64,000 nucleotides of DNA, from positions 2,728,001-2,792,000 of the forward strand of contig NZ_CP033459.1 in assembly GCF_003265305.2 (NCBI RefSeq). The letters are read 5' to 3'. This document shows positions 1 to 64,000 of the stretch, one piece after another (the first letter of the stretch is position 1; the number at the start of each line of letters is the position of its first letter). Source of the DNA: Pseudoprevotella muciniphila. GTDB lineage: Bacteria; Bacteroidota; Bacteroidia; Bacteroidales; Bacteroidaceae. A program made the position numbers and the translations under genes. The notes below the pieces were generated by a model that did not search any database, was not told the DNA's origin, and was given only the letters and a program-made list of their open reading frames with translations.

Positions 1-383
1 CCACAAAACTTGCCGGAGAAGTCATAGTTGATGACTTTGCCATTCTTAGCGCATGCGTACTCGTACACCAATTCTGCAGAATAGGGAGTTATGTAATGGT
101 TGGTGGAGGCTCAAGAACGAGCCAGGATATACCGCCTTTCATTATGGCAGCCAGAGAACCTATCGCATTTGTCGGCTTGAATATAGTTGGACTAAGGCGA
201 AGAGGCTTCGATAAAAACATAATCGATAATATACACAATGCGTACCGCATTCTCTATCAAAATACAAAACTGCAGGCAGAAAGACTCGAACTCATCAAGA
301 CTGAAGTACCACAGTCTAAAGAAATAGACTATATCGTGGATTTCGTAAAAACGTCAAAGAGAGGCATCATACAACCTGCATAA
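1..383 (+). CDS. lpxA: UDP-N-acetylglucosamine acyltransferase LpxA, 3' part
   Basis: The open frame runs in from the left edge (first complete codon at base 3) and stops at 381-383, so only the C-terminal part is present. LpxA transfers a 3-hydroxyacyl chain from ACP to UDP-GlcNAc, the first step of lipid A synthesis in the cytoplasm. Visible hallmarks are the last turns of the left-handed beta-helix with VHQFCRIG and MVGGGS, the QDIPPF segment, and the helical C-terminal domain beginning with GLNIVGLRRRGF, which is characteristic of LpxA. The internal ATG at base 96 is not the start, because the family signature extends upstream of it. The next genes are 49 bases downstream on the same strand and include miaA, an order I associate with Bacteroidales genomes. 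Confidence 0.93.
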   Translation, partial: TKLAGEVIVDDFAILSACVLVHQFCRIGSYVMVGGGSRTSQDIPPFIMAAREPIAFVGLNIVGLRRRGFDKNIIDNIHNAYRILYQNTKLQAERLELIKTEVPQSKEIDYIVDFVKTSKRGIIQPA

Positions 384-432
384 TAGTAGAACAACTGAAA
401 TAATTACTGACACCGATCAATTTCTGAACATT

Positions 433-975
433 ATGGTAATCAAATTGAAAATGGTTTGCGATGAGGTTGAAGGTTTTGTACGTGAATATCTCATCAGCGA
501 TGAAGCAACATTTCTCGACTTAAATAAACTCATACTCGAATCGTGCGGATACCCCGATGATCAAATGACATCGTTTTATATCTTGAATGATGAATGGGAA
601 CGCGGTGAACAAATCACACGCCAAGATATGGGTAGCGCGGCTGAAGATGACATCTATGTAATGGAGAATCTTAAACTCCGTGAATTTATCGACGACAAAG
701 GCCAAAAACTGGAATTCGTGTTCGACCCATTCTCAGAACGCTCATTCTTCCTCAGTGTGAAAGATGTGCTTACAGGTGTGAAACAGGAAAAACCTGAAAT
801 AAAGAGAATAAAAGGAGATGCACCAGTACACATAGCGGAACTCAATTATACGGCACCGGTAAATACGAAGATCACGCCTATAGAAGACTTTGAGGACGAT
901 TTCTATGGGGCGGACCAGTTCGATGATGACGATTTGAGCCCTGAAGCATACGAGATAAGTCAGACACCATATTAA
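433..975 (+). CDS. Plasmid pRiA4b ORF-3-like (IS1096 passenger TnpR-like) protein
   Basis: This is a 180-residue acidic protein. Residues 1-80 resemble the pRiA4b ORF-3 family (PF07929): a beta-strand start, then the FLDLNKLIL, SFYILNDEWERG and IYVMENLKL segments. The C-terminal third is rich in Asp and Glu and looks disordered. The family is often annotated as a transposon passenger, but here the gene sits between lpxA and miaA with only 9 bases to miaA, so it is a chromosomal operon member. No catalytic residues are recognisable and the function is unknown. The ATG at 433 fits the spacing after lpxA. Confidence 0.75.
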   Translation: MVIKLKMVCDEVEGFVREYLISDEATFLDLNKLILESCGYPDDQMTSFYILNDEWERGEQITRQDMGSAAEDDIYVMENLKLREFIDDKGQKLEFVFDPFSERSFFLSVKDVLTGVKQEKPEIKRIKGDAPVHIAELNYTAPVNTKITPIEDFEDDFYGADQFDDDDLSPEAYEISQTPY

Positions 976-984
976 GCAAAAGTC

Positions 985-1881
985 TTGCCACGTCTCATCG
1001 TAATAATCGGACCAACTGCTGTAGGCAAAACTCAGATAAGCCTCAACATAGCAGAGATGTTTCGATGCCCCATCATCAATGCAGACTCTCGACAAATTTA
1101 TCGGGATATTCCTATAGGCACGGCTGCACCAACTGCTGAAGAGCAAAAAAGGGTAACGCATTTCTTTGTAGGAAAACTCCCGCTCGATGAGTATTACAGT
1201 GCGGCACAGTATGAGGCGGATGTAATGAAACTGTTGCCACGGCTTTTTCAAACGCACGACAATCTTGTGCTCACAGGAGGCTCCATGCTCTACATAGATG
1301 CCGTATGTAAGGGACTGGACGATGTGCCCACAGTGGATCAGGAAACAAGACTCCTACTGAAACAAAAACTCCAGGAAGAAGGTCTCGAAAAACTTGTACA
1401 GGAATTGCGGCTCCTCGACCCTGCATATTATGATGCATGCGACAAGAACAATCCGAAACGTGTCGTACATGCACTCGAAATATGCTACATGACGGGAAAG
1501 CCGTTCTCTTCTTTTCATAGAAATGAAAGAAAGAAACGACCATTCGATATCGTCAAGGTAGGACTGCAACGACAACGTGAAGACCTTTTCAACAGAATAA
1601 ACGGCAGAGTAGATGTCATGATGCAGCAGGGATGGCTCGATGAGGCAAGGAAAGTCATCCAATACAGGCACTGCAACGCACTGAATACTGTTGGCTATAA
1701 AGAACTCTTCAAATATTTAGACAACGAATGGGAAATCAACTTTGCCCTTGAGAAAATAAGACGGAACACGCGAGTATATGCCAAAAAGCAGATGACGTGG
1801 TTCAAAAGAGACCCCGAAGTCAGATGGTTCCATCCGGATGAAGAGCAACAGATACTGAACTTCCTGGACAACGCGAAATAA
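985..1881 (+). CDS. miaA: tRNA dimethylallyltransferase (first copy)
   Basis: MiaA transfers a dimethylallyl group to N6 of A37 in tRNAs that read codons starting with U. The 298-residue protein begins with a P-loop, GPTAVGKT (residues 8-15), then the [13 protein letters not shown] motif of the tRNA-binding catalytic site, [10 protein letters not shown], and the C-terminal [15 protein letters not shown] signature. The start is a TTG: the frame has a stop about 12 bases upstream (end of the preceding gene) and no ATG near the conserved N-terminus. A second, divergent miaA lies at 38788-39714, so the window encodes two paralogues. Two MiaA proteins per genome are known in Bacteroides. Confidence 0.93.
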
Positions 1882-1923
1882 CAAATAACAGAAACTAAAA
1901 AAGAGAAAAGGGAAAAGATACTT

Positions 1924-4422
1924 ATGTTTCTACTGAAAATACCACTATACCTTTGGAATGCCATAAAAGTAACCTTCGGGTGGTACTTTGGGCTGTATCG
2001 CAATGCAGGTTGGCTGAAGAAAATATGGATTGCGTTTATGTCCTTTGTGATGTTTATTGCATTCTACATATTCGCAGTATTGACCAATTTCCTTTGGCTT
2101 TTCGGCGATTCACCATCGCTGTCTGAAATCATGGCGCACAAATCGCCAGTAGCGTCAACAATCATAAGCGCAGACGGGCAAACGTTGAGTAAAGTGTTCA
2201 ACGAAAACAGAACGCTCGTGCCCTACGACTCTATAGCACCAGTATTCTTCGATGCCTTGATTTCAACAGAAGACAAACGCTTCTATTCCCATAATGGTAT
2301 AGACTTGCAAGGACTTGGGGGAGCAATAAAGGACGCCATCGCAGGTAATTCCCGTGGAGCATCAACCATCACACAGCAACTTGTCAAGAATAAATTCGGC
2401 ACACGATCCAAGTATGGCACAGGACTTCTCGGAAAGATTCCGGGACTCAGAATTCTCGTGATGAAGAGTAAGGAAATAATTTTGGCTGTGGGACTCGAAA
2501 TGTACTATTCAAAAGAGGAAATTCTGACCATGTATGCCAATACGGTGGACTTCGGATCAGACGCTTTTGGAATAAATACGGCTGCTAAAACCTATTTCGG
2601 CACAACGCCTCTGAAACTGAAAACAGAGGAGGCGGCAGTACTCGTAGGACTGCTTAAAGCCACCAATACTTACAATCCTAACCTGCATCCCGAGAAAAGT
2701 CTTGAGCGAAGAAACGTGGTACTTGGCCTTATGCTCGATAATAACAAGATCTCACAATCAGAGTACGACCGGATTATCAGGCAAAAGAAGATAAAGTTAC
2801 ACTTTGAAAAAGAAAACTTACTGAATGGTAACGCACTCTATTTCCGTCAGGCGGTGCTTAATGAGTTGCAGGATAAACTTCCGGGTTACGACCCATACGT
2901 TGATGGACTGAAGATACATACGACACTCGACTCACGCATGCAGGAGTATGCAAAGAGAGCCGTATGGCGCAATATGCAGAGCATACAGACAAGCGCCGGA
3001 GGTGTTACAGTGCCCGAAAGAAGAATAAAAGAACTTGTTAAGAAAACAAGCGAATACAAGCGCCTTGCAGCGCTCTATCCAGGACAAAGTGACAGTGTAA
3101 ACTATTATCTTAACAAGAAACATCGCGTGAGGCTCTTTGATTATGGAGCAACTAACCACGAACGGTATGCACAGATGAGCACCGTCGATTCGTTAAGGTA
3201 TATGCTGAAATTTATGCACATAGGTTTTGTTGCTATAGAACCTACAACCGGGCATGTGAAGGCATATCTGGGCGATGTCGATTACAAAACGTGGCAGTAC
3301 GACAAAGTCATGGCGCCACATCAGCCTGGCTCAACTTTCAAACTCTTTGTCTATACCACGGCAATGAAACGTGGGAAGACACCTAACGATTCCTATCTCG
3401 ATGCACCGCTGAGGGTCAATGGTAAGGAATGGCCCCAAAATGCAGGTGGACATTATAGCGGACAATACCTTTCGCTCAGGTCGGCGTTTGCACGAAGTGT
3501 GAATACCGTTGCCGCACGTATAGGTCATGAAATGAAGACACCAAACGTGGCTGCAACAGCCCACGATATGGGAATAAAATCAGAACTCAACGAGAACCTC
3601 GCCATGTGTCTTGGTGCAAGCGAAGTAACGCCTTTCGAACTTGTCAGCGCATACGGAACTATTGCCAATGGTGGAGAACATGTTGAGCCTGTACTTGTTG
3701 ATTATGTAGAAGATTCAGAAGGTCGGGTAGTCTATAGGGCATCGCAAGAAAGCACATCGGCAGTGTCTATAGATGTGGCACAAAAAATGAGAACACTCCT
3801 CTCGGCTGGTGCGCATGACCCAGGCGGCACTTCGACCAAACTCGGAGGATACATCGGTTCATACGCCACCCAACTCGATTATGGTGGCAAAACAGGTACC
3901 ACTAACGACAAGGCTGATGCATGGTTCGTGGGAGTAACGCCCAACCTTGTTGCAGGAGCATGGATAGGAGGAGAATACAACTTCGTGCGTGCCGGAGGAT
4001 ATGGAGGTACGATGGTGTTGCCTATCATAGGAGAATTCTTGCAAAGAGTCATGGGAAATCCCGCCATAAATGGAAAATATCTCAGGAAATATGACAGAGG
4101 AGGTAAGGCTATATCCACAACAGTGCCTACGAAAGTGATTATTGACCGATCGAGTGATGAATATGGTGTACGCCAAGGTGAAGGAGACGTCATAGTTCCT
4201 GATGCAGTACCAGACGGGGCAGGTGAAGATGCAAATGTGGAAAGTAACATCGAGAGCAGACCACCAGAGGTGCATCAAGCACCGGCTGCTAATACCCCGC
4301 ATCCTTCGTCGCACCCTGTGCCACAACCGCAGCAGAGTCCGGCTCCTGAAAAGAAGAGTAATGCAGCGCCACCAAAACCGGCGGCGAAACCGCAAGAAAA
4401 CGTGGAGCACCTCTTCGATTGA
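1924..4422 (+). CDS. Bifunctional penicillin-binding protein 1A-type transglycosylase/transpeptidase
   Basis: This 832-residue class A PBP polymerises and cross-links peptidoglycan in the periplasm. A short cytoplasmic N-terminus is followed by one membrane segment (about residues 35-60). The GT51 transglycosylase domain shows the catalytic EDKRFYSHNGID motif and RGASTITQQLVKN. The transpeptidase domain has the acylated serine in STFK (S470-K473), SVN (525-527) and KTGTT starting at K656. The C-terminal 80 residues are Pro/Ala/Gln-rich and probably disordered. It lies 42 bases after miaA and 28 bases before phoH, within the same + strand run. The next gene on the track begins inside this one in another frame, but that upstream part is not coding. 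Confidence 0.93.
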   Translation: MFLLKIPLYLWNAIKVTFGWYFGLYRNAGWLKKIWIAFMSFVMFIAFYIFAVLTNFLWLFGDSPSLSEIMAHKSPVASTIISADGQTLSKVFNENRTLVPYDSIAPVFFDALISTEDKRFYSHNGIDLQGLGGAIKDAIAGNSRGASTITQQLVKNKFGTRSKYGTGLLGKIPGLRILVMKSKEIILAVGLEMYYSKEEILTMYANTVDFGSDAFGINTAAKTYFGTTPLKLKTEEAAVLVGLLKATNTYNPNLHPEKSLERRNVVLGLMLDNNKISQSEYDRIIRQKKIKLHFEKENLLNGNALYFRQAVLNELQDKLPGYDPYVDGLKIHTTLDSRMQEYAKRAVWRNMQSIQTSAGGVTVPERRIKELVKKTSEYKRLAALYPGQSDSVNYYLNKKHRVRLFDYGATNHERYAQMSTVDSLRYMLKFMHIGFVAIEPTTGHVKAYLGDVDYKTWQYDKVMAPHQPGSTFKLFVYTTAMKRGKTPNDSYLDAPLRVNGKEWPQNAGGHYSGQYLSLRSAFARSVNTVAARIGHEMKTPNVAATAHDMGIKSELNENLAMCLGASEVTPFELVSAYGTIANGGEHVEPVLVDYVEDSEGRVVYRASQESTSAVSIDVAQKMRTLLSAGAHDPGGTSTKLGGYIGSYATQLDYGGKTGTTNDKADAWFVGVTPNLVAGAWIGGEYNFVRAGGYGGTMVLPIIGEFLQRVMGNPAINGKYLRKYDRGGKAISTTVPTKVIIDRSSDEYGVRQGEGDVIVPDAVPDGAGEDANVESNIESRPPEVHQAPAANTPHPSSHPVPQPQQSPAPEKKSNAAPPKPAAKPQENVEHLFD

Positions 4423-4450
4423 TATCAACAATATAATTAAAAATCATTAT

Positions 4451-5443
4451 ATGATTGAACGTCATTTTGTGCTCGAAACTGCCGACCCCATAATATTCTA
4501 TGGAGCCGGCAATGCCAATTTGAGGATGTTGCGTGCGCTATGCCCAAAACTGCGTATAGTGGCACGCGACAATGTCGTTAAGGTGATAGGCGACGAAGAC
4601 GAAATGGCAAGTTTTGAGGCAATCTTTGAAGCACTCGAAAAACATTGCACCACGTTCAACCAACTTTCAGAGGAGGATATCCTCGACATAGTGAAAGGCC
4701 AACAACCGCGACGTGAAAATTCGGATGTCATAGTCTATACCACAGGTGGGAAACCTATTACGGCACGAAGCGAAAACCAAAGGAAAATAGTGGACGCCTA
4801 TGCCAAGAACGATATGATCTTTGCAGTAGGGCCAGCAGGAACGGGCAAGACATATACGGCTATAGCACTTGCTGTAAGAGCCTTGAAAAACAAAGAAATA
4901 CGGCGAGTAGTGCTCAGTCGCCCGGCAGTAGAGGCTGGCGAAAAACTCGGCTTTCTCCCGGGAGATATGAAAGAGAAAGTTGACCCCTATCTGCAACCCC
5001 TGTATGACGCATTGCAAGACATGATTCCTGCGGCAAAACTTCAAGAATATATCGAAACAAATGTCATACAGATAGCGCCTCTGGCTTTTATGAGAGGTCG
5101 TACGCTCAACGATGCAGTTGTAATTCTCGATGAGGCACAGAATACAACAAAGTCGCAAATAAAAATGTTCCTCACCCGAATGGGGAAGGATACGAAAATG
5201 ATTGTAACGGGCGACTATACACAAATAGACCTGCCGCCCAGCCAAAGAAGCGGACTGCTCGAGGCGATGAGAATCCTGAAAGATATACAAGGCATTGCAT
5301 TTATCGAACTCGACAAACGAGATATCGTGCGGCATAAACTCGTAACGCGAATTGTAGAAGCCTACGAACGCGACGAAAAGATGATGCTCGAAAGGCAAAT
5401 GGAAAAGAAAAATAATAAAAACAATAGGCAGGAGGAGGAATAA
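4451..5443 (+). CDS. PhoH family ATPase
   Basis: This 330-residue PhoH-like protein is a cytoplasmic ATPase related to the N-terminal half of superfamily I helicases, with a proposed role in RNA metabolism. The Walker A motif GPAGTGKT is at residues 127-134, followed by RPAVEAGEKLGFLPGDMKEKVDPY and the Walker B-like VVILDEAQN, all typical of PhoH. The C-terminal tail is Lys/Asn/Glu-rich. The ATG at 4451 is chosen although the frame is open further upstream to 4202. That upstream stretch overlaps the end of the PBP gene and encodes an Arg-rich sequence with no family resemblance, whereas MIERHFVLE is a normal PhoH beginning. purC follows after 24 bases. Confidence 0.9.
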   Translation: MIERHFVLETADPIIFYGAGNANLRMLRALCPKLRIVARDNVVKVIGDEDEMASFEAIFEALEKHCTTFNQLSEEDILDIVKGQQPRRENSDVIVYTTGGKPITARSENQRKIVDAYAKNDMIFAVGPAGTGKTYTAIALAVRALKNKEIRRVVLSRPAVEAGEKLGFLPGDMKEKVDPYLQPLYDALQDMIPAAKLQEYIETNVIQIAPLAFMRGRTLNDAVVILDEAQNTTKSQIKMFLTRMGKDTKMIVTGDYTQIDLPPSQRSGLLEAMRILKDIQGIAFIELDKRDIVRHKLVTRIVEAYERDEKMMLERQMEKKNNKNNRQEEE

Positions 5444-5467
5444 ACTCTGCCGTCAACTAAGAAAACA

Positions 5468-6418
5468 ATGAATATGAAAGCATTAACGCAAACAGATTTC
5501 AACTTCAAAGGTCAGACTAGTATATATCACGGCAAGGTGCGTGATGTGTACAATATCAACAACGAAACGCTCGTTATGGTGGCAACCGACCGTATTTCGG
5601 CATTCGATGTGGTGCTGCCCGAAGGCATACCATATAAAGGTCAGGTGCTCAACCAAATAGCAGCAAAGTTTCTCGATGCAACAAAAGATATATGCCCTAA
5701 TTGGAAACAAGCCACTCCAGACCCAATGGTAACTGTCGGTATGATGTGTGAAGGCTTTCCGCTCGAAATGATTGTACGCGGATATCTCTGTGGCAGTGCA
5801 TGGCGGGCATATAAAGATGGCATGCGTGAGATATGTGGCGTTCGCCTGCCTGAAGGTATGCGAGAGAACGAACGTTTCCCTGAACCTATAGTCACTCCAA
5901 CGACAAAAGCAGAACTCGGATTGCACGACGAGAATATCTCAAAAGCACAAATCCTTGAACAAGGACTCGCAACGCCGGAGGAATATGAAATCCTTGAAAA
6001 ATATGCTATCGAACTCTTCCGCCGTGGAACAGAAATCGCAGCCCAACGTGGACTAATCCTTGTAGATACAAAGTATGAGTTCGGTAAGCGCAACGGCGAA
6101 ATTGTCCTCATGGACGAAATACATACCCCCGACTCCAGTCGCTACTTTTATAGCGAAGGCTATCAGGAACGCTTCGAAGCAGGAGAGCCCCAGCGTCAAC
6201 TGTCAAAAGAATTCGTGCGCGAATGGCTGATGGATAATGGCTTCCAAGGCAAGGCGGGACAGACAGTGCCCGAAATGACACCGGAAATAGTGGCAGGCAT
6301 ATCCGAGCGTTATATAGAACTGTATGAGCACATCACAGGCGAAACGTTTGTGCGCGAAGAAGGTCAGAACATAGCAGAGCGAATAGAACGCAATGTAAAC
6401 AACTATCTCTTAAAGTAG
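5468..6418 (+). CDS. purC: Phosphoribosylaminoimidazole-succinocarboxamide synthase
   Basis: PurC condenses CAIR with aspartate using ATP to make SAICAR in purine synthesis. At 316 residues it is of the longer type seen in Bacteroidetes and fungi (E. coli PurC is about 237). Motifs are YHGKVRDVY near the N-terminus, [13 protein letters not shown], the [12 protein letters not shown] segment, and [10 protein letters not shown] with [15 protein letters not shown] second ATG two codons in (5474) is an equally possible start. The gene sits in a compact + strand run; its pathway partner purB is 17 kb downstream and not linked. Confidence 0.95.
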
Positions 6419-6440
6419 ATATAATCAACAAGAATAACCA

Positions 6441-6983
6441 ATGATGCGGGAACTAAATAAATATGCCATGCAGCATGGCATCATTTTCGGACTCTATGGG
6501 GTGGTTTCCATCCTTGTACAGAGGTATTCCATCAGTATGACTTGGTTGGGAATTGTAAATTGGGCATTGATTATATATTCGGTTTTCCTGATGATACGTC
6601 TGACAAGGAAGTATCGCTCTAAGGTAATGAATCCTCGTCTGGGCTTCTCTTTCGGCAATGCGTATTTGCACAGTCTCTTCACGGCATTCTATTCCATGCT
6701 CATCATAGCGGCTGCAACCTATGTATATATGGCATTTATAGATGGCGGTGAATACACGCGTCAAGTGATTGAAGTCATGCAGAAAGAATTTCAGCAGTCT
6801 GGAGCACAAGGATTTCCAGGCATGAAAGAATATCTCAAGGAGTTCAAAAATGTAAAACCTGCAGATTATGCACTTTCTGTAATTTACATCAATGTCATTG
6901 TGGCGCCTTTGATGTCGCTGATTGTGGCTGCTGTGTGTAAGAAAAATCCAGCATTCGGAGATGCTGAAAATATTCAGAATTAA
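6441..6983 (+). CDS. DUF4199 family membrane protein
   Basis: This is a 180-residue protein with four predicted membrane segments (about residues 12-32, 36-54, 74-98 and 143-165) and a soluble loop between the third and fourth that carries FPGMKEYLKEF. The arrangement matches DUF4199, a Bacteroidetes family of unknown function. It is commonly found directly upstream of a GT2 glycosyltransferase, as here (23 bases to the next gene), which suggests a shared role at the inner membrane; that link is inference. Confidence 0.8.
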   Translation: MMRELNKYAMQHGIIFGLYGVVSILVQRYSISMTWLGIVNWALIIYSVFLMIRLTRKYRSKVMNPRLGFSFGNAYLHSLFTAFYSMLIIAAATYVYMAFIDGGEYTRQVIEVMQKEFQQSGAQGFPGMKEYLKEFKNVKPADYALSVIYINVIVAPLMSLIVAAVCKKNPAFGDAENIQN

Positions 6984-7006
6984 AACTATCCATAAAACAA
7001 GAAACA

Positions 7007-7972
7007 ATGGACAAAGAGTTAAATATATCCGTAGTAGTACCTCTCTACAATGAGGACGAAAGCCTTCCTGAACTCTACGAGTGGATCACTCGGGTGATGA
7101 AGGAAAACAATTTTACCTATGAGGTCATTTTCGTCAACGATGGAAGTACAGACAATTCGTGGAATGTAATAGAAGAACTTGCCGGCAAGGATAGTCGTAT
7201 TCACGGCATTAAGTTCCGTCGGAACTATGGAAAGTCGCCAGCGCTTTTCTGCGGCTTTAAGGAAGCGCAGGGAAGTGTGGTCATTACGATGGATGCCGAT
7301 TTGCAAGACAGTCCCGATGAAATACCCGAACTCTATCGCATGATAACAGAAGAAGGCTACGACCTCGTCTCAGGCTATAAGCAAAAACGCTATGACCCGC
7401 TGTCAAAAACCATTCCTACAAAACTTTTCAATGCCACGGCAAGGAAAGTGAGCGGAATAAAGAACCTGCACGACTTTAATTGCGGTCTGAAAGCCTACAG
7501 GAAGGATGTGGTAAAAAATATCGAAGTCTATGGCGAAATGCACAGATATATCCCATATCTTGCAAAAAATGCAGGATTTGATAAGATAGGTGAAAAAGTG
7601 GTGCACCATCAGGCTCGTAAGTTTGGGCATACCAAGTTCGGCGGACTGAATCGTTTCGTCAACGGCTATCTCGATCTGCTCTCGCTGAGTTTCCTCAATT
7701 CCTTCGGAAAGAAACCCATGCACGTCTTTGGCTTTCTGGGCTCGTTGATGTTTTTCATAGGATTTATTGCGGTCATAATCGTAGGTGCAGTAAAACTCGT
7801 GCACCTTTGGAATGGCACACCGGCACCGCTCGTAACCGATTCGCCCTATTTCTACATAGCACTGACCATGATGCTCTTGGGCACACAACTTTTCTTGACA
7901 GGCTTCGTGGGAGAACTCATTAGCAGAAATGCAGACAGCAGAAATGAATATCAGATTGAAAAGCAAATCTAA
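7007..7972 (+). CDS. GT2 polyprenyl-phosphate glycosyltransferase (DPM1/GtrB-like)
   Basis: This 321-residue inner-membrane glycosyltransferase has an N-terminal GT-A fold with VVPLYNEDESLPELY, VNDGSTDNSW and the nucleotide-sugar motif DADLQDSPDEIPELY. Two C-terminal membrane helices follow (about residues 237-262 and 284-308). Proteins of this layout transfer a sugar from a nucleotide donor to undecaprenyl phosphate, for later use outside the membrane. The acceptor and sugar cannot be read from the sequence. It follows the DUF4199 gene closely, and its 3' end overlaps the start of the next gene. Confidence 0.88.
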   Translation: MDKELNISVVVPLYNEDESLPELYEWITRVMKENNFTYEVIFVNDGSTDNSWNVIEELAGKDSRIHGIKFRRNYGKSPALFCGFKEAQGSVVITMDADLQDSPDEIPELYRMITEEGYDLVSGYKQKRYDPLSKTIPTKLFNATARKVSGIKNLHDFNCGLKAYRKDVVKNIEVYGEMHRYIPYLAKNAGFDKIGEKVVHHQARKFGHTKFGGLNRFVNGYLDLLSLSFLNSFGKKPMHVFGFLGSLMFFIGFIAVIIVGAVKLVHLWNGTPAPLVTDSPYFYIALTMMLLGTQLFLTGFVGELISRNADSRNEYQIEKQI

Positions 7973-8462
7973 AGCATTAGCCCTTGCCGTCTGTGCCATC
8001 TTGGTATCAACCGCCATGTCGCTGACACAGTCCTGCTCAGAAGTGGATTGCCCGCTCGACAATGTTGTGGTGATGACCTGCGGCCTTTACGACGCTAATG
8101 GCTCAGAACAGAATCTTACCGACTCGCTCACGGTCATGGCGGCAGGCACAGATTCCATATTGCTTAACGGGGCACAGAATGTCTCTTCATTCGCACTGCC
8201 TATGAACTATGTGGCTGATGTCGATACACTGATTTTCAAATTTACCGAAGTGGATGGAACATCATATATTGACACGCTAAGAGTGAGCCATACCAATGAA
8301 GCGCACTTTGAATCGTTGGATTGCCCATTGTCATTCTTCCACGAAATTAAAGACGTTGTAACCACACATAATGCAATAGATAGTGTGGCGATAGTTAGGA
8401 AACAAGTAAATTATGAAGATGTCGAAAATCTTAAGATTTATCTTGCCAGCCATATTGAGTAG
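7944..8462 (+). CDS. DUF6452 family secreted/lipoprotein-like protein
   Basis: This is a 172-residue protein with an N-terminal hydrophobic segment (about residues 9-27) ending in TQSCS, a weak lipobox. The mature part is beta-rich with four spaced cysteines or short motifs such as EVDCPLDN and DCPLSFF. It resembles DUF6452, a Bacteroidetes envelope family of unknown role found next to DUF6048. The ATG at 7944 is preferred to 7929 because it starts a clean signal sequence; both overlap the end of the glycosyltransferase gene. Its own end overlaps the start of the next gene by about 50 bases, which suggests translational coupling. Confidence 0.7.
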   Translation: MNIRLKSKSKALALAVCAILVSTAMSLTQSCSEVDCPLDNVVVMTCGLYDANGSEQNLTDSLTVMAAGTDSILLNGAQNVSSFALPMNYVADVDTLIFKFTEVDGTSYIDTLRVSHTNEAHFESLDCPLSFFHEIKDVVTTHNAIDSVAIVRKQVNYEDVENLKIYLASHIE

Positions 8463-9123
8463 TTGCTTCCTGCTCAGTGCCATGGCTCAGACCGACACCA
8501 TTCGCTTCAGAGGGGTGCAGTCGCTGCCGGGCAATGTGCCGCCTGATAAAGATGCGCCAAAATTCGCAGGAATGGCGGTTTCCTTCGATTTGGCTGGAGC
8601 GGTTATGGCGCTGGCTACGTCATACGGGCAATACGAAGGAGCAATACGTGCAAATTTCAAGCATCGATACTTCCCGGTAGTGGAATTGGGACTTGGCGTG
8701 AGTGAAAAGGAGGATGATGGAACAGAGTTGAAGTTCAAGACGTCTGCACCATACGCACGTATAGGTCTTGACTATAATTTTGCAAAAGACTGGCGCACAG
8801 GCAATCGCATCTTCGGAGGTGTGAGAGTGGCATACACCAATTTCAAATACGATCTCACTTCGTCAGACATTATCGACCCTGTCTGGAATACACCAGTGCC
8901 CATCAACTTCAAAGACGTGAAATCTGATGCCATTTGGGGTGAATTGGTCTTCGGGCTCGAAGCAAAAATATGGAAAATCATACATCTGGGTTGGACAGCA
9001 AGATATAAACACCGTTTTCATCAGAAAGTCTCAGAACCCGGACAGGCATGGTATATACCGGGCTTCGGAAAAAATGACTCGCACGTCTTCGGCGCAACAT
9101 TCAACTTTATCGTAGATATCTGA
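8413..9123 (+). CDS. DUF6048 family outer-membrane beta-barrel-like protein
   Basis: This is a 236-residue protein with a signal peptide ending near MAQT (residues 1-25). The mature part is made of amphipathic strands of alternating hydrophobic and polar residues and ends in VFGATFNFIVDI, where a terminal aromatic/hydrophobic strand is typical of outer-membrane barrels. It matches the DUF6048 family, which occurs paired with DUF6452 in Bacteroidales. The gene starts within the previous one, at 8413 or 8419. The function is unknown. Confidence 0.72.
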   Translation: MKMSKILRFILPAILSSCFLLSAMAQTDTIRFRGVQSLPGNVPPDKDAPKFAGMAVSFDLAGAVMALATSYGQYEGAIRANFKHRYFPVVELGLGVSEKEDDGTELKFKTSAPYARIGLDYNFAKDWRTGNRIFGGVRVAYTNFKYDLTSSDIIDPVWNTPVPINFKDVKSDAIWGELVFGLEAKIWKIIHLGWTARYKHRFHQKVSEPGQAWYIPGFGKNDSHVFGATFNFIVDI

Positions 9124-9166
9124 GAAGTGTAGATACCTGCATCCCAAGTTTCAAATCATAGTACGA

Positions 9167-10222
9167 ATGGACAATCCTCAAAATACCAAGCGACAGCCAA
9201 AATCGCTCAGTCCGAAACTTAAATGGACAATCCGTTTGCTGTTCCTTCTTTTCCTCGGCGTTGCATCTTTTTATATCATCAAGCGTCATCAGCAGATGGA
9301 AATGCGTACGGCGCAGGGAAAAATATTTGGAACTACCTACATGGTGAAGTATATCTCCAGCGAAGACCTGACTCAAGACATTGTGAAAGAATTGGATGCA
9401 GTGAATGCCTCGCTCTCCATCTTCGATGAGAATAGCACTATCTCAAAAATCAATCAGAATATCACCGACACCATCGACGAACACGTCAGGTACGTCTTCA
9501 ATCTTGCCACACAAGTGTCGCAAGCCACAGATGGTGCATTCGACATCACCGTGGGACCGCTGGTCAATCTCTGGGGGTTTGGTTTCAAAAACCGTGGTAA
9601 TGTAACTGACGCGCAAATTGATAGCCTCCTCCCTCTGGTGGGCTATAAAATGTACCGAATAGAGGGAAAGTCGGTCGTGAAAGACAATGTTGATATGGTG
9701 TTCGACTGCGGTGCCGTAGCAAAAGGCTATGGCGTTGACCGGGTGGCACATGCCCTGCAACAGCATGGCGTGGTGGACTATATGGTAGAAATAGGAGGCG
9801 AGGTGGTGGCAAAAGGGCATAAGGACAAGGGGCAACCTTGGGTAATAGGTATTAGCACCCCCTCTGAAAATGCCGTGGCAAACCAGGAAATAGAGGCTAA
9901 AATCACACTCAGTAATAAAGCAGTTGCTACAAGCGGAAACTATCTCAACTATTATGAAAAAGACGGTAAACGGTATGCCCACACCATAGATCCCAAGACA
10001 GGCCGTCCTGTACAGCATTCGCTACTGTCTGCCACAGTCATTGCTGCTGATTGTGCTACCGCCGATGCTTATGCAACATCCTTCATGGTGATGGGGCCGG
10101 AAAAGGCAAGGCAGGTTCTCGCGAAGCACAAAGAATTGCAGGCTTTCTTCATCTGCGATGATGGGAAAGGTGGCACAACAACATGGAGTACAGATGGGTT
10201 CAAAAAAATGGTGTCACAATAA
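9167..10222 (+). CDS. apbE: FAD:protein FMN transferase (ApbE)
   Basis: This 351-residue ApbE family protein uses FAD and Mg to attach FMN covalently to threonine in membrane redox proteins such as NqrB, NqrC or RnfG. An N-terminal membrane anchor (about residues 24-42) replaces the lipoprotein cysteine seen in many homologues and places the enzyme on the periplasmic face. Family motifs are GTTYMVKY, AFDITVGPLVNLWGFG, FDCGAVAKGYGVDRV, a GNYLNYYEKDGKRYAHTIDP stretch and TADAYATSFMVMG. It closes the long + strand unit that begins with lpxA. No Nqr or Rnf genes are in the window. Confidence 0.9.
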   Translation: MDNPQNTKRQPKSLSPKLKWTIRLLFLLFLGVASFYIIKRHQQMEMRTAQGKIFGTTYMVKYISSEDLTQDIVKELDAVNASLSIFDENSTISKINQNITDTIDEHVRYVFNLATQVSQATDGAFDITVGPLVNLWGFGFKNRGNVTDAQIDSLLPLVGYKMYRIEGKSVVKDNVDMVFDCGAVAKGYGVDRVAHALQQHGVVDYMVEIGGEVVAKGHKDKGQPWVIGISTPSENAVANQEIEAKITLSNKAVATSGNYLNYYEKDGKRYAHTIDPKTGRPVQHSLLSATVIAADCATADAYATSFMVMGPEKARQVLAKHKELQAFFICDDGKGGTTTWSTDGFKKMVSQ

Positions 10223-10275
10223 TAAAGGTGGATTTTATTCATAGTAAGTTTTTTTACTTCCTCAGTTTTTAATCG

Positions 10276-10941
10276 TTGCAAGCAGACAATTTATATCGAC
10301 GCTTATTATTGCTCCCGTTTTTTCAGGGGCTGCCGGAACACGATTATTATGAAATTGCTGAAAGAATAAGGCTGTATTTCCGGAATTATGTACAAGGCAC
10401 CACTATCGTGCGTCAAGGTGATGAATGTGATGCATATCGTTTCGTGCTGCGTGGAGCATTGAAAGTGGAGAGGGAAAACCCTGCGGGAGATTATATGCTT
10501 ACGGAATGGACGGATAAACCCACACTTATTTGTCCCGAATCGTTGTATGGATTGGATACGGCACACACGAGGTCTTTCTCTGCCGTTTCGAATGTCAGTG
10601 TGCTGGAAATTTCAAAAACAGATGTATTCAATGTCTTGATGGAATACACCACATTCCGCCTGAACTATATGAATTACTTCTCGTGGCGACAACAGCAAGC
10701 AATGCGAATGGCATGGCAAACCATACCGAGAACACCGCAAAAACGGTTTGTCCAATTTGTTAAAAATCGCTGCCTGAGGCCGGTCGGCAGAAAGCAGTTG
10801 CAAATCACGCAGCAAGTCTTGGCGCGCGAAATGGCTGTGGCGCTGCAAGTGTTGCAAGCCATGCTCGAAGAATACAGAAAAGAGCAACTCATTGAAACGT
10901 CAAGAGGTATCATAGAAATACCTAACCTCGAAAAACTATGA
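10276..10941 (+). CDS. Crp/Fnr family transcriptional regulator
   Basis: This 221-residue protein has a cyclic-nucleotide-binding-like beta-roll in residues 10-120 (IVRQGDECDAYRFVLRGALKV) and a C-terminal winged helix from about 150 (LQITQQVLAREMAVALQVLQAMLEEY as the probable HTH). It lacks the clustered cysteines of Fnr-type oxygen sensors. The start is a TTG immediately after an in-frame stop; no ATG is near. The gene stands just before the HMA protein and P-type ATPase, whose promoter region carries a perfect palindrome at 10977-10993. I infer that it regulates them, possibly in response to metal or redox state. Confidence 0.85.
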   Translation: MQADNLYRRLLLLPFFQGLPEHDYYEIAERIRLYFRNYVQGTTIVRQGDECDAYRFVLRGALKVERENPAGDYMLTEWTDKPTLICPESLYGLDTAHTRSFSAVSNVSVLEISKTDVFNVLMEYTTFRLNYMNYFSWRQQQAMRMAWQTIPRTPQKRFVQFVKNRCLRPVGRKQLQITQQVLAREMAVALQVLQAMLEEYRKEQLIETSRGIIEIPNLEKL

Positions 10942-10976
10942 AAAGAAAAAATGTAGCATAACGCAGCAAAGTAAGA

Positions 10977-10993
10977 TTGCAACTGAGTTGCAA
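10977..10993. promoter_or_regulatory. Perfect palindrome TTGCAACTGAGTTGCAA, candidate Crp/Fnr operator
   Basis: The two 8-base arms are exact reverse complements around a central G. The site ends 11 bases upstream of the -7 box at 11005-11012, that is, over the -33 region of the promoter of the HMA/P-ATPase pair, and it lies 36 bases after the Crp/Fnr gene. Crp/Fnr dimers bind palindromes of this size. A site overlapping the -33 region fits either repression or class II activation. Confidence 0.6.
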
Positions 10994-11004
10994 CAAACCA
11001 GTCG

Positions 11005-11012
11005 TATCTTTG
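11005..11012 (+). promoter_or_regulatory. Bacteroidetes -7 promoter box (TATCTTTG) for the HMA/P-ATPase operon
   Basis: Matches the Bacteroidetes consensus TAnnTTTG. It lies 27 bases before the ATG of the HMA gene. Confidence 0.7.
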
Positions 11013-11038
11013 CAGCGTAAAAAAAATCATAAAAGCAA

Positions 11039-11254
11039 ATGAAAAAGTCTTATAAGATAGAAGTGGATTGTGCCAACTGCGCCAATCTCGTTGAAAATGC
11101 TGCCCGAAAAGTGTCAGGCGTGAAAACCCTCACCATCTCTTTCATGACGCAGAAAATGAAAATAGAGTACGAAGATGATGTGCATCCGGAAGAAGTCTTG
11201 AAAGAAATCATCCGTGTGGCAAAACGCATAGAGCCTGATTTCAATGTGCTCTGA
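11039..11254 (+). CDS. Stand-alone heavy-metal-associated (HMA) domain protein
   Basis: This 71-residue single-domain protein has the ferredoxin-like HMA fold. The metal-binding motif is CANC (Cys13-Cys16), preceded by Asp12 in VDCANC. An acidic residue before the CxxC is known from the N-terminal metal-binding domain of Zn-type ATPases such as ZntA. It lies 33 bases upstream of a P-type ATPase that lacks any N-terminal HMA domain, so the pair looks like a split form of the usual fused protein. Its likely job is to deliver metal to the pump or sense it. Confidence 0.88.
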   Translation: MKKSYKIEVDCANCANLVENAARKVSGVKTLTISFMTQKMKIEYEDDVHPEEVLKEIIRVAKRIEPDFNVL

Positions 11255-11287
11255 TAAAAAATCTAAACACCAAGGGACTTTATTAAG

Positions 11288-13216
11288 ATGACTTCAAAAC
11301 AAAAGAAAGTACTCTTCCGGATACTCTTGTCGGCTGTTCTGATGGTGGGTCTCGCCCTACTTCCCGACAAGTCTGTCCTCCCATTCGGTGCTGTAGGGAA
11401 GGGCTTGGCCTATTATCTCGCCATCTACTTGATAATAGGCTACGACATCTTGCGCAAAGCGTGTTATGGCATTTTGAACCGCAGGGTGTTCGATGAGAAT
11501 TTCCTGATGACCGTGGCAACATTAGGTGCTTTCGCCTTGGCGCTTTTCGAAGACAGTGGCGACTATAATGAGGCGATAGCCGTCATGCTGTTCTACCAAG
11601 TGGGAGAATTCTTCCAGAGTTATGCCGTAGGAAAAAGCCGAAACAGTATAGCAAAGTTGATGGACATCCGGCCCGACTATGCCAATCTCTGTCAGCCCGA
11701 CGGAACCATACGGCGTGTTGATCCTGACGATGTGGAAGTGGGGACTGTAATAGTGGTAAACCCAGGCGAGAGGGTGCCGATTGATGGAGTAGTCATAGAA
11801 GGTGCGTCCTCGCTCAACACCTCCGCGCTGACAGGCGAATCACTGCCAAAAGAAATTGCCGAAGGAGAAGAAATCATCAGCGGGAGTATCAATATGACAG
11901 GTGTTCTGAAAATCCGGACAACAAAAGAGTTCGGAGAATCTACCGTCTCAAAGATTCTTGAAATGGTGGAGGACAGTGCAAGCCATAAGTCGAAATCGGA
12001 AGACTTTATAGCCCGTTTTGCCAGAGTCTATACCCCCATCGTCTGTTACAGTGCCTTGGCGCTCGCCATCATACCGCCAATCGTCCGCATCCTCTTCATA
12101 GGAAATGGTGCAGAGTGGAGCGTGTGGATATACCGTGCGCTGACATTCCTCGTCATCAGTTGCCCCTGTGCACTTGTTGTAAGCATTCCGCTGTCGTTCT
12201 TTGCAGGAATAGGGGGCGCAAGCCGTAGAGGTATTCTGGTGAAGGGAGCAAATATCCTGGAGAACCTGTCAAAAGTAAAAACGGTGCTGTTCGATAAGAC
12301 AGGTACACTCACTCTCGGAGTCTTTGAAGTTACGGCTATGCACGATAAGGAGGATCATGATAATAATGATGAAGAAGAAAAAGCAAGGCTTTTGGAAATC
12401 GCAGCCATTGCCGAATGTGCTTCGTCGCACCCCATCAGCAAAAGTCTGCAACGTGCCTACAACAGACCGATAGACCATAGCCGCGTGAGCGATATAAAGG
12501 AAATTGGCGGACAAGGCATAACGGCTGTCGTTGATGGTCAGAAAGTGGCTGTGGGTAATGAGAAACTGATGGAGCAGATGGGTGTTCAATATTGCCATTG
12601 CCATACGGCAGGCACCATCGTCCATGTGGCTGTGGAAGGCAAATATGCGGGGCATGTAGTGCTCGGAGATGTCGTAAAACAGCATGCAGCAGAAGCCGTC
12701 AAGGCATTAGGTGCCGTAGGAGTTGCCCGTACAGTAGTGCTTACGGGCGATGCTGATGCCGTAGCGAGACAAACGGCTGAAACACTCGGAGTAGGGGAGG
12801 TCTATACAGAACTCCTTCCCAACGAAAAGGTAGAAAAAGTGGAAGCCATTATCTCTGAAACGAAAAACGGAAAAGTGGCATTCATTGGCGACGGCATAAA
12901 CGATGCACCAGTCCTTTCGCGTGCTGATATCGGTATTGCCATGGGCGGTGTGGGGAGCGATGCAGCCATCGAAGCAGCAGACGTGGTACTCATGGACGAC
13001 GACCCGAGAAAGATAGCCAAGGCGATGCGAATATCCAATAAGTGCATGAACATCGTCTGGCAGAACATCATACTCGCAGTAGGCGTGAAGGTCGTATGTC
13101 TCTTCCTTGGCGCATTTGGCATAGCAAACATGTGGCTCGCCATCTTTGCCGATGTAGGAATAATGATTATAGCAGTCCTAAACGCCATAAGAGCCATGTA
13201 CATAAAGGAACAATAA
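11288..13216 (+). CDS. P1B-type metal-transporting ATPase (Zn/Cd/Pb class)
   Basis: This 642-residue inner-membrane pump exports soft divalent metal at the cost of ATP. It has the transmembrane CPC motif (C292-P-C294), the TGES actuator motif (ALTGESLP), the phosphorylated aspartate in DKTGTLT (D336), the HP motif in SSHPIS, and GDGINDAP. The last helices carry FADVGIMIIAVLNAIR; the aspartate there is typical of Zn/Cd/Pb pumps and not of copper pumps. There is no N-terminal HMA domain; that part is encoded separately just upstream. Upstream of the pair is a Crp/Fnr gene. A two-hairpin terminator follows. Confidence 0.92.
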   Translation: MTSKQKKVLFRILLSAVLMVGLALLPDKSVLPFGAVGKGLAYYLAIYLIIGYDILRKACYGILNRRVFDENFLMTVATLGAFALALFEDSGDYNEAIAVMLFYQVGEFFQSYAVGKSRNSIAKLMDIRPDYANLCQPDGTIRRVDPDDVEVGTVIVVNPGERVPIDGVVIEGASSLNTSALTGESLPKEIAEGEEIISGSINMTGVLKIRTTKEFGESTVSKILEMVEDSASHKSKSEDFIARFARVYTPIVCYSALALAIIPPIVRILFIGNGAEWSVWIYRALTFLVISCPCALVVSIPLSFFAGIGGASRRGILVKGANILENLSKVKTVLFDKTGTLTLGVFEVTAMHDKEDHDNNDEEEKARLLEIAAIAECASSHPISKSLQRAYNRPIDHSRVSDIKEIGGQGITAVVDGQKVAVGNEKLMEQMGVQYCHCHTAGTIVHVAVEGKYAGHVVLGDVVKQHAAEAVKALGAVGVARTVVLTGDADAVARQTAETLGVGEVYTELLPNEKVEKVEAIISETKNGKVAFIGDGINDAPVLSRADIGIAMGGVGSDAAIEAADVVLMDDDPRKIAKAMRISNKCMNIVWQNIILAVGVKVVCLFLGAFGIANMWLAIFADVGIMIIAVLNAIRAMYIKEQ

Positions 13217-13222
13217 CCCCAA

Positions 13223-13286
13223 AAACGTCCGGTCTCGGACGTTTAAGCACAAAAAAAGCCGCCCGATTTCGGACGGCTGATTTTTT
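13223..13286. terminator. Two-hairpin bidirectional terminator between P-ATPase and gapA
   Basis: Hairpin 1 has 8-base arms at 13223-13230 and 13237-13244. Hairpin 2 spans 13257-13278 (arms AGCCG/CGGCT plus CCGA/TCGG), with a T-run at 13281-13286 on the + strand and an A-run at 13251-13257 that serves the convergent gapA transcript. Confidence 0.8.
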
Positions 13287-13300
13287 ACCAAAAGGCTGAA

Positions 13301-14326
13301 TTACTTCAACTCTGCAAGGTACTTAATGGTGCGAACCATCTGAGAAGTGTAAGAGTTCTCATTGTCGTACCAAGCAACTACCTGAACGAGTGAGTTGCCG
13401 TCGCCAGTCTTTGAAACCATTGTCTGGTTAGCGTCGAAGAGTGAACCGAACTTCATACCGATGATGTCGCTTGAAACGAGTTTCTCTTCTGTGTAACCGA
13501 ATGATTCGTTGGCAGCAGCCTTCATGGCAGCATTGATGTCTTCTACAGTTACTTCACCCTTTACAACAGCGTGCAGGATAGTTGTAGAACCTGTGGGAGT
13601 AGGAACGCGCTGAGCAGCACCAATCAGTTTGCCGTTAAGTTCAGGAATAACGAGGCCGATAGCCTTTGCAGCACCTGTTGAGTTAGGAACGATGTTCTGA
13701 GCACCGGCACGAGCGCGCTGTACGTCACCCTTGCGCTGAGGACCGTCGAGAATCATCTGGTCGCCAGTGTAAGCGTGAACGGTAGTCATGATTCCGCTCT
13801 GGATAGCAGCGAAATCGTTCAGAGCCTTGGTCATAGGAGCCAAGCAGTTTGTGGTGCAAGAAGCAGCCGAAATAACAGTGTCAGCAGGAGTAAGCGTCTT
13901 GTGGTTTACGTTGTAAACGATGGTGGGAAGATCGTTACCTGCAGGAGCAGAGATAACAACTTTCTTAGCACCAGCCTGAATGTGGGCAGAAGCCTTTTCT
14001 TTTGATGTGTAGAAACCTGTGCACTCCAATACAACATCTACGTCGAGTTCGCCCCAAGGCAGCTCTGCTGCGTTAGGCTTTGCATAGATAGTGATCTTCT
14101 TGCCGTCAACTACGATGTAGTCTTCACCAGCCTCTACAGTGTGCTTGTTCTCGCCGAATTTGCCAGCGAAACCACCCTGAGCGGTGTCATACTTCAACAG
14201 GTGAGCCAGCATCTTGGGGCTGGTCAAGTCGTTGATGGCTACTACCTCATAACCTTCAGATTCGAACATCTGACGGAAAGCGAGGCGACCGATACGGCCG
14301 AAACCGTTAATTGCTACTTTTGTCAT
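13301..14326 (-). CDS. gapA: Glyceraldehyde-3-phosphate dehydrogenase, type I
   Basis: This 341-residue GAPDH converts glyceraldehyde-3-phosphate, NAD and phosphate to 1,3-bisphosphoglycerate in glycolysis. The Rossmann start [17 protein letters not shown], the active-site [12 protein letters not shown] with the catalytic Cys, the phosphate-site [12 protein letters not shown], and [13 protein letters not shown] near the C-terminus are all present. Strongly expressed genes of this kind commonly use the codons seen here. It is transcribed divergently from mscL with the two -7 boxes almost back to back (14448-14455 and 14467-14474). The 5' leader is about 110 bases. Confidence 0.97.
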
Positions 14327-14447
14327 GATTTTTTGATTGTATTAAAAAATGAATATTGTTGGAATTTATTGACCAATTAAAGGTGTTACATCGCATCAGA
14401 GATGGAAAAATAAGCAGAAAAACTAAATTTTTATCTCTTGTGCGAAG

Positions 14448-14455
14448 CAAAATTA
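14448..14455 (-). promoter_or_regulatory. -7 promoter box (TAATTTTG) for gapA
   Basis: TAnnTTTG match on the - strand, giving a leader of about 110 bases before the gapA start at 14326. Confidence 0.65.
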
Positions 14456-14466
14456 CAAAATCTTTT

Positions 14467-14474
14467 TACTTTTG
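14467..14474 (+). promoter_or_regulatory. -7 promoter box (TACTTTTG) for mscL
   Basis: TAnnTTTG match on the + strand, only 11 bases from the divergent gapA box. mscL starts at 14598. Confidence 0.6.
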
Positions 14475-14597
14475 CGGTAGCAAATCATTAAAAATATTCA
14501 ACATTCGTTGATTTGCAAACTTTTATGCTATCTTGACTTGTCAAGTTTGGCAAAAAAACAAAGCATGGATATGTTAAATTTTAAAAATACATAAATT

Positions 14598-14981
14598 ATG
14601 GGATTTATCAAAGAATTTAAGGAATTTGCCATGAAAGGCAATGTCATGGACATGGCTGTCGGTGTAATCATCGGTGGAGCATTCGGAAAAATCGTGTCGA
14701 GTTTAGTGGACGACGTTATTATGCCGTTGGTAGGTATGCTGACAGGCGGTGTTGACTTTACTAAACTCTCAGCAAAGATAGGCGAAGCAGAAGTAATGTA
14801 CGGTAGCTTTATCCAGAATATCATCGACTTCCTCATCATCGCATTCTGTATCTTCCTTATGATTAAGGGCATGAACAAACTCTCACGCAAGAAGGAAGAA
14901 GAACCCGAAGCACCCGCAGAACCGTCGAACGAAGAAAAACTCCTCGGCGAAATCCGCGACCTGCTTAAGAAACAGGCATAA
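14598..14981 (+). CDS. mscL: Large-conductance mechanosensitive channel
   Basis: MscL opens a wide pore in the inner membrane under hypo-osmotic stress. The 127-residue protein is near the family's usual length. It has the N-terminal amphipathic helix ([13 protein letters not shown]), TM1 with [22 protein letters not shown]2 [17 protein letters not shown], and a charged C-terminal helix bundle ([15 protein letters not shown]). The ATG at 14598 starts the conserved N-helix. A terminator follows at 15009-15042. Confidence 0.95.
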
Positions 14982-15008
14982 TAGTCCATAACGGCGCATT
15001 ATAAAAAA

Positions 15009-15042
15009 ACAGAGTGGGGAATAATCCTCACTCTGTCTTTTT
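15009..15042 (+). terminator. Intrinsic terminator after mscL
   Basis: Arms ACAGAGTG/CACTCTGT extended by GGA/TCC around the loop ATAA, followed by a T-run at 15037-15042. Confidence 0.8.
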
Positions 15043-15077
15043 ATCCGAATCGGTCATTTGCCTCCAACAGCGTCAGA

Positions 15078-15506
15078 TTATTCAATATCAATCTGGAGTT
15101 TCTGAGGCAGTGTCTTCTCTGGCGCCAATTTAGGTATTTCTATGGTAAGAACACCATCGCTGACGCGTGCTGAGATGGCGGCTTTGTCCACATTGTCCGG
15201 AAGAATCAGACTTTGCTGGAACTTGGAATAGTTGAATTCGCGGCGCAGGTAGTGCTTCTTCTCATCGCCTTCCTGCTTCTCTTGCTTCTTCTCCATGCTC
15301 ACCACGAGGTTGTTCTCGTGATCCACATGAATCTGGAAGTCTTCCTTAGTCATGCCTGCTGCAGCCACCTCTACGGTGTAGCCGTTCTCTTTTTCTATCA
15401 CATTCACTGCGGGAGTGGAATAACTCTGACGGCGAGGATAATTGGTGTCAAAAAACTCATCGAAAAGACTTGGCACCCAGTTGTTGTAATGTCTGATAGT
15501 ACTCAT
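15078..15506 (-). CDS. Small heat-shock protein, Hsp20/alpha-crystallin family
   Basis: This 142-residue holdase chaperone of the cytoplasm binds unfolding proteins without ATP. The alpha-crystallin domain spans about residues 34-125, with PAVNVIEKENGYTVEVAAAGM, the LRREFNYSKFQQSLILPDNVD segment and the GVLTIEIPKL strand. An I-x-I/V type tail near the C-terminus helps oligomer assembly. The start ATG is at 15506, just upstream of MSTIRHYNNW. No clear -7 box was found upstream, so the promoter is unassigned. Confidence 0.93.
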   Translation of the reverse strand: MSTIRHYNNWVPSLFDEFFDTNYPRRQSYSTPAVNVIEKENGYTVEVAAAGMTKEDFQIHVDHENNLVVSMEKKQEKQEGDEKKHYLRREFNYSKFQQSLILPDNVDKAAISARVSDGVLTIEIPKLAPEKTLPQKLQIDIE

Positions 15507-15799
15507 AATTCTAATCTTTTTTAATTTGTTCTTTGTTTATCTGTTGTCTTGTTTGTCTCTGACCATAAATTTACAAATACCATGCCAAAAAAATAAAGGC
15601 CATTTGCAGAACCTTCTACTTAAACTAATTCAGGTATCAGAAGTAAAAGCCCGAAAGGCCGACAGGAACCCCAGTTTTTATGCAATAGCGTGGATGCGTC
15701 CCGAAGTACCGCAGGAAGAATCGAAAGCCACAAGCAAATCACTCATGTCACAAAACTCCCCCGGCGGCCGGCACTTTGGGAGTCTTTAGTTATAGGACT
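15507..15799. other. Intergenic stretch without a recognised gene
   Basis: Open frames across this stretch are short and run into the adjacent repeat array. I see no coding pattern, RNA gene or clear promoter here. It presumably holds the hsp20 promoter and marks the left edge of the repeat-rich region. Confidence 0.5.
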
Positions 15800-15800
15800 G

Positions 15801-15930
15801 TTCACGGTGTTCACGGTGTTCACAGTGTTCACAGCGTTCACAGCGTTCACAGTGTTCACAGCGTTCACAGCGTTCACGATGTTCATGCGTTCACGGTGTT
15901 CACATTCCTAAAGCGTGAACGCGTGAACAC
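15801..15930. repeat. Left TTCAC array: about eleven 9-base units ending in a hairpin
   Basis: Units TTCACGGTG, TTCACAGTG, TTCACAGCG and variants follow each other every 9 bases from 15801 to 15903 (one unit is 8 bases). The array ends with the complementary GTGAACGCGTGAAC at 15915-15928, so the terminal units can fold back on it. Bases 15880-15930 are an exact reverse complement of 17552-17602 (51 of 51). There are no unique spacers, so it is not a CRISPR. Frames through it give only low-complexity peptides. Confidence 0.9.
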
Positions 15931-15966
15931 TTTGTCTTGATACGGCTGTTTTTTGTGCTATGATTT

Positions 15967-16127
15967 GAAAGTGTATCAAAAAATAAAGAAGTCGCCTAAG
16001 GCGGGAAATCCTTCAGACCTTTTCAAATTATTAAAAAATAATCGTTTTGAAAATCAATTTATTAGGTTTGTGCAGATTTGTGCAATTTCTGCGTGACAGC
16101 GCACTCCGTTGGTTTTGATACACTTTC
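15967..16127. mobile_element. 161-base MITE-like element with 15-base perfect inverted ends
   Basis: GAAAGTGTATCAAAA at 15967-15981 is matched exactly by its reverse complement at 16113-16127. Inside lies a 71-base core (15985-16055) that is closely similar to 46472-46542 near the IS110 element. No coding sequence and no clear target duplication were seen, so whether it moves is inference. Confidence 0.6.
15985..16055 (+). repeat. Dispersed repeat A, copy 1
   Basis: A 71-base sequence with a small CGCC/GGCG hairpin followed by a larger AT-rich stem-loop ending in GAAAATC. It is similar along its whole length to 46472-46542. It occupies the centre of the MITE-like element at 15967-16127. Confidence 0.7.
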
Positions 16128-16200
16128 TTACAGTATATAGTATGAATAGGCAAAAATATTATAAATCAAGTATTTACGCTAATCCTCTTTGTTTATTTGT

Positions 16201-16287
16201 CGCTTTTGTGCTTACAGCGCGCCAATGCTTTTGATCATATTCACTCAGGGCGCTGCCCTCGGGCTATGTGCTTTCAGTGCTATCAGT
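16201..16287 (+). repeat. Dispersed hairpin repeat B, copy 1
   Basis: Contains three short dyads in a fixed order: GCTTACAGC, AGGGC-gct-GCCCT (16247-16259) and GCTTTCAGTGC. The same plan is seen at 44898-44984 and, inverted, at 44781-44866. Such REP-like intergenic repeats are common in Bacteroidales genomes as far as I recall. Confidence 0.65.
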
Positions 16288-16388
16288 CTGTTTATTGGAC
16301 ATCAATAAATTAGGGAATGATAAACGTGTTGTCCCCGATTATGGTATTAATATTCGGCAATTTTTATTAGAAATATCAGGAAAAAGAG

Positions 16389-16396
16389 TATTTTTG
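16389..16396 (+). promoter_or_regulatory. -7 promoter box (TATTTTTG) inside the cassette
   Basis: TAnnTTTG match, 39 bases before the PRTase-like ATG and inside the inverted ends, so the cassette carries its own promoter. Confidence 0.5.
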
Positions 16397-16435
16397 TTTC
16401 GAAAGTTTATAATTATTAGAAAAGTTAGGAGCCAT

Positions 16436-17296
16436 ATGACAAAGAAAATTATTAAATTAACAAAAAGCAAATTGAACGACATAATCAGTGAAGAGGTAAA
16501 AAAGGTACTAAAAGAGGGTATTGATATTGACACTAATTCAACACCACATACGGTTGGCTTTAATCCAAACCATCAAGAATATGTTGATACGAATGACCCT
16601 TGGAATCCTCAACCAATTTACAACAAAGTCAATGGTTATAATGTTATTTCTGTTTTCATGAGGAAGAAAACAAATGACAAATATGATGCAAATCCTTTAT
16701 TAAAGGCATTAAAAGGGCATAAAGATTGGGAACTTAAGAACGAACACTATGACATAATGTCTCTATTACGTAGATTTGTGGCTGTTACAAAAGAATTGAA
16801 TGATAGTTTTGATGTGATAATTACAACTCCGTCAAATAATTCACTTAATAATAGTATATTTAATATAGTTAAAAGAATTATACCTCACTCGACTGCGGTA
16901 AAACATTTCTTTACAAAATATGAGGCTAATTATGTTTTTGACTATATGATAGATGATGACCTTATTGCTCAAATGACTAATACAGAAGAAGAATATAAAA
17001 TTTGTAAAAAAGAAATAGAAAGGTCCATATTGAAAATGAATCGGAAAAACGATGGTATTTTTTCATATAAATACATTGAAGAAAAGTATAGACAATACGT
17101 AATTCAGTCAATGTTTATTTCTGATGAAGTAAAAAGTAATTTGGAATTAGCCAATGATATTAATGGCAAAAGAATACTTGTGCTTGATGACACAGTGACA
17201 AGCGGTAAGACGATATCTGATTCAGCAGAAGCATTGATGGAAACATTTGACCCAAGTGATATAACGTTTCTTACTTTGTTTAGTCCTTTAACTTAA
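16436..17296 (+). CDS. Phosphoribosyltransferase-fold protein carried by the cassette
   Basis: This is a 286-residue protein. The N-terminus has the helix motif IIKLTKSKLNDIISEEVKKV, resembling a module I know from the beginnings of many uncharacterised Bacteroidetes and Bacteroidetes-phage proteins. The C-terminal third carries a PRPP-binding loop, RILVLDDTVTSGKT, with the two acidic residues at 251-252. The middle contains IITTPSNNSLNNSIFN and a Lys/Glu-rich segment. The ATG at 16436 has AGGAG four bases upstream. An earlier GTG at 16268 lies outside the inverted repeat and is rejected. The gene is markedly AT-richer than its neighbours, with many AAA, ATA and TTA codons, a sign of transfer. 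Whether it is a salvage enzyme, a regulator or a phage-defence effector is unknown. Confidence 0.8.
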   Translation: MTKKIIKLTKSKLNDIISEEVKKVLKEGIDIDTNSTPHTVGFNPNHQEYVDTNDPWNPQPIYNKVNGYNVISVFMRKKTNDKYDANPLLKALKGHKDWELKNEHYDIMSLLRRFVAVTKELNDSFDVIITTPSNNSLNNSIFNIVKRIIPHSTAVKHFFTKYEANYVFDYMIDDDLIAQMTNTEEEYKICKKEIERSILKMNRKNDGIFSYKYIEEKYRQYVIQSMFISDEVKSNLELANDINGKRILVLDDTVTSGKTISDSAEALMETFDPSDITFLTLFSPLT

Positions 17297-17551
17297 ATAG
17301 TTTTTGAATAGACGCAAATATAATTGATAACATTAATCGGGGACAACTTGTCTATCATTCCCATAAATTATTATTCTCTTATTGATTCACATGAATTATC
17401 ACTGATACTTTATAGTTTATAGTTTATAGTTTATAGTTGACAGTTTATAGTTGCTGTTCGGCAGTTGTTCACGCTTCAGGTGTATTTGAACACCCAATAT
17501 TATATATAAATATATTGATATTCTGTTTGTTAAGTAGATTTTTTTGTTCAG
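17297..17551. other. Intergenic stretch with a TTTATAG tandem repeat
   Basis: After the cassette's right end there are six 7-base units at 17409-17450 (TTTATAG four times, TTGACAG, TTTATAG), then a small dyad around GTTCACGCTTCAGGTGTATTTGAACACC. No gene is recognised. Confidence 0.6.
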
Positions 17552-17640
17552 GTGTTCACGCGTTCACGCTTTAGGAATGTGAACACCGTGAACGCATGAA
17601 CACCGTGAACGCCATGAACACCGTGAACACCATGAACGCT
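17552..17640. repeat. Right TTCAC array, inverted relative to the left one
   Basis: GTGAAC units at roughly 9-base spacing, read on the - strand as TTCACGGTG and TTCATGGTG variants. The first 51 bases (17552-17602) are the exact reverse complement of 15880-15930; beyond that the two arrays have the same unit but differ in detail. Together they flank the cassette region as a large inverted repeat about 1.6 kb apart. Confidence 0.9.
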
Positions 17641-18046
17641 ATTAGAAACAAAGACAATGAAGGCAGGTAAATATCGACCCGCATTGATACGTCTTTTCTT
17701 CCTTTTTAGGGCGTTTTTCTTTAAGGTCGTTCTATAAATTAGGCTTGTGTGATTTGATAAGAAAACATCAAAACTAATCATAACTTAAAAATCTGATTTA
17801 TAGAATTAGTGTCGCTCGAACTTGCCCGCTTGCAAGCAAGAATTCGTGGTTAAAAATCTGCAGGTACAAACTTTTTATGCAAATTAGCAAACGTAGTTGC
17901 AATTTAGACTCGTAATTGAAACTACGTGAACCTACAATCTTGATTTTCTGACAGATTTTCAGTTGGATTTCTAATTTATGCAGCGCCCCTAAATTACATT
18001 CCACCCGAAAAATGTAAATTTGCAGTCATATTGAAAAAGCAAAGGA
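17641..18046. other. AT-rich intergenic stretch before the NagK-like gene
   Basis: No coding pattern is seen. A strong hairpin lies at 17891-17927 (arms ACGTAGTT/AACTACGT continued by CAATT/AATTG, one mismatch, no T-run after it). The -7 box TAAATTTG for the next gene is at 18015-18022. Confidence 0.6.
18015..18022 (+). promoter_or_regulatory. -7 promoter box (TAAATTTG) for the NagK-like gene
   Basis: TAnnTTTG match 25 bases before the ATG at 18047. Confidence 0.6.
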
Positions 18047-18892
18047 ATGAAAACAATTCTCATAGCCGATAGCGGTAGCACAAAGACTAACTGGACATTA
18101 TGTCGAAACAATCAGGACACGTTAAGGCTACAAACACAGGGCATCAATCCTTACCAACTCTCTGAAAGTCAGATAAAAGATATATTGTACGGCGAACTCC
18201 TTCCGCAGTTGGACGGCGCGCAAGTGGACGAAGTGTATTTCTATGGTGCAGGTCAGCGCGATGAAATGCGCGGCATGACGACGAGGCTGCTGAAGGAGGT
18301 TCTTACAGCGTCCGTTGTAGAGGTGCATTCGGATTTGATAGGGGCGGCACGCGCCCTATGCGGAAAAGACGAAGGCATAGCCTGCATACTCGGCACGGGT
18401 GCCAATAGTTGTGTGTTCGACGGCAAAGAGATTACCTGGCAGGTATCGCCACTCGGCTTTATTCTTGGTGATGAAGGAAGTGGGGCAGTGATAGGGAAAC
18501 GACTCGTGGGAGATGTGCTGAAAGCCCAACTGCCGGACGATATCTGCAAAGCATTCTTCGAAGAAACACCGCACACCGCTGACGACATCATCCGCAACGT
18601 CTATCGCAACACGTTTCCCAACCGCTTCCTTGCGCAGTACACCCACTTCGTCAGTCGTCATATCACACATCCGGCAGTAGAAGAACTCGTTACGACAGAG
18701 TTTGAGCGTTTCTTCAAGCGTAACATAGCCAATTACAATCGACCTGACCTCGCAGTGAATTTCGTGGGCAGTGTGGCAGAAGTATTCCTGCCGCAACTCC
18801 GGCAGGCTGCCGAACGGTGCGGATTCCGCGTCGGCAAGGTCATGAAAGACCCTATGGAAGCCCTTGTTGGCTATCATTTGCAAAATCGTTAA
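18047..18892 (+). CDS. BadF/BadG/BcrA/BcrD-type ATPase, N-acetylglucosamine kinase-like
   Basis: This 281-residue protein has the ASKHA kinase fold. The phosphate-1 motif is ADSGSTKTNW (residues 6-15), followed by GAGQRDEM, the Gly-rich ILGTGANSCVF (phosphate-2) and GFILGDEGSGAVIGKRL, which is typical of N-acetylglucosamine and N-acetylmuramic acid kinases. The likely reaction is ATP-dependent 6-phosphorylation of an amino sugar in the cytoplasm, for example during murein recycling. Exact specificity cannot be read. It lies 69 bases before pfp but has its own promoter box, as does pfp. Confidence 0.85.
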   Translation: MKTILIADSGSTKTNWTLCRNNQDTLRLQTQGINPYQLSESQIKDILYGELLPQLDGAQVDEVYFYGAGQRDEMRGMTTRLLKEVLTASVVEVHSDLIGAARALCGKDEGIACILGTGANSCVFDGKEITWQVSPLGFILGDEGSGAVIGKRLVGDVLKAQLPDDICKAFFEETPHTADDIIRNVYRNTFPNRFLAQYTHFVSRHITHPAVEELVTTEFERFFKRNIANYNRPDLAVNFVGSVAEVFLPQLRQAAERCGFRVGKVMKDPMEALVGYHLQNR

Positions 18893-18921
18893 TGCCCCTT
18901 TACTATTTGCAAGAAAAATCG

Positions 18922-18929
18922 TAACTTTG
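18922..18929 (+). promoter_or_regulatory. -7 promoter box (TAACTTTG) for pfp
   Basis: TAnnTTTG match 32 bases before the pfp ATG. Confidence 0.7.
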
Positions 18930-18961
18930 CGCAAAATTTAAAACCTAACACAAAAACCAAT

Positions 18962-20608
18962 ATGAAAAAAAGTGCTCTCCAAATTGCACGTGAGGCTTAT
19001 CAGCCCAAACTTCCGCTCGGTCTCCGCGGAAATGTAAGTGTGAAAGAAGGTGAACCCACACAGAGTGTGGCAGACCAGGAAGAAATCAAAAAACTCTTCC
19101 CTAACACATACGGTCTTCCACTTGTAGAGTTCGTACCAAGCGAAGAAAAGAAAGACTATGCCCCCATCAATGTCGGTGTTATCCTCAGTGGTGGTCAGGC
19201 TCCCGGCGGACACAATGTGATTTGTGGTATCTTTGACATGCTCAAGAAGCAGAATCCCGAAAGCAAACTCTATGGTTTCCTTATGGGGCCTGGCGGTCTC
19301 GTTGACCATGACTACAAGGAACTCACAGCCGACATCATCGACGAATACCGCAACACGGGCGGTTTCGACCTCATCGGATCCGGTCGTACAAAACTGGAAC
19401 TTGAAGGTCAGTTTGAGAAAGGTCTTGAAATCCTCAAGCAACTCAATATCACAGCCCTCGTGATAATCGGTGGCGACGACAGCAATACCAATGCTTGTGT
19501 GCTTGCTGAGTATTATGCCGCAAAGAATGCCGGCGTGCAGGTTATCGGTTGCCCCAAGACCATCGATGGCGACTTGAAAAACGAACAGATTGAAACCAGT
19601 TTCGGATTCGACACGGCTTGCAAAACCTACGCAGAAGTAATCGGCAACATTCAGCGCGATGCCAACAGTGCCCGCAAATACTGGCACTTCATCAAACTGA
19701 TGGGACGTTCTGCCAGCCACATTGCTCTCGAATGCGCACTGCAGTGCCAACCTAACGTGTGCATCGTGAGCGAAGAAGTAGAAGCCAAAGAACAAACTCT
19801 CGACGAAATCGTTGAATACATTGCAGGCGTGGTTGCCAAGCGTGCTGCTGCAGGCAACAATTTCGGTACCATCCTTATTCCCGAAGGTCTTATAGAGTTC
19901 GTTCCAGCCATCAAGAAACTCATTGCCGAACTCAACGACCTCCTCGCAGAGCATGCTGCAGAGGTGGATGGTCTCGACGTGGCAGATATCCGCGAATGGC
20001 TCTGCAAGAACCTTACACCCGCAAATGCTGCCACATTCAAGAGCCTGCCCGAAGGTGTAGGCAACCAACTCGCGCTCGAACGCGACCCACACGGTAACGT
20101 ACAGGTATCGCTCATCGAAACAGAAAAACTCCTCAGCGAGATGGTGGGCAAGAAACTCGCAGAATGGAAGAAGGAAGGTAAGTATGTTGGTAAATTCGCC
20201 CCATTGCACCACTTCTTTGGCTACGAAGGCCGCTGCGCTGCACCGTCCAACTATGATGCTGACTATTGCTATGCACTCGGTTCAAGTGCTGCACAACTCA
20301 TTGCAAACGGCAAAACAGGCTATATGGCAATCGTAAAGAACACAACTGCACCCGCAGAAAACTGGGTGGCAGGCGGTGTGCCTATCACGATGATGCTCAA
20401 CATGGAACGCCGTTCAGGTGCTATGAAGCCTGTAATTAAGAAAGCGCTCGTGCGCCTCGACGGAGCACCTTTCAAGACCTTCGCTGCTCAGCGCGAAGAA
20501 TGGGCTGAAAACACTTGCTTCATCTATCCCGGACCAATCCAGTATTTCGGTCCGTCAGAGGTGTGCGACCGCACAACAGTTACGCTCGCTCTTGAACAGA
20601 ACGCATAA
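18962..20608 (+). CDS. pfp: Diphosphate-dependent 6-phosphofructokinase
   Basis: This 548-residue enzyme of the long PPi-PFK type reversibly phosphorylates fructose-6-phosphate with pyrophosphate. The donor-specifying residues are readable: GGDDSNTNA has Asp where ATP-dependent enzymes have Gly, and [10 protein letters not shown] has Lys in the second diagnostic position, the combination of PPi users. The N-terminus [16 protein letters not shown] and the [14 protein letters not shown] substrate-site helix are also present. A long open frame on the opposite strand is only a shadow of this strongly codon-biased gene. A terminator follows at 20635-20672. Confidence 0.96.
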
Positions 20609-20634
20609 AAATATCTGCATAGATTGTTAGACCA

Positions 20635-20680
20635 AAAGAAACAGGCATGGGAACACCCAGGCTTGTTTCTTTAGGTTTTT
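20635..20680 (+). terminator. Intrinsic terminator after pfp
   Basis: Arms AAAGAAACA/TGTTTCTTT (20635-20643 and 20664-20672), continued by GC/GC and TGGG/CCCA around a 4-base loop, then AGGTTTTT. Confidence 0.8.
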
Positions 20681-20714
20681 CAAAAATAAGTCTTTCAAAC
20701 AAAGGCTGTATAAG

Positions 20715-21551
20715 ATGAAAAAGAAATGTTGGACAGATATGGCACCTTTCGATGGCTTGCAAAATGATGCAAGACTCGGATTATGGCTGCAAAAAGACGG
20801 CAAACGTGCCAAATCGGCAAAGGTCGTTGCAGCAGTTGCCGTGCTGTATCTTGTCGCACAATTCTTTTTTGTCGCACCCTACGACAGGCTGTGGCAGGCC
20901 ATCTACAATAATATCGGCATTCCCGACGGCTATTCCATTCGAGGTGTGGATGTCAGCCATCACCAAGGCGCCATAAATTGGGAAAAACTCAGTAGGGCAA
21001 TAATCAAGGACGAACCTGTAAGTTTTGTCTTTATCAAAGCCACGGAGGGTGTCTCTGTCTCAGACGATGATTTTAAGCACAACTTTGAGCAAGCCAAGAA
21101 GTATGGTATTCTCAGGGGGGCTTATCATTTCTTTTCGCCCACCGTACCGGCTGCAAAACAGGCTGATCATTTTATAAAAACAGCCCAACTACAGCCAGGC
21201 GATCTGGCACCGGTGCTCGATATAGAGGAAGTGGGCGACCTCTCAGATGAAGCCGTCAGAACAGAAGCCTTGATATGGCTGAAAGCAGTAGAGAAGAAAT
21301 ATGGCGTGAAGCCTATCCTCTACACATACCTTAAGATGAAGGAAGAATACTTCAGTACACCCGAATTCGATGATTATCATTTCTGGCTGGCACACTATTA
21401 TTTACCCGAGATAAGATATAAAGGGAAGTGGAAATTCTGGCAACATACCGACAGGGGACGCCTTCCCGGAATAAAGGGAAGTGTAGATCTGAATGTCTAC
21501 AATGGCTCTATGTATAACCTGCGTGAACACACCATACAGCATGTTAACTGA
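20715..21551 (+). CDS. GH25 family lysozyme-type glycoside hydrolase, membrane anchored
   Basis: This 278-residue protein has one membrane segment near the N-terminus (about residues 35-55) and a GH25 domain from about residue 75 (RGVDVSHHQGAINWEKL). GH25 enzymes cut the beta-1,4 bond between MurNAc and GlcNAc. Catalytic acids are readable as the Asp in GVDVSHHQ and the Asp and Glu of VLDIEEVGD, with FIKATEGV and GAYHFFSP also conserved. Its 3' end overlaps the start of the next gene by 11 bases, so the two are probably co-translated. The likely role is remodelling of the cell's own wall or action on competitors. Confidence 0.9.
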   Translation: MKKKCWTDMAPFDGLQNDARLGLWLQKDGKRAKSAKVVAAVAVLYLVAQFFFVAPYDRLWQAIYNNIGIPDGYSIRGVDVSHHQGAINWEKLSRAIIKDEPVSFVFIKATEGVSVSDDDFKHNFEQAKKYGILRGAYHFFSPTVPAAKQADHFIKTAQLQPGDLAPVLDIEEVGDLSDEAVRTEALIWLKAVEKKYGVKPILYTYLKMKEEYFSTPEFDDYHFWLAHYYLPEIRYKGKWKFWQHTDRGRLPGIKGSVDLNVYNGSMYNLREHTIQHVN

Positions 21552-23322
21552 CAAGGCTTCAGGCATTTACAGAATAAAAAACAACATAGCAATCCTCGCT
21601 GTGTTGACATTGTTTCTGTGCCCGCTGTTTTCGAGAGCACAACTGCACGATGTGTCCTTTAACGTAGGAGGAAGCACCTTTACAATGGTGGCTGTGAAAG
21701 GCGGAACGTTTCAGATGGGAGCAAGGCTTGATATCGATGAAGAGGCTGACGATGACGAATTGCCGGCACATACTGTTGAAGTTGGCGACTTTCTCATCGG
21801 GCGCCACGAGGTTACACAAAGCCTTTGGACCGCTGTGATGGGCAGCAACCCTTCTTATTTTCAGGACGGACGACGACCTGTGGAGTGTGTGTCATGGGAG
21901 GACTGCATGACGTTTATCTCGCGTTTGAACGCAATGACAGGCAAAAACTTCCGGTTGCCGACAGAAGCGGAATGGGAATATGCAGCAAAAGGCGGACATT
22001 ATGCCAACGCATCATGCTATAGCGGCTCGGATGACATCAGCGACGTGGCATGGTGGGCAGGAAATGCAGGCAATGCTTTAGGAGGAGGGCACCCCGATTA
22101 TGGTACTCATTCAGTCGGAAGTAAATATGGCAATCAGTTAGGCATTTACGACATGACAGGAAATGTTGACGAATGGTGTTCGGACAAGTATGATGCTGAC
22201 TATTACAGACATTCCGCAAAAAAAAATCCACGAGGCACACACGAAGGCACCGAATATGTGGTGCGGGGAGGGGGATGGAACTATGCGGCAAAGTCGTGCC
22301 GTGTAACGAACCGCGACTCTAATTTCCCGAATTACAGCAACAACAACCTCGGACTGCGTTTGGTGCTCGATGCAGATTGTCTCACTGCTGATACTGATGC
22401 TGATACTGATGCCGATGCTGATGCTGATGCAGAAGATTCAGATAGCATAAGAGAAGAAACAGAAAATCTGCAGACCTCGTACGATTGGCAAGAAACCTAT
22501 GATGATGAAGAGGAAGATGCAGTAGTCGCCCCTGTTTTGCAAACTCATGAGCCTGAAACAAAGAATACGAAAGAAAATCTTGCTGTACGTGCCGTACGCG
22601 ACCGTGAAGTGAATGTGAAAGGCATAAGGTTTACCATGAAAGCAGTAGGGGGAGGAAACTTTACCCAAGGCGCTACCTCCGACCAAGGCGGTGCGTGCGA
22701 GAACGACGAAAAACCCGCGCACAAAGTCTTTTTGCGAAGTTTCTTGATAGGAGAGACAGAGGTAACACAAGAACTCTGGCAGATAGTCATGGGGAGTAAC
22801 CCGTCGCGTTTCGTAGGGATAAATCGCCCGGTGGAACGTGTGTCGTGGAACGCATGTCAGGTATTCATACAAAAACTCAATGCTCTCACCGGTCTCAGAT
22901 TTCGTCTGCCCACAGAAGCAGAATGGGAATATGCTGCACGCGGAGGAAACAAGTCCCGACAGACGAAATATGCAGGTTCAAACGACCTGTCAAACATCGC
23001 CTGGTGGCAGACGAACAGTGGAAGTAGCACCCATCAGGTGGCACAAAAACAACCTAACGAGTTAGGACTCTACGATATGAGCGGAAATGTGTGGGAATGG
23101 TGCAACGACAGATACGCAGAAAAGTATTATTCAATGCTTGTGGAGGGTACAGATGGCATGATATCCAATCCCGAAGGACCTAAAACAGGAACAAACCGCG
23201 TATGCCGGGGAGGCGGATGGTTCTTCGGACCCACCTTCTGCCGAAATGCCTTCCGGTTCAATTTCAACCCTGCCGACTCATCATACTATATAGGACTGCG
23301 TCTGGCACTCGATGCAGAATGA
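21541..23322 (+). CDS. Secreted protein with two SUMF1/FGE-sulfatase-like domains
   Basis: This is a 593-residue protein with a signal sequence (residues 11-32, ending FSRAQ). Domain 1 (about 45-280) and domain 2 (about 365-590) are both SUMF1 type, with VKGGTFQMGA/VGGGNFTQGA, HEVTQSLW/TEVTQELW, RLPTEAEWEYAA and YDMTGNVDEWC/YDMSGNVWEWC. They are joined by a linker of Asp/Ala/Thr repeats and acidic residues. The paired cysteines of true formylglycine-generating enzymes are absent: each domain keeps a single Cys near the end, so sulfatase activation is unlikely. The fold is also used by GldK/GldJ of type IX secretion and by sugar-binding proteins. The ATG at 21541 is preferred to 21493 because it gives a better signal sequence and overlap. 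Confidence 0.85.
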   Translation: MLTDKASGIYRIKNNIAILAVLTLFLCPLFSRAQLHDVSFNVGGSTFTMVAVKGGTFQMGARLDIDEEADDDELPAHTVEVGDFLIGRHEVTQSLWTAVMGSNPSYFQDGRRPVECVSWEDCMTFISRLNAMTGKNFRLPTEAEWEYAAKGGHYANASCYSGSDDISDVAWWAGNAGNALGGGHPDYGTHSVGSKYGNQLGIYDMTGNVDEWCSDKYDADYYRHSAKKNPRGTHEGTEYVVRGGGWNYAAKSCRVTNRDSNFPNYSNNNLGLRLVLDADCLTADTDADTDADADADAEDSDSIREETENLQTSYDWQETYDDEEEDAVVAPVLQTHEPETKNTKENLAVRAVRDREVNVKGIRFTMKAVGGGNFTQGATSDQGGACENDEKPAHKVFLRSFLIGETEVTQELWQIVMGSNPSRFVGINRPVERVSWNACQVFIQKLNALTGLRFRLPTEAEWEYAARGGNKSRQTKYAGSNDLSNIAWWQTNSGSSTHQVAQKQPNELGLYDMSGNVWEWCNDRYAEKYYSMLVEGTDGMISNPEGPKTGTNRVCRGGGWFFGPTFCRNAFRFNFNPADSSYYIGLRLALDAE

Positions 23323-23360
23323 TGCCTCAAAATAGGTTTCTCCAACTGAATTATTTTATG

Positions 23361-23368
23361 TAACTTTG
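23361..23368 (+). promoter_or_regulatory. -7 promoter box (TAACTTTG) for purB
   Basis: TAnnTTTG match 40 bases before the purB ATG. Confidence 0.7.
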
Positions 23369-23408
23369 CACCCTAAGAGAAAAGACATTAGAAAAAGAAA
23401 GACCAAAC

Positions 23409-24758
23409 ATGGAACTGAATGAACTGACAGCCGTCTCTCCGATTGACGGACGCTACCACAATAAAACCAAAAGACTTTCAGATTATTTCTCGGAAAAGGC
23501 ATTGATGCGGTACCGTGTCAAGGTGGAGATAGAGTATTTTATATGGCTCTGCAATATGCCACTGCCACAACTACAGGGCGTCAATACGGACAACTTCGCC
23601 AAACTGCGTTTTCTCTATGAGAATTTCTCCGATGAAGATGCACGCCGAGTGAAGGAAATAGAAAGTGTAACGAACCACGATGTCAAGGCAATAGAGTATT
23701 ACATCAAAGAGAACCTCGACAAAATCGGCGGCTTCGAACAGCAAAAGGAATTTGTGCACTTCGGGCTGACCAGTCAGGACATTAACAACACGTCGTTCCC
23801 AATGATGCTGAAAGATGCCATCGTCAATGTGTACCTGCCTTTGCTCGATGAAATCCTGCAGCAACTTAAAGACTACGAAGTGGAATGGCACGACGTCCCC
23901 ATGCTGGCACGTACTCACGGACAACCTGCGTCGCCCACACGACTTGGCAAGGAAATTGCAGTGTATCGCTATCGGCTCGAAGAAGCCAGGAGAATGCTTG
24001 TGTCTGTTCAGGTAACAGCAAAATTCGGTGGTGCAACAGGTAATTTCAACGCTCACCATGTGGCATATCCGGAAATAAACTGGAAAGAAGTGGCAAATCA
24101 GTTTGTTGAGGAGGCTTTGGAGTTGCAGCGCGAGCAATTCACAACGCAAATCAGCAACTATGACGCACTGGCAGCAGTGTTTGACGCTATGAAACGTATC
24201 CATACGATTCTCATAGACCTCGACAGGGATTTCTGGCAGTATATCTCAGAAGAGTATTTCAAGCAGAAAATCAAGAAAGGAGAGGTGGGATCAAGTGCCA
24301 TGCCGCATAAGGTGAACCCCATCGATTTTGAAAATTCGGAAGGCAACCTCGGCATAGCCAATGCCATACTTGAGCATCTAAGCCGAAAACTTCCCGTGAG
24401 CCGACTGCAACGCGATTTGACTGACTCAACTGTAATTCGCAACATAGGTGTGCCTATGGGACATGCAGTCATAGCTTTCGAGAGCACACTGAAGGGATTG
24501 CGGAAACTCGTTCTCAATGAAGCAGCAATTCTTGCCGACTTGGACAACCAGTGGGCAGTGGTGGCAGAAGCCATTCAGACCATTCTGCGCCGCGAAGGAT
24601 ACCCCAATCCCTACGAAACGCTGAAACAACTCACACGCACCAATACTCACGTCACGGAAGAGAGCATACATGCATTCATAGAAACCCTCAACGTGAGCGA
24701 TAGCGTGAAAGAAGAACTTAGACAAATATCGCCACGCACATACGTGGGTATCTATTGA
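23409..24758 (+). CDS. purB: Adenylosuccinate lyase
   Basis: This 449-residue fumarase-superfamily enzyme splits SAICAR to AICAR and adenylosuccinate to AMP, releasing fumarate. It shows SPIDGRYHNKTKRLSDYFSE at the N-terminus, HFGLTSQDINNTS, ARTHGQPASPTRLGKE, and the mobile signature loop GSSAMPHKVNPIDFENSEGN with the catalytic serine. The length and E. coli-like N-terminus place it in the PurB group common in Proteobacteria and Bacteroidetes. No terminator was found before rluB, 146 bases downstream, so read-through into the rluB-asnS-smpB-metH run is possible. Confidence 0.96.
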   Translation: MELNELTAVSPIDGRYHNKTKRLSDYFSEKALMRYRVKVEIEYFIWLCNMPLPQLQGVNTDNFAKLRFLYENFSDEDARRVKEIESVTNHDVKAIEYYIKENLDKIGGFEQQKEFVHFGLTSQDINNTSFPMMLKDAIVNVYLPLLDEILQQLKDYEVEWHDVPMLARTHGQPASPTRLGKEIAVYRYRLEEARRMLVSVQVTAKFGGATGNFNAHHVAYPEINWKEVANQFVEEALELQREQFTTQISNYDALAAVFDAMKRIHTILIDLDRDFWQYISEEYFKQKIKKGEVGSSAMPHKVNPIDFENSEGNLGIANAILEHLSRKLPVSRLQRDLTDSTVIRNIGVPMGHAVIAFESTLKGLRKLVLNEAAILADLDNQWAVVAEAIQTILRREGYPNPYETLKQLTRTNTHVTEESIHAFIETLNVSDSVKEELRQISPRTYVGIY

Positions 24759-24904
24759 TTATTGAAGACCTCATATAAAATTGAAGATAAGACAAATAAA
24801 AAGCAAAAAGATTATTAACTGACAAAAAAGAGTGTTTTTTTACGGAAATTGAAGAAATTTATTTTTGAATTAGCCGAGAGGCTATAATAAAAGAAAAAAA
24901 GAAA

Positions 24905-26227
24905 ATGGCAGAATTTGACGATTTTGAAAAAACTGATTGGCGGTCGGGAGATGCCGAATCAGGTAGAGATCAAGACGCGTTCTCTTCACGAAACTATGAA
25001 GGGGACAATGGTACGTTCAGAAATTCAGGACAGCGCCCCTATCGCCCAAGGTTCAATAACAATGGTGGAGAAAACCGCCCGTACAGACCGCGCTTTAATG
25101 CTAATGGCGAACAGGGCGAATACGATAATCAGCGCCCCTATCGTCCAAGATTTAACCCTAATGGACAAAGAAACAACGATGGTTATGGTCAGCGCCCCTA
25201 TCGTCCAAGGTTTAATCCGTCCGACGGAAGGAATACAGGCGGTGATGACTATAGTCCACGCCCATATCGTCCCCGTTTCAATCAGAATGGTGAACAGAAT
25301 AACATGGGCTATAGCAATCGTGGAGTATATAGCAATAATCGCGGAGGTTATGGCAATCGTGGCAACTATGGTGCACAGAATAGTTATGGTGGCCGTGGCG
25401 GTTATAATGGTTATGGACAACGTAACTTACAAAAGCGCCGCCCGGCAAACAATGTGCGCCCTCTGCCAAAGCGCCGCACAGCCTTCCAGGAGAAGGTGGA
25501 AGATCCTGATGCACCAATACGCTTGAACAAGTATCTTGCCAATTCGGGCGTTTGTTCACGCCGTGATGCGGACAAGTATATAGAGGCAGGCGTCGTAACG
25601 GTAAATGGTGCCACCGTGACAGAACTTGGAACAAAGGTGCAAAGAACGGACGAAGTTCGTTTCCACGATCAACTCGTTAAGCCGGAACTCAAGATTTACG
25701 TGCTTCTTAACAAACCGAAAGGCTATGTAACGACAAGCGAAGACCCGCAAAACCGCAAAACCGTGATGGACCTCGTGCGTAATGCATGTCCTGAGCGAAT
25801 CTATCCTGTGGGGCGTCTCGATAGGAATACAACTGGTGTGATGCTTCTGACCAATGATGGTGAGATGGCTTCAAAACTGACACATCCCAAATTTGAGAAA
25901 AAGAAAATCTATCATGTGTTCCTCGACCAGAACCTCTCGGCTGCTGACATGCAGAAAATAGCAGAAGGCATCATGCTCGAAGACGGAGAAATCAAAGCAG
26001 ACGAAATACAGTATGCGCATCCCACAGACAAAAAGCAAGTGGGCATAGAGATACATAGCGGAAAGAATCGTATCGTTCGCCGTATCTTCGACGCACTCGG
26101 CTATCATGTTACAAAACTCGACCGTGTCTATTTTGCAGGTCTGACTAAGAAGAGATTACGTCGCGGAGATTGGCGCTATCTCACGGAAGAAGAAGTCAAC
26201 TTCCTGCGTATGGGCTCTTTTGAATAA
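24905..26227 (+). CDS. rluB: 23S rRNA pseudouridine synthase RluB-like with a repeat-rich N-terminal extension
   Basis: This 440-residue protein has an S4 RNA-binding domain from about residue 200 ([22 protein letters not shown]) and an RsuA/RluB/RluE/RluF catalytic domain with the nucleophilic Asp in [20 protein letters not shown]. It isomerises uridine in rRNA, probably 23S U2605. The first 190 residues are a low-complexity extension: five copies of RPYRPRFN spaced about 20 residues apart, then Gly/Arg/Tyr/Asn-rich RGG-type sequence. Such Arg-rich, Tyr-rich tails bind RNA in many organisms. The E. coli enzyme lacks this part. The next gene (asnS) begins 26 bases downstream. Confidence 0.88.
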
Positions 26228-26253
26228 CAAATCATACAAATCCGTTTTCTAAG

Positions 26254-27648
26254 ATGAAAAGAATTAAAATAATCGATGTCCTTAAGTCGCAGGACTTTGG
26301 TCAATCCGTAAACGTAAAAGGCTGGGTAAGAACAAAACGCGGCTCGAAAGCAGTTAACTTCATTGCGTTAAACGATGGTTCTACAATCAAGAACGTGCAG
26401 ATCGTGGCAGACGTGGAGAAGTTTGATGCAGAATTGCTCAAGCAGATAACAACTGGTGCCTGTCTTTCTGTCGTAGGTACACTTGTGCAAAGTCAGGGAG
26501 CAGGTCAGACGAGCGAAATTCAAGCCACGGAAATACAGGTGCTCGGACTTTGTGATGCCGAATACCCAATGCAGAAGAAAGGACAGACTTTTGAATATAT
26601 GCGTCAACATGCGCACATGCGTCTGCGTACAAATACGTTCGGTGCAGTGATGCGTATCCGCCACAACATGGCTATTGCCATACATAAGTTCTTCCACGAC
26701 CACGGATTCTTCTATTTCCATACACCAATCATCACGGCAAGCGACTGCGAAGGTGCCGGCGAGATGTTCCAAGTTACAACGAAGAACCTCTACGACTTGA
26801 AAATGGATGAAGAAGGCAAAATAGACTACAGCGACGACTTCTTCGGAAAAATGACAAGTCTGACGGTAAGCGGACAACTTGAAGGTGAACTCGGTGCAAC
26901 GGCTCTTGGTGCAATCTATACCTTTGGTCCAACTTTCCGTGCAGAGAACAGCAACACACCACGACATCTTGCAGAGTTCTGGATGATTGAACCGGAAGTG
27001 GCATTCAACGACATCAACGATAACATGGACCTCGCAGAGGAATTTATCAAGTATTGTGTGCAGTGGGCACTCGATAATTGTCAGGACGACCTTGAATTCC
27101 TGAATAAGATGATTGACAAAACATTGCTCGAACGCTTGCATTTCGTCGTTGAACACGATTTCGTCCGTCTCAAATACACCGAAGGTATCAGAATCTTGGA
27201 AGAAGCCGTAGAGAAAGGTCATAAATTTGAGTTCCCCGTGTCATGGGGTATGGATTTGGCAAGTGAGCATGAACGCTATCTCGTAGAGCAGCATTTCAAG
27301 AAACCTGTGATTCTGACCGATTATCCGAAAGAAATTAAAGCCTTCTACATGAAGCAGAACGACGACGGAAAGACTGTACGCGCTATGGACGTGCTTTTCC
27401 CGCAAATCGGAGAAATAATAGGTGGCAGTGAGCGTGAGGATAGTTATGAAAAACTGATGGCGAGAGTAGAAGAACTCGATATTCCGATGAAGGATATGTG
27501 GTGGTATCTCGACACACGCCGTTTCGGTACTTGTCCGCACTCTGGATTTGGACTTGGTTTCGAACGACTTATTCTCTTCGTTACAGGTATGCAGAATATA
27601 CGCGATGTCATACCGTTCCCAAGGACTCCAAAAACGGCTGAATTCTAA
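26254..27648 (+). CDS. asnS: Asparagine-tRNA ligase
   Basis: This 464-residue class II synthetase charges tRNA-Asn with asparagine. It has an N-terminal OB-fold anticodon-binding domain ([25 protein letters not shown]). Class II motif 2 is in [25 protein letters not shown], and motif 3 is in [29 protein letters not shown]. The signature ends place it with AsnRS rather than AspRS. It is in the rluB-asnS-DMP19-smpB-metH run with gaps of 10-26 bases. Confidence 0.97.
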
Positions 27649-27658
27649 ACTATAAGAC

Positions 27659-28162
27659 ATGCGAATTGTCATAAAAGACAGCGAACTGCAAAAGGCGGCT
27701 CAAGAAGGTATGGATGCCTTCTTGAGCGTCTTTGTTAAAGCAATAGAGAGAGAGATTGATGGCAAACTCACAGAGGAAAAGATGGCAGATATGCCGTCGG
27801 AATACATCACACTTTGGGCTTTCCATCTGCTGCATGAAGAGGTGATGGACGGAGGGTTTGTACAACTCATTGTCAACAGAAACGGCCCATTTATCTTCTT
27901 CAACCCCTTTGCCAAGGTCATGAGGCTGTGGGGACTGAAAGACCTCTCAAAACTCCTCTATCGTGGACGAGAACTGTTTGAAAAATATCGCGACCAATTA
28001 GAGGGCGATTTTACTGACGAAGAATTTATGGCATTGTACGAAACGATGCCGGAATTCGACGACCTCGATGATGAATTTGTGCTCGAAGAGGAAAGTTATG
28101 TGGAACGCATAGCCATCTACATCGATGAGCATATTGAAGATTTCGCGGACATTGAAAAATAA
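27659..28162 (+). CDS. DMP19-family protein
   Basis: This is a 167-residue acidic protein. The central part ([41 protein letters not shown]) matches the DMP19 domain, named after a Neisseria DNA-mimic protein. The C-terminal third is strongly acidic ([15 protein letters not shown]), consistent with DNA mimicry, though most family members are uncharacterised. It lies 10 bases after asnS and 23 bases before smpB. Confidence 0.75.
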
Positions 28163-28185
28163 CTGCGCTAAAAGGATTTGATGCA

Positions 28186-28662
28186 ATGGCAAAGAAAAAG
28201 GCACTCAAAAGCAAAACCATAAACATAAAAAACAAAAGGGCAGAGTTCGATTATCAAATCATCGATCAATACACTGCAGGCATCGTTCTCTATGGCACAG
28301 AAATAAAAAGCATACGAGAGGGTAAGGCGAGCCTTGTGGATACGTATTGCTACATCAATGGCGGTGAAATCTTTGTCAAGAATATGTATATTGCCGAATA
28401 TGCATTCGGCTCTTTCAGAAACCATGCCACACGCAGGGAACGCAAACTTTTGCTCAACAAGAAGGAAATCAGGTCGCTCGAAAACGATACAAAATCACCC
28501 GGTTTGACAATAGTGCCACTTTTGCTCTATATCGACGATAACGGACGTGCCAAAATGGATATAGCCTTATGTCGAGGAAAGAAACAGTACGACAAACGTG
28601 CTGCCATGAAAGAAAAGGACGCCAAGCGCGAACTTTCAAGAACGTTCCATAAAGAATATTAA
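28186..28662 (+). CDS. smpB: SsrA-binding protein SmpB
   Basis: This 158-residue partner of tmRNA in rescuing stalled ribosomes shows the usual beta-barrel motifs: [63 protein letters not shown] and a C-terminal tail with [22 protein letters not shown] that enters the mRNA channel. The tmRNA gene itself is not in the window. metH follows after 23 bases. Confidence 0.96.
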
Positions 28663-28685
28663 GCCTTTCCAACAAAGAGTTTGAT

Positions 28686-31418
28686 ATGCAAACGCTCGAA
28701 CAGATAATTAAAAATCGCATCCTTATCCTTGATGGTGCAATGGGTACGATGATACAGAAATTTTCTCTTTCTGAGGAAGATTTCCGTGGTGAGCGGTTTG
28801 CTGATTTACCTGGACAACAGAAAGGCAATAACGATTTACTTGTTCTGACACGCCCTGATGTTATCTCTGAAATCCACCGACGTTATCTAAGAGCCGGAGC
28901 CGATATTATAGAAACCAACTCTTTCAATTCTCAAAGAGTTTCTATGTCTGATTACCATTGCGAGCACCTGTGTCGTGAACTTAATTTGGCTGCAGCAAAG
29001 TTGGCAAAACAATGTGCCGAAGATTTTTCCACAGAAGAAAAGCCACGCTTTGTAGCCGGCTCCGTAGGTCCGACCAACCGAATGCTTTCGATGAGTCCCG
29101 ACGTAGAAGACCCCGCTCTCCGCAGCATTACTTTCGATGAGATGGAAGCGGCATTTGAAGAGCAAATACAGGCTTTGATTGATGGAGGCGTGGATGCTGT
29201 TCTCATTGAAACCATATTCGACACGCTCAATACAAAAGCGGCATTATATGCTGCCGAGGAAGTGATGAAAAGAACGCGGCGCGTACCGGTAATGTTGTCT
29301 GTAACGATTGCAGACAAGGCAGGACGTACCCTTAGCGGACAGAATATTCAGGCATTCCTTGCTTCTGTGGCGCGACCTGAAATTTTTTCCGTAGGACTGA
29401 ATTGTTCATTTGGTGCAAGGGACATGAAACCCTTCCTGATGGAGTTGGCAAACGATGCGCCGTACTACGTGAGTTGCTATCCGAATGCAGGTCTTCCAAA
29501 TAGTCTTGGGCAATATGACCAGAAGCCGGAGGATATGGCAGAACAGGTTAGCGAATTTGTAGAAGAACAACTCGTTAACATTATCGGTGGGTGCTGTGGA
29601 ACAACAGATGCATTTATAGCACAATATCCCAAACTTGTCGAAGGCAAGGCGCCCAGAGTACCAAAGTCGCGGCCTGTCAATATGCAACTTGCAGGTCTTG
29701 ATAGGTATGAACTGCGTCCAAACAGCAATTTTGCCAATGTGGGAGAGCGGTGCAATGTTGCAGGATCGAGAAAATTCCTGCGCCTTATCAATGAGAAAAA
29801 GTATGACGAGGCGGTGCAGATAGCCATGAAGCAAGTAGAGGATGGCGCGCAGGTCATAGACATCAATATGGACGATGGCTTGTTGGATGCAGAAAAGGAA
29901 ATGACACATTTTCTCAATTTGCTCGCTGCTGAACCAACTGTGGCAAGAATTCCGTTTATGATAGATTCTTCCAAATGGAATGTCATACGTGCTGCTTTGA
30001 AGTGTGTTCAGGGAAAATGTATCGTCAATTCCATCTCTCTGAAAGAAGGTGAGGAAAAGTTTGTGGAGAAAGCATCTGAGATTCTGCGCTATGGTGCGGC
30101 TACTGTTGTCATGGCATTTGATGAACAAGGGCAAGCCACAACTTACGAGCGAAGAATAGAAATCTGCAGCAGGGCATACAAAATACTTACGGAGAAACTG
30201 CATTTCCCACCGCAGGACATCATCTTCGATCCAAACGTCTTATCGGTCTGTTCAGGCATACCCGAGCACGACAGATATGCTCTCGACTTCATAAACGCCA
30301 CGAAATGGATTCGCAACAATTTGCCTCATGTGCATATTAGTGGTGGTGTGAGCAACCTCTCGTTCTCTTTCAGAGGAAATAACTACATACGCGAAGCAAT
30401 GCATGCAGTTTTCCTATATCATGCCATCAATGCAGGAATGGACATGGGTATAGTTAATCCGGCTACCAGTGTGCTCTATTCAGACATACCTGCAGAACGG
30501 CTGAAAATCATAGAAGATGCTCTCTTGTGCAGAACCTCTGATGCGGCTGAAAAATTGCTGAATCTCGCACAAGAAACGCTCTCCGAAAAACTGCAATCAA
30601 AAGCAGACGACAAAGCGGACAATTATGCCGCCATGACACCTCAACAACGTCTTGCCGACGACTTAAGAAAAGGTGTTGAGACGCACCTCGAAGAAAATAT
30701 CAATATACTTCTGGGAGAGTATCCCCATGCAATCAATATCATCGAAGGACCGCTGATGGATGGCATGAATAAAGTTGGTGAACTCTTCGGTGCAGGGAAG
30801 ATGTTTCTTCCGCAAGTCATAAAGACGGCGAGAACGATGAAAAAGGCAGTGGAAATACTAAAGCCACACATAGAGGCGGAAAAGGAAGAGGGAGCAAGTT
30901 CAAATGGAAAGGTGCTCATAGCCACAGTGAAAGGTGATGTACACGATATAGGAAAAAACATCGTCTCGGTGGTGCTCGGTTGCAACAATTATGAAATAAT
31001 CGATCTCGGAGTGATGACGCCGGCTGAAACTATAGTGGAGGCAGTGCTGAATAACCATGTCGATCTCATAGGTCTGAGTGGACTTATCACACCTTCGCTC
31101 GATGAAATGGTTAACACCGTAAGAGCACTGAAAGAAGCAAATATCTCAATACCCGTAGCAGTGGGAGGCGCAACAACAAGCGAGATGCATACGGCACTGA
31201 AAATAGCAACGGAGTATGACGGACCTGTGCTTTGGGTGAAGGATGCCAGTCAGATGGCTATTGTTGCTGCAAAACTTATGCAAGAGCAAAGTCGTGATAA
31301 ACTTGTTTCAGAAATCTGTCAGCGGTATGAAACACTTCGGCGAGAATACGAAACAAGTCAGACAGAAACGACATCCCTCGAACAGGCAAGAAGAGGGAAA
31401 CTGAATCTGTTTGAATAA
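28686..31418 (+). CDS. metH: Cobalamin-dependent methionine synthase lacking the reactivation domain
   Basis: This protein transfers a methyl group from methyltetrahydrofolate through cobalamin to homocysteine. At 910 residues it has four modules. The homocysteine domain (about 1-325) has the zinc cysteines in GLNCSFG and GGCCGTTDAF. The pterin-binding domain (about 345-615) contains FANVGERCNVAGSRKF. The cap comes next, and then the B12-binding domain with DVHDIGKNIV, whose His is the lower cobalt ligand. The C-terminal AdoMet-binding activation domain of E. coli MetH (about 1227 residues) is absent; the protein ends soon after the B12 fold. Similar lengths are known in Bacteroides. Reactivation of oxidised cobalamin must then rely on another protein or not occur. 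Confidence 0.93.
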   Translation: MQTLEQIIKNRILILDGAMGTMIQKFSLSEEDFRGERFADLPGQQKGNNDLLVLTRPDVISEIHRRYLRAGADIIETNSFNSQRVSMSDYHCEHLCRELNLAAAKLAKQCAEDFSTEEKPRFVAGSVGPTNRMLSMSPDVEDPALRSITFDEMEAAFEEQIQALIDGGVDAVLIETIFDTLNTKAALYAAEEVMKRTRRVPVMLSVTIADKAGRTLSGQNIQAFLASVARPEIFSVGLNCSFGARDMKPFLMELANDAPYYVSCYPNAGLPNSLGQYDQKPEDMAEQVSEFVEEQLVNIIGGCCGTTDAFIAQYPKLVEGKAPRVPKSRPVNMQLAGLDRYELRPNSNFANVGERCNVAGSRKFLRLINEKKYDEAVQIAMKQVEDGAQVIDINMDDGLLDAEKEMTHFLNLLAAEPTVARIPFMIDSSKWNVIRAALKCVQGKCIVNSISLKEGEEKFVEKASEILRYGAATVVMAFDEQGQATTYERRIEICSRAYKILTEKLHFPPQDIIFDPNVLSVCSGIPEHDRYALDFINATKWIRNNLPHVHISGGVSNLSFSFRGNNYIREAMHAVFLYHAINAGMDMGIVNPATSVLYSDIPAERLKIIEDALLCRTSDAAEKLLNLAQETLSEKLQSKADDKADNYAAMTPQQRLADDLRKGVETHLEENINILLGEYPHAINIIEGPLMDGMNKVGELFGAGKMFLPQVIKTARTMKKAVEILKPHIEAEKEEGASSNGKVLIATVKGDVHDIGKNIVSVVLGCNNYEIIDLGVMTPAETIVEAVLNNHVDLIGLSGLITPSLDEMVNTVRALKEANISIPVAVGGATTSEMHTALKIATEYDGPVLWVKDASQMAIVAAKLMQEQSRDKLVSEICQRYETLRREYETSQTETTSLEQARRGKLNLFE

Positions 31419-31446
31419 TTAAAGAGTTGATTTTAAGGATGTCAGA

Positions 31447-32367
31447 ATGAAAAGATTTATTTATATCATTTTTTTCTTTTTGTTTGCTATTGTGAGCACT
31501 TCCCAGACGCTTGGCATAGCCGATGGTGCCATGACTACTGATGGAGAAGCCGTGAAAAGAAGTGGTATGACGTTCTCAAAAGAAATTTTGGCACAAACTG
31601 CAGATACAATAGTGATGGGTCTTGACACGCTGGAAAAGTATAATCAGCGTTTAGTCAGAATAAAAATTGACGATAATATGCCGCTTTCAGAACTCGACAC
31701 CCTTGTTTCTTTGCTCAATAAAAGACAGTTCACTGTCATTATGGCACTTCAAGATACCATAGATGCCCTCGTGCAATTGAAACAATTCGCCGACAGAGTA
31801 AACGGGCTGTCAGGTGTGGACTATAAAGATGCAGGATGTGTCGCTATGTGGCAAATACCATTAAAAGCACCATCTGCTGCAGAAACCGTCAATCAAGTCA
31901 AGCATTTCAGGAATGAACCTTTGGTAGCATTGGTTGTGGATGTTAAGGGCATGGAGAAATTAGAATGGGAAGTCATGAAAATCAATCCTGATGCAGTCGT
32001 ATTAGATATTGACCCTCTGAAGGAAGGCTGGATAACTTTTGAGAACGAACGAAAAGCCCTGCCCAGTGTGTTTCTGAAATTAACTGCAATGATTGACAAT
32101 GCATCAAGAGTCGCTGCAGATAATGGCATACCAGTACTCATCAATATCGAAGGCTTCCCGCGCGACAATGGATTCAGAAAACCGGACAGCGATTACAATT
32201 CGCGTCTTGGGCTATGGAATTACATAAAGAGCAAATTGGATGAAGTACCGCAACTGTGGGGAGTAACGATAGGGCAATGGATGGGAAAAGGAAACTTTAC
32301 AGAAGCCACGACATCTAATGCCATCTACGCATCAGACTGCTCTCTGCTTGAACAAATGGCGCAGTAA
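31447..32367 (+). CDS. Secreted protein of unknown function
   Basis: This is a 306-residue protein with a signal peptide (residues 1-18, ending STSQT). The mature part alternates beta-strand-like (FTVIMALQD, LVALVVDVKG, DAVVLDIDPL, IPVLINIEGF, LWGVTIGQWMG) and helical segments, a pattern that suggests a TIM-barrel or related alpha/beta fold, possibly a degenerate glycosidase. No catalytic pair could be assigned. It is 28 bases downstream of metH, but the export gene after it has its own promoter. No family name can be given with confidence. Confidence 0.6.
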   Translation: MKRFIYIIFFFLFAIVSTSQTLGIADGAMTTDGEAVKRSGMTFSKEILAQTADTIVMGLDTLEKYNQRLVRIKIDDNMPLSELDTLVSLLNKRQFTVIMALQDTIDALVQLKQFADRVNGLSGVDYKDAGCVAMWQIPLKAPSAAETVNQVKHFRNEPLVALVVDVKGMEKLEWEVMKINPDAVVLDIDPLKEGWITFENERKALPSVFLKLTAMIDNASRVAADNGIPVLINIEGFPRDNGFRKPDSDYNSRLGLWNYIKSKLDEVPQLWGVTIGQWMGKGNFTEATTSNAIYASDCSLLEQMAQ

Positions 32368-32437
32368 TTCCAAAGCGCCTAATTTGCAGACATTTCATTA
32401 TGCTGCGATATTGATAGGAAAATTGCAATTTTTTCAC

Positions 32438-32445
32438 TACTTTTG
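32438..32445 (+). promoter_or_regulatory. -7 promoter box (TACTTTTG) for the polysaccharide export gene
   Basis: TAnnTTTG match 90 bases before the ATG at 32535. Confidence 0.6.
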
Positions 32446-32534
32446 CGTTATAGAAAAAGAAATAAAAGCAACGAAAAATGAAACGGCAGAGACTTTGAGT
32501 TATCTTGCCGTGACATCAATAATATAAAAATCTT

Positions 32535-35018
32535 ATGACAAGAACATACTTAAGGGCATTAGCACTGTTTGTTTTCGCCATGATGTTGGGTAACAACACG
32601 TTACAGGCACAATCCTCTATGACCGACACCCAGGTGATGGAGTTTATCGTAAGTGAAAACCAGAGGGGGGCTTCCAGAAGTGAAATAGTTACCAAACTCA
32701 TGGAGCGTGGCGTTTCCATTGAAACAATCAGGCGTGTACGAAATAAGTATGAAAAGCAGCAAAGTAAGGCTCTGCCAGGAGCCAAGAACATCACAACGCA
32801 AAATAACAGCCGCCTCAGAAAACCTAACGGAGAAAAGAAAGAAGAACCTAAAAAACAGCCCCCATACAAAACCAGAAATACACAATATAGGGACGCAGAA
32901 GAAGAAAGGGACGACTATTATTCTGAACTCGAACGATTTGTGCCCGACACCATCGACTACTATATGCAGGACGATGAACAAGAAGAGAAAAAAGGGGAAA
33001 AGAAAATCTTTGGACGTAATATCTTCAACCGAAAGAATCTGTCTTTCGAGCCTAATATGAATATCGCAACGCCTGCCGACTACAGGCTCGGTCCCGGCGA
33101 TGCAGTCTATGTAGATATTTACGGAGCATCTCAAAAAACCTTCGAAAGCACAGTGTCACCCGATGGATACATCAACCTCGAAGGCTATGGACCTATCTCG
33201 GTCAATGGACTTACAGTCAGCCAAGCCACAGCCAGATTGAAGAACACACTGGGGAGGCGTTATCAAAGTAGCCAGTTAAGAGTGTCCGTAGGGCAGACGA
33301 AAACCATCTCTGTGAATGTTTTTGGTGAAGTGAAATCCCCGGGAACATATACACTTTCGGCCTTTGCCACAGTGTTCCATGCGCTTTATTTGGCAGGTGG
33401 TACAACAGAAATAGGTTCTCTCCGCAGTATCAAAGTTTATCGACACAATAACTTGATTTCCACAGTTGACGTTTATGATTACATCCTCAACGGCAAACTC
33501 ACGGGTAATGTGAAATTGCAGTCGGGTGATGTCATCACAGTACAAACCTACGACTGTCTCGTGCAAATCGCAGGAAAAGTGAAGCGCCCAATGTGGTATG
33601 AAATGAAGTCTGGCGAAAGTGTAGCCACACTCCTCAAATATGCCGGAGGATTCTCTGGTGAAGCATACGAAGACAATGTCAGTGTCATACGCAAGAAGGG
33701 GGGCATGTATTCTGTTTACAGTGTCGATAAGTATTCAAGAAGTGCCTTCCGTGTGGCAGACGGCGACTCTGTGTATGTTGACAGTACACTGAACAGATAT
33801 TCCAATATGGTGGAAATCAAGGGCGAGGTGAACCGCCCGGGATACTATCAGATGGATGGAAGTATCGCTACCGTGAGCCAACTCATTGAAAAGGCAGGAG
33901 GATTGACGGACTATGCCTTAAAGCAGAGAGGACTGATGCATCGAAGAAAGGCAGACCGCTCGCTCGAGGCCAAGAGTTTCGATGTGGAGGCTTTGATGAA
34001 TCACGAGGTGGAGGATATCATTTTGAAGAATGAAGACGTAATCTTCATTCCGTCATTGAAGGATATGCAGGAGGAGAGAACGGTAAGAATAGAGGGCGAG
34101 GTGGTTTATCCCGGTGTTTACGACTATATTGAAAATACATCTCTCGAAGACTTTGTGCTTCAGGCAGGAGGCCTCAAGGATGCGGCTTCAACTGTTAAAA
34201 TTGATGTTTCGCGTCGTATAAGAAATCATTCGGCAAAAAAGGCAGACAATCAGATAGCACAGTGGTTCAGTTTTGAACTGAAAGATGGTTTTGTGGTGGA
34301 TGGAACGGCAGGTTTTATTCTTCAGCCTTTCGACGAAGTGTATGTCAGAAGAAGCCCGGGCTACATAGAGCAGGAGCATGTGTCTGTGGATGGTGAAATA
34401 GCATTTGCCGGTGTTTACACCCTGACAAAGAAAACACAGCGGCTCAGCGACCTTATAGAAGTTGCAGGTGGACTGACAAGCGAGGGATATGCACATGGAG
34501 CACGTCTTGAAAGAGTAATGACATACTCCGAGCGGTTGAATTACCAGAACCTGATGAACCTTATCATAACTGACTCTCTTGACCTTGCGAGACTGCAATT
34601 AGGAGACACACGTCCGGTTGGTATAAGTCTCGACAAGGCGCTGGAAAATCCGGGAAGTGAGTATGACCTCGTATTGCGAAATGGAGACAGACTCATCATA
34701 CCGCAATACTCCAACACAGTGAGCATTAACGGACAGGTGCTTTATCCGAACACTGTGAATTATAAAAGTGGTGCAACGCTCAGTTATTACATCAATCAAG
34801 CCGGTGGTTTCAATAACTACGCTAAGAAGTCGAAAGTGTTTGCCGTTAACATGAACGGCACTGTAACAAGAATAAGAAGTTCGCGCGACATTGAACCAGG
34901 AACACAAATCTTTGTTCCGTCGAAAGCAAACAAAAAGGGACTCTCTGTGAGCGAATTCATTGGACTTGGAACAATGGGAGCAAGCGTGGCGGCGATAATA
35001 GCCTCAATACTAAAATAA
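32535..35018 (+). CDS. Polysaccharide export outer-membrane protein, Wza-like with multiple SLBB domains
   Basis: This 827-residue protein forms the outer-membrane exit for capsule or exopolysaccharide. It has a signal peptide (1-27), a helical and charged N-terminal region up to about 170, the Poly_export domain beginning YRLGPGDAVYVDIYG, and then about six SLBB-type repeats recognisable by VSVDGEIAFAGVYTL, VRIEGEVVYPGVYDY, VEIKGEVNRPGYYQM and related lines. A C-terminal membrane-like helix (GLGTMGASVAAIIASIL) follows. It is twice the length of E. coli Wza because of the extra SLBB copies. The next gene, 10 bases downstream, is the matching Wzz-type protein. No glycosyltransferase cluster is attached here. 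Confidence 0.92.
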   Translation: MTRTYLRALALFVFAMMLGNNTLQAQSSMTDTQVMEFIVSENQRGASRSEIVTKLMERGVSIETIRRVRNKYEKQQSKALPGAKNITTQNNSRLRKPNGEKKEEPKKQPPYKTRNTQYRDAEEERDDYYSELERFVPDTIDYYMQDDEQEEKKGEKKIFGRNIFNRKNLSFEPNMNIATPADYRLGPGDAVYVDIYGASQKTFESTVSPDGYINLEGYGPISVNGLTVSQATARLKNTLGRRYQSSQLRVSVGQTKTISVNVFGEVKSPGTYTLSAFATVFHALYLAGGTTEIGSLRSIKVYRHNNLISTVDVYDYILNGKLTGNVKLQSGDVITVQTYDCLVQIAGKVKRPMWYEMKSGESVATLLKYAGGFSGEAYEDNVSVIRKKGGMYSVYSVDKYSRSAFRVADGDSVYVDSTLNRYSNMVEIKGEVNRPGYYQMDGSIATVSQLIEKAGGLTDYALKQRGLMHRRKADRSLEAKSFDVEALMNHEVEDIILKNEDVIFIPSLKDMQEERTVRIEGEVVYPGVYDYIENTSLEDFVLQAGGLKDAASTVKIDVSRRIRNHSAKKADNQIAQWFSFELKDGFVVDGTAGFILQPFDEVYVRRSPGYIEQEHVSVDGEIAFAGVYTLTKKTQRLSDLIEVAGGLTSEGYAHGARLERVMTYSERLNYQNLMNLIITDSLDLARLQLGDTRPVGISLDKALENPGSEYDLVLRNGDRLIIPQYSNTVSINGQVLYPNTVNYKSGATLSYYINQAGGFNNYAKKSKVFAVNMNGTVTRIRSSRDIEPGTQIFVPSKANKKGLSVSEFIGLGTMGASVAAIIASILK

Positions 35019-35028
35019 TTCTATTGGA

Positions 35029-36201
35029 ATGGAACAAAACGAAATAAAAACAGATCAGCAAAATTCTTCTGTTCAAGACGTTGAGGCAGGAAAAGAGCAA
35101 ATGAGTAAGCCAACTGAAAATGCAACAGGGAAGGAGAAAAAGTCTGTGCTGACAGGAAAAATAAACCTTGGACTGATTTTTTCTACAATATGGCGAAATC
35201 GCTATAAATATATCATTCCTTTCGTTGTGGTAGGTGTATTGTCGTGCCTTTTGGTGGTTACAATGCCAAAGGTGTACAAAGTAACCGTGATGCTTGCGCC
35301 AGAATACAACAGTTCCGAATCTTCAAGCCTCGGAGGATTGGGGAGTCTGGCTTCAATGGCAGGTATAAACCTTTCAAGTCTCAATTCGCAAGATGCTATC
35401 ACACCGAGTTTCTATCCCGATTTGATGAATTCCATGGAGTTTGTTTCAGGGCTTTTCGACGTGAAAGTTACAACGCAGGATGGCAGTTTTACCGGAGCAC
35501 TGTCTAAATATTTTACAACAAAGCAGAAGGCGTCGTGGATAGATCAGCAGTTGGGAAAACTAAAGCGCGATGACAATATCTCTGATGTGCGAAACAAAGT
35601 GCGTACGTCTAACGGGAGCGACAAAATCAATCCATTTGCGTTAAGCAAGAAAGAATACGAATTGGCGCAAGCCATTATGGGCAGCATAACCTGCACCGTA
35701 GATAAGAAAACAGATGTCATCACCATCACCACTCAAACACAAGACCCGCTCGTAACAGCGCTCTTGGCTGATACAATAAAAGAGCGCCTGCAAGTCTTTA
35801 TTACGCAATATCGAACGAGCAAGGCGAGAAACGACTTAAAAAATGCGCAAAACCTTTGTGAACGGGCGCATCAAGACTACATCAAGAAGCAGAAGGAATA
35901 TGCCACGTTCGTAGATGCAAACCAAGACCTCGTGCTCGAAAGTTTTAAAGCAAAAGAAGAAAACTTGGAGAACGAAATGCAAATAGCCTATACCACCTAT
36001 AGCGGATTAAAGCAGCAGGTACAACTTCATAAAGCAAAAGTTGAGGCCAGAACTCCTGCTTTCACAACCCTCCAAAATGCTTCTGTACCAACTAAATCAG
36101 CAGGACCGAAGCGTTCCATCATTATCGTAGTAGCAGAACTCATCACATTCCTCATCACAACCATCTTTGTCCTGATTTTCGACAAGAATGTGAAACTTTA
36201 G
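35029..36201 (+). CDS. Wzz/GumC-type chain-length determinant protein
   Basis: This 390-residue inner-membrane polysaccharide co-polymerase has an N-terminal disordered acidic tail. Membrane helix 1 (about residues 65-85, YIIPFVVVGVLSCLLVVTM) leads into a periplasmic part with long coiled-coil helices (RLQVFITQYRTSKARNDLKNAQNLCERAHQDYIKKQKEY). A Pro-rich approach (VPTKSAGPKR) leads to membrane helix 2 near the C-terminus. It has no C-terminal tyrosine-kinase domain. Paired with the upstream export protein, it likely regulates polymer length and export. A converging gene follows after 14 bases. Confidence 0.9.
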   Translation: MEQNEIKTDQQNSSVQDVEAGKEQMSKPTENATGKEKKSVLTGKINLGLIFSTIWRNRYKYIIPFVVVGVLSCLLVVTMPKVYKVTVMLAPEYNSSESSSLGGLGSLASMAGINLSSLNSQDAITPSFYPDLMNSMEFVSGLFDVKVTTQDGSFTGALSKYFTTKQKASWIDQQLGKLKRDDNISDVRNKVRTSNGSDKINPFALSKKEYELAQAIMGSITCTVDKKTDVITITTQTQDPLVTALLADTIKERLQVFITQYRTSKARNDLKNAQNLCERAHQDYIKKQKEYATFVDANQDLVLESFKAKEENLENEMQIAYTTYSGLKQQVQLHKAKVEARTPAFTTLQNASVPTKSAGPKRSIIIVVAELITFLITTIFVLIFDKNVKL

Positions 36202-36215
36202 AGGATGGCAATAAA

Positions 36216-37178
36216 TCAATCTTTGGCTTGTTTTATCGCTTCCTTGAATTGTTCGTTATGTTTGAATAGTAACCCATCTCTATAGTTGATGCGGTTATTA
36301 AGCATACACATATTCCAAATGTCTTTCGTTGCCGAAAGAATATGTTCTATACTTACATCCGTAGGTATCTCATTATTTTTATTGAGATAATTACAGAGGT
36401 ACTGCTCTGATGGATTGCCAATTCCCAAAAGTTCACAAATAAGCCATGAGATAGACTCCGCTTCAAATTCTTTGGCAGCATGGGGGAGAATTCTTACTTT
36501 CCATGGCTTCCATCCACGAGGATAGAGAAGGTGTTGGCAGTAAAGGTGTCCTAATTCGTGGCAAATGCTTCCAAACGTTTCACCCCTCTTTGCCTTTGAG
36601 TTTACACTAAGTAGGTATTCGGCTTGCCATTCAATACAACAATCTCTGCCATAAGGAATACGAATGACATGTGAATTCGTTTGGAGCAATTCAATTTTTG
36701 CAGCAAAACTTGCGCCAGCAACAAACGATTCTATAGCTATGCCATGAAAGCAAAGTTGATCCATCAAATGTAGCAACTGCTGTCCTGATACATCATGCTT
36801 TGTTTTGTAAGGTGCAGCCAATTCTTCTAATATATCCTCGTCAGTTTTCCAAAACAGAGTGGATTTCAACGGATAGGTATCGTTTATCTCAAAAAGGAAA
36901 TCTACAGGACCGAATGGAACCAACACTATAACAGGTCTTGCATTCGGTTTTATACCACGATCGTACTTTCTACGCCATTCTTTTTCCGAAAGAACATACT
37001 TAGCTCCTGGCCTTTGAGTCTCAACCAACATAGCATTATATGGTGCAAGATGACGGAAACGGATACAAGCGTCCATCACTGCCTTAAAGTTTATGCTCTG
37101 GCGGTATTCCTTTACATTCCGCCAGAGTGCATCAAGGTTACTCTCAGTTATGTTGTAATTCGGCTGCATATTATCCAC
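36216..37178 (-). CDS. ImmA/IrrE- or ArdC-like zinc metallopeptidase
   Basis: This is a 320-residue protein. The N-terminal domain (about 10-100) has FRHLAPYNAMLVETQRPGAKYVLSEKEWRRKYDRGIKPNARPVIVLVPFG, which resembles the DNA-binding N-domain of ArdC-type antirestriction proteins (SPFNALLI ... QRP ... W ... GRxVKKGEK). The C-terminal domain has a zincin motif HELGH (207-211) and a downstream EFEAES that can supply the third ligand. Known relatives cleave repressors during stress or protect mobile DNA. It is on the - strand beside a Fic gene, between capsule export and miaA, and has a different flavour from the surrounding core genes. Confidence 0.75.
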   Translation of the reverse strand: MDNMQPNYNITESNLDALWRNVKEYRQSINFKAVMDACIRFRHLAPYNAMLVETQRPGAKYVLSEKEWRRKYDRGIKPNARPVIVLVPFGPVDFLFEINDTYPLKSTLFWKTDEDILEELAAPYKTKHDVSGQQLLHLMDQLCFHGIAIESFVAGASFAAKIELLQTNSHVIRIPYGRDCCIEWQAEYLLSVNSKAKRGETFGSICHELGHLYCQHLLYPRGWKPWKVRILPHAAKEFEAESISWLICELLGIGNPSEQYLCNYLNKNNEIPTDVSIEHILSATKDIWNMCMLNNRINYRDGLLFKHNEQFKEAIKQAKD

Positions 37179-37332
37179 AGATTATATCATTCCCCTTACT
37201 CTTTTAATCATAAGTTTCTATTATATGAAACACAAATCATTTATTGTCCCTACAGAACGATCAAAGCCGTTTTGGACAACGATAGAGTGCTATATTGTTT
37301 TTTTGTTAAGGTCATATAAGTCTAAATGTAGC

Positions 37333-38700
37333 TTAGAGTTTTTTCAGTGTGTCAAGCAAGTCGTCTTTGAATTGTCGGACGATAGCTTTTCTTTCCTCTG
37401 TTGTAGGATATGCGCCGTATGCAAAATTCTTATTCAAGATGCCATCAACGAAGTAATGATCTTCAAAGAATGTAACATAGAATTTCTTCTTAAAATTCAG
37501 TTGATTATGCTTTGGATGCATAGGATTTATTATCTCGCATACATACCACATTGATTTTGAATTCTTGACATATTCAAGAAGTTGAGGGTCAGTTGTTTTT
37601 CTTTGAACGTTATTGACTTGTAAACCCTCTTTATAGTCTTGTGTCTTTGAAAGGTAATTGCTTCTTATAGACTGAGTGAAGTGGAAGACTTCGTTAACAG
37701 CCTTTATGGCTTTTTCAAATTTTTCAACTAATGGGAAATACACAAATTCCAACACATTCCATACCTCTTCCTCGCTGAATCGTGTTTGGGATTGTTCTGT
37801 TGCAAAGTCTTGCTTCTTTTGACGCTCCAATATCTTCAGTTCTTTTATGAAGTCTTCATCTTCTTCGATACTTTGACCTTTTGCGGCACGGATGCAGGTG
37901 TTCAGAGATCTTTCCATACACATTTCTATGTAGCTCACGAATGGACGAATCTGTTCTATAGTGGCTTGTGCGCCTTCTGATGGTGCAGTACCTACAAATC
38001 CATCACAGGTACTCAGCGCATTCAAATAGTTTTCCTTGTCACTGCTTTTAACAACAATCATGGGATAATCGTGCTTGGCAAGGATATAATTTACCAACAG
38101 ACGTGCTATGCGACCATTGCCATCCTCAAAGGGGTGGATGCGGATATAGCGGTAGTGGAATAGGGCACACATCTCAGCGAGTGTGTATTTTCCTGACTCT
38201 TCCGCCTCCCTATACCAATTAATCAAGTCTGTCATCAGTGAGGGAGTTTCTTCTGGCGAGGCATATTCAAATCGTTCGCCAGTTTGGGTAATGACACTGT
38301 TTGGCCGCGTTTTATAAACACCTGCATGTACGGTGTAAGAAAATGATTGTCCACCAGGAAGATTCTTATACACCTTATAGTCTTCACGAAGAATTGTCTT
38401 ATGAAGTTGGCGGATAAAGGTCTCTGTTAATGGGTATTCAGAAGATGCTTGTTTTTCCATCATCTTCAGTCCCACATTGCTTGCCTTCATGTCTTCCAAG
38501 TCTTTCATGTTGGCAGCATCAACCACCTTTCCAAAGAGAAGAAGCAGCTCTGTTTGTCCGTATGTCAGCGTGTTGCCCTCCAAATGATTGCTGTTGTAAT
38601 TGAACTCCAGCATAAATTTCTGGTGGAGGCGGTTTGCGTCTTCTTCGCGAATCGGTTGCAGTGACTTCCACTCGTTGTATAATGCTTCTATCTTTGTCAT
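37333..38700 (-). CDS. Fic-domain AMP-transferase with built-in inhibitory helix
   Basis: This is a 455-residue protein. The Fic core motif HPFEDGNGRIARLL starts at His189 and is intact, so it can transfer AMP from ATP to a protein hydroxyl group. An N-terminal inhibitory motif SNHLEGN (S37, E41, G42) has the class II [S/T]xxxE[G/N] form, which keeps Fic enzymes autoinhibited. After the Fic domain comes a charged helical region, then a C-terminal domain of about 110 residues (SKTQDYKEGLQVNNVQRKT...) of unknown type. It is divergent from nothing nearby and lies 154 bases upstream, on the same strand, of the metallopeptidase gene. The target is unknown. Confidence 0.88.
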   Translation of the reverse strand: MTKIEALYNEWKSLQPIREEDANRLHQKFMLEFNYNSNHLEGNTLTYGQTELLLLFGKVVDAANMKDLEDMKASNVGLKMMEKQASSEYPLTETFIRQLHKTILREDYKVYKNLPGGQSFSYTVHAGVYKTRPNSVITQTGERFEYASPEETPSLMTDLINWYREAEESGKYTLAEMCALFHYRYIRIHPFEDGNGRIARLLVNYILAKHDYPMIVVKSSDKENYLNALSTCDGFVGTAPSEGAQATIEQIRPFVSYIEMCMERSLNTCIRAAKGQSIEEDEDFIKELKILERQKKQDFATEQSQTRFSEEEVWNVLEFVYFPLVEKFEKAIKAVNEVFHFTQSIRSNYLSKTQDYKEGLQVNNVQRKTTDPQLLEYVKNSKSMWYVCEIINPMHPKHNQLNFKKKFYVTFFEDHYFVDGILNKNFAYGAYPTTEERKAIVRQFKDDLLDTLKKL

Positions 38701-38787
38701 ATCTTGTATGTTTTTAATTCAATTTTCAATTTTTCTTTCTTCGCAAGGAGATAGTTTTAACTCCTACTCACCAGCCTTGCCAAGTTT

Positions 38788-39714
38788 TTATTCTTGAGAA
38801 ATAGCAAGTGCCATTATTTGTTCTATTTTTTCTTCAGTGCTGAGCGACTCTTTTATCCAATGAATCTTTACACCCCGTCGTTCCATACCTCGGAACCATG
38901 TCATCTGACGCTTCGCAAATTGGTGAATGGCTATTTCCAATTGTCTGAACATCTCATCATGGCTCAACTGACCAATGACATGAAGTGTAAGGTATTTGTA
39001 TTCTAAACCATAGTAAATTAAGTCTTCTGCAGCGATACCGCTGTCGAGCAGCCTGCGAATTTCATCAAGCATGCCTTCCTCCAGCCGTTGCTTCAGACGG
39101 CGGCTGATGCGCTCACGGCGAACGTCGCGATCAACGTCGATACCTATGTTAAGACTGTTGAGTTGAGGGAAACTTCGTAGGTCGAGAGGCTCTCTCAGAT
39201 AGTGCTCTTCAATCTCTATGGCGCGTATGGCACGTTGAGGACTGTCTATGTCTGTTGTGTTGTGGAGTGTCTTATATCTTTTGAGAATTTCTGTAAGTTC
39301 TTCAATACTCTTGTCAGCCAGTTCTTCACGCAGGGTAGGGTTAGGAGGAACCGGAGAAAGGCGATAACTCCTTATGACACTTTCTAAGTAAAGACCGGAG
39401 CCCCCGCAAAGTAGCACAGGTTTGTTGCGCGACTTAATGTCATTGTATGCAGAGAGGAAATCGCGTTGATATTCATACACGCTGTACTTGTAGCCGGGAT
39501 TGACAATGTCGATGAGGTGATAAGGAATGGCTTTGCCATCTACCACATAGTCTGACAAATCCTTTCCAGTGCCTATGTCCATGCCGCGATAAACCTGTCT
39601 GCTGTCGCCGCTGATAATTTCTGCACCCGTCTTATGTGCAAGACGACAAGCAAGTGTTGTCTTGCCTGAAGCCGTAGGACCGAGTATGGTTGTAAAATCG
39701 TATTGACTTGCCAT
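38788..39714 (-). CDS. miaA: tRNA dimethylallyltransferase (second copy)
   Basis: A paralogue of the gene at 985-1881. Motifs are GPTASGKTTLACRLA, SGDSRQVYRGMDIGTGKDL, LLCGGSGLYLESV and, near the C-terminus, FAKRQMTWFRGMERRGVKIHWI. The protein is 308 residues from the ATG at 39714; three codons earlier another ATG (39723) is in frame. The -7 promoter box on the - strand at 39734-39741 would start transcription around 39727, leaving almost no leader for the longer form, so 39714 is favoured. Two MiaA proteins could differ in tRNA range or conditions; both keep the P-loop and catalytic Asp. Confidence 0.9.
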   Translation of the reverse strand: MASQYDFTTILGPTASGKTTLACRLAHKTGAEIISGDSRQVYRGMDIGTGKDLSDYVVDGKAIPYHLIDIVNPGYKYSVYEYQRDFLSAYNDIKSRNKPVLLCGGSGLYLESVIRSYRLSPVPPNPTLREELADKSIEELTEILKRYKTLHNTTDIDSPQRAIRAIEIEEHYLREPLDLRSFPQLNSLNIGIDVDRDVRRERISRRLKQRLEEGMLDEIRRLLDSGIAAEDLIYYGLEYKYLTLHVIGQLSHDEMFRQLEIAIHQFAKRQMTWFRGMERRGVKIHWIKESLSTEEKIEQIMALAISQE

Positions 39715-39733
39715 GAGAAACACATTGACAACG

Positions 39734-39741
39734 CAAATTTA
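39734..39741 (-). promoter_or_regulatory. -7 promoter box (TAAATTTG) for miaA (second copy)
   Basis: TAnnTTTG match on the - strand. Divergent from the patatin promoter at 39815. Confidence 0.55.
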
Positions 39742-39814
39742 CTTCACAAAGACGTTTTACACATCGTTTATACAAAAAAAATGTGAAAATCCGCCCTATT
39801 TGTCTTCTATCCGT

Positions 39815-39822
39815 TAATTTTG
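39815..39822 (+). promoter_or_regulatory. -7 promoter box (TAATTTTG) for the patatin-like gene
   Basis: TAnnTTTG match 24 bases before the ATG at 39846. It also shows that the in-frame start at 39783 lies upstream of transcription. Confidence 0.65.
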
Positions 39823-39845
39823 CGCGAAATATAAGTGGTATAGAA

Positions 39846-40826
39846 ATGAAAAAGTTTTTTCTGTTTTTTCTGCTCGCATTGTTAACGGTGTCCATGGGGG
39901 CGCAACGTGCCAAAGTGGCGCTTGTCCTTGGAGGAGGTGGTGCAAAAGGGGCTGCAGAAGTTGGAGTGATAAAAGTTCTTGAAAAAGAGGGAATACCTGT
40001 AGATATGGTCGTAGGCACCAGCATAGGCTCTATCTGTGGCGCATTGTATGCAGTTGGATATACAGGTGAACAGATGGACTCGCTTTTCAGGTGTCAGGAT
40101 TGGGGCTACCTTTTTAGCGATCGTGAAGATAAAGACGACCATTCCATCATTTCCTTTAAGAACAATGTGCCTCATGTCTTTGGGCGTCCGCTATGGAAAA
40201 ACAAGAATACCAACAAAGACAAGTCGAAGGCACTTGACGATATGTCCGGTTTCGGATTTGTAAAAGGAAGGAATATTATGACGTTCTTCGAACAGGTCAT
40301 ACCGAATCCGGATAGTGTGGCTTCATTCGACAGCTTGCAACGCCCATTCCGAGCCGTGGCATACGATGTCCGGAGCAAGCAGGAAGTCCACATCGACCAT
40401 GGATCTATACCGCTTGCCATGCGTGCCAGTATGAGCATACCGTTGTTCTTTACCCCAGTGGAAATAGACGGAATGAAACTCATTGATGGTGGTATAGTAA
40501 ACAATTTGCCCGTGGATGTGGCACGAGATATGGGGGCGGACTTCGTTATTGCCATAGACTTAAGTGTGAAAGGTGCAGACCTCAAGCGCGAAGAATCTTT
40601 TTGGGACAAGGTGCGTCTGAAGTTTGATATTTCCGACCGACCGAAGTACGAACAAAATCGCCCCAATGCAGACTTATATCTCAATCCGCCGTTAGAAGGT
40701 TATAGTGTGGAGAGTTTTTCAAAAAAACAAATAGCGGAAATGATAGAGATAGGGGAACAATATGCAAGAAAAAATCTCAAGCAAATCAAGAAATTTGCAA
40801 AACAAGTGCGCAAGGCCAAAAAATAG
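39846..40826 (+). CDS. Patatin-like phospholipase (RssA-like), secreted or periplasmic
   Basis: This 326-residue protein has a signal peptide (residues 1-19, MKKFFLFFLLALLTVSMGA). The patatin domain follows: the oxyanion loop GGGGAKGAAEVGVI, the serine nucleophile in GTSIG, and the aspartate of the dyad in DGGIVNN. Patatin enzymes hydrolyse acyl chains of membrane lipids. Full-length bacterial relatives such as PlpD add a barrel for secretion; here the C-terminus is short and Lys-rich, so no transporter domain is attached. Start 39846 is chosen over 39783 because it begins the signal peptide and lies downstream of the -7 box. Confidence 0.9.
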   Translation: MKKFFLFFLLALLTVSMGAQRAKVALVLGGGGAKGAAEVGVIKVLEKEGIPVDMVVGTSIGSICGALYAVGYTGEQMDSLFRCQDWGYLFSDREDKDDHSIISFKNNVPHVFGRPLWKNKNTNKDKSKALDDMSGFGFVKGRNIMTFFEQVIPNPDSVASFDSLQRPFRAVAYDVRSKQEVHIDHGSIPLAMRASMSIPLFFTPVEIDGMKLIDGGIVNNLPVDVARDMGADFVIAIDLSVKGADLKREESFWDKVRLKFDISDRPKYEQNRPNADLYLNPPLEGYSVESFSKKQIAEMIEIGEQYARKNLKQIKKFAKQVRKAKK

Positions 40827-40851
40827 AGCAGTTGACAGTTGACAAAAAGGT

Positions 40852-40869
40852 AACCACGAATTCGTGGTT
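40852..40869. terminator. 18-base perfect palindrome after the patatin gene
   Basis: AACCACGAATTCGTGGTT, a stem that could end the patatin transcript; the T-run after it is short (TTTCTTC), so the terminator call is moderate. Confidence 0.5.
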
Positions 40870-40915
40870 TCTTCACAAAATGTCAAAAAAAATTGTTTGT
40901 TTTGAAAAGTAACTG

Positions 40916-40923
40916 TAACTTTG
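40916..40923 (+). promoter_or_regulatory. -7 promoter box (TAACTTTG) for the LRR operon
   Basis: TAnnTTTG match. The nearest downstream large gene starts at 41367, so the leader would be about 440 bases long and would contain the (TC)16 ORF. Confidence 0.65.
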
Positions 40924-40991
40924 CAAGTCAAATAACTAAAAACAGATAATAAGTAAAAAAACAAACTAAACATAACTTATAGACGGAAGAG

Positions 40992-41192
<201 letters not shown>

Positions 41193-41366
41193 ATATAAAG
41201 GCTATTTCGGCTCGACAAATTATAAATTAAATACAAGCGATAACTCGCCGGTTTTCGTGTGTATCAGCACGAGGGAACTTGGTAATTTTTTGTGCCGTAT
41301 AGCATCCGATCACTCATAGCAATCCGAATAATCAAAAAATATAAAAACAAAATAAATAAAAACATT
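41193..41366. other. Leader between the TC tract and the LRR gene
   Basis: One frame stays open to 41317 when entered from the TC tract in a different phase. A small TCGTG/CACGA hairpin lies about 41258-41276. The A-rich stretch before 41367 is typical of Bacteroidetes translation starts. Confidence 0.5.
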
Positions 41367-44330
41367 ATGAAAAAAATCCTTACTCTTTTATTGCTTTCGG
41401 CATTGTTCGTTGTGCCGAAGAGTATGCAGGCTGTAAAATGGGAAGTGTCCGACGGCACTATACAACGCATTAACCCAGTTACTAAAAATCCCAATGACCT
41501 TGTAGTTGTCCCACAAGGAACAAAATTTTTCTATGTTTATGGGTATTATCTCTCTAATAGTTCAACTGCTTTTTTTACCATAACTTGGAGAGGATCTTCT
41601 TACTGTAATTTCCCCTGCAATACACTTCGAGGCAGAATTATAAGGGCACTCGGATATCCTTCTATTGAAACGATGGGAATTCCTAAAATGCAATATTTAA
41701 TAATAACTGAAGAAGAGGCATTGGCTGTCAAAAGTTTAGACTTGAGGGGTTCTACTTATGGAATGTCCCCCTGGAATGTACCTAATATTTCTTCTTTAGA
41801 AGGTCTTCATGTTTTTAAGAACTTAGAAGAGTTGTATCTGGATAATAATACCCTTCTTGAACGTTATGATGAAGTCGGTAGTGCTGGAAGATTTACTGAT
41901 GCTTTCCGTACATGGCTAAACGAAGAAAAGGCAAAGAAGGCTACTGATCCTACATACTATGTGCCAGATATTCCTGAAAGTCAGATGGACGTACCTGCCT
42001 ACCACTATACCTTAATTATGAGGTGTTTCCCAAAACTTAAGAAGTTATACTTAAGAGGGTGCAATACGACAGACTCTAATTGTGGTATTTTAGATTTCAG
42101 CAATAACACAACATTAAAAGAATTAGATATTACTTATTCTTTGTTTAGGCATGTGATATTAAATGGCACAAACCTTACAAAGTTGGATATGACAGATTGT
42201 CAAACGTTAGTATATTTAGATTGCAAGGATGCTAATCTCGATAATTTAGATTTAACAGGGTGTGCCAGATTGCTTTATCTGAATTGTAAGGAAAATAATT
42301 TAACAACACTTGACTTAAGCACATGTCGACATCTAAAACAACTTTATTGTAGCGACAATATGTTGGAGTCAATCACATTTAATGCGAATGCCGTTTTGAA
42401 TGTGGTTGAGTGTCAACGCAACAATCTTTCATCGCTGACGATTCCTGGAACATTCTTTAATCGTAGAAACCCTGGAAATTTGGGTTGGCTCAATTACGAT
42501 TATCCTGGAACCGTTTATTATGAATTTGATGGTGACGAAGGTGTAAGTTCACGTGCAAATTTATATTGCGGAGAAAACTATATTGATTGTTCTCAAAATG
42601 GTACGTTAGAAAGCCTTACTTTCGGTGCGCGGTACCTTGAGAAACTTTCTTGTTGGAACTGCAAACTTACCGAACTTGATGTCACAACCTGTGTAGATCT
42701 CAAGGAATTGCGTATGTCAAACAATAAAGTGAGTTCGCTTGACTTGTCAAACAACGTAAATCTTAAGTTAATTACAGCCAACAACAACCGTTTGTCCACG
42801 CTTGATTGCTCTGACCTGACCTATTTGCAAGAAGCCCAACTCTCGCGCAACAAGATGACATCACTTAATATGTCTGGATGCTCTCGTCTTAAAAAACTTC
42901 TTTGCAACGGACAGGGTGGCGATAATGTACGTCTGCTCGACACGCTCAATCTCACAGGCTGTACCGCTCTTACAACCCTCGAATGTGAGAACAATGCCTT
43001 GACATCCTTGGATCTGAGCACTTGCACAAGCCTTACGTCCAGTGGCGTGAAAGCCTATATACAGCGTGCCGTAAAGGACGTAAAAGTGTTCGACCGCAAC
43101 AAAGTCTGCATCGAACTGCCCAACGGTGTAACACCCACCATTGCCAACAACAGCACGATTACCGACACTCACATGGACCAATATTTCGGCACATGGACCG
43201 GCAGCGGTTTTGACAAGACACGCAACAAAGTCATAAAGCGCGACGGCAAGACCTATCTGGTTCTCCACGACATAAGCGACGATGCCCGCGGCGGCGCACA
43301 GACCAAGGCGGATGTGGATTTCTACGGCAAACAAATGAAATACCAATACGCGCTCTTCGGCGATAACTGGGACGAAACACTCGGCGGTAGCCTTGCCAAA
43401 GGCAAGAAAGCGGACAACGTAACGGTAACGACTTACCCCTACGTGATGTACGTAAACCCGACAAGTGCCGACAATCATTCTGTTGGAGAAGGTAATGCAC
43501 CTTTCTACTCCGGTACGATCTATCTGGACTACGATGCCATTGTTCCTGCCGGAACCACAGCCTACATCGCCAAGAGCATCCAGATACAGAAAGATAAAAT
43601 CTACAGCACAGCAGAAGGTGGACAAACAAAAGTAACTGCAGACCAGTTGGAATTGATTCCACTTGTAGCAGGCGAGGGAGCAAGCGAGGTGGTCATTCCT
43701 GCCTTAACACCGGTATATATAAAGAGCAATACTGAAACAGGTCTCTTCTCGTTCGACCGTAACAACCACGGCGGCATAGCACAGCCACTCGGTAGAGCAT
43801 CTGACGGCAGCCACCTCATTGACGACAACATCCTCAGAGGTACGCTTAAGGACTCTGTGCTTAGGGACTCTGCAGGCAATCCGGAAAAATACAGAGTGCT
43901 CGCTCTCGGTCGCGGACGTTTCATCGGCACAGGCGATGAAGGCTATACCTCAGAGTCTCGCATCGGCTTCTGGCCATCCAGCCGCACGTCAATCCCCGCA
44001 CACCGTGTATTCATTCCAATGGAAACACTTCAAAACGCAGGTGTAAAACCCAACAACAGTTCAGGACTTCTCTTCTCGTTCGACGATGAACTGATTGAGA
44101 CACTTTCTGAAAATAACAGTTTCGACTTCAACAAAGACGGAAATGTTGACGTAACGGATATCACTGCTATGATCAACAGCATCATCAACGGCAACACAAC
44201 AGCCGCAAGAAGCAATAAACTCAACAACTCAGAAGACAACACAAACGAAGGCGTCTCCAACGAAATTAGCGTTACAGATGTTACTTCGCTGATAAACTAT
44301 ATAATAAACATGAACAAGGAGGTTAAATAA
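41367..44330 (+). CDS. Secreted leucine-rich-repeat protein with C-terminal dockerin-like repeats
   Basis: This is a 987-residue protein. It has a signal peptide (1-21, ending SMQA). Leucine-rich repeats spaced about 21 residues run from about 115 to 560 (LTKLDMTDCQTLVYLDCKDANL, LTTLDLSTCRHLKQLYCSDNML, and so on). A long beta-rich middle region follows, and a dockerin-type end has one full calcium loop in FDFNKDGNVDVTDITAMIN and a second half-repeat (ISVTDVTSLINYIIN). The start 41367 begins the signal sequence; the frame is open back to a GTG at 41292, which is rejected. The 5' half is AT-rich with many TTA and AAT codons, the 3' half resembles core genes. Such proteins are surface adhesins or parts of polymer-binding complexes. 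Confidence 0.85.
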   Translation: MKKILTLLLLSALFVVPKSMQAVKWEVSDGTIQRINPVTKNPNDLVVVPQGTKFFYVYGYYLSNSSTAFFTITWRGSSYCNFPCNTLRGRIIRALGYPSIETMGIPKMQYLIITEEEALAVKSLDLRGSTYGMSPWNVPNISSLEGLHVFKNLEELYLDNNTLLERYDEVGSAGRFTDAFRTWLNEEKAKKATDPTYYVPDIPESQMDVPAYHYTLIMRCFPKLKKLYLRGCNTTDSNCGILDFSNNTTLKELDITYSLFRHVILNGTNLTKLDMTDCQTLVYLDCKDANLDNLDLTGCARLLYLNCKENNLTTLDLSTCRHLKQLYCSDNMLESITFNANAVLNVVECQRNNLSSLTIPGTFFNRRNPGNLGWLNYDYPGTVYYEFDGDEGVSSRANLYCGENYIDCSQNGTLESLTFGARYLEKLSCWNCKLTELDVTTCVDLKELRMSNNKVSSLDLSNNVNLKLITANNNRLSTLDCSDLTYLQEAQLSRNKMTSLNMSGCSRLKKLLCNGQGGDNVRLLDTLNLTGCTALTTLECENNALTSLDLSTCTSLTSSGVKAYIQRAVKDVKVFDRNKVCIELPNGVTPTIANNSTITDTHMDQYFGTWTGSGFDKTRNKVIKRDGKTYLVLHDISDDARGGAQTKADVDFYGKQMKYQYALFGDNWDETLGGSLAKGKKADNVTVTTYPYVMYVNPTSADNHSVGEGNAPFYSGTIYLDYDAIVPAGTTAYIAKSIQIQKDKIYSTAEGGQTKVTADQLELIPLVAGEGASEVVIPALTPVYIKSNTETGLFSFDRNNHGGIAQPLGRASDGSHLIDDNILRGTLKDSVLRDSAGNPEKYRVLALGRGRFIGTGDEGYTSESRIGFWPSSRTSIPAHRVFIPMETLQNAGVKPNNSSGLLFSFDDELIETLSENNSFDFNKDGNVDVTDITAMINSIINGNTTAARSNKLNNSEDNTNEGVSNEISVTDVTSLINYIINMNKEVK

Positions 44331-44506
44331 TGAAAAAGAAAACTTATCAACGTCCGTCAATGCGTATCATTCCTATACTTCCGGGCGAACCATTGATGAA
44401 TTTCAGTGTTGACACAGGCGACTTCTTCAGTCGTAAGAAAGAACTCGACACAGCAGATTGGCAAGAGGAAGATGAAACACCCAATCGCTTCGGCTATTGG
44501 GACTGA
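44330..44506 (+). CDS. Small protein translationally coupled to the LRR gene
   Basis: This 58-residue ORF is too short for most gene finders. Its ATG shares one base with the LRR stop codon (TAATG), with GGAGG twelve bases upstream (44318-44322) as a plausible ribosome binding site. The peptide begins MKKKTYQRPSMRIIPILPG, continues EPLMNFSVDTGDFF and ends in an acidic stretch and RFGYWD. It resembles in outline the short K-rich, Pro-containing peptides that are common in Prevotella, but I cannot name a family. A strong terminator follows at 44623-44653, so it is the last gene of the LRR operon. Confidence 0.65.
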   Translation: MKKKTYQRPSMRIIPILPGEPLMNFSVDTGDFFSRKKELDTADWQEEDETPNRFGYWD

Positions 44507-44592
44507 CAACAGGAAAGTCCTTTCACAGGAAACGAGTATTTCTCATAAATGACAATTACTATATAAATATTTTTTAGAGTTATGTTTTTTTC

Positions 44593-44653
44593 CGGGAATT
44601 ATTCAGAGGATTCCCGTCAGGAAGAACGGCGCTGTGAAGCGCTGTTCTTTTTT
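44593..44653 (+). terminator. Double hairpin terminator after the LRR operon
   Basis: Hairpin 1: CGGGAAT/ATTCCCG at 44593-44599 and 44610-44616. Hairpin 2: AGAACGGCGCT/AGCGCTGTTCT at 44623-44633 and 44638-44648, followed by a T-run at 44649-44653. Confidence 0.85.
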
Positions 44654-44780
44654 ACTTGGTGTCCGGTAAAAGTTTTATGGACATAGTCATAAGCCATTCT
44701 GTTTGGGTGTTTTATGGGTGGTGTAATCTATGTGGGCTTACTCTTTGACTTTGTTGCGTCCGTTTTAGTGCTCTGAATTA

Positions 44781-44866
44781 GGCTGAAAGCCTTACTGCTC
44801 ATAGCCCAAGGCAACGCCTTGGGTATATGGACGTATGAGTATTTGCGTCCTGAAAGGACAAAAGCC
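44781..44866 (-). repeat. Dispersed hairpin repeat B, inverted copy
   Basis: Read on the - strand it has CTTTCAG dyads on either side of CCCAAGGC-gtt-GCCTTGGG (on the + strand 44805-44823), the same plan as 44898-44984. Confidence 0.65.
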
Positions 44867-44897
44867 ATATTATTAAATAAATGCTAATCTCGTTTCT

Positions 44898-44984
44898 GCT
44901 TTTGCACTTACAGTGCGCCATTGCCATTGACCTTATCCCCCAGGGCGTTGCCCTGGGCTATGGGCTTTACGGACTTTCAGCCCG
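44898..44984 (+). repeat. Dispersed hairpin repeat B, copy 2
   Basis: Contains CACTTACAGTG, then CCCAGGGC-gtt-GCCCTGGG (44939-44957), then CTTTCAGCCCG. Similar to 16201-16287 and to the inverted neighbour at 44781-44866. Confidence 0.7.
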
Positions 44985-45160
44985 TTTTAGCTTCCTAAGA
45001 TATTGTGCAAGTATTTTGATGAAATTTTTCGTCAGAAAGTGCAACATTATTGAATTTGGCACATAAATTATCTTATCTGCCGTGTAGATGCCTGTCTGTG
45101 AACTTCCCATTTGGCTTGGGCACCCTATTGTATTTTTTCATAGTTGATGATTAAACGTCT

Positions 45161-46189
45161 TCAAACGGCATCTTCATTGAACATGTATTCTGTTTGATAA
45201 TCCTGATTGCTTTTTACCAACGCATAAGCGATGTGGATTAGTTTGTTTTTGACATTGTTAATGGCTACACCGTACAGTTTTCCTTGATCTATCTTCCTTT
45301 GATAGTATCGTTGTATGGCATCATTGTGCTGGATGGCACTTCTGGCAGCCATAGAGAGCAGGCCTTTGAGTCTGCGATTGCTTAGGTGTCTCACATCCTG
45401 TCTTGAGTTGATAGTTGTGCCAGAGGTGTTGCGGAAAGAGGCGACCCCACAGTATGTGGCCATCTTGTTGGCTGTCGGGATGTTTTGAAAATTTCCTGAG
45501 AAAACCATCAGGGCGACAGTGACCACCAGTCCGAAGCCTTTGATGGATTTCACATGTTCATAATTTCTTTCTAGTTGTTCGTCTGAACGAATTACCTCCA
45601 TCATGGCGTTTTCGCACTCAGCAATGCTGCGTTCTAGCCGCTTTATTTCGTTATTGGTGTCGCGGCAGATGAACTTGGCTGCTTTGCTGACGGCATCGCC
45701 TTGGCTTTTCATGGCTTTTTGGCGGTTCTTGACACCTTTTAGCTTATCCACAAGGTTCTGGCGATACATGAACAGGTCTTTCAGCGCGGCCAGTTCCTTG
45801 TTTGGTATTTTGAAAAAGTTGATTTTATCGGGATGTCTGCGAGCATAGTCGGCTATGGCCATAGAGTCCGCCTTGTCATTCTTGCCTCGACGAATGCCCA
45901 AACTCTGTTTGATTTGGAGTGCGCTCTCTCGCCAAACGTGCATCTCATTCTCAACCAACCAGTGGCACATCTGCTTGTCATATGCGCCCGTGGTCTCGCA
46001 GCAGAACAGCCATTGCCCAGTATTGGTGTCACGAAGAGCATGTTTCAGGTCGCGGACCATTGAGCGGTAGCCTTTCTTGCTGTTCGGGTACTGTGCCAGA
46101 TACTTCGGTTGCTGCTGGAAATCCGACTCTACAAAACTCACGTCAATAGTTTCTTTAGAAACATCAATGCCGATAAAAATCTTTTTCAT
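45161..46189 (-). CDS. IS110-family DEDD transposase/recombinase
   Basis: This is a 342-residue protein. The N-terminal RuvC-like domain has GIDVSKET with Asp9, Glu65 in CCETTGAYD, and Asp105 and Asp108 in GKNDKADSM: the DEDD set. A coiled-coil stretch follows at about 130-215. The C-terminal Transposase_20 domain contains ATYCGVASFRNTSGT with the conserved serine at 256, the nucleophile position known from IS621. All motifs are intact, so the element may be active. Recombinases of this family are guided by a bridge RNA, predicted here at 46190-46380 directly upstream. Confidence 0.95.
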   Translation of the reverse strand: MKKIFIGIDVSKETIDVSFVESDFQQQPKYLAQYPNSKKGYRSMVRDLKHALRDTNTGQWLFCCETTGAYDKQMCHWLVENEMHVWRESALQIKQSLGIRRGKNDKADSMAIADYARRHPDKINFFKIPNKELAALKDLFMYRQNLVDKLKGVKNRQKAMKSQGDAVSKAAKFICRDTNNEIKRLERSIAECENAMMEVIRSDEQLERNYEHVKSIKGFGLVVTVALMVFSGNFQNIPTANKMATYCGVASFRNTSGTTINSRQDVRHLSNRRLKGLLSMAARSAIQHNDAIQRYYQRKIDQGKLYGVAINNVKNKLIHIAYALVKSNQDYQTEYMFNEDAV

Positions 46190-46380
46190 ACCTTTGTCGT
46201 ACTTGAATTTTACATTTGATTGACCGTAATTAGTTGGGAATTACCACCCTAAATAGGTTTCAAACCTAACTTCCTAATTGACTTTCAACTAATAAAATCC
46301 AGGGAGGCCAACAACTAAGAATAGGCTCAAAACCTAGCGGACACCATTGACTATCTCCCTGGCGGTCAATCGTTACCTTA
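46190..46380 (-). ncRNA. Predicted IS110 bridge RNA
   Basis: The non-coding left end of the IS folds as a three-way structure. Outer stem GATTGACCG/CGGTCAATC (46218-46226 with 46363-46371) encloses hairpin B (ATTAGTTG/CAACTAAT, 46229-46236 with 46286-46293) and hairpin C (CCAGGGAG/CTCCCTGG, 46299-46306 with 46355-46362). Each of B and C carries an internal loop and a short apical TAGG/CCTA stem. That is the layout of known bridge RNAs: two internal loops, one for target and one for donor. Loop B matches both ends of this IS (donor loop); loop C partly matches the left flank (target loop). A 13-base inverted repeat (46189-46201 with 46382-46394) surrounds everything. A -7 box at 46387-46394 would start the RNA near 46380. 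Confidence 0.75.
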
Positions 46381-46386
46381 CTACGA

Positions 46387-46394
46387 CAAAGGTA
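46387..46394 (-). promoter_or_regulatory. -7 promoter box (TACCTTTG) for the bridge RNA
   Basis: TAnnTTTG match on the - strand just upstream of the folded region. It forms part of the outer 13-base inverted repeat. Confidence 0.5.
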
Positions 46395-46471
46395 ATGAAA
46401 GCCGTGCAGCGATGAATAGTTTGATTAAAAACTTTCATCGCTGCAAAGTTAGGGCGGACAACAATAATATT

Positions 46472-46542
46472 AAAGAAATCGCCTAAAGGCGAGAAATCCT
46501 GCAAATCTTTTCAAATCATACAAATATAATCGTATGAAAATC
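46472..46542 (+). repeat. Dispersed repeat A, copy 2
   Basis: A 71-base relative of 15985-16055 with the CGCC/GGCG hairpin and an AT-rich stem-loop (CATAC/GTATG). It is bounded by CGGACAACAA (46455-46464) and its reverse complement TTGTTGTCCG (46544-46553), which overlaps the predicted IS110 left end by five bases. Confidence 0.65.
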
Positions 46543-46586
46543 TTTGTTGTCCGGTAAAAAAACTGGAACAGAGAAAGAACGCCCCT

Positions 46587-46636
46587 AAAAAACAGGTGCG
46601 TCAAGAACTATAGGAAAATCCTATTCTGACGCACCT
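46587..46636 (-). terminator. Terminator of the Na/Pi symporter gene
   Basis: Arms AGGTGCGTCA/TGACGCACCT (46594-46603 and 46627-46636) with an inner ATAGGA/TCCTAT. On the - strand it is followed by a T-run (A-run 46587-46592 on the + strand). Confidence 0.85.
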
Positions 46637-46661
46637 TAATGGTTATGATAATGTTGTTTCT

Positions 46662-48353
46662 TTATGAGTAAGACAAAGGTCTTTTGCTGCCCATTCGGGC
46701 TTCAACAACGTTGATGACGTAGTCGCCAAGTTTCTCGCATTCACTAATCACGTCCATGTACATCGTTCCAATGGCATAGTCGTACTCGTGGTTGTTGATG
46801 TCACTGATGTTCTGACTCTTCAGTTGGTTGCGGTAGTTGTTGATTTCATGCTCAATGTTGAAACTGCGGTTAACATCGAATTCACTCTTGCGACCCGAAA
46901 GCAATTCGTTCATCTGTTCAAGACTGGTCCGAACCAACAGGAACATTTGATGCATGCGCTGTTTCTGTTCGATGGTGAAGTGTTCGTTGCCGGCGAGTTT
47001 GCGGTTGATGGTGCGCGCAATGTTGAAGCAAGAGTCGCCAATACTTTCCAACTCGGAGATCTCGCGAAGCATGGCGCGAACCTTACCCTTCGTTTCTGGC
47101 GACAGGTGAGCCTCGCTGACTTGGTCGAGGTAGTGTGCAATCTCAATTTCCATGCGGTCGCTGATGTCTTCGTACTTTTGTATGCGAGTAAACATCTTCA
47201 CAAAGTCTTCATTCTTCAGTGCCAACAAACTTTGGCAAAGACCAAACATCTTCTGCATGCGCTCACCGAAGTAGGTAATCTCTTTTTGGGCCTCAAGTAG
47301 CGAAAGTTCGGGCGTTTCCAAAATACCAGTACTGATGAACTGCAATTTGAAGTCGTCCTCGTCTTCTTTCTTTTTCTTCGGCTTGATAACGCGGCAAACA
47401 AACTTTTCTATCTGTGGAATGAACCAGATAAGAATGAATGTGTTTACCACGTTGAAAGTGGTGTGGAATGCCGCTAAGACTACGGTAAGCATCTCCTTGT
47501 TCGCCACGTTGTTCGGGTCGCATCCGACCATGCCGCATACCATGTTTACAAACGGGCGGAAAAGTATCAACACCCAGATGACACCGAATACGTTGAAGAA
47601 CATGTGGGCCAATGCAGCACGACGCGCCTGTGTGTTGGCGGAGAGAGCAATGATGTTCGATGTGACAGTTGTTCCGATATTCTCACCCAAAACGAGAGCA
47701 ATACCCTGATAGATGGGCAAGACACCACTCGAACAGAGTATCATCGTAATTGCCATCACTGCGGCAGACGACTGTACGCACATCGTCAGAACACTACCGA
47801 TAAGAAGGAATATCAGTGTGGTCCAGAAACTTTGTGGATCAAACGTCTGGAAAAATGCAATCACACTCGGATTTTGCTCAAGGTGCATGTCGGCACCTGT
47901 GGCTTTAAGAGTGCCTAATCCCAAAAGCATAAATCCTAAACCAAAAATAAAGTCGCCCAAGACTCCCCGTTTCTTTGAGTAGATGAGAATGATGGCAAGG
48001 AAGAATCCGATGTATGCAAGCGTCTTGATGTCGAACAGCAAGCCGGCACTCATGATCCACGCTGTCAGTGTGGTGCCGATATTGGCGCCCATGATGACGC
48101 TGATGGCTTGTGCCAATGAGAGCAGACCTGCATTCACGAATGATACAGTCATTACCGTTGTAGCCGTTGAGGACTGAACGCTCGCTGTAACGAAAATACC
48201 TGTCAGCATGCCGGTAAAACGGTTTTTAGTCATTGTGCCGAGCACATGACGCAACTGGCTACCGGCCATCTTCTGAAGACTCTCGCTCATTTGCTTCATG
48301 CCGAACATGAGTAGTGCCAACGAACCGAGAAGCGTAAGAATGTTAATCCACAT
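46662..48353 (-). CDS. Na/Pi cotransporter family protein with PhoU-like C-terminus
   Basis: This 563-residue inner-membrane protein has two inverted Na_Pi_cotrans repeats with GANIGTTLTAW and QSSSAAVMAITM / VQSSTATTVMTVS, the QSS and GxNxGT motifs that bind sodium and phosphate. From about residue 350 a cytoplasmic PhoU-like helical region follows (RMEIEIAHYLDQVSEAHLSPETKGKVRAMLREISELESIGDSC). The family (NptA, YjbB) moves phosphate with sodium; YjbB exports it. The direction here is not readable. No pho genes are nearby. Confidence 0.92.
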   Translation of the reverse strand: MWINILTLLGSLALLMFGMKQMSESLQKMAGSQLRHVLGTMTKNRFTGMLTGIFVTASVQSSTATTVMTVSFVNAGLLSLAQAISVIMGANIGTTLTAWIMSAGLLFDIKTLAYIGFFLAIILIYSKKRGVLGDFIFGLGFMLLGLGTLKATGADMHLEQNPSVIAFFQTFDPQSFWTTLIFLLIGSVLTMCVQSSAAVMAITMILCSSGVLPIYQGIALVLGENIGTTVTSNIIALSANTQARRAALAHMFFNVFGVIWVLILFRPFVNMVCGMVGCDPNNVANKEMLTVVLAAFHTTFNVVNTFILIWFIPQIEKFVCRVIKPKKKKEDEDDFKLQFISTGILETPELSLLEAQKEITYFGERMQKMFGLCQSLLALKNEDFVKMFTRIQKYEDISDRMEIEIAHYLDQVSEAHLSPETKGKVRAMLREISELESIGDSCFNIARTINRKLAGNEHFTIEQKQRMHQMFLLVRTSLEQMNELLSGRKSEFDVNRSFNIEHEINNYRNQLKSQNISDINNHEYDYAIGTMYMDVISECEKLGDYVINVVEARMGSKRPLSYS

Positions 48354-48404
48354 AAGTTGAAATTATTGTTTTATGCCCTGAATTATTTCAAAGAGACTTT
48401 TTGG

Positions 48405-48412
48405 CAAAATTA
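48405..48412 (-). promoter_or_regulatory. -7 promoter box (TAATTTTG) candidate for the Na/Pi gene
   Basis: TAnnTTTG match on the - strand 52 bases before the start. A second match, TAAATTTG, lies at 48458-48465; either or both may be used. Confidence 0.45.
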
Positions 48413-48570
48413 AATACACTATTTTGCCACTTTAAAAGTCGCTTCATTATTCAGTTGCAAATTTAATCCTAAAAAGAAGAATATTATATTTTCTTAACAA
48501 TAATGTTAACAAATATTTTTAAATAAGTAAGTATCAACAGAATTATATGTCACGTTTGAAAAAAAACAAC

Positions 48571-48578
48571 TATCTTTG
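48571..48578 (+). promoter_or_regulatory. -7 promoter box (TATCTTTG) for tig
   Basis: TAnnTTTG match 47 bases before the tig ATG. Confidence 0.7.
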
Positions 48579-48625
48579 CATTTCGATAAAATTTGAAACA
48601 AAAAAAGTAAAATAAAACAGACAAC

Positions 48626-49978
48626 ATGAACGTTTCGTTTGAAAAACCTACAAATGCGAGCGGTTTGCTCACAATAAGTTTAGAAAAGGCTGATTATCAG
48701 CCGGCAGTAGAAAAAGAACTTAAAAATTATAGAAAGAATGCTCAGGTGCCAGGTTTTCGCCCTGGAAATGCACCGATGTCAATCATACAAAAGAGGGTAG
48801 GACCCGCTATCAAGGCAGAACAGGTGCAACGTTTGGTTAACGATGAACTCTATAAGTATCTTAACGAGAATAAAGTGCCTATGCTCGGTCATCCGCTTTC
48901 AAGCGACAAACAGACACCGCAGGATATAGATGCACAGGACGATTTCGAATTTGTTTTCGACATTGCTTTGGCACCCGAATTTGAACTCAAACTCTCTGCT
49001 GACGACAAAATACCTTACTATGACATCAAAATAGGCGATGAAAAAGTGGAGGAGCAGGTACAGGCATTTGCACGTCGCGCTTCACGCCCGGAGAAGGCTG
49101 AAACCTACACCGATGGTGATATTCTGAGAGGCGCACTTGTGGAAATGGAAGGCGATAAACCAAAAGAAGGTGGAATAGACATTGAGTCGGCATCATTGAT
49201 GCCTAAGTATATGAGCAACGAAGAGCAGAAAAAACTTTTCGATGGCGCAAAAGTAGGAGACGTCATAGTCATCAACCCCTCCGTGGCTTACGACAATAAC
49301 AGTGCAGAACTCTCGTCGCTCCTCAAAATTGAAAAAGAAGATGTGGACAATCATAAGGGTGATTTTTCTTATCAAATCAGTGAAATCTCTCACATGGTCC
49401 CCGCTGAAATAAATCAGGAACTCTTTGACAGTATATATGGAGAAGGTGCCGTAAAGGATGAGAAAGAGTTCCGCGAACGTATAAAGAAAGAAATGGGAGA
49501 ACAGATGGCTGCCGACTGCGACTATCGCTTCCTGCTCGACGTACGTAAGTATGCTTCTGACAAAGTAGGACAACTTGAGTTTGACAACGACTTGCTCCGC
49601 CGCATCATAAAGGATTCATCTAAAGAAGAAAAGGAAATAACAGACGAAGAACTGGCAAAGAGTGTAGATGCCTTGAAATGGCAACTCATGCGCGATCGCC
49701 TGCTCGTGGACTGTGGAGTAAAACTCGAAAACGAAGAACTGAAACAAACGGCAATGCAGGCTGCACGTTTCCAGTTTGCACAGTATGGCATGTCAGGAAT
49801 ACCTGATGAATACATCGAAAACTATGCAGAAACAATGCTAAAGGATGATAATCAAAGAACTGCATTGATTGATCGTGCCCTCGAAACTAAACTTTCAACT
49901 GCGTTGAAGAACGTTGTTACACTCAAGCGTAAGAAGGTTACTATAGAAGAATTTAACGACCTCTTCAAAAACGACTGA
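48626..49978 (+). CDS. tig: Trigger factor
   Basis: This 450-residue ribosome-associated chaperone has the N-terminal ribosome-binding domain with QVPGFRPGNAPMSIIQKRVG, the Bacteroidetes version of the GFRxGKxP signature. A degenerate PPIase-like domain in the middle (GDILRGALVEMEG) follows, then a helical C-terminal chaperone domain. The signature tail of typical FKBP activity is weak, which is usual in this phylum. The gene is first in the tig-clpP-clpX cluster, but a large hairpin separates it from clpP. Confidence 0.92.
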   Translation: MNVSFEKPTNASGLLTISLEKADYQPAVEKELKNYRKNAQVPGFRPGNAPMSIIQKRVGPAIKAEQVQRLVNDELYKYLNENKVPMLGHPLSSDKQTPQDIDAQDDFEFVFDIALAPEFELKLSADDKIPYYDIKIGDEKVEEQVQAFARRASRPEKAETYTDGDILRGALVEMEGDKPKEGGIDIESASLMPKYMSNEEQKKLFDGAKVGDVIVINPSVAYDNNSAELSSLLKIEKEDVDNHKGDFSYQISEISHMVPAEINQELFDSIYGEGAVKDEKEFRERIKKEMGEQMAADCDYRFLLDVRKYASDKVGQLEFDNDLLRRIIKDSSKEEKEITDEELAKSVDALKWQLMRDRLLVDCGVKLENEELKQTAMQAARFQFAQYGMSGIPDEYIENYAETMLKDDNQRTALIDRALETKLSTALKNVVTLKRKKVTIEEFNDLFKND

Positions 49979-49994
49979 CAATAAGTAAGATTTA

Positions 49995-50090
49995 GAGTTT
50001 GGCACTGAAAGGCATTTCTTGCTACTCGTTTTGGCACGAGAATTGTAAGAAGTATAAAATGTAGCCTTTCAATGCTAAACTCTTATTTTT
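49995..50090 (+). terminator. Long 19-base-pair hairpin with T-tract between tig and clpP
   Basis: Arms 49995-50013 and 50064-50082 pair over 19 positions (17 Watson-Crick, one G-U, one mismatch), with an inner CTCG/CGAG stem. TTATTTTT follows at 50083-50090. This same T-tract forms part of the clpP -7 box. Confidence 0.7.
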
Positions 50091-50091
50091 G
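50084..50091 (+). promoter_or_regulatory. -7 promoter box (TATTTTTG) for clpP
   Basis: TAnnTTTG match 23 bases before the clpP ATG. It overlaps the T-tract of the preceding hairpin. Confidence 0.55.
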
Positions 50092-50114
50092 CAAAAACAT
50101 AAATCTTTATAAAC

Positions 50115-50780
50115 ATGAATGAATTCAAAAAATTTGCAACACAACATCTCGGCATGAATTCCATGGTGCTCGATGATGTCATCAGCATGCAAAATCAGTA
50201 TCTTAATCCATACATCTTGGAGGAGCGGCAACTCAATGTTACACAGATGGACGTGTTCTCGCGTCTGATGATGGACAGAATCATATTTCTGGGTACGCCA
50301 ATCGATGATTATACAGCAAACACACTGCAGGCGCAGTTGCTGTTTCTTGACTCTTCAGAGCCGGGAAAGGATATAAGCATCTACATCAATAGCCCTGGAG
50401 GATCTGTCTATGCAGGTCTGGGTATTTACGATACCATGCAGTTCATTGGCAGCGAGGTGTCAACCATCTGCACAGGCATGGCGGCATCAATGGCGGCAGT
50501 GCTCCTCGTATCAGGAGCAGAGGGCAAACGTTCAGCATTGCCACACAGCAGGGTGATGATCCACCAACCCATGGGTGGTGCACAGGGACAGGCAAGCGAC
50601 ATAGAAATCACCGCTCGGGAAATACAGAAGTTGAAGAAGGAACTCTATACCATAATCGCAGATCATTCGCACACCGACTTCGACAAGGTCTGGGCAGATA
50701 GCGACCGCGACTACTGGATGACAGCACAGGAGGCAAAGGAATATGGTATGATTGACAGAGTGCTCGTCAAGAATGAGTAA
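50115..50780 (+). CDS. clpP: ATP-dependent Clp protease proteolytic subunit
   Basis: This 221-residue serine protease assembles as a 14-mer and degrades proteins fed by ClpX. The catalytic serine is in GMAASMAAVLL, the histidine in RVMIHQPMGGAQGQASDIEI, and the aspartate in the ADSDRDYWMTAQEAKEYGMID region. IYINSPGGSVYAGLGIYD is the substrate-binding strand. clpX begins 24 bases downstream, so the two are an operon. Confidence 0.97.
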   Translation: MNEFKKFATQHLGMNSMVLDDVISMQNQYLNPYILEERQLNVTQMDVFSRLMMDRIIFLGTPIDDYTANTLQAQLLFLDSSEPGKDISIYINSPGGSVYAGLGIYDTMQFIGSEVSTICTGMAASMAAVLLVSGAEGKRSALPHSRVMIHQPMGGAQGQASDIEITAREIQKLKKELYTIIADHSHTDFDKVWADSDRDYWMTAQEAKEYGMIDRVLVKNE

Positions 50781-50804
50781 CACGACTCTATTATAGTAAG
50801 CAAA

Positions 50805-52049
50805 ATGCCTAAACAAAAAAAACGTTGTTCTTTTTGCGGAAGAAGCGAAGGTGAAGTAGCGCTACTGCTGACAGGACTCGATGGATTTATTTGTAGTGAT
50901 TGTGTGGACAATGCTCACTCAATCATCAACCAATATCTCTCCGAGAATAAATTGCAGTATTCCAATAAAATAGACAGGAAAGAACTACCTAAGCCAAAAG
51001 AAATAAAGGAATTCCTCGACCAATATGTAATAGGACAGGACGATGCAAAGATCACACTTTCTGTAGCAGTCTACAATCACTACAAAAGGCTCGCTCAGAG
51101 AGATGAAGGCATCATCTCAGACGACGACGTAGAAATAGAGAAATCGAACATCATTATGGTGGGATCTACGGGTACGGGAAAAACACTGCTCGCACGAACC
51201 ATAGCAAAACTCATCGATGTGCCTTTTACTATTGTTGATGCTACCGTCTTTACCGAGGCAGGATATGTGGGAGAGGATGTCGAAAGCATACTCTCAAGAC
51301 TCTTGCAGGTATGTGATTACGATGTGGCGCGTGCTGAGCGAGGCATTGTGTTCATTGATGAGATAGACAAACTCGCGCGCAAGCAGGATAACCCTTCTAT
51401 CACACGCGATGTGGGTGGAGAAGGTGTTCAGCAGGGATTGCTCAAATTGCTTGAAGGAAGTGTGGTCAACGTGCCGCCAAAGGGAGGACGTAAGCACCCA
51501 GATCAGGATTATGCACACGTTGATACGCACAACATACTTTTCATCTGCGGTGGAGCATTCGACGGAATAGAGAAGAAAATAGCGCAGCGACTGAATACTC
51601 ATGTGGTAGGCTACAATTCTGTTAGAAACACGATGAAGATAGACCCAAACAACCTCATGAAATATGTACAGCCGCAAGACCTGAAGCATTTCGGGCTAAT
51701 TCCTGAAATCATCGGACGTCTGCCGGTGCTGACGTACCTCAAACCGCTCGATCGTGATGCATTGAAAAGCATACTTATTGAACCTAAAAATTCAATTATC
51801 AAGCAGTATGTCAGTCTGTTCAAAATGGACAACATCGACCTCACTTTCGATGATGATGCACTCGAATACATCGTGGATAAGGCTGTGGAATTCAAACTTG
51901 GAGCAAGAGGACTGCGTGGCATAGTCGAAAGAATTATGACGGATGCCATGTTCGAATTGCCATCCAAAAAGACGAAGAAATTCAAACTGACGAGAGAATA
52001 TGCAGTAGAGCAGTTCGAAAAAAATATGGAATCTTTCCAGCCAGCGTAA
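50805..52049 (+). CDS. clpX: ATP-dependent Clp protease ATP-binding subunit ClpX
   Basis: This 414-residue AAA+ unfoldase partners with ClpP. It begins with an N-terminal zinc-binding domain [11 protein letters not shown]...CSDCVDNAH. Walker A is GSTGTGKT, Walker B is [14 protein letters not shown], the pore loop is in GYVGEDVES, and the ClpP-binding IGF-type loop is at about residues 262-275. An arginine finger lies in [15 protein letters not shown] terminator shared with the convergent GH95 gene follows at 52071-52114. Confidence 0.97.
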
Positions 52050-52070
52050 CAATAGAAAAGAATTATTATA

Positions 52071-52114
52071 AAAAATGTGGGAGAAAGCCGTAACAGGCCT
52101 TCTCCCACATTTTT
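52071..52114. terminator. Bidirectional terminator between clpX and GH95
   Basis: A 15-base perfect stem AAAAATGTGGGAGAA/TTCTCCCACATTTTT (52071-52085 and 52100-52114) with an inner GCC/GGC. Its own A and T ends serve both convergent genes. Confidence 0.9.
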
Positions 52115-52132
52115 GATGTCTGAACGGTGGAT

Positions 52133-55100
52133 TTATAAAGCCACCTTGCGTGTTAAAGTGTTGCCTCCTCTTGTGGTAACTTTTGCTATAACGATGTTGC
52201 CGGCTGATTCGGGAACTTTCACGTAGTTTTTGCTTGACTTTTTTACACTGCGGCCCTGAAGGTCGATGACTTCAATGCTGACAACGTTGTCAGTTGTGCT
52301 GATAGTGCGTCCCTTAACCATTATTGAAGTACCCTCCGAGGCATTAGCGGTTGTAATACTTGTGGGAACTTCACCAAAGTAAACCTTTGCAGTCTGACCG
52401 GCAGATGTAGGTATGCTGATAACGTTATCACTCAATATGGTGGGCTCTGTTTTCTCGCCATCAATGAGGATGGTCATGTCAGTAGCCTTACCGATACCGG
52501 TGTAGCGTACATAAAGCGGTGTGCCCTGATTTGAGGTAATATCGAAATTTGTGGCTTTGCCTTTTTCCCAATCTATGCTGACAGTGAAGTCGCCAATAGC
52601 CTTCATACCCTTGATGCTACCTTTCTTCTTCCAAACCGCAGGCAGAGCGGGAAGGATGTGGATGGTGTCGGTGTGGCTCTGCATGAGGAGTTCAGCCATA
52701 CCAGCCGTTGCACCGAAGTTGCCGTCAATCTGGAAAGGCGCATGTGAGTCGAACAGGTTGTAGTAGATGCCGCCGCGCGACTGGTCTGTGCCGTAGGACG
52801 TAGAGTGCTTCATGGCGTTCTTGATGATGGTGTGGGCATGGTCGCCATCGAGGGCGCGTGCCCAGAGGTTCATCTTCCAACCCATCGACCAGCCTGTTGA
52901 AGCATCACCGCGCAGTTTGAGAGAGTTGACTGCCGCTGTGAAGAGTGGCGTGCCTTGTTTCACCTGGCTGTACGGGTAGAGGCACATCAGGTGGGAGTGG
53001 TGGCGATGGTTTCTTTCACCAGAAGTGAATGTGGAGTATTTCCATTCTCTCAGAATTGGAGTGTTCGTGCTGATGCGGTCAGTGCCCCATGCGCCTGTAT
53101 ATGTTTCCGTAGCAAGACCCAAATCAAGTTTGTTGCGTTTTGCAATGAGGTCGTTCCAGTCTGTTTGAGTCATGAGCCTTTCACTGACGGCATTGAGAAT
53201 TTCGGCAGCCTCTTTTGTGTTGTCAAAAAGTTCGCGCACGAGTTGCTGTGCGTGAGCCACACCATTCTGACTGCCTGGTCCATGCTCTGGCGACCATTCG
53301 TTAGGACATTCGTATGTGCCGTCGCTTGCCAAAACGAGGCGGTCAAGCCAGTATTGAGTGCATGACAGCATGGCTGGGAAAGCGCGTTTAAGGAAATCTT
53401 TGTCAAGTGTGTAGCGATAATGTTGCCATAGGTGTGTAACATACCATGCGTTGGCTATAACGTAGTTGGTCATGAATGTAGAACCACGTCCAAAGATGTT
53501 CTGCTCTGTGAATACTGTCCAACCTCGCGACTGGCCGCTTTGCTGTGCCTGACTCTTCCATACGGTATGGATAGAAGTGTCTGTCTCCTTTATGATTTCG
53601 TTGAGGAAAGGCAAGTGCATGTCGCTCATGTTGGTGGGCTCGCAGGGCCAGTAGTTCATTTCCACGTTGATGTTGGTATGGATATCGCTGTTCCAGGGCA
53701 GAGAGTTCTTGTTTGCCCAGATGCCCTGTAAGTTGTTAGGCAGGTCAACACCGCGGCTGGATGATATAGATAGGTAACGGCCGTATGCAAAGTAGAGTTG
53801 TTCGAGCATCAGGTCGGTGGCACTTGAAGAGCCGCCATATTTGTCAACAAGCGACTTCGTGTCCATTGTATTCTCACCGCCGATGTCCATTGTGCAGGCA
53901 TTGAAATAATTCTGGAAGTCTGCCACGTGTTCGCTGCGTAGTTCGTCCCAGGATTTGGTAACTGCCGCATCAATCCTTCCCTTTACAGTGCTCCATAGTT
54001 TGCTGGTGTTGCTGACGTAGGTCGATGAGTTGATGTCGAAGTCAGTGCCACCGGCTATGAATACGAGTACTTCTGTTGCATCGCGCACTTCAATACCATC
54101 GGATGTCGTAGTTAAAGTGCCATCGGTAGGTACTACGCGGAAACGTCCGTTGAAACTTACAACAGCCATCTTGCCACCGAAGTAGCCTTCACCATTTCTA
54201 TATGTGGTATTTGAAGTAACACCACCTGGTTTAGAACTTACAAATGTGAATTTCCTGTTTATCTTACCACCATTTTCGGCTGTATATCTTGCCACGATGA
54301 GACGGGCAGGATTGGAAGCAATGTATTCGTGTTTGTAAGTGCCGCCATTCTGGCTGCTGTACTGAACACCCGCTACGGCTTCTTCAAGGTCAAGGTAGCG
54401 CACATAATCCTTGGCTGAATTTTTGGTGCTGTAGCCAATTTCTTCATCGTCGAGTGTTTCAGCATACACATCGCCAAGATACTGATAGGATGAACTTGAA
54501 CCATAGTAGGAGTTGGAATTGCCACGCCATAGTGTCTTCTCGTTTACTACAATCTGATCTTTCTTCAGACCACCGAGAACACTGCCACCGAACTGACCGT
54601 CACCGATGGGCAGTGCATATTCCATCCATGGGTTATCCACCTTGCCTAATGTAGCGGGGAAGGTGTACCAAAGCGTCAGTTTGTGTTCGGGAGTGAAATT
54701 TGTTGCACCATCAATTTTGTAGTCGTTGTATGTAACATCTTCTGCCTTAACGAAGGTGAAATTGTTGTTTGTATCACCTGTATTCCAAATACCAATACTC
54801 TTGCCTGTGCCTGAACCACCCCAGACGTTGAGCGCCTGTGTGGTTTGGTCAGTTGGCTGAATCTGGAAACAGCCGACAACACTGCTTTCTATAAGCCGGA
54901 AACCGGTAGAAGATGCTGTTGCCTGCGTGCGAAGCGGCTTGTTGTTTACGCCGCCACCGCTCTCAGAAGAAGAGAGGCTTGCCCCGCCGAGATACATGTA
55001 ATGTCCTGCCTGATTGACAATCTGGAAATTGTCCTGGTCGCCGACGAATTTCCAGAGTTGCTCGTCGCATTTGTCTTGAACACTCGTGCGGACAGGCTCT

Positions 55101-55660
55101 CCAAGGCCTGTGTCAGCCAGATAGTAGGCGCCCAGATTCGACTTGATGAAATAGTATTGTTCTGTTGTCTCGTCAGAGAATGTGGGAAGAACGGACTGTG
55201 CGGCTTCAAACTTCAACTGGTTGCCGTTGTCGCCTTTATTATAAAGGCCTACGCTCTTGCCTGTCCCGGCACCGCCCCACATGTTGAAACAGGTCGTGCC
55301 GCCTACTGCCTGAATTTCATAGTTGCCGTTGTTGCCGTCAACCAGTTTCAGGCTGATTGCCTGAGAAGCAGTGGAGGTAGTTGCCATATAACTGCCATTC
55401 TTGTAAATGTAATTACCGTTCTTCGACAACATGACGAAACTGTCTGCCGAACCGATAAGCGCCCAGCAGCCTTCGTTGCTAACAGACGCTGCCGTTTGGA
55501 TGTTGTTGCCAGCACCCTTGTCGGCAATATAGTAGGTACCGCCGTTTGTGAAATACACTTTGTAATAGACGGGGTCGTTGGTAGTACTGAATGTAGGAGC
55601 CTGGGCAAACGTTGCAATAGCCCCGCACAGCATCAGAAGGAAGGTAAGTAATCTTTTCAT
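52133..55660 (-). CDS. GH95 family alpha-L-fucosidase-like enzyme with type IX sorting tail
   Basis: This is a 1175-residue secreted protein. It has a signal peptide (MKRLLTFLLMLCGAIATFAQ), then two repeated N-terminal domains (about 20-155 and 160-310) that share YYIADKGAGN/YYLADTGLGE and NMWGGAGTGKS/NVWGGSGTGKS, and resemble carbohydrate-binding lectin folds. The GH95 part follows from about 325: ALPIGDGQFGGSVLGG, NINVEMNYWPCEPTNMSD, NEWSPEHGP with the likely catalytic acid, and FQIDGNFGATAGMAELLMQSH. The C-terminal 70 residues (VVSIEVIDLQGRSVKK ... GNTLTRKVAL) are a Por-type sorting domain, so export is by the type IX system. It presumably removes fucose or galactose from host glycans or plant polymers. 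The start 55660 (or 55666) is chosen because the -7 box lies at 55687-55694; the frame's earlier ATG at 55714 is upstream of it. Confidence 0.9.
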   Translation of the reverse strand: MKRLLTFLLMLCGAIATFAQAPTFSTTNDPVYYKVYFTNGGTYYIADKGAGNNIQTAASVSNEGCWALIGSADSFVMLSKNGNYIYKNGSYMATTSTASQAISLKLVDGNNGNYEIQAVGGTTCFNMWGGAGTGKSVGLYNKGDNGNQLKFEAAQSVLPTFSDETTEQYYFIKSNLGAYYLADTGLGEPVRTSVQDKCDEQLWKFVGDQDNFQIVNQAGHYMYLGGASLSSSESGGGVNNKPLRTQATASSTGFRLIESSVVGCFQIQPTDQTTQALNVWGGSGTGKSIGIWNTGDTNNNFTFVKAEDVTYNDYKIDGATNFTPEHKLTLWYTFPATLGKVDNPWMEYALPIGDGQFGGSVLGGLKKDQIVVNEKTLWRGNSNSYYGSSSSYQYLGDVYAETLDDEEIGYSTKNSAKDYVRYLDLEEAVAGVQYSSQNGGTYKHEYIASNPARLIVARYTAENGGKINRKFTFVSSKPGGVTSNTTYRNGEGYFGGKMAVVSFNGRFRVVPTDGTLTTTSDGIEVRDATEVLVFIAGGTDFDINSSTYVSNTSKLWSTVKGRIDAAVTKSWDELRSEHVADFQNYFNACTMDIGGENTMDTKSLVDKYGGSSSATDLMLEQLYFAYGRYLSISSSRGVDLPNNLQGIWANKNSLPWNSDIHTNINVEMNYWPCEPTNMSDMHLPFLNEIIKETDTSIHTVWKSQAQQSGQSRGWTVFTEQNIFGRGSTFMTNYVIANAWYVTHLWQHYRYTLDKDFLKRAFPAMLSCTQYWLDRLVLASDGTYECPNEWSPEHGPGSQNGVAHAQQLVRELFDNTKEAAEILNAVSERLMTQTDWNDLIAKRNKLDLGLATETYTGAWGTDRISTNTPILREWKYSTFTSGERNHRHHSHLMCLYPYSQVKQGTPLFTAAVNSLKLRGDASTGWSMGWKMNLWARALDGDHAHTIIKNAMKHSTSYGTDQSRGGIYYNLFDSHAPFQIDGNFGATAGMAELLMQSHTDTIHILPALPAVWKKKGSIKGMKAIGDFTVSIDWEKGKATNFDITSNQGTPLYVRYTGIGKATDMTILIDGEKTEPTILSDNVISIPTSAGQTAKVYFGEVPTSITTANASEGTSIMVKGRTISTTDNVVSIEVIDLQGRSVKKSSKNYVKVPESAGNIVIAKVTTRGGNTLTRKVAL

Positions 55661-55686
55661 ATACATGATGGTTTGAGTTATTTCTG

Positions 55687-55694
55687 CAAAGATA
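55687..55694 (-). promoter_or_regulatory. -7 promoter box (TATCTTTG) for GH95
   Basis: TAnnTTTG match on the - strand, 27 bases before the chosen ATG. It excludes the start at 55714. Confidence 0.7.
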
Positions 55695-55815
55695 ACTATT
55701 TTTTTTATTTTCATATTAGCAATGTCATCTAATTAACTTTTGTAATCGCTTTTTCAGCAATTACTTCAAATTTAAAAATTACTGCACGCGGTGCAGAAGT
55801 ATAGTAAAAATATCT

Positions 55816-55823
55816 TACCTTTG
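55816..55823 (+). promoter_or_regulatory. -7 promoter box (TACCTTTG) for ettA
   Basis: TAnnTTTG match 55 bases before the ettA ATG. Confidence 0.65.
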
Positions 55824-55877
55824 TAGCAATATAATTGTAGTACATAAATAAGAGTATCAGTATAAAAACAGAAATAT

Positions 55878-57572
55878 ATGGCAACAGTTGACGACAAGAA
55901 AATCATCTTCTCAATGGTGGGTCTTTCCAAGACTATCAAGCAAAATCAAAAGCAGATACTGAAGGATATTTACCTCAGTTTCTTCTATGGCGCAAAAATC
56001 GGTATCATAGGCCTCAATGGAGCGGGTAAATCTACCTTGCTCAAAATCATTGCAGGTATAGAGCAGGATTATCAGGGACAAGTTGTGTTCTCGCCAGGCT
56101 ACAGTGTAGGTTATCTGCCGCAGGAGCCGCAACTCGATGATACGAAAACCGTGCGCGAGGTGGTGCAGGAAGGCGTGCAGGAAGAAGTTGATGCCATGGC
56201 TAAATATGAGGAAATCAATATCAAGTTCGGTCTGCCGGAATACTATGAGGACGAGGACAAAATGAACCAACTCTTCGCACAGCAGGGTGAATTGCAGGAC
56301 TTCCTCGACAGCCACGATGTGTGGAATCTCGACAGCCGTCTCGAACGCGCAATGGCAGCCTTGCGATGCCCTGACCCGGAAGAGAATGTGGCACATCTCA
56401 GTGGTGGTGAACGTCGGCGTGTAGCACTCTGTCGCCTGTTGTTGCAGAAACCGGACATACTCCTCCTCGATGAACCGACGAACCACCTCGACGCAGAGAG
56501 CATAGATTGGCTGGAGCAACACCTTAACCAATACGAAGGCACGGTCATAGCCGTAACACACGACCGCTACTTCCTCGACGATGTGGCAGGGTGGATCCTG
56601 GAACTCGACAGGGGAGAAGGCATACCTTGGAAAGGCAATTACAGTTCCTGGCTCGAACAGAAGTCAAAACGTATGGAGCAGGAGGAAAAAGTGGCATCAA
56701 AACGCCGCAAGACGCTCGAACGCGAGTTAGAGTGGGTAAGAATGGCGCCTAAAGCGAGGCATGCAAAGGGTAAGGCACGTCTGAACTCTTACGACAAACT
56801 GCTCAACGAGGATCAGAAGGAGAAAGAACAAAAATTAGAGATATTTATCCCAAACGGACCACGATTGGGCAACAAGGTTATTGAGGCACAGCATGTGAAA
56901 AAAGCGTTCGGAGACAAAGTGCTCTTCAACGACCTTAACTTTATGCTTCCTCCAGGCGGCATCGTGGGTGTGATAGGACCCAACGGCGCAGGAAAGACCA
57001 CGCTCTTCCGACTTATCATGGGGCTTGAAAAGGCAGATGGTGGTACGTTCGAAGTAGGGGAGACGGTGAAACTCTCCTACGTGGATCAGCAGCATCGCGA
57101 CATCGACCCCGATAAAACGGTGTACGACGTGGTGAGCCAAGGTAACGAAATCATGATGCTCGGAGGAAGGGAAATCAACGCCAGGGCTTATCTCAGCCGC
57201 TTCAACTTCAGCGGTGTGGACCAGCAGAAGAAGTGTGGCGTCCTTTCAGGCGGTGAGCGAAACCGTCTGCACCTTGCACTCGCGCTCAAGCAGGAGGGTA
57301 ATGTGCTCTTGCTCGATGAGCCTACCAACGACATCGATGTGAACACACTCCGCGCACTCGAAGATGGTCTTGAAGCATTTGCGGGCTGTGCTGTCGTCAT
57401 CAGCCACGACCGCTGGTTCCTCGACCGTATATGTACACACATCCTTGCTTTCGAGGGCAATGGCGAGTTGTTCTATTTTGAAGGCTCTTATAGCGAATAT
57501 GAAATCAATAAGGCAAAGCGGCTTGGAACGGATGAAATCAAGCGCCCACGCTATCGAAAACTGATGGAATAA
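55878..57572 (+). CDS. ettA: ABC-F ATPase, energy-dependent translational throttle EttA type
   Basis: This 564-residue soluble protein has two ABC domains and no membrane part. Domain 1 has GLNGAGKSTLLKII, the LSGGERRRVALCRLLL signature and LLLDEPTNHLDAESIDWLEQHL. The linker (KQKSKRMEQEEKVASKRRKTLERELEWVRMAPKARHAKGKARLNSYDKLL) is the P-site-tRNA interaction motif of the ABC-F family, with the EttA-type arm in domain 1. Domain 2 has GPNGAGKTTLFRLI, LSGGERNRLHLALAL and LLLDEPTNDIDVNTLRALEDGL. EttA binds the ribosomal E site and tunes the first peptide bond with ADP:ATP. The length and order are those of EttA and not of resistance proteins. Confidence 0.93.
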   Translation: MATVDDKKIIFSMVGLSKTIKQNQKQILKDIYLSFFYGAKIGIIGLNGAGKSTLLKIIAGIEQDYQGQVVFSPGYSVGYLPQEPQLDDTKTVREVVQEGVQEEVDAMAKYEEINIKFGLPEYYEDEDKMNQLFAQQGELQDFLDSHDVWNLDSRLERAMAALRCPDPEENVAHLSGGERRRVALCRLLLQKPDILLLDEPTNHLDAESIDWLEQHLNQYEGTVIAVTHDRYFLDDVAGWILELDRGEGIPWKGNYSSWLEQKSKRMEQEEKVASKRRKTLERELEWVRMAPKARHAKGKARLNSYDKLLNEDQKEKEQKLEIFIPNGPRLGNKVIEAQHVKKAFGDKVLFNDLNFMLPPGGIVGVIGPNGAGKTTLFRLIMGLEKADGGTFEVGETVKLSYVDQQHRDIDPDKTVYDVVSQGNEIMMLGGREINARAYLSRFNFSGVDQQKKCGVLSGGERNRLHLALALKQEGNVLLLDEPTNDIDVNTLRALEDGLEAFAGCAVVISHDRWFLDRICTHILAFEGNGELFYFEGSYSEYEINKAKRLGTDEIKRPRYRKLME

Positions 57573-57594
57573 AACCATAGAATCGCTCTTAATC

Positions 57595-58716
57595 ATGAAG
57601 TCTTTGAAGGAATTCTTAGTCCTCATACTGTGCGCAGTACCGTTGTTTCTGAACGCCCAGAATATCTCAATTTCGGGCAAAGTGGCGGGTGTTTCTTCCG
57701 GCACAATGCTACTCATAGCACAGCCGCATGAATCGCAGTTCGACACCATTTGTGCCGCACCATTCAATAATGGCTATTTCAAGATGATAACTACCCTGTC
57801 AGAGCCACAGGCTTTGCGACTTGCCGTAAAGGGTTATGCCGGTGGATTTACATTGTTGGCAGAACCTAACGCTGCATACTCGGCACACCTTCAGGATGGT
57901 GCCCTTCGCACCATTTGGGGCGCACCGTTGCAAGATGCTTACAACAATCTGCAAGCGGCTGACTCAGAGAAGGCAAAAGTGCTTGAGCAACTGAAGGCAA
58001 GATATGATTCTTTAAAACAGGCAGGTAAATTCAGAAGTGCAAGTCGCGTGAATGATTCTATTTCCATGCTTCAAACTATGAGAAAAGCGCTCTGCGATTC
58101 TGTTTATGCAGCCAATGACAATCTCCTGCCGGCGCACAACACATGGGCAAATGTACAGACCTGCGACAAATTGCTTGATGAATGCCGAAGCATTTACAAT
58201 GCTCTCGGAACAGGTGCAAAAGCATCACTTTCAGGGCGATTACTCAAAGAACGCATCGACCGACTGGCGAAGACGGAACAAGGAAGGCCGGCGCCGGACT
58301 TTGAACTGATCGATATTAACGGAGATGCCCTGAAAATGAGTGAAGTGAAAGCAAAACTGAAAATTATTGATTTCTGGGCATCATGGTGCGGGCCATGCCG
58401 ACTGAACAATCCTTCGCTCAAGCGACTTTATGAGGAATGCCATGCCAAAGGTCTGGAAATCATAGCAGTATCGCTCGACGAGGATAAAATGGCATGGAAA
58501 GCGGCTGTAGATAAGCAGGCTTTGCCGTGGCTGCACGTTTCCAGCCTGAAAGGATGGAAATGCCCGGTAGCGCAGCAGTATAGCGTAACGGCAGTGCCCG
58601 CCATGTTTGTGCTCGATGAGAACAATCGCATAGTAGCCACACAACTACGTGGTGAATCGCTCGACAATTTCGTGAAAGAACGTCTCGGTTTGTCGCAAAA
58701 TGTTGAAAACGAATAA
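57595..58716 (+). CDS. TlpA/ResA-like periplasmic thioredoxin with N-terminal DUF4369 domain
   Basis: This is a 373-residue protein. It has a signal peptide (1-21, ending FLNAQ). A beta-rich DUF4369-like domain (about 22-110) is followed by a helical linker. The thioredoxin fold from about 235 has the redox motif WCGPC in IDFWASWCGPCRLNNPSLKRLYEEC and cis-Pro in VTAVPAMFVLDE. Such proteins reduce or exchange disulfides in the envelope. It begins 22 bases after ettA and is followed by a homologue after 88 bases, probably a tandem duplication. Confidence 0.88.
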   Translation: MKSLKEFLVLILCAVPLFLNAQNISISGKVAGVSSGTMLLIAQPHESQFDTICAAPFNNGYFKMITTLSEPQALRLAVKGYAGGFTLLAEPNAAYSAHLQDGALRTIWGAPLQDAYNNLQAADSEKAKVLEQLKARYDSLKQAGKFRSASRVNDSISMLQTMRKALCDSVYAANDNLLPAHNTWANVQTCDKLLDECRSIYNALGTGAKASLSGRLLKERIDRLAKTEQGRPAPDFELIDINGDALKMSEVKAKLKIIDFWASWCGPCRLNNPSLKRLYEECHAKGLEIIAVSLDEDKMAWKAAVDKQALPWLHVSSLKGWKCPVAQQYSVTAVPAMFVLDENNRIVATQLRGESLDNFVKERLGLSQNVENE

Positions 58717-58804
58717 AAACAATAAAATAGTTATGTTCTATTTTCATAAAACGACCGGAATGGAACAGGCTTAATGAGATAAAAAATAACAGAATATATC
58801 TATA

Positions 58805-59959
58805 ATGAAAAAAACACTCTTGTGCTGCCTCATGGCAATGCCACTGATGGGACTCAATGCGCAGCAATGCATCATTGAGGGCGAACTCACTAAAGACTCC
58901 CTGCGTTTCGAAGAAAAAAAAGTGTCGCAAGTCTATCTTACAGCGTTGGATGAATACGACAACTTCCAAGCCATAGATTCTGTAAAGGTGAAAAACGGAA
59001 AATTCCGTTTCACGCGTCAGTTGGACCCCAACGACCCTATACTCCTCTATTTCATTACGGGATTCGACAATGGGGCGGCACATTTCTTTCTCGAGCCGGG
59101 AACGGTGCATCTCAGGTTTGATGCGGCTTTCCCGTCAGGATGCGTTGCAACCGGAACGCCGAACAATGAACTCATGAGAGAGTATGATGCTATCAAGAAG
59201 AAATGTGTGGCTGAGCAAACCGACTCTGCACGCATCCTCAAAGCAAGGTATGGAGACGACTTTATGGCTGTACCCGAGGGTAATGCCGCATGGTTGCGTT
59301 TAGGTGCAGAGGCTTTGATGGTGGCATACGGTGAGCAATTACAGTTTCTCGCGCGCCACTACGATTCGCCGCTCGCGCCGCTTATGATGGACCGCGAACT
59401 CTATTACCTCTACAATAAGAAAATGGCAATGAGAATGGTGCGCTCAATCTCTCCTAAACTAAAAAAACATCCCTACTATGTTTCTTTGCTGAATAATGTG
59501 CGGGCGATGGAACTCAAGGTGGGCGACGAACTGCCTGATATAAAACTTCCCATGAGCGATGGAACGCAAAAATTTCTTAGCGATTACCAAGGGAAATTTG
59601 TCCTCCTCGACTTTTGGGCTTCATGGTGTGCGCCATGTCTCAAGGAAATGCCGAAACTGAAAGAACTCTACGAAGAAAACAAGGACAACAATTTCGCGAT
59701 AATAAGTTATAGTCTCGACAATATAGAAGATGCGTGGAGAGGAGCAATCAGCCGTCTCGACATCGACAAACCGAATTGGTTGCATGCCAGCGACCTCAAG
59801 GCATGGAAAAGCCCAGCTGCTGTGCTGATGGGAGTAACGGAAATTCCACGCACAATCCTCGTAAGCCCCGACGGAAGAGCAATAGCCTTCAATCTTAGAG
59901 GAGACGAACTCATTCAGAAAGTGGAGCAAATCCTGATGGAAGAAGAACTGAAAAAATAG
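58805..59959 (+). CDS. TlpA/ResA-like periplasmic thioredoxin, second tandem copy
   Basis: This 384-residue protein has the same layout as the gene before it: signal peptide (1-20, ending LNAQQ), DUF4369-like domain (about 20-120), helical part, and thioredoxin domain with WCAPC in LDFWASWCAPCLKEMPKLKELYEEN and cis-Pro in VTEIPRTILVSPDGR. The difference in the redox dipeptide (GP in the first, AP here) may tune the redox potential. Identity between the two is modest by eye, so the duplication is old. A terminator shared with the next convergent gene lies at 60028-60067. Confidence 0.88.
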   Translation: MKKTLLCCLMAMPLMGLNAQQCIIEGELTKDSLRFEEKKVSQVYLTALDEYDNFQAIDSVKVKNGKFRFTRQLDPNDPILLYFITGFDNGAAHFFLEPGTVHLRFDAAFPSGCVATGTPNNELMREYDAIKKKCVAEQTDSARILKARYGDDFMAVPEGNAAWLRLGAEALMVAYGEQLQFLARHYDSPLAPLMMDRELYYLYNKKMAMRMVRSISPKLKKHPYYVSLLNNVRAMELKVGDELPDIKLPMSDGTQKFLSDYQGKFVLLDFWASWCAPCLKEMPKLKELYEENKDNNFAIISYSLDNIEDAWRGAISRLDIDKPNWLHASDLKAWKSPAAVLMGVTEIPRTILVSPDGRAIAFNLRGDELIQKVEQILMEEELKK

Positions 59960-60027
59960 AAAAGCAAGGAAAACCAAGCATTTTAGAAATGTTACGATAG
60001 ATAGAATTGCTTGATAACCTATAAAAC

Positions 60028-60067
60028 CAAGCCTCGCTAATCTCCAAAAGGAGAAAAGCGAGGCTTG
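60028..60067. terminator. Bidirectional terminator
   Basis: Perfect 11-base arms CAAGCCTCGCT/AGCGAGGCTTG (60028-60038 and 60057-60067) with an inner TCTCC/GGAGA. Confidence 0.85.
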
Positions 60068-60087
60068 AATATTATACTTCTGCAAGT

Positions 60088-63000
60088 TTACTTGGCAAGA
60101 ACCTTGTAACTACGTTCTTCACCATTGTTTGCCTTGACGCGTATGATGTTAACGCCGGAAGCAAGGCGAACTTTCACAGAAAGTGTCTGACCGTTGGCAT
60201 TGTTGGTTGCAGCATGCTGTCTGTCGATGTATTTGCCGTCAACCGTGTACGCTGTTGCGCTGAGCAGGTTGGCGCCAGGTATGCAGACTGTTGCCGTGTT
60301 GCCTTCGATTTTGATGCATTCTGCCATGTCAATGTTGTTGATGGCCGTCAGTACGGAAGGCTTAACCAATGCAAATCGTCCAAGGGTACTGCCTGCCAGT
60401 TCCACCACTGCTTCTTCACCTTGTGCATAGACCATGCCGGTCTCTCTGTCGAGCAGACGATAGTCGCCGGGCACGTCGCCAAGTGCGTCGAAGGCAACAG
60501 TCAGTGTGTCTGCCTGACCTGTTACCATCATACCCAGAGGAATGATGTCCTTGCCCACCAGTGAGGCAATGTCGCACGCCTTGCCTTCGTCGATGCTGAA
60601 GATTGCCAAGGCTGGTTTGGCTTCTTCGTCAACGAGGGTCTCTGCAGCACGCATCTCGTCAGAGAGTAGGAGAGTGGAAGCCTTCGCACGGCGGCTCTTT
60701 GCCGTAACGCGGATAAGAGCAGGAGTGTTAGAGGATTCTTCTGCCTCTGCGTGAACGAACATGTCTTCCGTGAATGTGATGTTCACACTCGTTGCTGCAG
60801 ATGATATAGTAACGTAGAACGACTGCATCGGAGCAATGTAGGTGGTGGCAGCATCAGCATTCGAGAGCAGGGTGCCATCTATGCTGACCGTAGAAGATAC
60901 TGATTGACCATCGTAAACTTTCACGCCAGTCAGCGAAGGATTAGCCTCGAGCAGTTTGTTTACGCTCAGATAACTCATGAACGGGTTACCCACAAGGAGT
61001 GTTGTGGTAGCAGCAGACGCTGTAGCACTACTCATGGTCATCGTGCCGGCATTGCTGTAAACGCTGCGAGTACCAAATTCACCAAAGTCCTTATTCAGCA
61101 GTGTGGAAGGTGCATAACCATCGGCTTCATATACGAATCGATGAGGATTAGTGCGCGTCAGAGTTTCTGTCAGGCTCGACTGCTCGCGATTGGCTTCGTA
61201 ATAGTAGTGGTAGGTGGTGTGAGTCTTCGGTAGGCGCAATGTCATGTCGCCTTCACGCCCTTCTGCATCTACGTAGAGTGAGAAGCCTTGTCCGAGTGTG
61301 TATGGTGTTGCCAAAGCGTTGAAGCGCTTAGACCAATTGGTCTCTAACAACTCTGCGGTTTGATATCTGCCGTCGGTCAGTTTGTTAGTTGCTGTTTGTG
61401 CCCATAGGCGTTGATATATGCGTGGTTCAAAGCGGTTTTCTGGCTGGAGAGTGGACGATGCGGCAGGCTTGAAGTAGTTGTATTCTGTCAGCGTGTCAGA
61501 ACTTACTGCCGTAACGTAGAAGTCGCCGGTATAGGTGTCCTTCAGAGGTGTGGCAAGCATATAGTAGCGCCCGGTCTCCGGCTTGAAGTCAACCCAGGCA
61601 CTGTCGTAGTTCAGTTTGAACACTTTCTCTACAGCCGCGCCGCTTTCAAAGTGGATTCCATCACAGCCGAATTCGTCGCCCTGAACAACCGACTTGTCAA
61701 GCGAAGGATATGCGCGTGCATTGCTCGGCATGATAACGTTCGTGCAGAGGTAAGGTGTGCCATCCGTCCAGTTGTTCCAGTTGTTCCAGTCCTTGTTGGT
61801 TGTCGTGGTTCTCCATGTGGTTTGGAGAGGATATACCACGTAGGATTCTGTACCTACAAGTTCCTGCTCACCATCATAAATGAAGAGTGAGTAGCGACCG
61901 GATTTAATGGCAGGGAAACTCATAGTTAGAGAGCCATTCTGTGCGCTCTGCACCTGTGTCATGTTTACACCCTGGTCAGGCACTTCAATGTAGAAGCGTG
62001 TGTCAGGATTGGTGTTACAGGTAAAGGTCAGTGTACCACCTTCGCACGTCTTATTGAACTGCGGTGTGTTGAATGCGTACTCGGAACAGGTTGACTCGTC
62101 GCGGTTGTCGGGTATGCCATCGTTGTCAATGTCGTTGCGAAGAAGTATGCCGTAAATCTTTAGTGTTTGGTCTGCACTAAGTCCACCTGCTGCGATGATG
62201 TGTACTTCATCGAAATCGCTCTTAGGTTGGATTTGCAGCACGAGCAGACCACCACCCGATACCAAATCGGTTCCGAGAACTTCCCAGTCATTTTCTGTTT
62301 CTCCTGTGGCTACACCATTGAGGTATGTGGCAATTTCAAGCACTTCTCCGAGTTCCACATTAAGTGCATTAACGTCATTGTCAATAACTACACCCAGTTT
62401 GTGGCGGAAATCAACAGTTCGTCCGAGTTTCACGATGATGCGTTGCGAACCTGCATTCACCGTTTTCTGTACCAAGGCATAAGTTTCCAAATTGTCATCA
62501 ATGTCGATGATGTTGCTCAGATTGTTTGTTACACAACCTACACTCGCCACATTGACTTCTGTTCCAATGGTAACTCTCGCACCATAGTTGTCATAGTTTA
62601 CTACTGTAGCGCCGTCGCGAACATAATTACAGTCGGGATCATTCGGGTCATCCATGAAAGCATAGTATATATTAAGCTCATCGAGACTCAAATTGAGTAC
62701 GCCATCTTTCCATAACTGAATTTCGTCGAATACGATAGCGTTTCCGTTACCATCTATTTTTGGAACTTCAATGTCGAGTCGCATTTTTGTGGATTTTTTT
62801 CTGTTGCTTGGGTTTCTGCCAATTGTACCGAGGTCAAGTATATTGGCATCTTCCACTAAGTGCTCGTAAACATTTGTTCCATTGTTGTAGCATCTGATTT
62901 GGAAGAAATCAAGAAGGCTCAATCCAAGATTATTTTGTTCCAATTCTACTACGAACCCCACACGAATAGGATCGTGTGCATCAACCTTGCCGCCGTCGTA

Positions 63001-64000
63001 CATTTTTCCTTCGGTTTTCTTAACACCGATGATGCGGTTTGCACCAGCCAGTTGAAGTCCACCGTCGTAACCAATGTAGTTGGTCAAGTCGTCGTCAAGC
63101 AACTCTGTGCCATCACTGTATCCATCGCTACCATGCATGTCGCTGATAGAAATGAGGTTGGCACTCGTCTGGTGGTATTCCATACCCATTTCGTAGCCAT
63201 TCGATGCAGTAAGAGTGGTCTCTTTTACTACACTCCTGAAATCGGGTTCTGCACCACGGTTAATGACAACCGAGTCCATGCAGATGCCATCTTCTGCTGT
63301 AACGCGGAAAACGTATTTGCCATCTACGGTCATTCCTGTAACAAAACCATTCTCGTCAACTTGAGCATTTGCACCGGCAGGCTGGCTGTAAACACTCCAT
63401 GTCACGTTCATTTCAGGATTGATACGCAGTTGGAACGTCGATTGGTTGTTACAGATGTTTGTGCTTACTGTGGGATTAAGTTCACATGCATGATCCACAA
63501 CAGGCTTTGGACGGATAAAACCATAGTAAACACCGAAGCCACTGCCAAGATTCAGTACGCCTAAAGCAGTATAGAATGTGATTTCAGCACCAGAGAAGTC
63601 GGTGTCGGCTGTGATGTAAGAGGTTTGGTCGCCGCCAGATGCAATAGCCAATGCAAGCACATCAGCCGAAATGGTGGTGGTCTGCACCTTGTTTCCATTG
63701 CGGTCGTATAGCGCAATGTCAACCCATGTGCCAAGTTTCAAAACATCCGCAACATTAGCAAAATTGTATTTGAAACCCACTTGGTCGCCAGGATGGAAGA
63801 GTTCTGTGGTGGCTTGTGAATTTTGTACATTCACGCGCACACGACCCTTGAAGGCTACACTCGCAAGTTGTACAGCACTCACCAATGCAAGTGTTTCGTC
63901 AAGACGTTCGTTAGTGTCGGTACCGATAACCTTTTCTTCTGAAACATTAGCCATTGGCATAGGGATACCGCCTACGAGCGGTGAAGGCATGTAAGCATTA
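60088..64000 (-). CDS. Giant secreted protein with type IX sorting tail, 5' end outside the window
   Basis: At least 1303 residues are visible; the frame continues past base 64000 with no start, so the N-terminus is missing. The visible part begins with repetitive Thr/Val/Asn-rich surface sequence (NERLDETLALVSAVQLASVAFKGRVRVN) and continues with an Ig-like stretch (NPEMNVTWSVYSQPAGANAQVDENGFVTG). Then come several similar modules of about 150 residues and a calcium motif of thrombospondin type-3 kind (DNDGIPDNRDESTC). The TWRTTTTNKDWNNWNNWTDGTPY module common before Por tails follows, and finally a C-terminal sorting domain (ATAYTVDGKYIDRQ ... ASGVNIIRVKANNGEERSYKVL). It is a T9SS-exported adhesin or surface layer protein; no enzyme domain was seen. 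Confidence 0.88.
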   Translation of the reverse strand, partial: NAYMPSPLVGGIPMPMANVSEEKVIGTDTNERLDETLALVSAVQLASVAFKGRVRVNVQNSQATTELFHPGDQVGFKYNFANVADVLKLGTWVDIALYDRNGNKVQTTTISADVLALAIASGGDQTSYITADTDFSGAEITFYTALGVLNLGSGFGVYYGFIRPKPVVDHACELNPTVSTNICNNQSTFQLRINPEMNVTWSVYSQPAGANAQVDENGFVTGMTVDGKYVFRVTAEDGICMDSVVINRGAEPDFRSVVKETTLTASNGYEMGMEYHQTSANLISISDMHGSDGYSDGTELLDDDLTNYIGYDGGLQLAGANRIIGVKKTEGKMYDGGKVDAHDPIRVGFVVELEQNNLGLSLLDFFQIRCYNNGTNVYEHLVEDANILDLGTIGRNPSNRKKSTKMRLDIEVPKIDGNGNAIVFDEIQLWKDGVLNLSLDELNIYYAFMDDPNDPDCNYVRDGATVVNYDNYGARVTIGTEVNVASVGCVTNNLSNIIDIDDNLETYALVQKTVNAGSQRIIVKLGRTVDFRHKLGVVIDNDVNALNVELGEVLEIATYLNGVATGETENDWEVLGTDLVSGGGLLVLQIQPKSDFDEVHIIAAGGLSADQTLKIYGILLRNDIDNDGIPDNRDESTCSEYAFNTPQFNKTCEGGTLTFTCNTNPDTRFYIEVPDQGVNMTQVQSAQNGSLTMSFPAIKSGRYSLFIYDGEQELVGTESYVVYPLQTTWRTTTTNKDWNNWNNWTDGTPYLCTNVIMPSNARAYPSLDKSVVQGDEFGCDGIHFESGAAVEKVFKLNYDSAWVDFKPETGRYYMLATPLKDTYTGDFYVTAVSSDTLTEYNYFKPAASSTLQPENRFEPRIYQRLWAQTATNKLTDGRYQTAELLETNWSKRFNALATPYTLGQGFSLYVDAEGREGDMTLRLPKTHTTYHYYYEANREQSSLTETLTRTNPHRFVYEADGYAPSTLLNKDFGEFGTRSVYSNAGTMTMSSATASAATTTLLVGNPFMSYLSVNKLLEANPSLTGVKVYDGQSVSSTVSIDGTLLSNADAATTYIAPMQSFYVTISSAATSVNITFTEDMFVHAEAEESSNTPALIRVTAKSRRAKASTLLLSDEMRAAETLVDEEAKPALAIFSIDEGKACDIASLVGKDIIPLGMMVTGQADTLTVAFDALGDVPGDYRLLDRETGMVYAQGEEAVVELAGSTLGRFALVKPSVLTAINNIDMAECIKIEGNTATVCIPGANLLSATAYTVDGKYIDRQHAATNNANGQTLSVKVRLASGVNIIRVKANNGEERSYKVLAK

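What the first reader, a model, noticed from the sequence alone, without database searches (positions are those of the whole stretch)
16305..17370. A transposase-less one-gene cassette carrying a PRTase-fold protein
Seen: a 1050-base unit with 29-base inverted ends (26 of 29 match) and a perfect 8-base direct repeat ATAAATTA outside them, i.e. the footprint of one transposition event. Its only gene is a 286-residue protein with a PRPP loop (D251-D252-TVTSGKT) and an N-terminal LTKSKLNDII-type helix, with its own promoter box and AGGAG ribosome site. The gene is AT-rich against its surroundings. Inference: a transposon that moves a complete PRTase gene with a transposase supplied from elsewhere. 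PRTase-fold proteins occur as effectors in some anti-phage systems, so a defence cargo is possible but unproven.
Basis: partly seen in the sequence, partly recalled or inferred. Interest (0 to 1): 0.85.

Follow-up and report, generated by a model that had tools for sequence, protein, structure and literature searches.

The report
Mobile cassette with phage-tagged enzyme gene
A small mobile DNA cassette in a gut-type bacterium carries one enzyme gene whose front end bears a peptide tag otherwise seen mainly on proteins of bacterial viruses, which suggests a little-noticed family of jumping genes that shuffles proteins those viruses may pack into their heads.

Summary
In detail: 16313-17362 has 26/29 terminal inverted repeats, a perfect 8-bp duplication and one 286-aa gene; a paralogous repeat in the same genome shows the empty site. 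The parent is found: IS1595-family transposons with related ends in related genomes. One (G161) carries a homologous PRTase, a second cargo gene and the transposase. No IS1595 transposase was detected in the own genome, so this is a transposase-less "mobile insertion cassette". The unexpected part is the N-terminus: a ~27-residue peptide (consensus KKxIRLTESDLHRIVKESVNRILxE) heads this PRTase, other cassette cargoes, and 105 distinct proteins in viral contigs; the bodies of 122 tagged proteins fall into 93 clusters. It ends in L/I-x-E, the T4 prohead-protease motif, in 113 of 134 rows, and tagged genes recur in phage head clusters. The closest PRTase (81% identical) is a tagged gene between portal and prohead protease of a T4-like phage. 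I infer, but have not shown, that the tag is a capsid-targeting propeptide and that these transposons shuffle head-packaged proteins. Defence cargo is not supported.

The parts
16305..16312 (.). Left copy of the 8-bp target duplication ATAAATTA
16313..16341 (+). Left terminal inverted repeat GGGAATGATAAACGTGTTGTCCCCGATTA, IS1595-type end
   Evidence: related ends
16389..16396 (+). TAnnTTTG-type -7 promoter box (TATTTTTG); the Bacteroidota promoter consensus is recalled, activity not tested
16427..16431 (+). AGGAG ribosome binding site, 4 bases before the ATG
16436..16519 (+). Codons 1-28: phage-type tag MTKKIIKLTKSKLNDIISEEVKKVLKEG, ending in L-K-E followed by G
16436..17296 (+). Gene of the 286-aa tagged PRTase-family protein (P0001), stop included
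17174..17212 (+). PRPP-loop codons 247-259 (ILVLDDTVTSGKT)
17334..17362 (-). Right terminal inverted repeat
17363..17370 (.). Right copy of the 8-bp target duplication ATAAATTA

Best explanation
It is a mobile insertion cassette: a transposase-less derivative of a clade of IS1595-family transposons that live in phages and genomes of Bacteroidales. It moved into an intergenic host repeat with a transposase supplied in trans (shown: ends, target duplication, empty-site paralogue, no IS1595 transposase detected in the own genome; inferred: which element supplied the transposase). Its cargo is a phage-type PRTase-family protein with an exchangeable ~27-residue amphipathic N-terminal tag that ends in a hydrophobic-x-E motif. 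The most likely role of the tag (inferred) is that of T4 capsid-targeting propeptides: it docks the protein in the prohead core of a T4-like phage, the S77 prohead protease cuts after L/I-x-E, and the mature PRTase stays in the head and enters the next host with the DNA. There it would act on PRPP or nucleobases to favour the phage (substrate unknown). On this reading the IS1595 clade shuffles genes for head-packaged proteins between phages and spills copies into host chromosomes; the window copy is such a spill-over. The mobile-cassette part is near certain (about 0.97), the phage origin of the cargo likely (about 0.85), the capsid-targeting role of the tag more likely than not (about 0.6).
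For: Mobility: ends, 8-bp duplication, empty site. Parent: G161 element with 25 of 25 matching end bases, duplication AAAATCTA, PRTase homologue, a second tagged gene and an IS1595 transposase (PF12762 143.2 bits, PF12760 28.5 bits). PRTase homologues also lie in cassettes in G066 (62%) and G826 (31%, beside a separate tagged gene). Tag census: 19 tag places in 13 of 201 family genomes; 12 of 19 lie between resolved IS1595-type ends, 5 beside an IS1595 transposase or remnant, 2 neither. Of the 10 places not used to build the model the split is 4, 4 and 2. Of the 10 resolved elements 4 carry a transposase and 6 do not; 7 have a perfect 8-bp duplication. Phages: of 79 viral transposase loci kept, 12 have a tagged gene in the fetched stretch, in 9 of them inside a resolved element; these are 12 of the 16 loci at 44% identity or more, and 0 of the 63 below. 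Tag end L/I-x-E in 113 of 134 rows, strict register; T4 gp21 cuts after L/I-X-E (PMC9026906, passages) and T-even internal proteins are diverse and share only a capsid targeting sequence (PMC3012670, passages). Tagged genes sit between portal and S77 protease in four phage stretches; in L273 and L321 a tagged ORF overlaps the S77 ORF by 4 nt. The 81%-identical phage PRTase (L010) lies between T4-type portal and S77 genes. All 14 PRTases of A2 have L/I/V/M-x-E just before the conserved domain. Between the window gene and the L010 gene the tag has 33% identical third codon positions, the body 58-76%, as expected if the tag was exchanged.
Against: No virion proteomics, so packaging and cleavage are unproven. 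The window tag has LTK where most rows have LTE; 21 of 134 rows lack strict L/I-x-E; the residue after E is not restricted. Lak and most other phage PRTases lack the tag. Only 11 of 57 viral tag stretches held a portal or S77 match, and the four clearest head clusters are near relatives of each other. Some tags are internal, in part without a Met, unlike T4. Three of the 10 resolved elements have no duplication. The TIR pattern alone is a weak sign: its reversed control matched in 7 of 399 genomes, and 15 of 20 fetched pattern regions showed neither transposase nor tag. No transposition was observed.
Confidence: 0.6

Rival explanations
1. An ordinary mobile insertion cassette with a PRTase that works in the host cell (salvage, regulation or stress); the N-terminal helix is just a dimerisation or stability element of this protein.
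For: The cassette has its own promoter-like box and ribosome site; the PRPP loop is intact; distant PRTase-like relatives exist in bacterial genomes (L007-L009, 23-24%).
Against: The same helix heads many proteins whose bodies fall into 93 clusters and is absent from 10 of the 14 PRTases aligned; the close relatives found are in phages or cassettes.
Confidence: 0.17
2. The tag is real and phage-related but does another job: binding a common phage partner, a membrane or a replication compartment, without entering the head.
For: Tagged genes also lie far from the head cluster (for example G246 at 8.4 and 80.6 kb); only 11 of 57 viral tag stretches held a portal or S77 match; some tags are internal.
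Against: Place of tagged genes between portal and prohead protease, and the L/I-x-E end.
Confidence: 0.18
3. The cassette is an anti-phage device: a chromosomal tagged PRTase is drawn into proheads of an infecting phage and damages it, or acts as a ShosT/PRTase-CE-like toxin.
For: Weak PADLOC matches to ShosT (20.2 bits) and PsyrT (13.3 bits), weak PRTase-CE match (13 bits, cut-off 27); the G066 cassette lies near an McrB-like gene (by eye).
Against: Single gene without antitoxin or partner; the same gene is kept by phages, in 3 and 4 copies in the two Lak megaphages examined.
Confidence: 0.07

Closest known systems
Mobile insertion cassettes (MIC231 of Bacillus cereus, mic-qnrD; PMC3913671, passages)
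   Same: Inverted repeats, target duplication, a passenger gene in place of the transposase, transposase expected in trans
   Different: IS1595-type ends; passenger is a tagged phage-type protein; sister elements carry other genes with the same tag
IS1595 family insertion sequences (PMC8101967, passages; Siguier 2009 seen only as a reference there)
   Same: 8-bp duplications; the relative P0002 has the DDE_Tnp_IS1595 domain and zinc ribbon
   Different: The paper gives a single transposase gene as usual; here there are one to several cargo genes, and in 6 of 10 resolved bacterial elements no transposase
T4 internal proteins with capsid targeting sequences, and Alt (PMC3012670, PMC9026906, passages)
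   Same: Diverse proteins united only by a short N-terminal peptide; cleavage motif L/I-x-E; the L010 phage has portal and S77 protease of T4 type
   Different: The tag is longer (~27 vs ~10 residues) and, as far as I can see by eye, unrelated in sequence; sometimes internal; carried by transposons; packaging not shown
PRTase genes of Prevotella megaphages (Lak-B phages, MK250020 and others)
   Same: 53-56% identical over 91-95% of the protein; hydrophobic-x-E-G junction in the Lak-type sequences aligned
   Different: Untagged; no matching ends found around the copies examined; several paralogues per genome

Membership tests
Mobile insertion cassette | Bracketed by inverted repeats without a transposase gene | tested here: met
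Mobile insertion cassette | Target duplication showing transposition | tested here: met
   ATAAATTA on both sides; empty-site paralogue
Mobile insertion cassette | Mobilised in trans by a transposase of the related IS | not testable with these tools
   only related ends and transposases elsewhere
IS1595 family (autonomous element) | DDE_Tnp_IS1595 transposase inside the element | tested here: not met
   no transposase in the cassette and no PF12762 match in the own genome; met in the relative P0002, 143.2 bits
IS1595 family (autonomous element) | 8-bp target duplication | tested here: met
   window and 6 of 9 other resolved bacterial elements
Type I phosphoribosyltransferase | PF00156 over cut-off with acidic pair and PRPP loop | tested here: met
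   27.8 bits vs 26.3; D251 D252 invariant in 14 sequences. Relatives P0003 (16.5) and P0004 (23.1) are below the cut-off
Type I phosphoribosyltransferase | Fold and enzyme activity | not testable with these tools
   structure machine busy at every attempt; profile match to a solved HPRT over 165-282 (3ohp, E 5.9e-7)
T4-type internal head protein with capsid targeting sequence | Short terminal peptide shared by otherwise unrelated proteins | tested here: met
   124 distinct tagged proteins; 122 bodies in 93 clusters at E 1e-3. Some tags are internal
T4-type internal head protein with capsid targeting sequence | L/I-x-E cleavage motif at the end of the peptide | tested here: met
   LKE in the window; 113 of 134 rows
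T4-type internal head protein with capsid targeting sequence | Encoded by phages with an S77 prohead protease | tested here: inconclusive
T4-type internal head protein with capsid targeting sequence | Present and cleaved in virions | not testable with these tools
   no proteomics available
ShosTA-like toxin-antitoxin | PRTase toxin next to an antitoxin gene | tested here: not met
   single gene in the cassette; ShosT match only 20.2 bits

The most novel reading that the evidence does not exclude
A clade of IS1595 transposons, resident in large Bacteroidales phages, is specialised in moving genes of head-packaged, injected proteins: each cargo carries the same capsid-targeting, protease-removable tag, so any new cargo is delivered by any phage with the matching prohead core. 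Host-chromosome copies without transposase, like this one, can feed tagged proteins into passing phages.
Probability: 0.45. Interest if true: 0.92.

Novelty: new variant of a known kind. Interest (0 to 1): 0.75.

Why it matters
If the tag is a capsid-targeting propeptide, the peptide alone would list head-packaged proteins of large uncultured gut and rumen phages, which are otherwise hard to know. It would also show a mobile-element route by which phages exchange injected proteins, and offer a short tag for loading proteins into such phages. Either way, one clade of IS1595 transposons is linked to a shared tag on its cargo and to phages; four searches of the held open-access library listed no description of this.

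Tried and rejected
Rejected: the larger host repeat as origin of the ends. The 89-nt inverted GTTCAC arrays at 15842-15930 / 17552-17640 are a separate dispersed repeat. In the own genome the unit's DNA matched only itself, and L036 and L039 match the flanks but carry no cassette.

Rejected: transposon ends around the PRTase in phages. In 12 phage loci 9 gave no pair and 3 gave weak pairs (18-20 of 25) without duplication. Null test: of 400 random intervals, 82 reached 20 of 25 plus 7 of 8 duplication bases, all inside five listed elements. Without the duplication criterion 176 of 400 had a pair of 20 of 25 or more; 147 of these have IS1595-type ends and all lie in nine elements already listed, 26 lie in L194 (itself such an element), 2 in the window and 1 in L192.

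Led nowhere: P0001 in genome contigs gave 0 relatives; plasmids gave 5 Vibrio records at 22%; the IS1595 transposase was not found in L010's contig or two Lak genomes; P0006 and 8 of 10 other cargo proteins had no Pfam match, the other 2 were below cut-off; 15 of the 20 TIR-pattern regions (L103-L109, L111-L118) showed no IS1595 transposase or visible tag. The tag in G784 (L327) has no ends or transposase in the fetched 6 kb. Viral transposases L191, L198, L202 and L204 (44-54%) have no tagged gene nearby. In one search the two best PDB matches were designed repeat proteins over 21 residues, which I take as spurious.

Not done: fold and fold search, because structure prediction was busy.

Full report
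1. The observation. The unit at 16313-17362 has 29-bp inverted ends matching at 26 positions, found nowhere else in the window and not in 100 shuffles, and an 8-bp duplication ATAAATTA on both sides. It holds one 286-aa gene with ribosome site and a TAnnTTTG-type box, at 29.7% GC against 46.6% in the flanks. In the own genome (one contig of 2.92 Mb) the unit occurs once. The site lies in a dispersed intergenic repeat. Copy L036 reads through the junction with one, slightly altered, target copy and copy L039 matches the left flank, so the empty state is visible in the same genome.

2. The parent transposon. In 201 genomes of the family, 6 had a PRTase match at E 1e-5, the own genome included; three of these are distant 23-24% matches (L007-L009). 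G066 (62% identical) has the gene between related ends, without transposase or duplication. G161 (30%) has a 3.0-kb element with 25 of 25 matching end bases and duplication AAAATCTA; it contains the PRTase homologue, a second gene and a transposase with PF12762 (143.2 bits) and PF12760 (28.5 bits). This is the IS1595 family, whose members are usually flanked by 8-bp duplications (PMC8101967, passages). The own genome has no PF12762 match, so a transposase would have to come from outside. A TIR pattern matched 22 of 399 family genomes; its reversed control matched in 7 of 399, and 15 of 20 regions fetched by it showed neither transposase nor tag, so a pattern match alone is not proof.

3. The tag. 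The N-terminal ~27 residues of the window protein recur at the start of the second G161 cargo and of other cargoes. A 12-row model of this peptide found 19 places in 13 of 201 family genomes. By, 12 of the 19 lie between resolved IS1595-type ends: window; G161 twice; G066:C206; G187; G031:C15 twice; G031:C22:96898; G044; G116; G054; G117. Five lie next to an IS1595 transposase or a remnant: G066:C212, G042 twice (25.6% identity only), G157, and G181 (26-residue fragment only). Two have neither (G031:C22:99408, G176). Nine of the 19 places supplied rows of the model and match by construction. The other 10 split as 4 between ends (G044, G116, G054, G117), 4 beside a transposase or remnant (G042 twice, G157, G181) and 2 neither. 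Among the 10 resolved elements, 4 carry a transposase and 6 do not, and 7 have a perfect 8-bp duplication. The three without one (G066:C206, G054, G117) rest on the sequence of their ends, which fit the IS1595-type start at both sides. In 393 genomes of the order, 3 had the tag at E 1e-6: the own genome, G784 and G826. G826, from another family, has a cassette with ends matching at 24 of 25, reaching the contig end, with a tagged gene and, beside it, an untagged PRTase homologue, 31% identical to the window protein and 58% identical to a sequence also found in Lak phages. G784 shows no element in the fetched 6 kb.

4. Phages carry both. The nearest relative found of the window gene is in a 160.5-kb viral contig (81% identical), between genes with PF07230 (T4 portal, 265.9 bits) and PF03420 (S77 prohead protease, 58.2 bits, with an intein-like segment). 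In 50,697 phage records, 9 matched, all Lak-B Prevotella phages; the two examined have 3 and 4 copies. Of 151 viral stretches with related transposases, 79 loci were kept. Twelve of the 79 (L183-L190, L192-L195) have a tagged gene in the fetched stretch. In 9 it lies inside a resolved element (L189 and L190 give the same ends); in L186 it lies outside the element, in L187 and L193 beside the transposase with ends unresolved. By identity, 16 of the 79 are at 44% or more; 12 of these have a tag and L191, L198, L202 and L204 do not; none of the other 63 has one. A DNA pattern for the tag hit 57 viral stretches. From loci L137-L318, 124 distinct tagged proteins were collected, 105 of them from viral contigs; 122 bodies fall into 93 clusters at E 1e-3.

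5. What the tag looks like. In 134 tag rows the best conserved residues are L8-T9-E10, L13, E19-S20, V21 and L25-x-E27. In strict register the end is L/I-x-E in 113 of 134 rows (97 of 114 viral, 16 of 20 bacterial). The helical moment is high: 90 of 5000 shuffles reach it for the consensus, 265 of 5000 for the window. T4 gp21 cuts after L/I-X-E (PMC9026906, passages); T-even internal proteins are diverse and share only a capsid targeting sequence (PMC3012670, passages). Of 57 viral tag stretches, 11 held a portal or S77 match, the L010 phage included. In eight S77 stretches (L262, L266, L273, L274, L297, L302, L316, L321) tagged genes stand within a few kb of S77. In four (L273, L274, L297, L302) they lie between portal and S77; these four share near-identical neighbours and are not independent. 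In the other four no portal was in the stretch. In L273 and L321 a tagged ORF overlaps S77 by 4 nt. The identities of the ~525-aa and 678-aa neighbours (core and major capsid protein) are my reading, not a test. S77 was found in 14 of 25 tag-bearing contigs and in 2 of 16 other IS1595-bearing contigs (Fisher p 0.006). Both sets were picked by length from larger lists, the 16 were not scanned whole for tags, and the tagged contigs are longer: at 100 kb or more it is 12 of 18 versus 2 of 5. Among 12 PRTase-bearing records, 6 had S77, both Lak genomes included.

6. The PRTase family. In 14 sequences the N-termini differ, but all have L/I/V/M-x-E just before the domain, in 13 followed by G; 9 have L or I at the first position. 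D251 and D252 are invariant; the loop is degenerate in the G161 copy (TFAQS). Tagged members fall in two separate parts of the tree: window, L052 and L067 (83/89 support), and L068 with untagged L064 (100/99), which fits tag gain or exchange. Between the window gene and the L010 gene, the tag region has 58% nucleotide and 33% third-position identity, the body 81-88% and 58-76%; 27 codons is short, so this is suggestive. By profile the closest plausible solved structures are hypoxanthine PRTases, 3ohp over 165-282 (two better-scoring designed repeat proteins match 21 residues only). I infer a PRPP-using enzyme or a binding protein derived from one; the substrate is open.

7. Mechanism proposed. 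Transposase from a phage-borne or chromosomal IS1595 relative acts on the ends. The cassette inserts with an 8-bp duplication. If expressed during infection by a phage with a matching prohead core, the tag would guide the PRTase into the head and be cut off, and the enzyme would enter the next cell. Only the insertion has direct sequence evidence, and the transposase type follows from related elements; the rest is inference from the tag, its place in head clusters and the T4 precedent.

8. Novelty. Transposase-less cassettes and IS1595 elements are known, and so are capsid targeting sequences. The link between one IS1595 clade and a shared tag on cargo was not listed by my searches of the held library, which holds open-access papers only and was asked with few terms. 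I rate it a new variant of a known kind.

Noticed in passing
window 15800-15930 and 17552-17640: GTTCAC-type 9-bp tandem arrays in inverted orientation (89 nt, 92% complementary) around the insertion; further copies of the repeat at about 563, 1638, 2107 and 2840 kb of the genome.
   Followed up: partly
L010 2976-4169 (-): Prohead protease gene with an intein-like segment (PF14890 27.9 bits, below cut-off), with a treble-clef zinc-finger gene next to it.
   Followed up: no
L040, L041 (Lak-B1, Lak-B5): These Lak megaphages carry 4 and 3 PRTase paralogues; neighbours look like folate and deoxycytidylate enzymes by eye.
   Followed up: no
L011 5642-6499 (-): The G161 transposon's PRTase has a degenerate PRPP loop (TSGKT to TFAQS), so it may bind rather than catalyse.
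   Followed up: no
L175, L176, L182: Cassettes seem to share a further domain upstream of the tag (pattern by eye), in L175 and L176 in one reading frame with it.
   Followed up: no
L328 4202-4711 (-), L186, L283, L291: A second cargo family (tag followed by ELDWKTYA) is shared by a bacterial cassette and phage contigs.
   Followed up: no
L012 8370-11465 (-): The G066 cassette lies near an McrB-like AAA gene and a large neighbour, possibly a restriction system (by eye).
   Followed up: no
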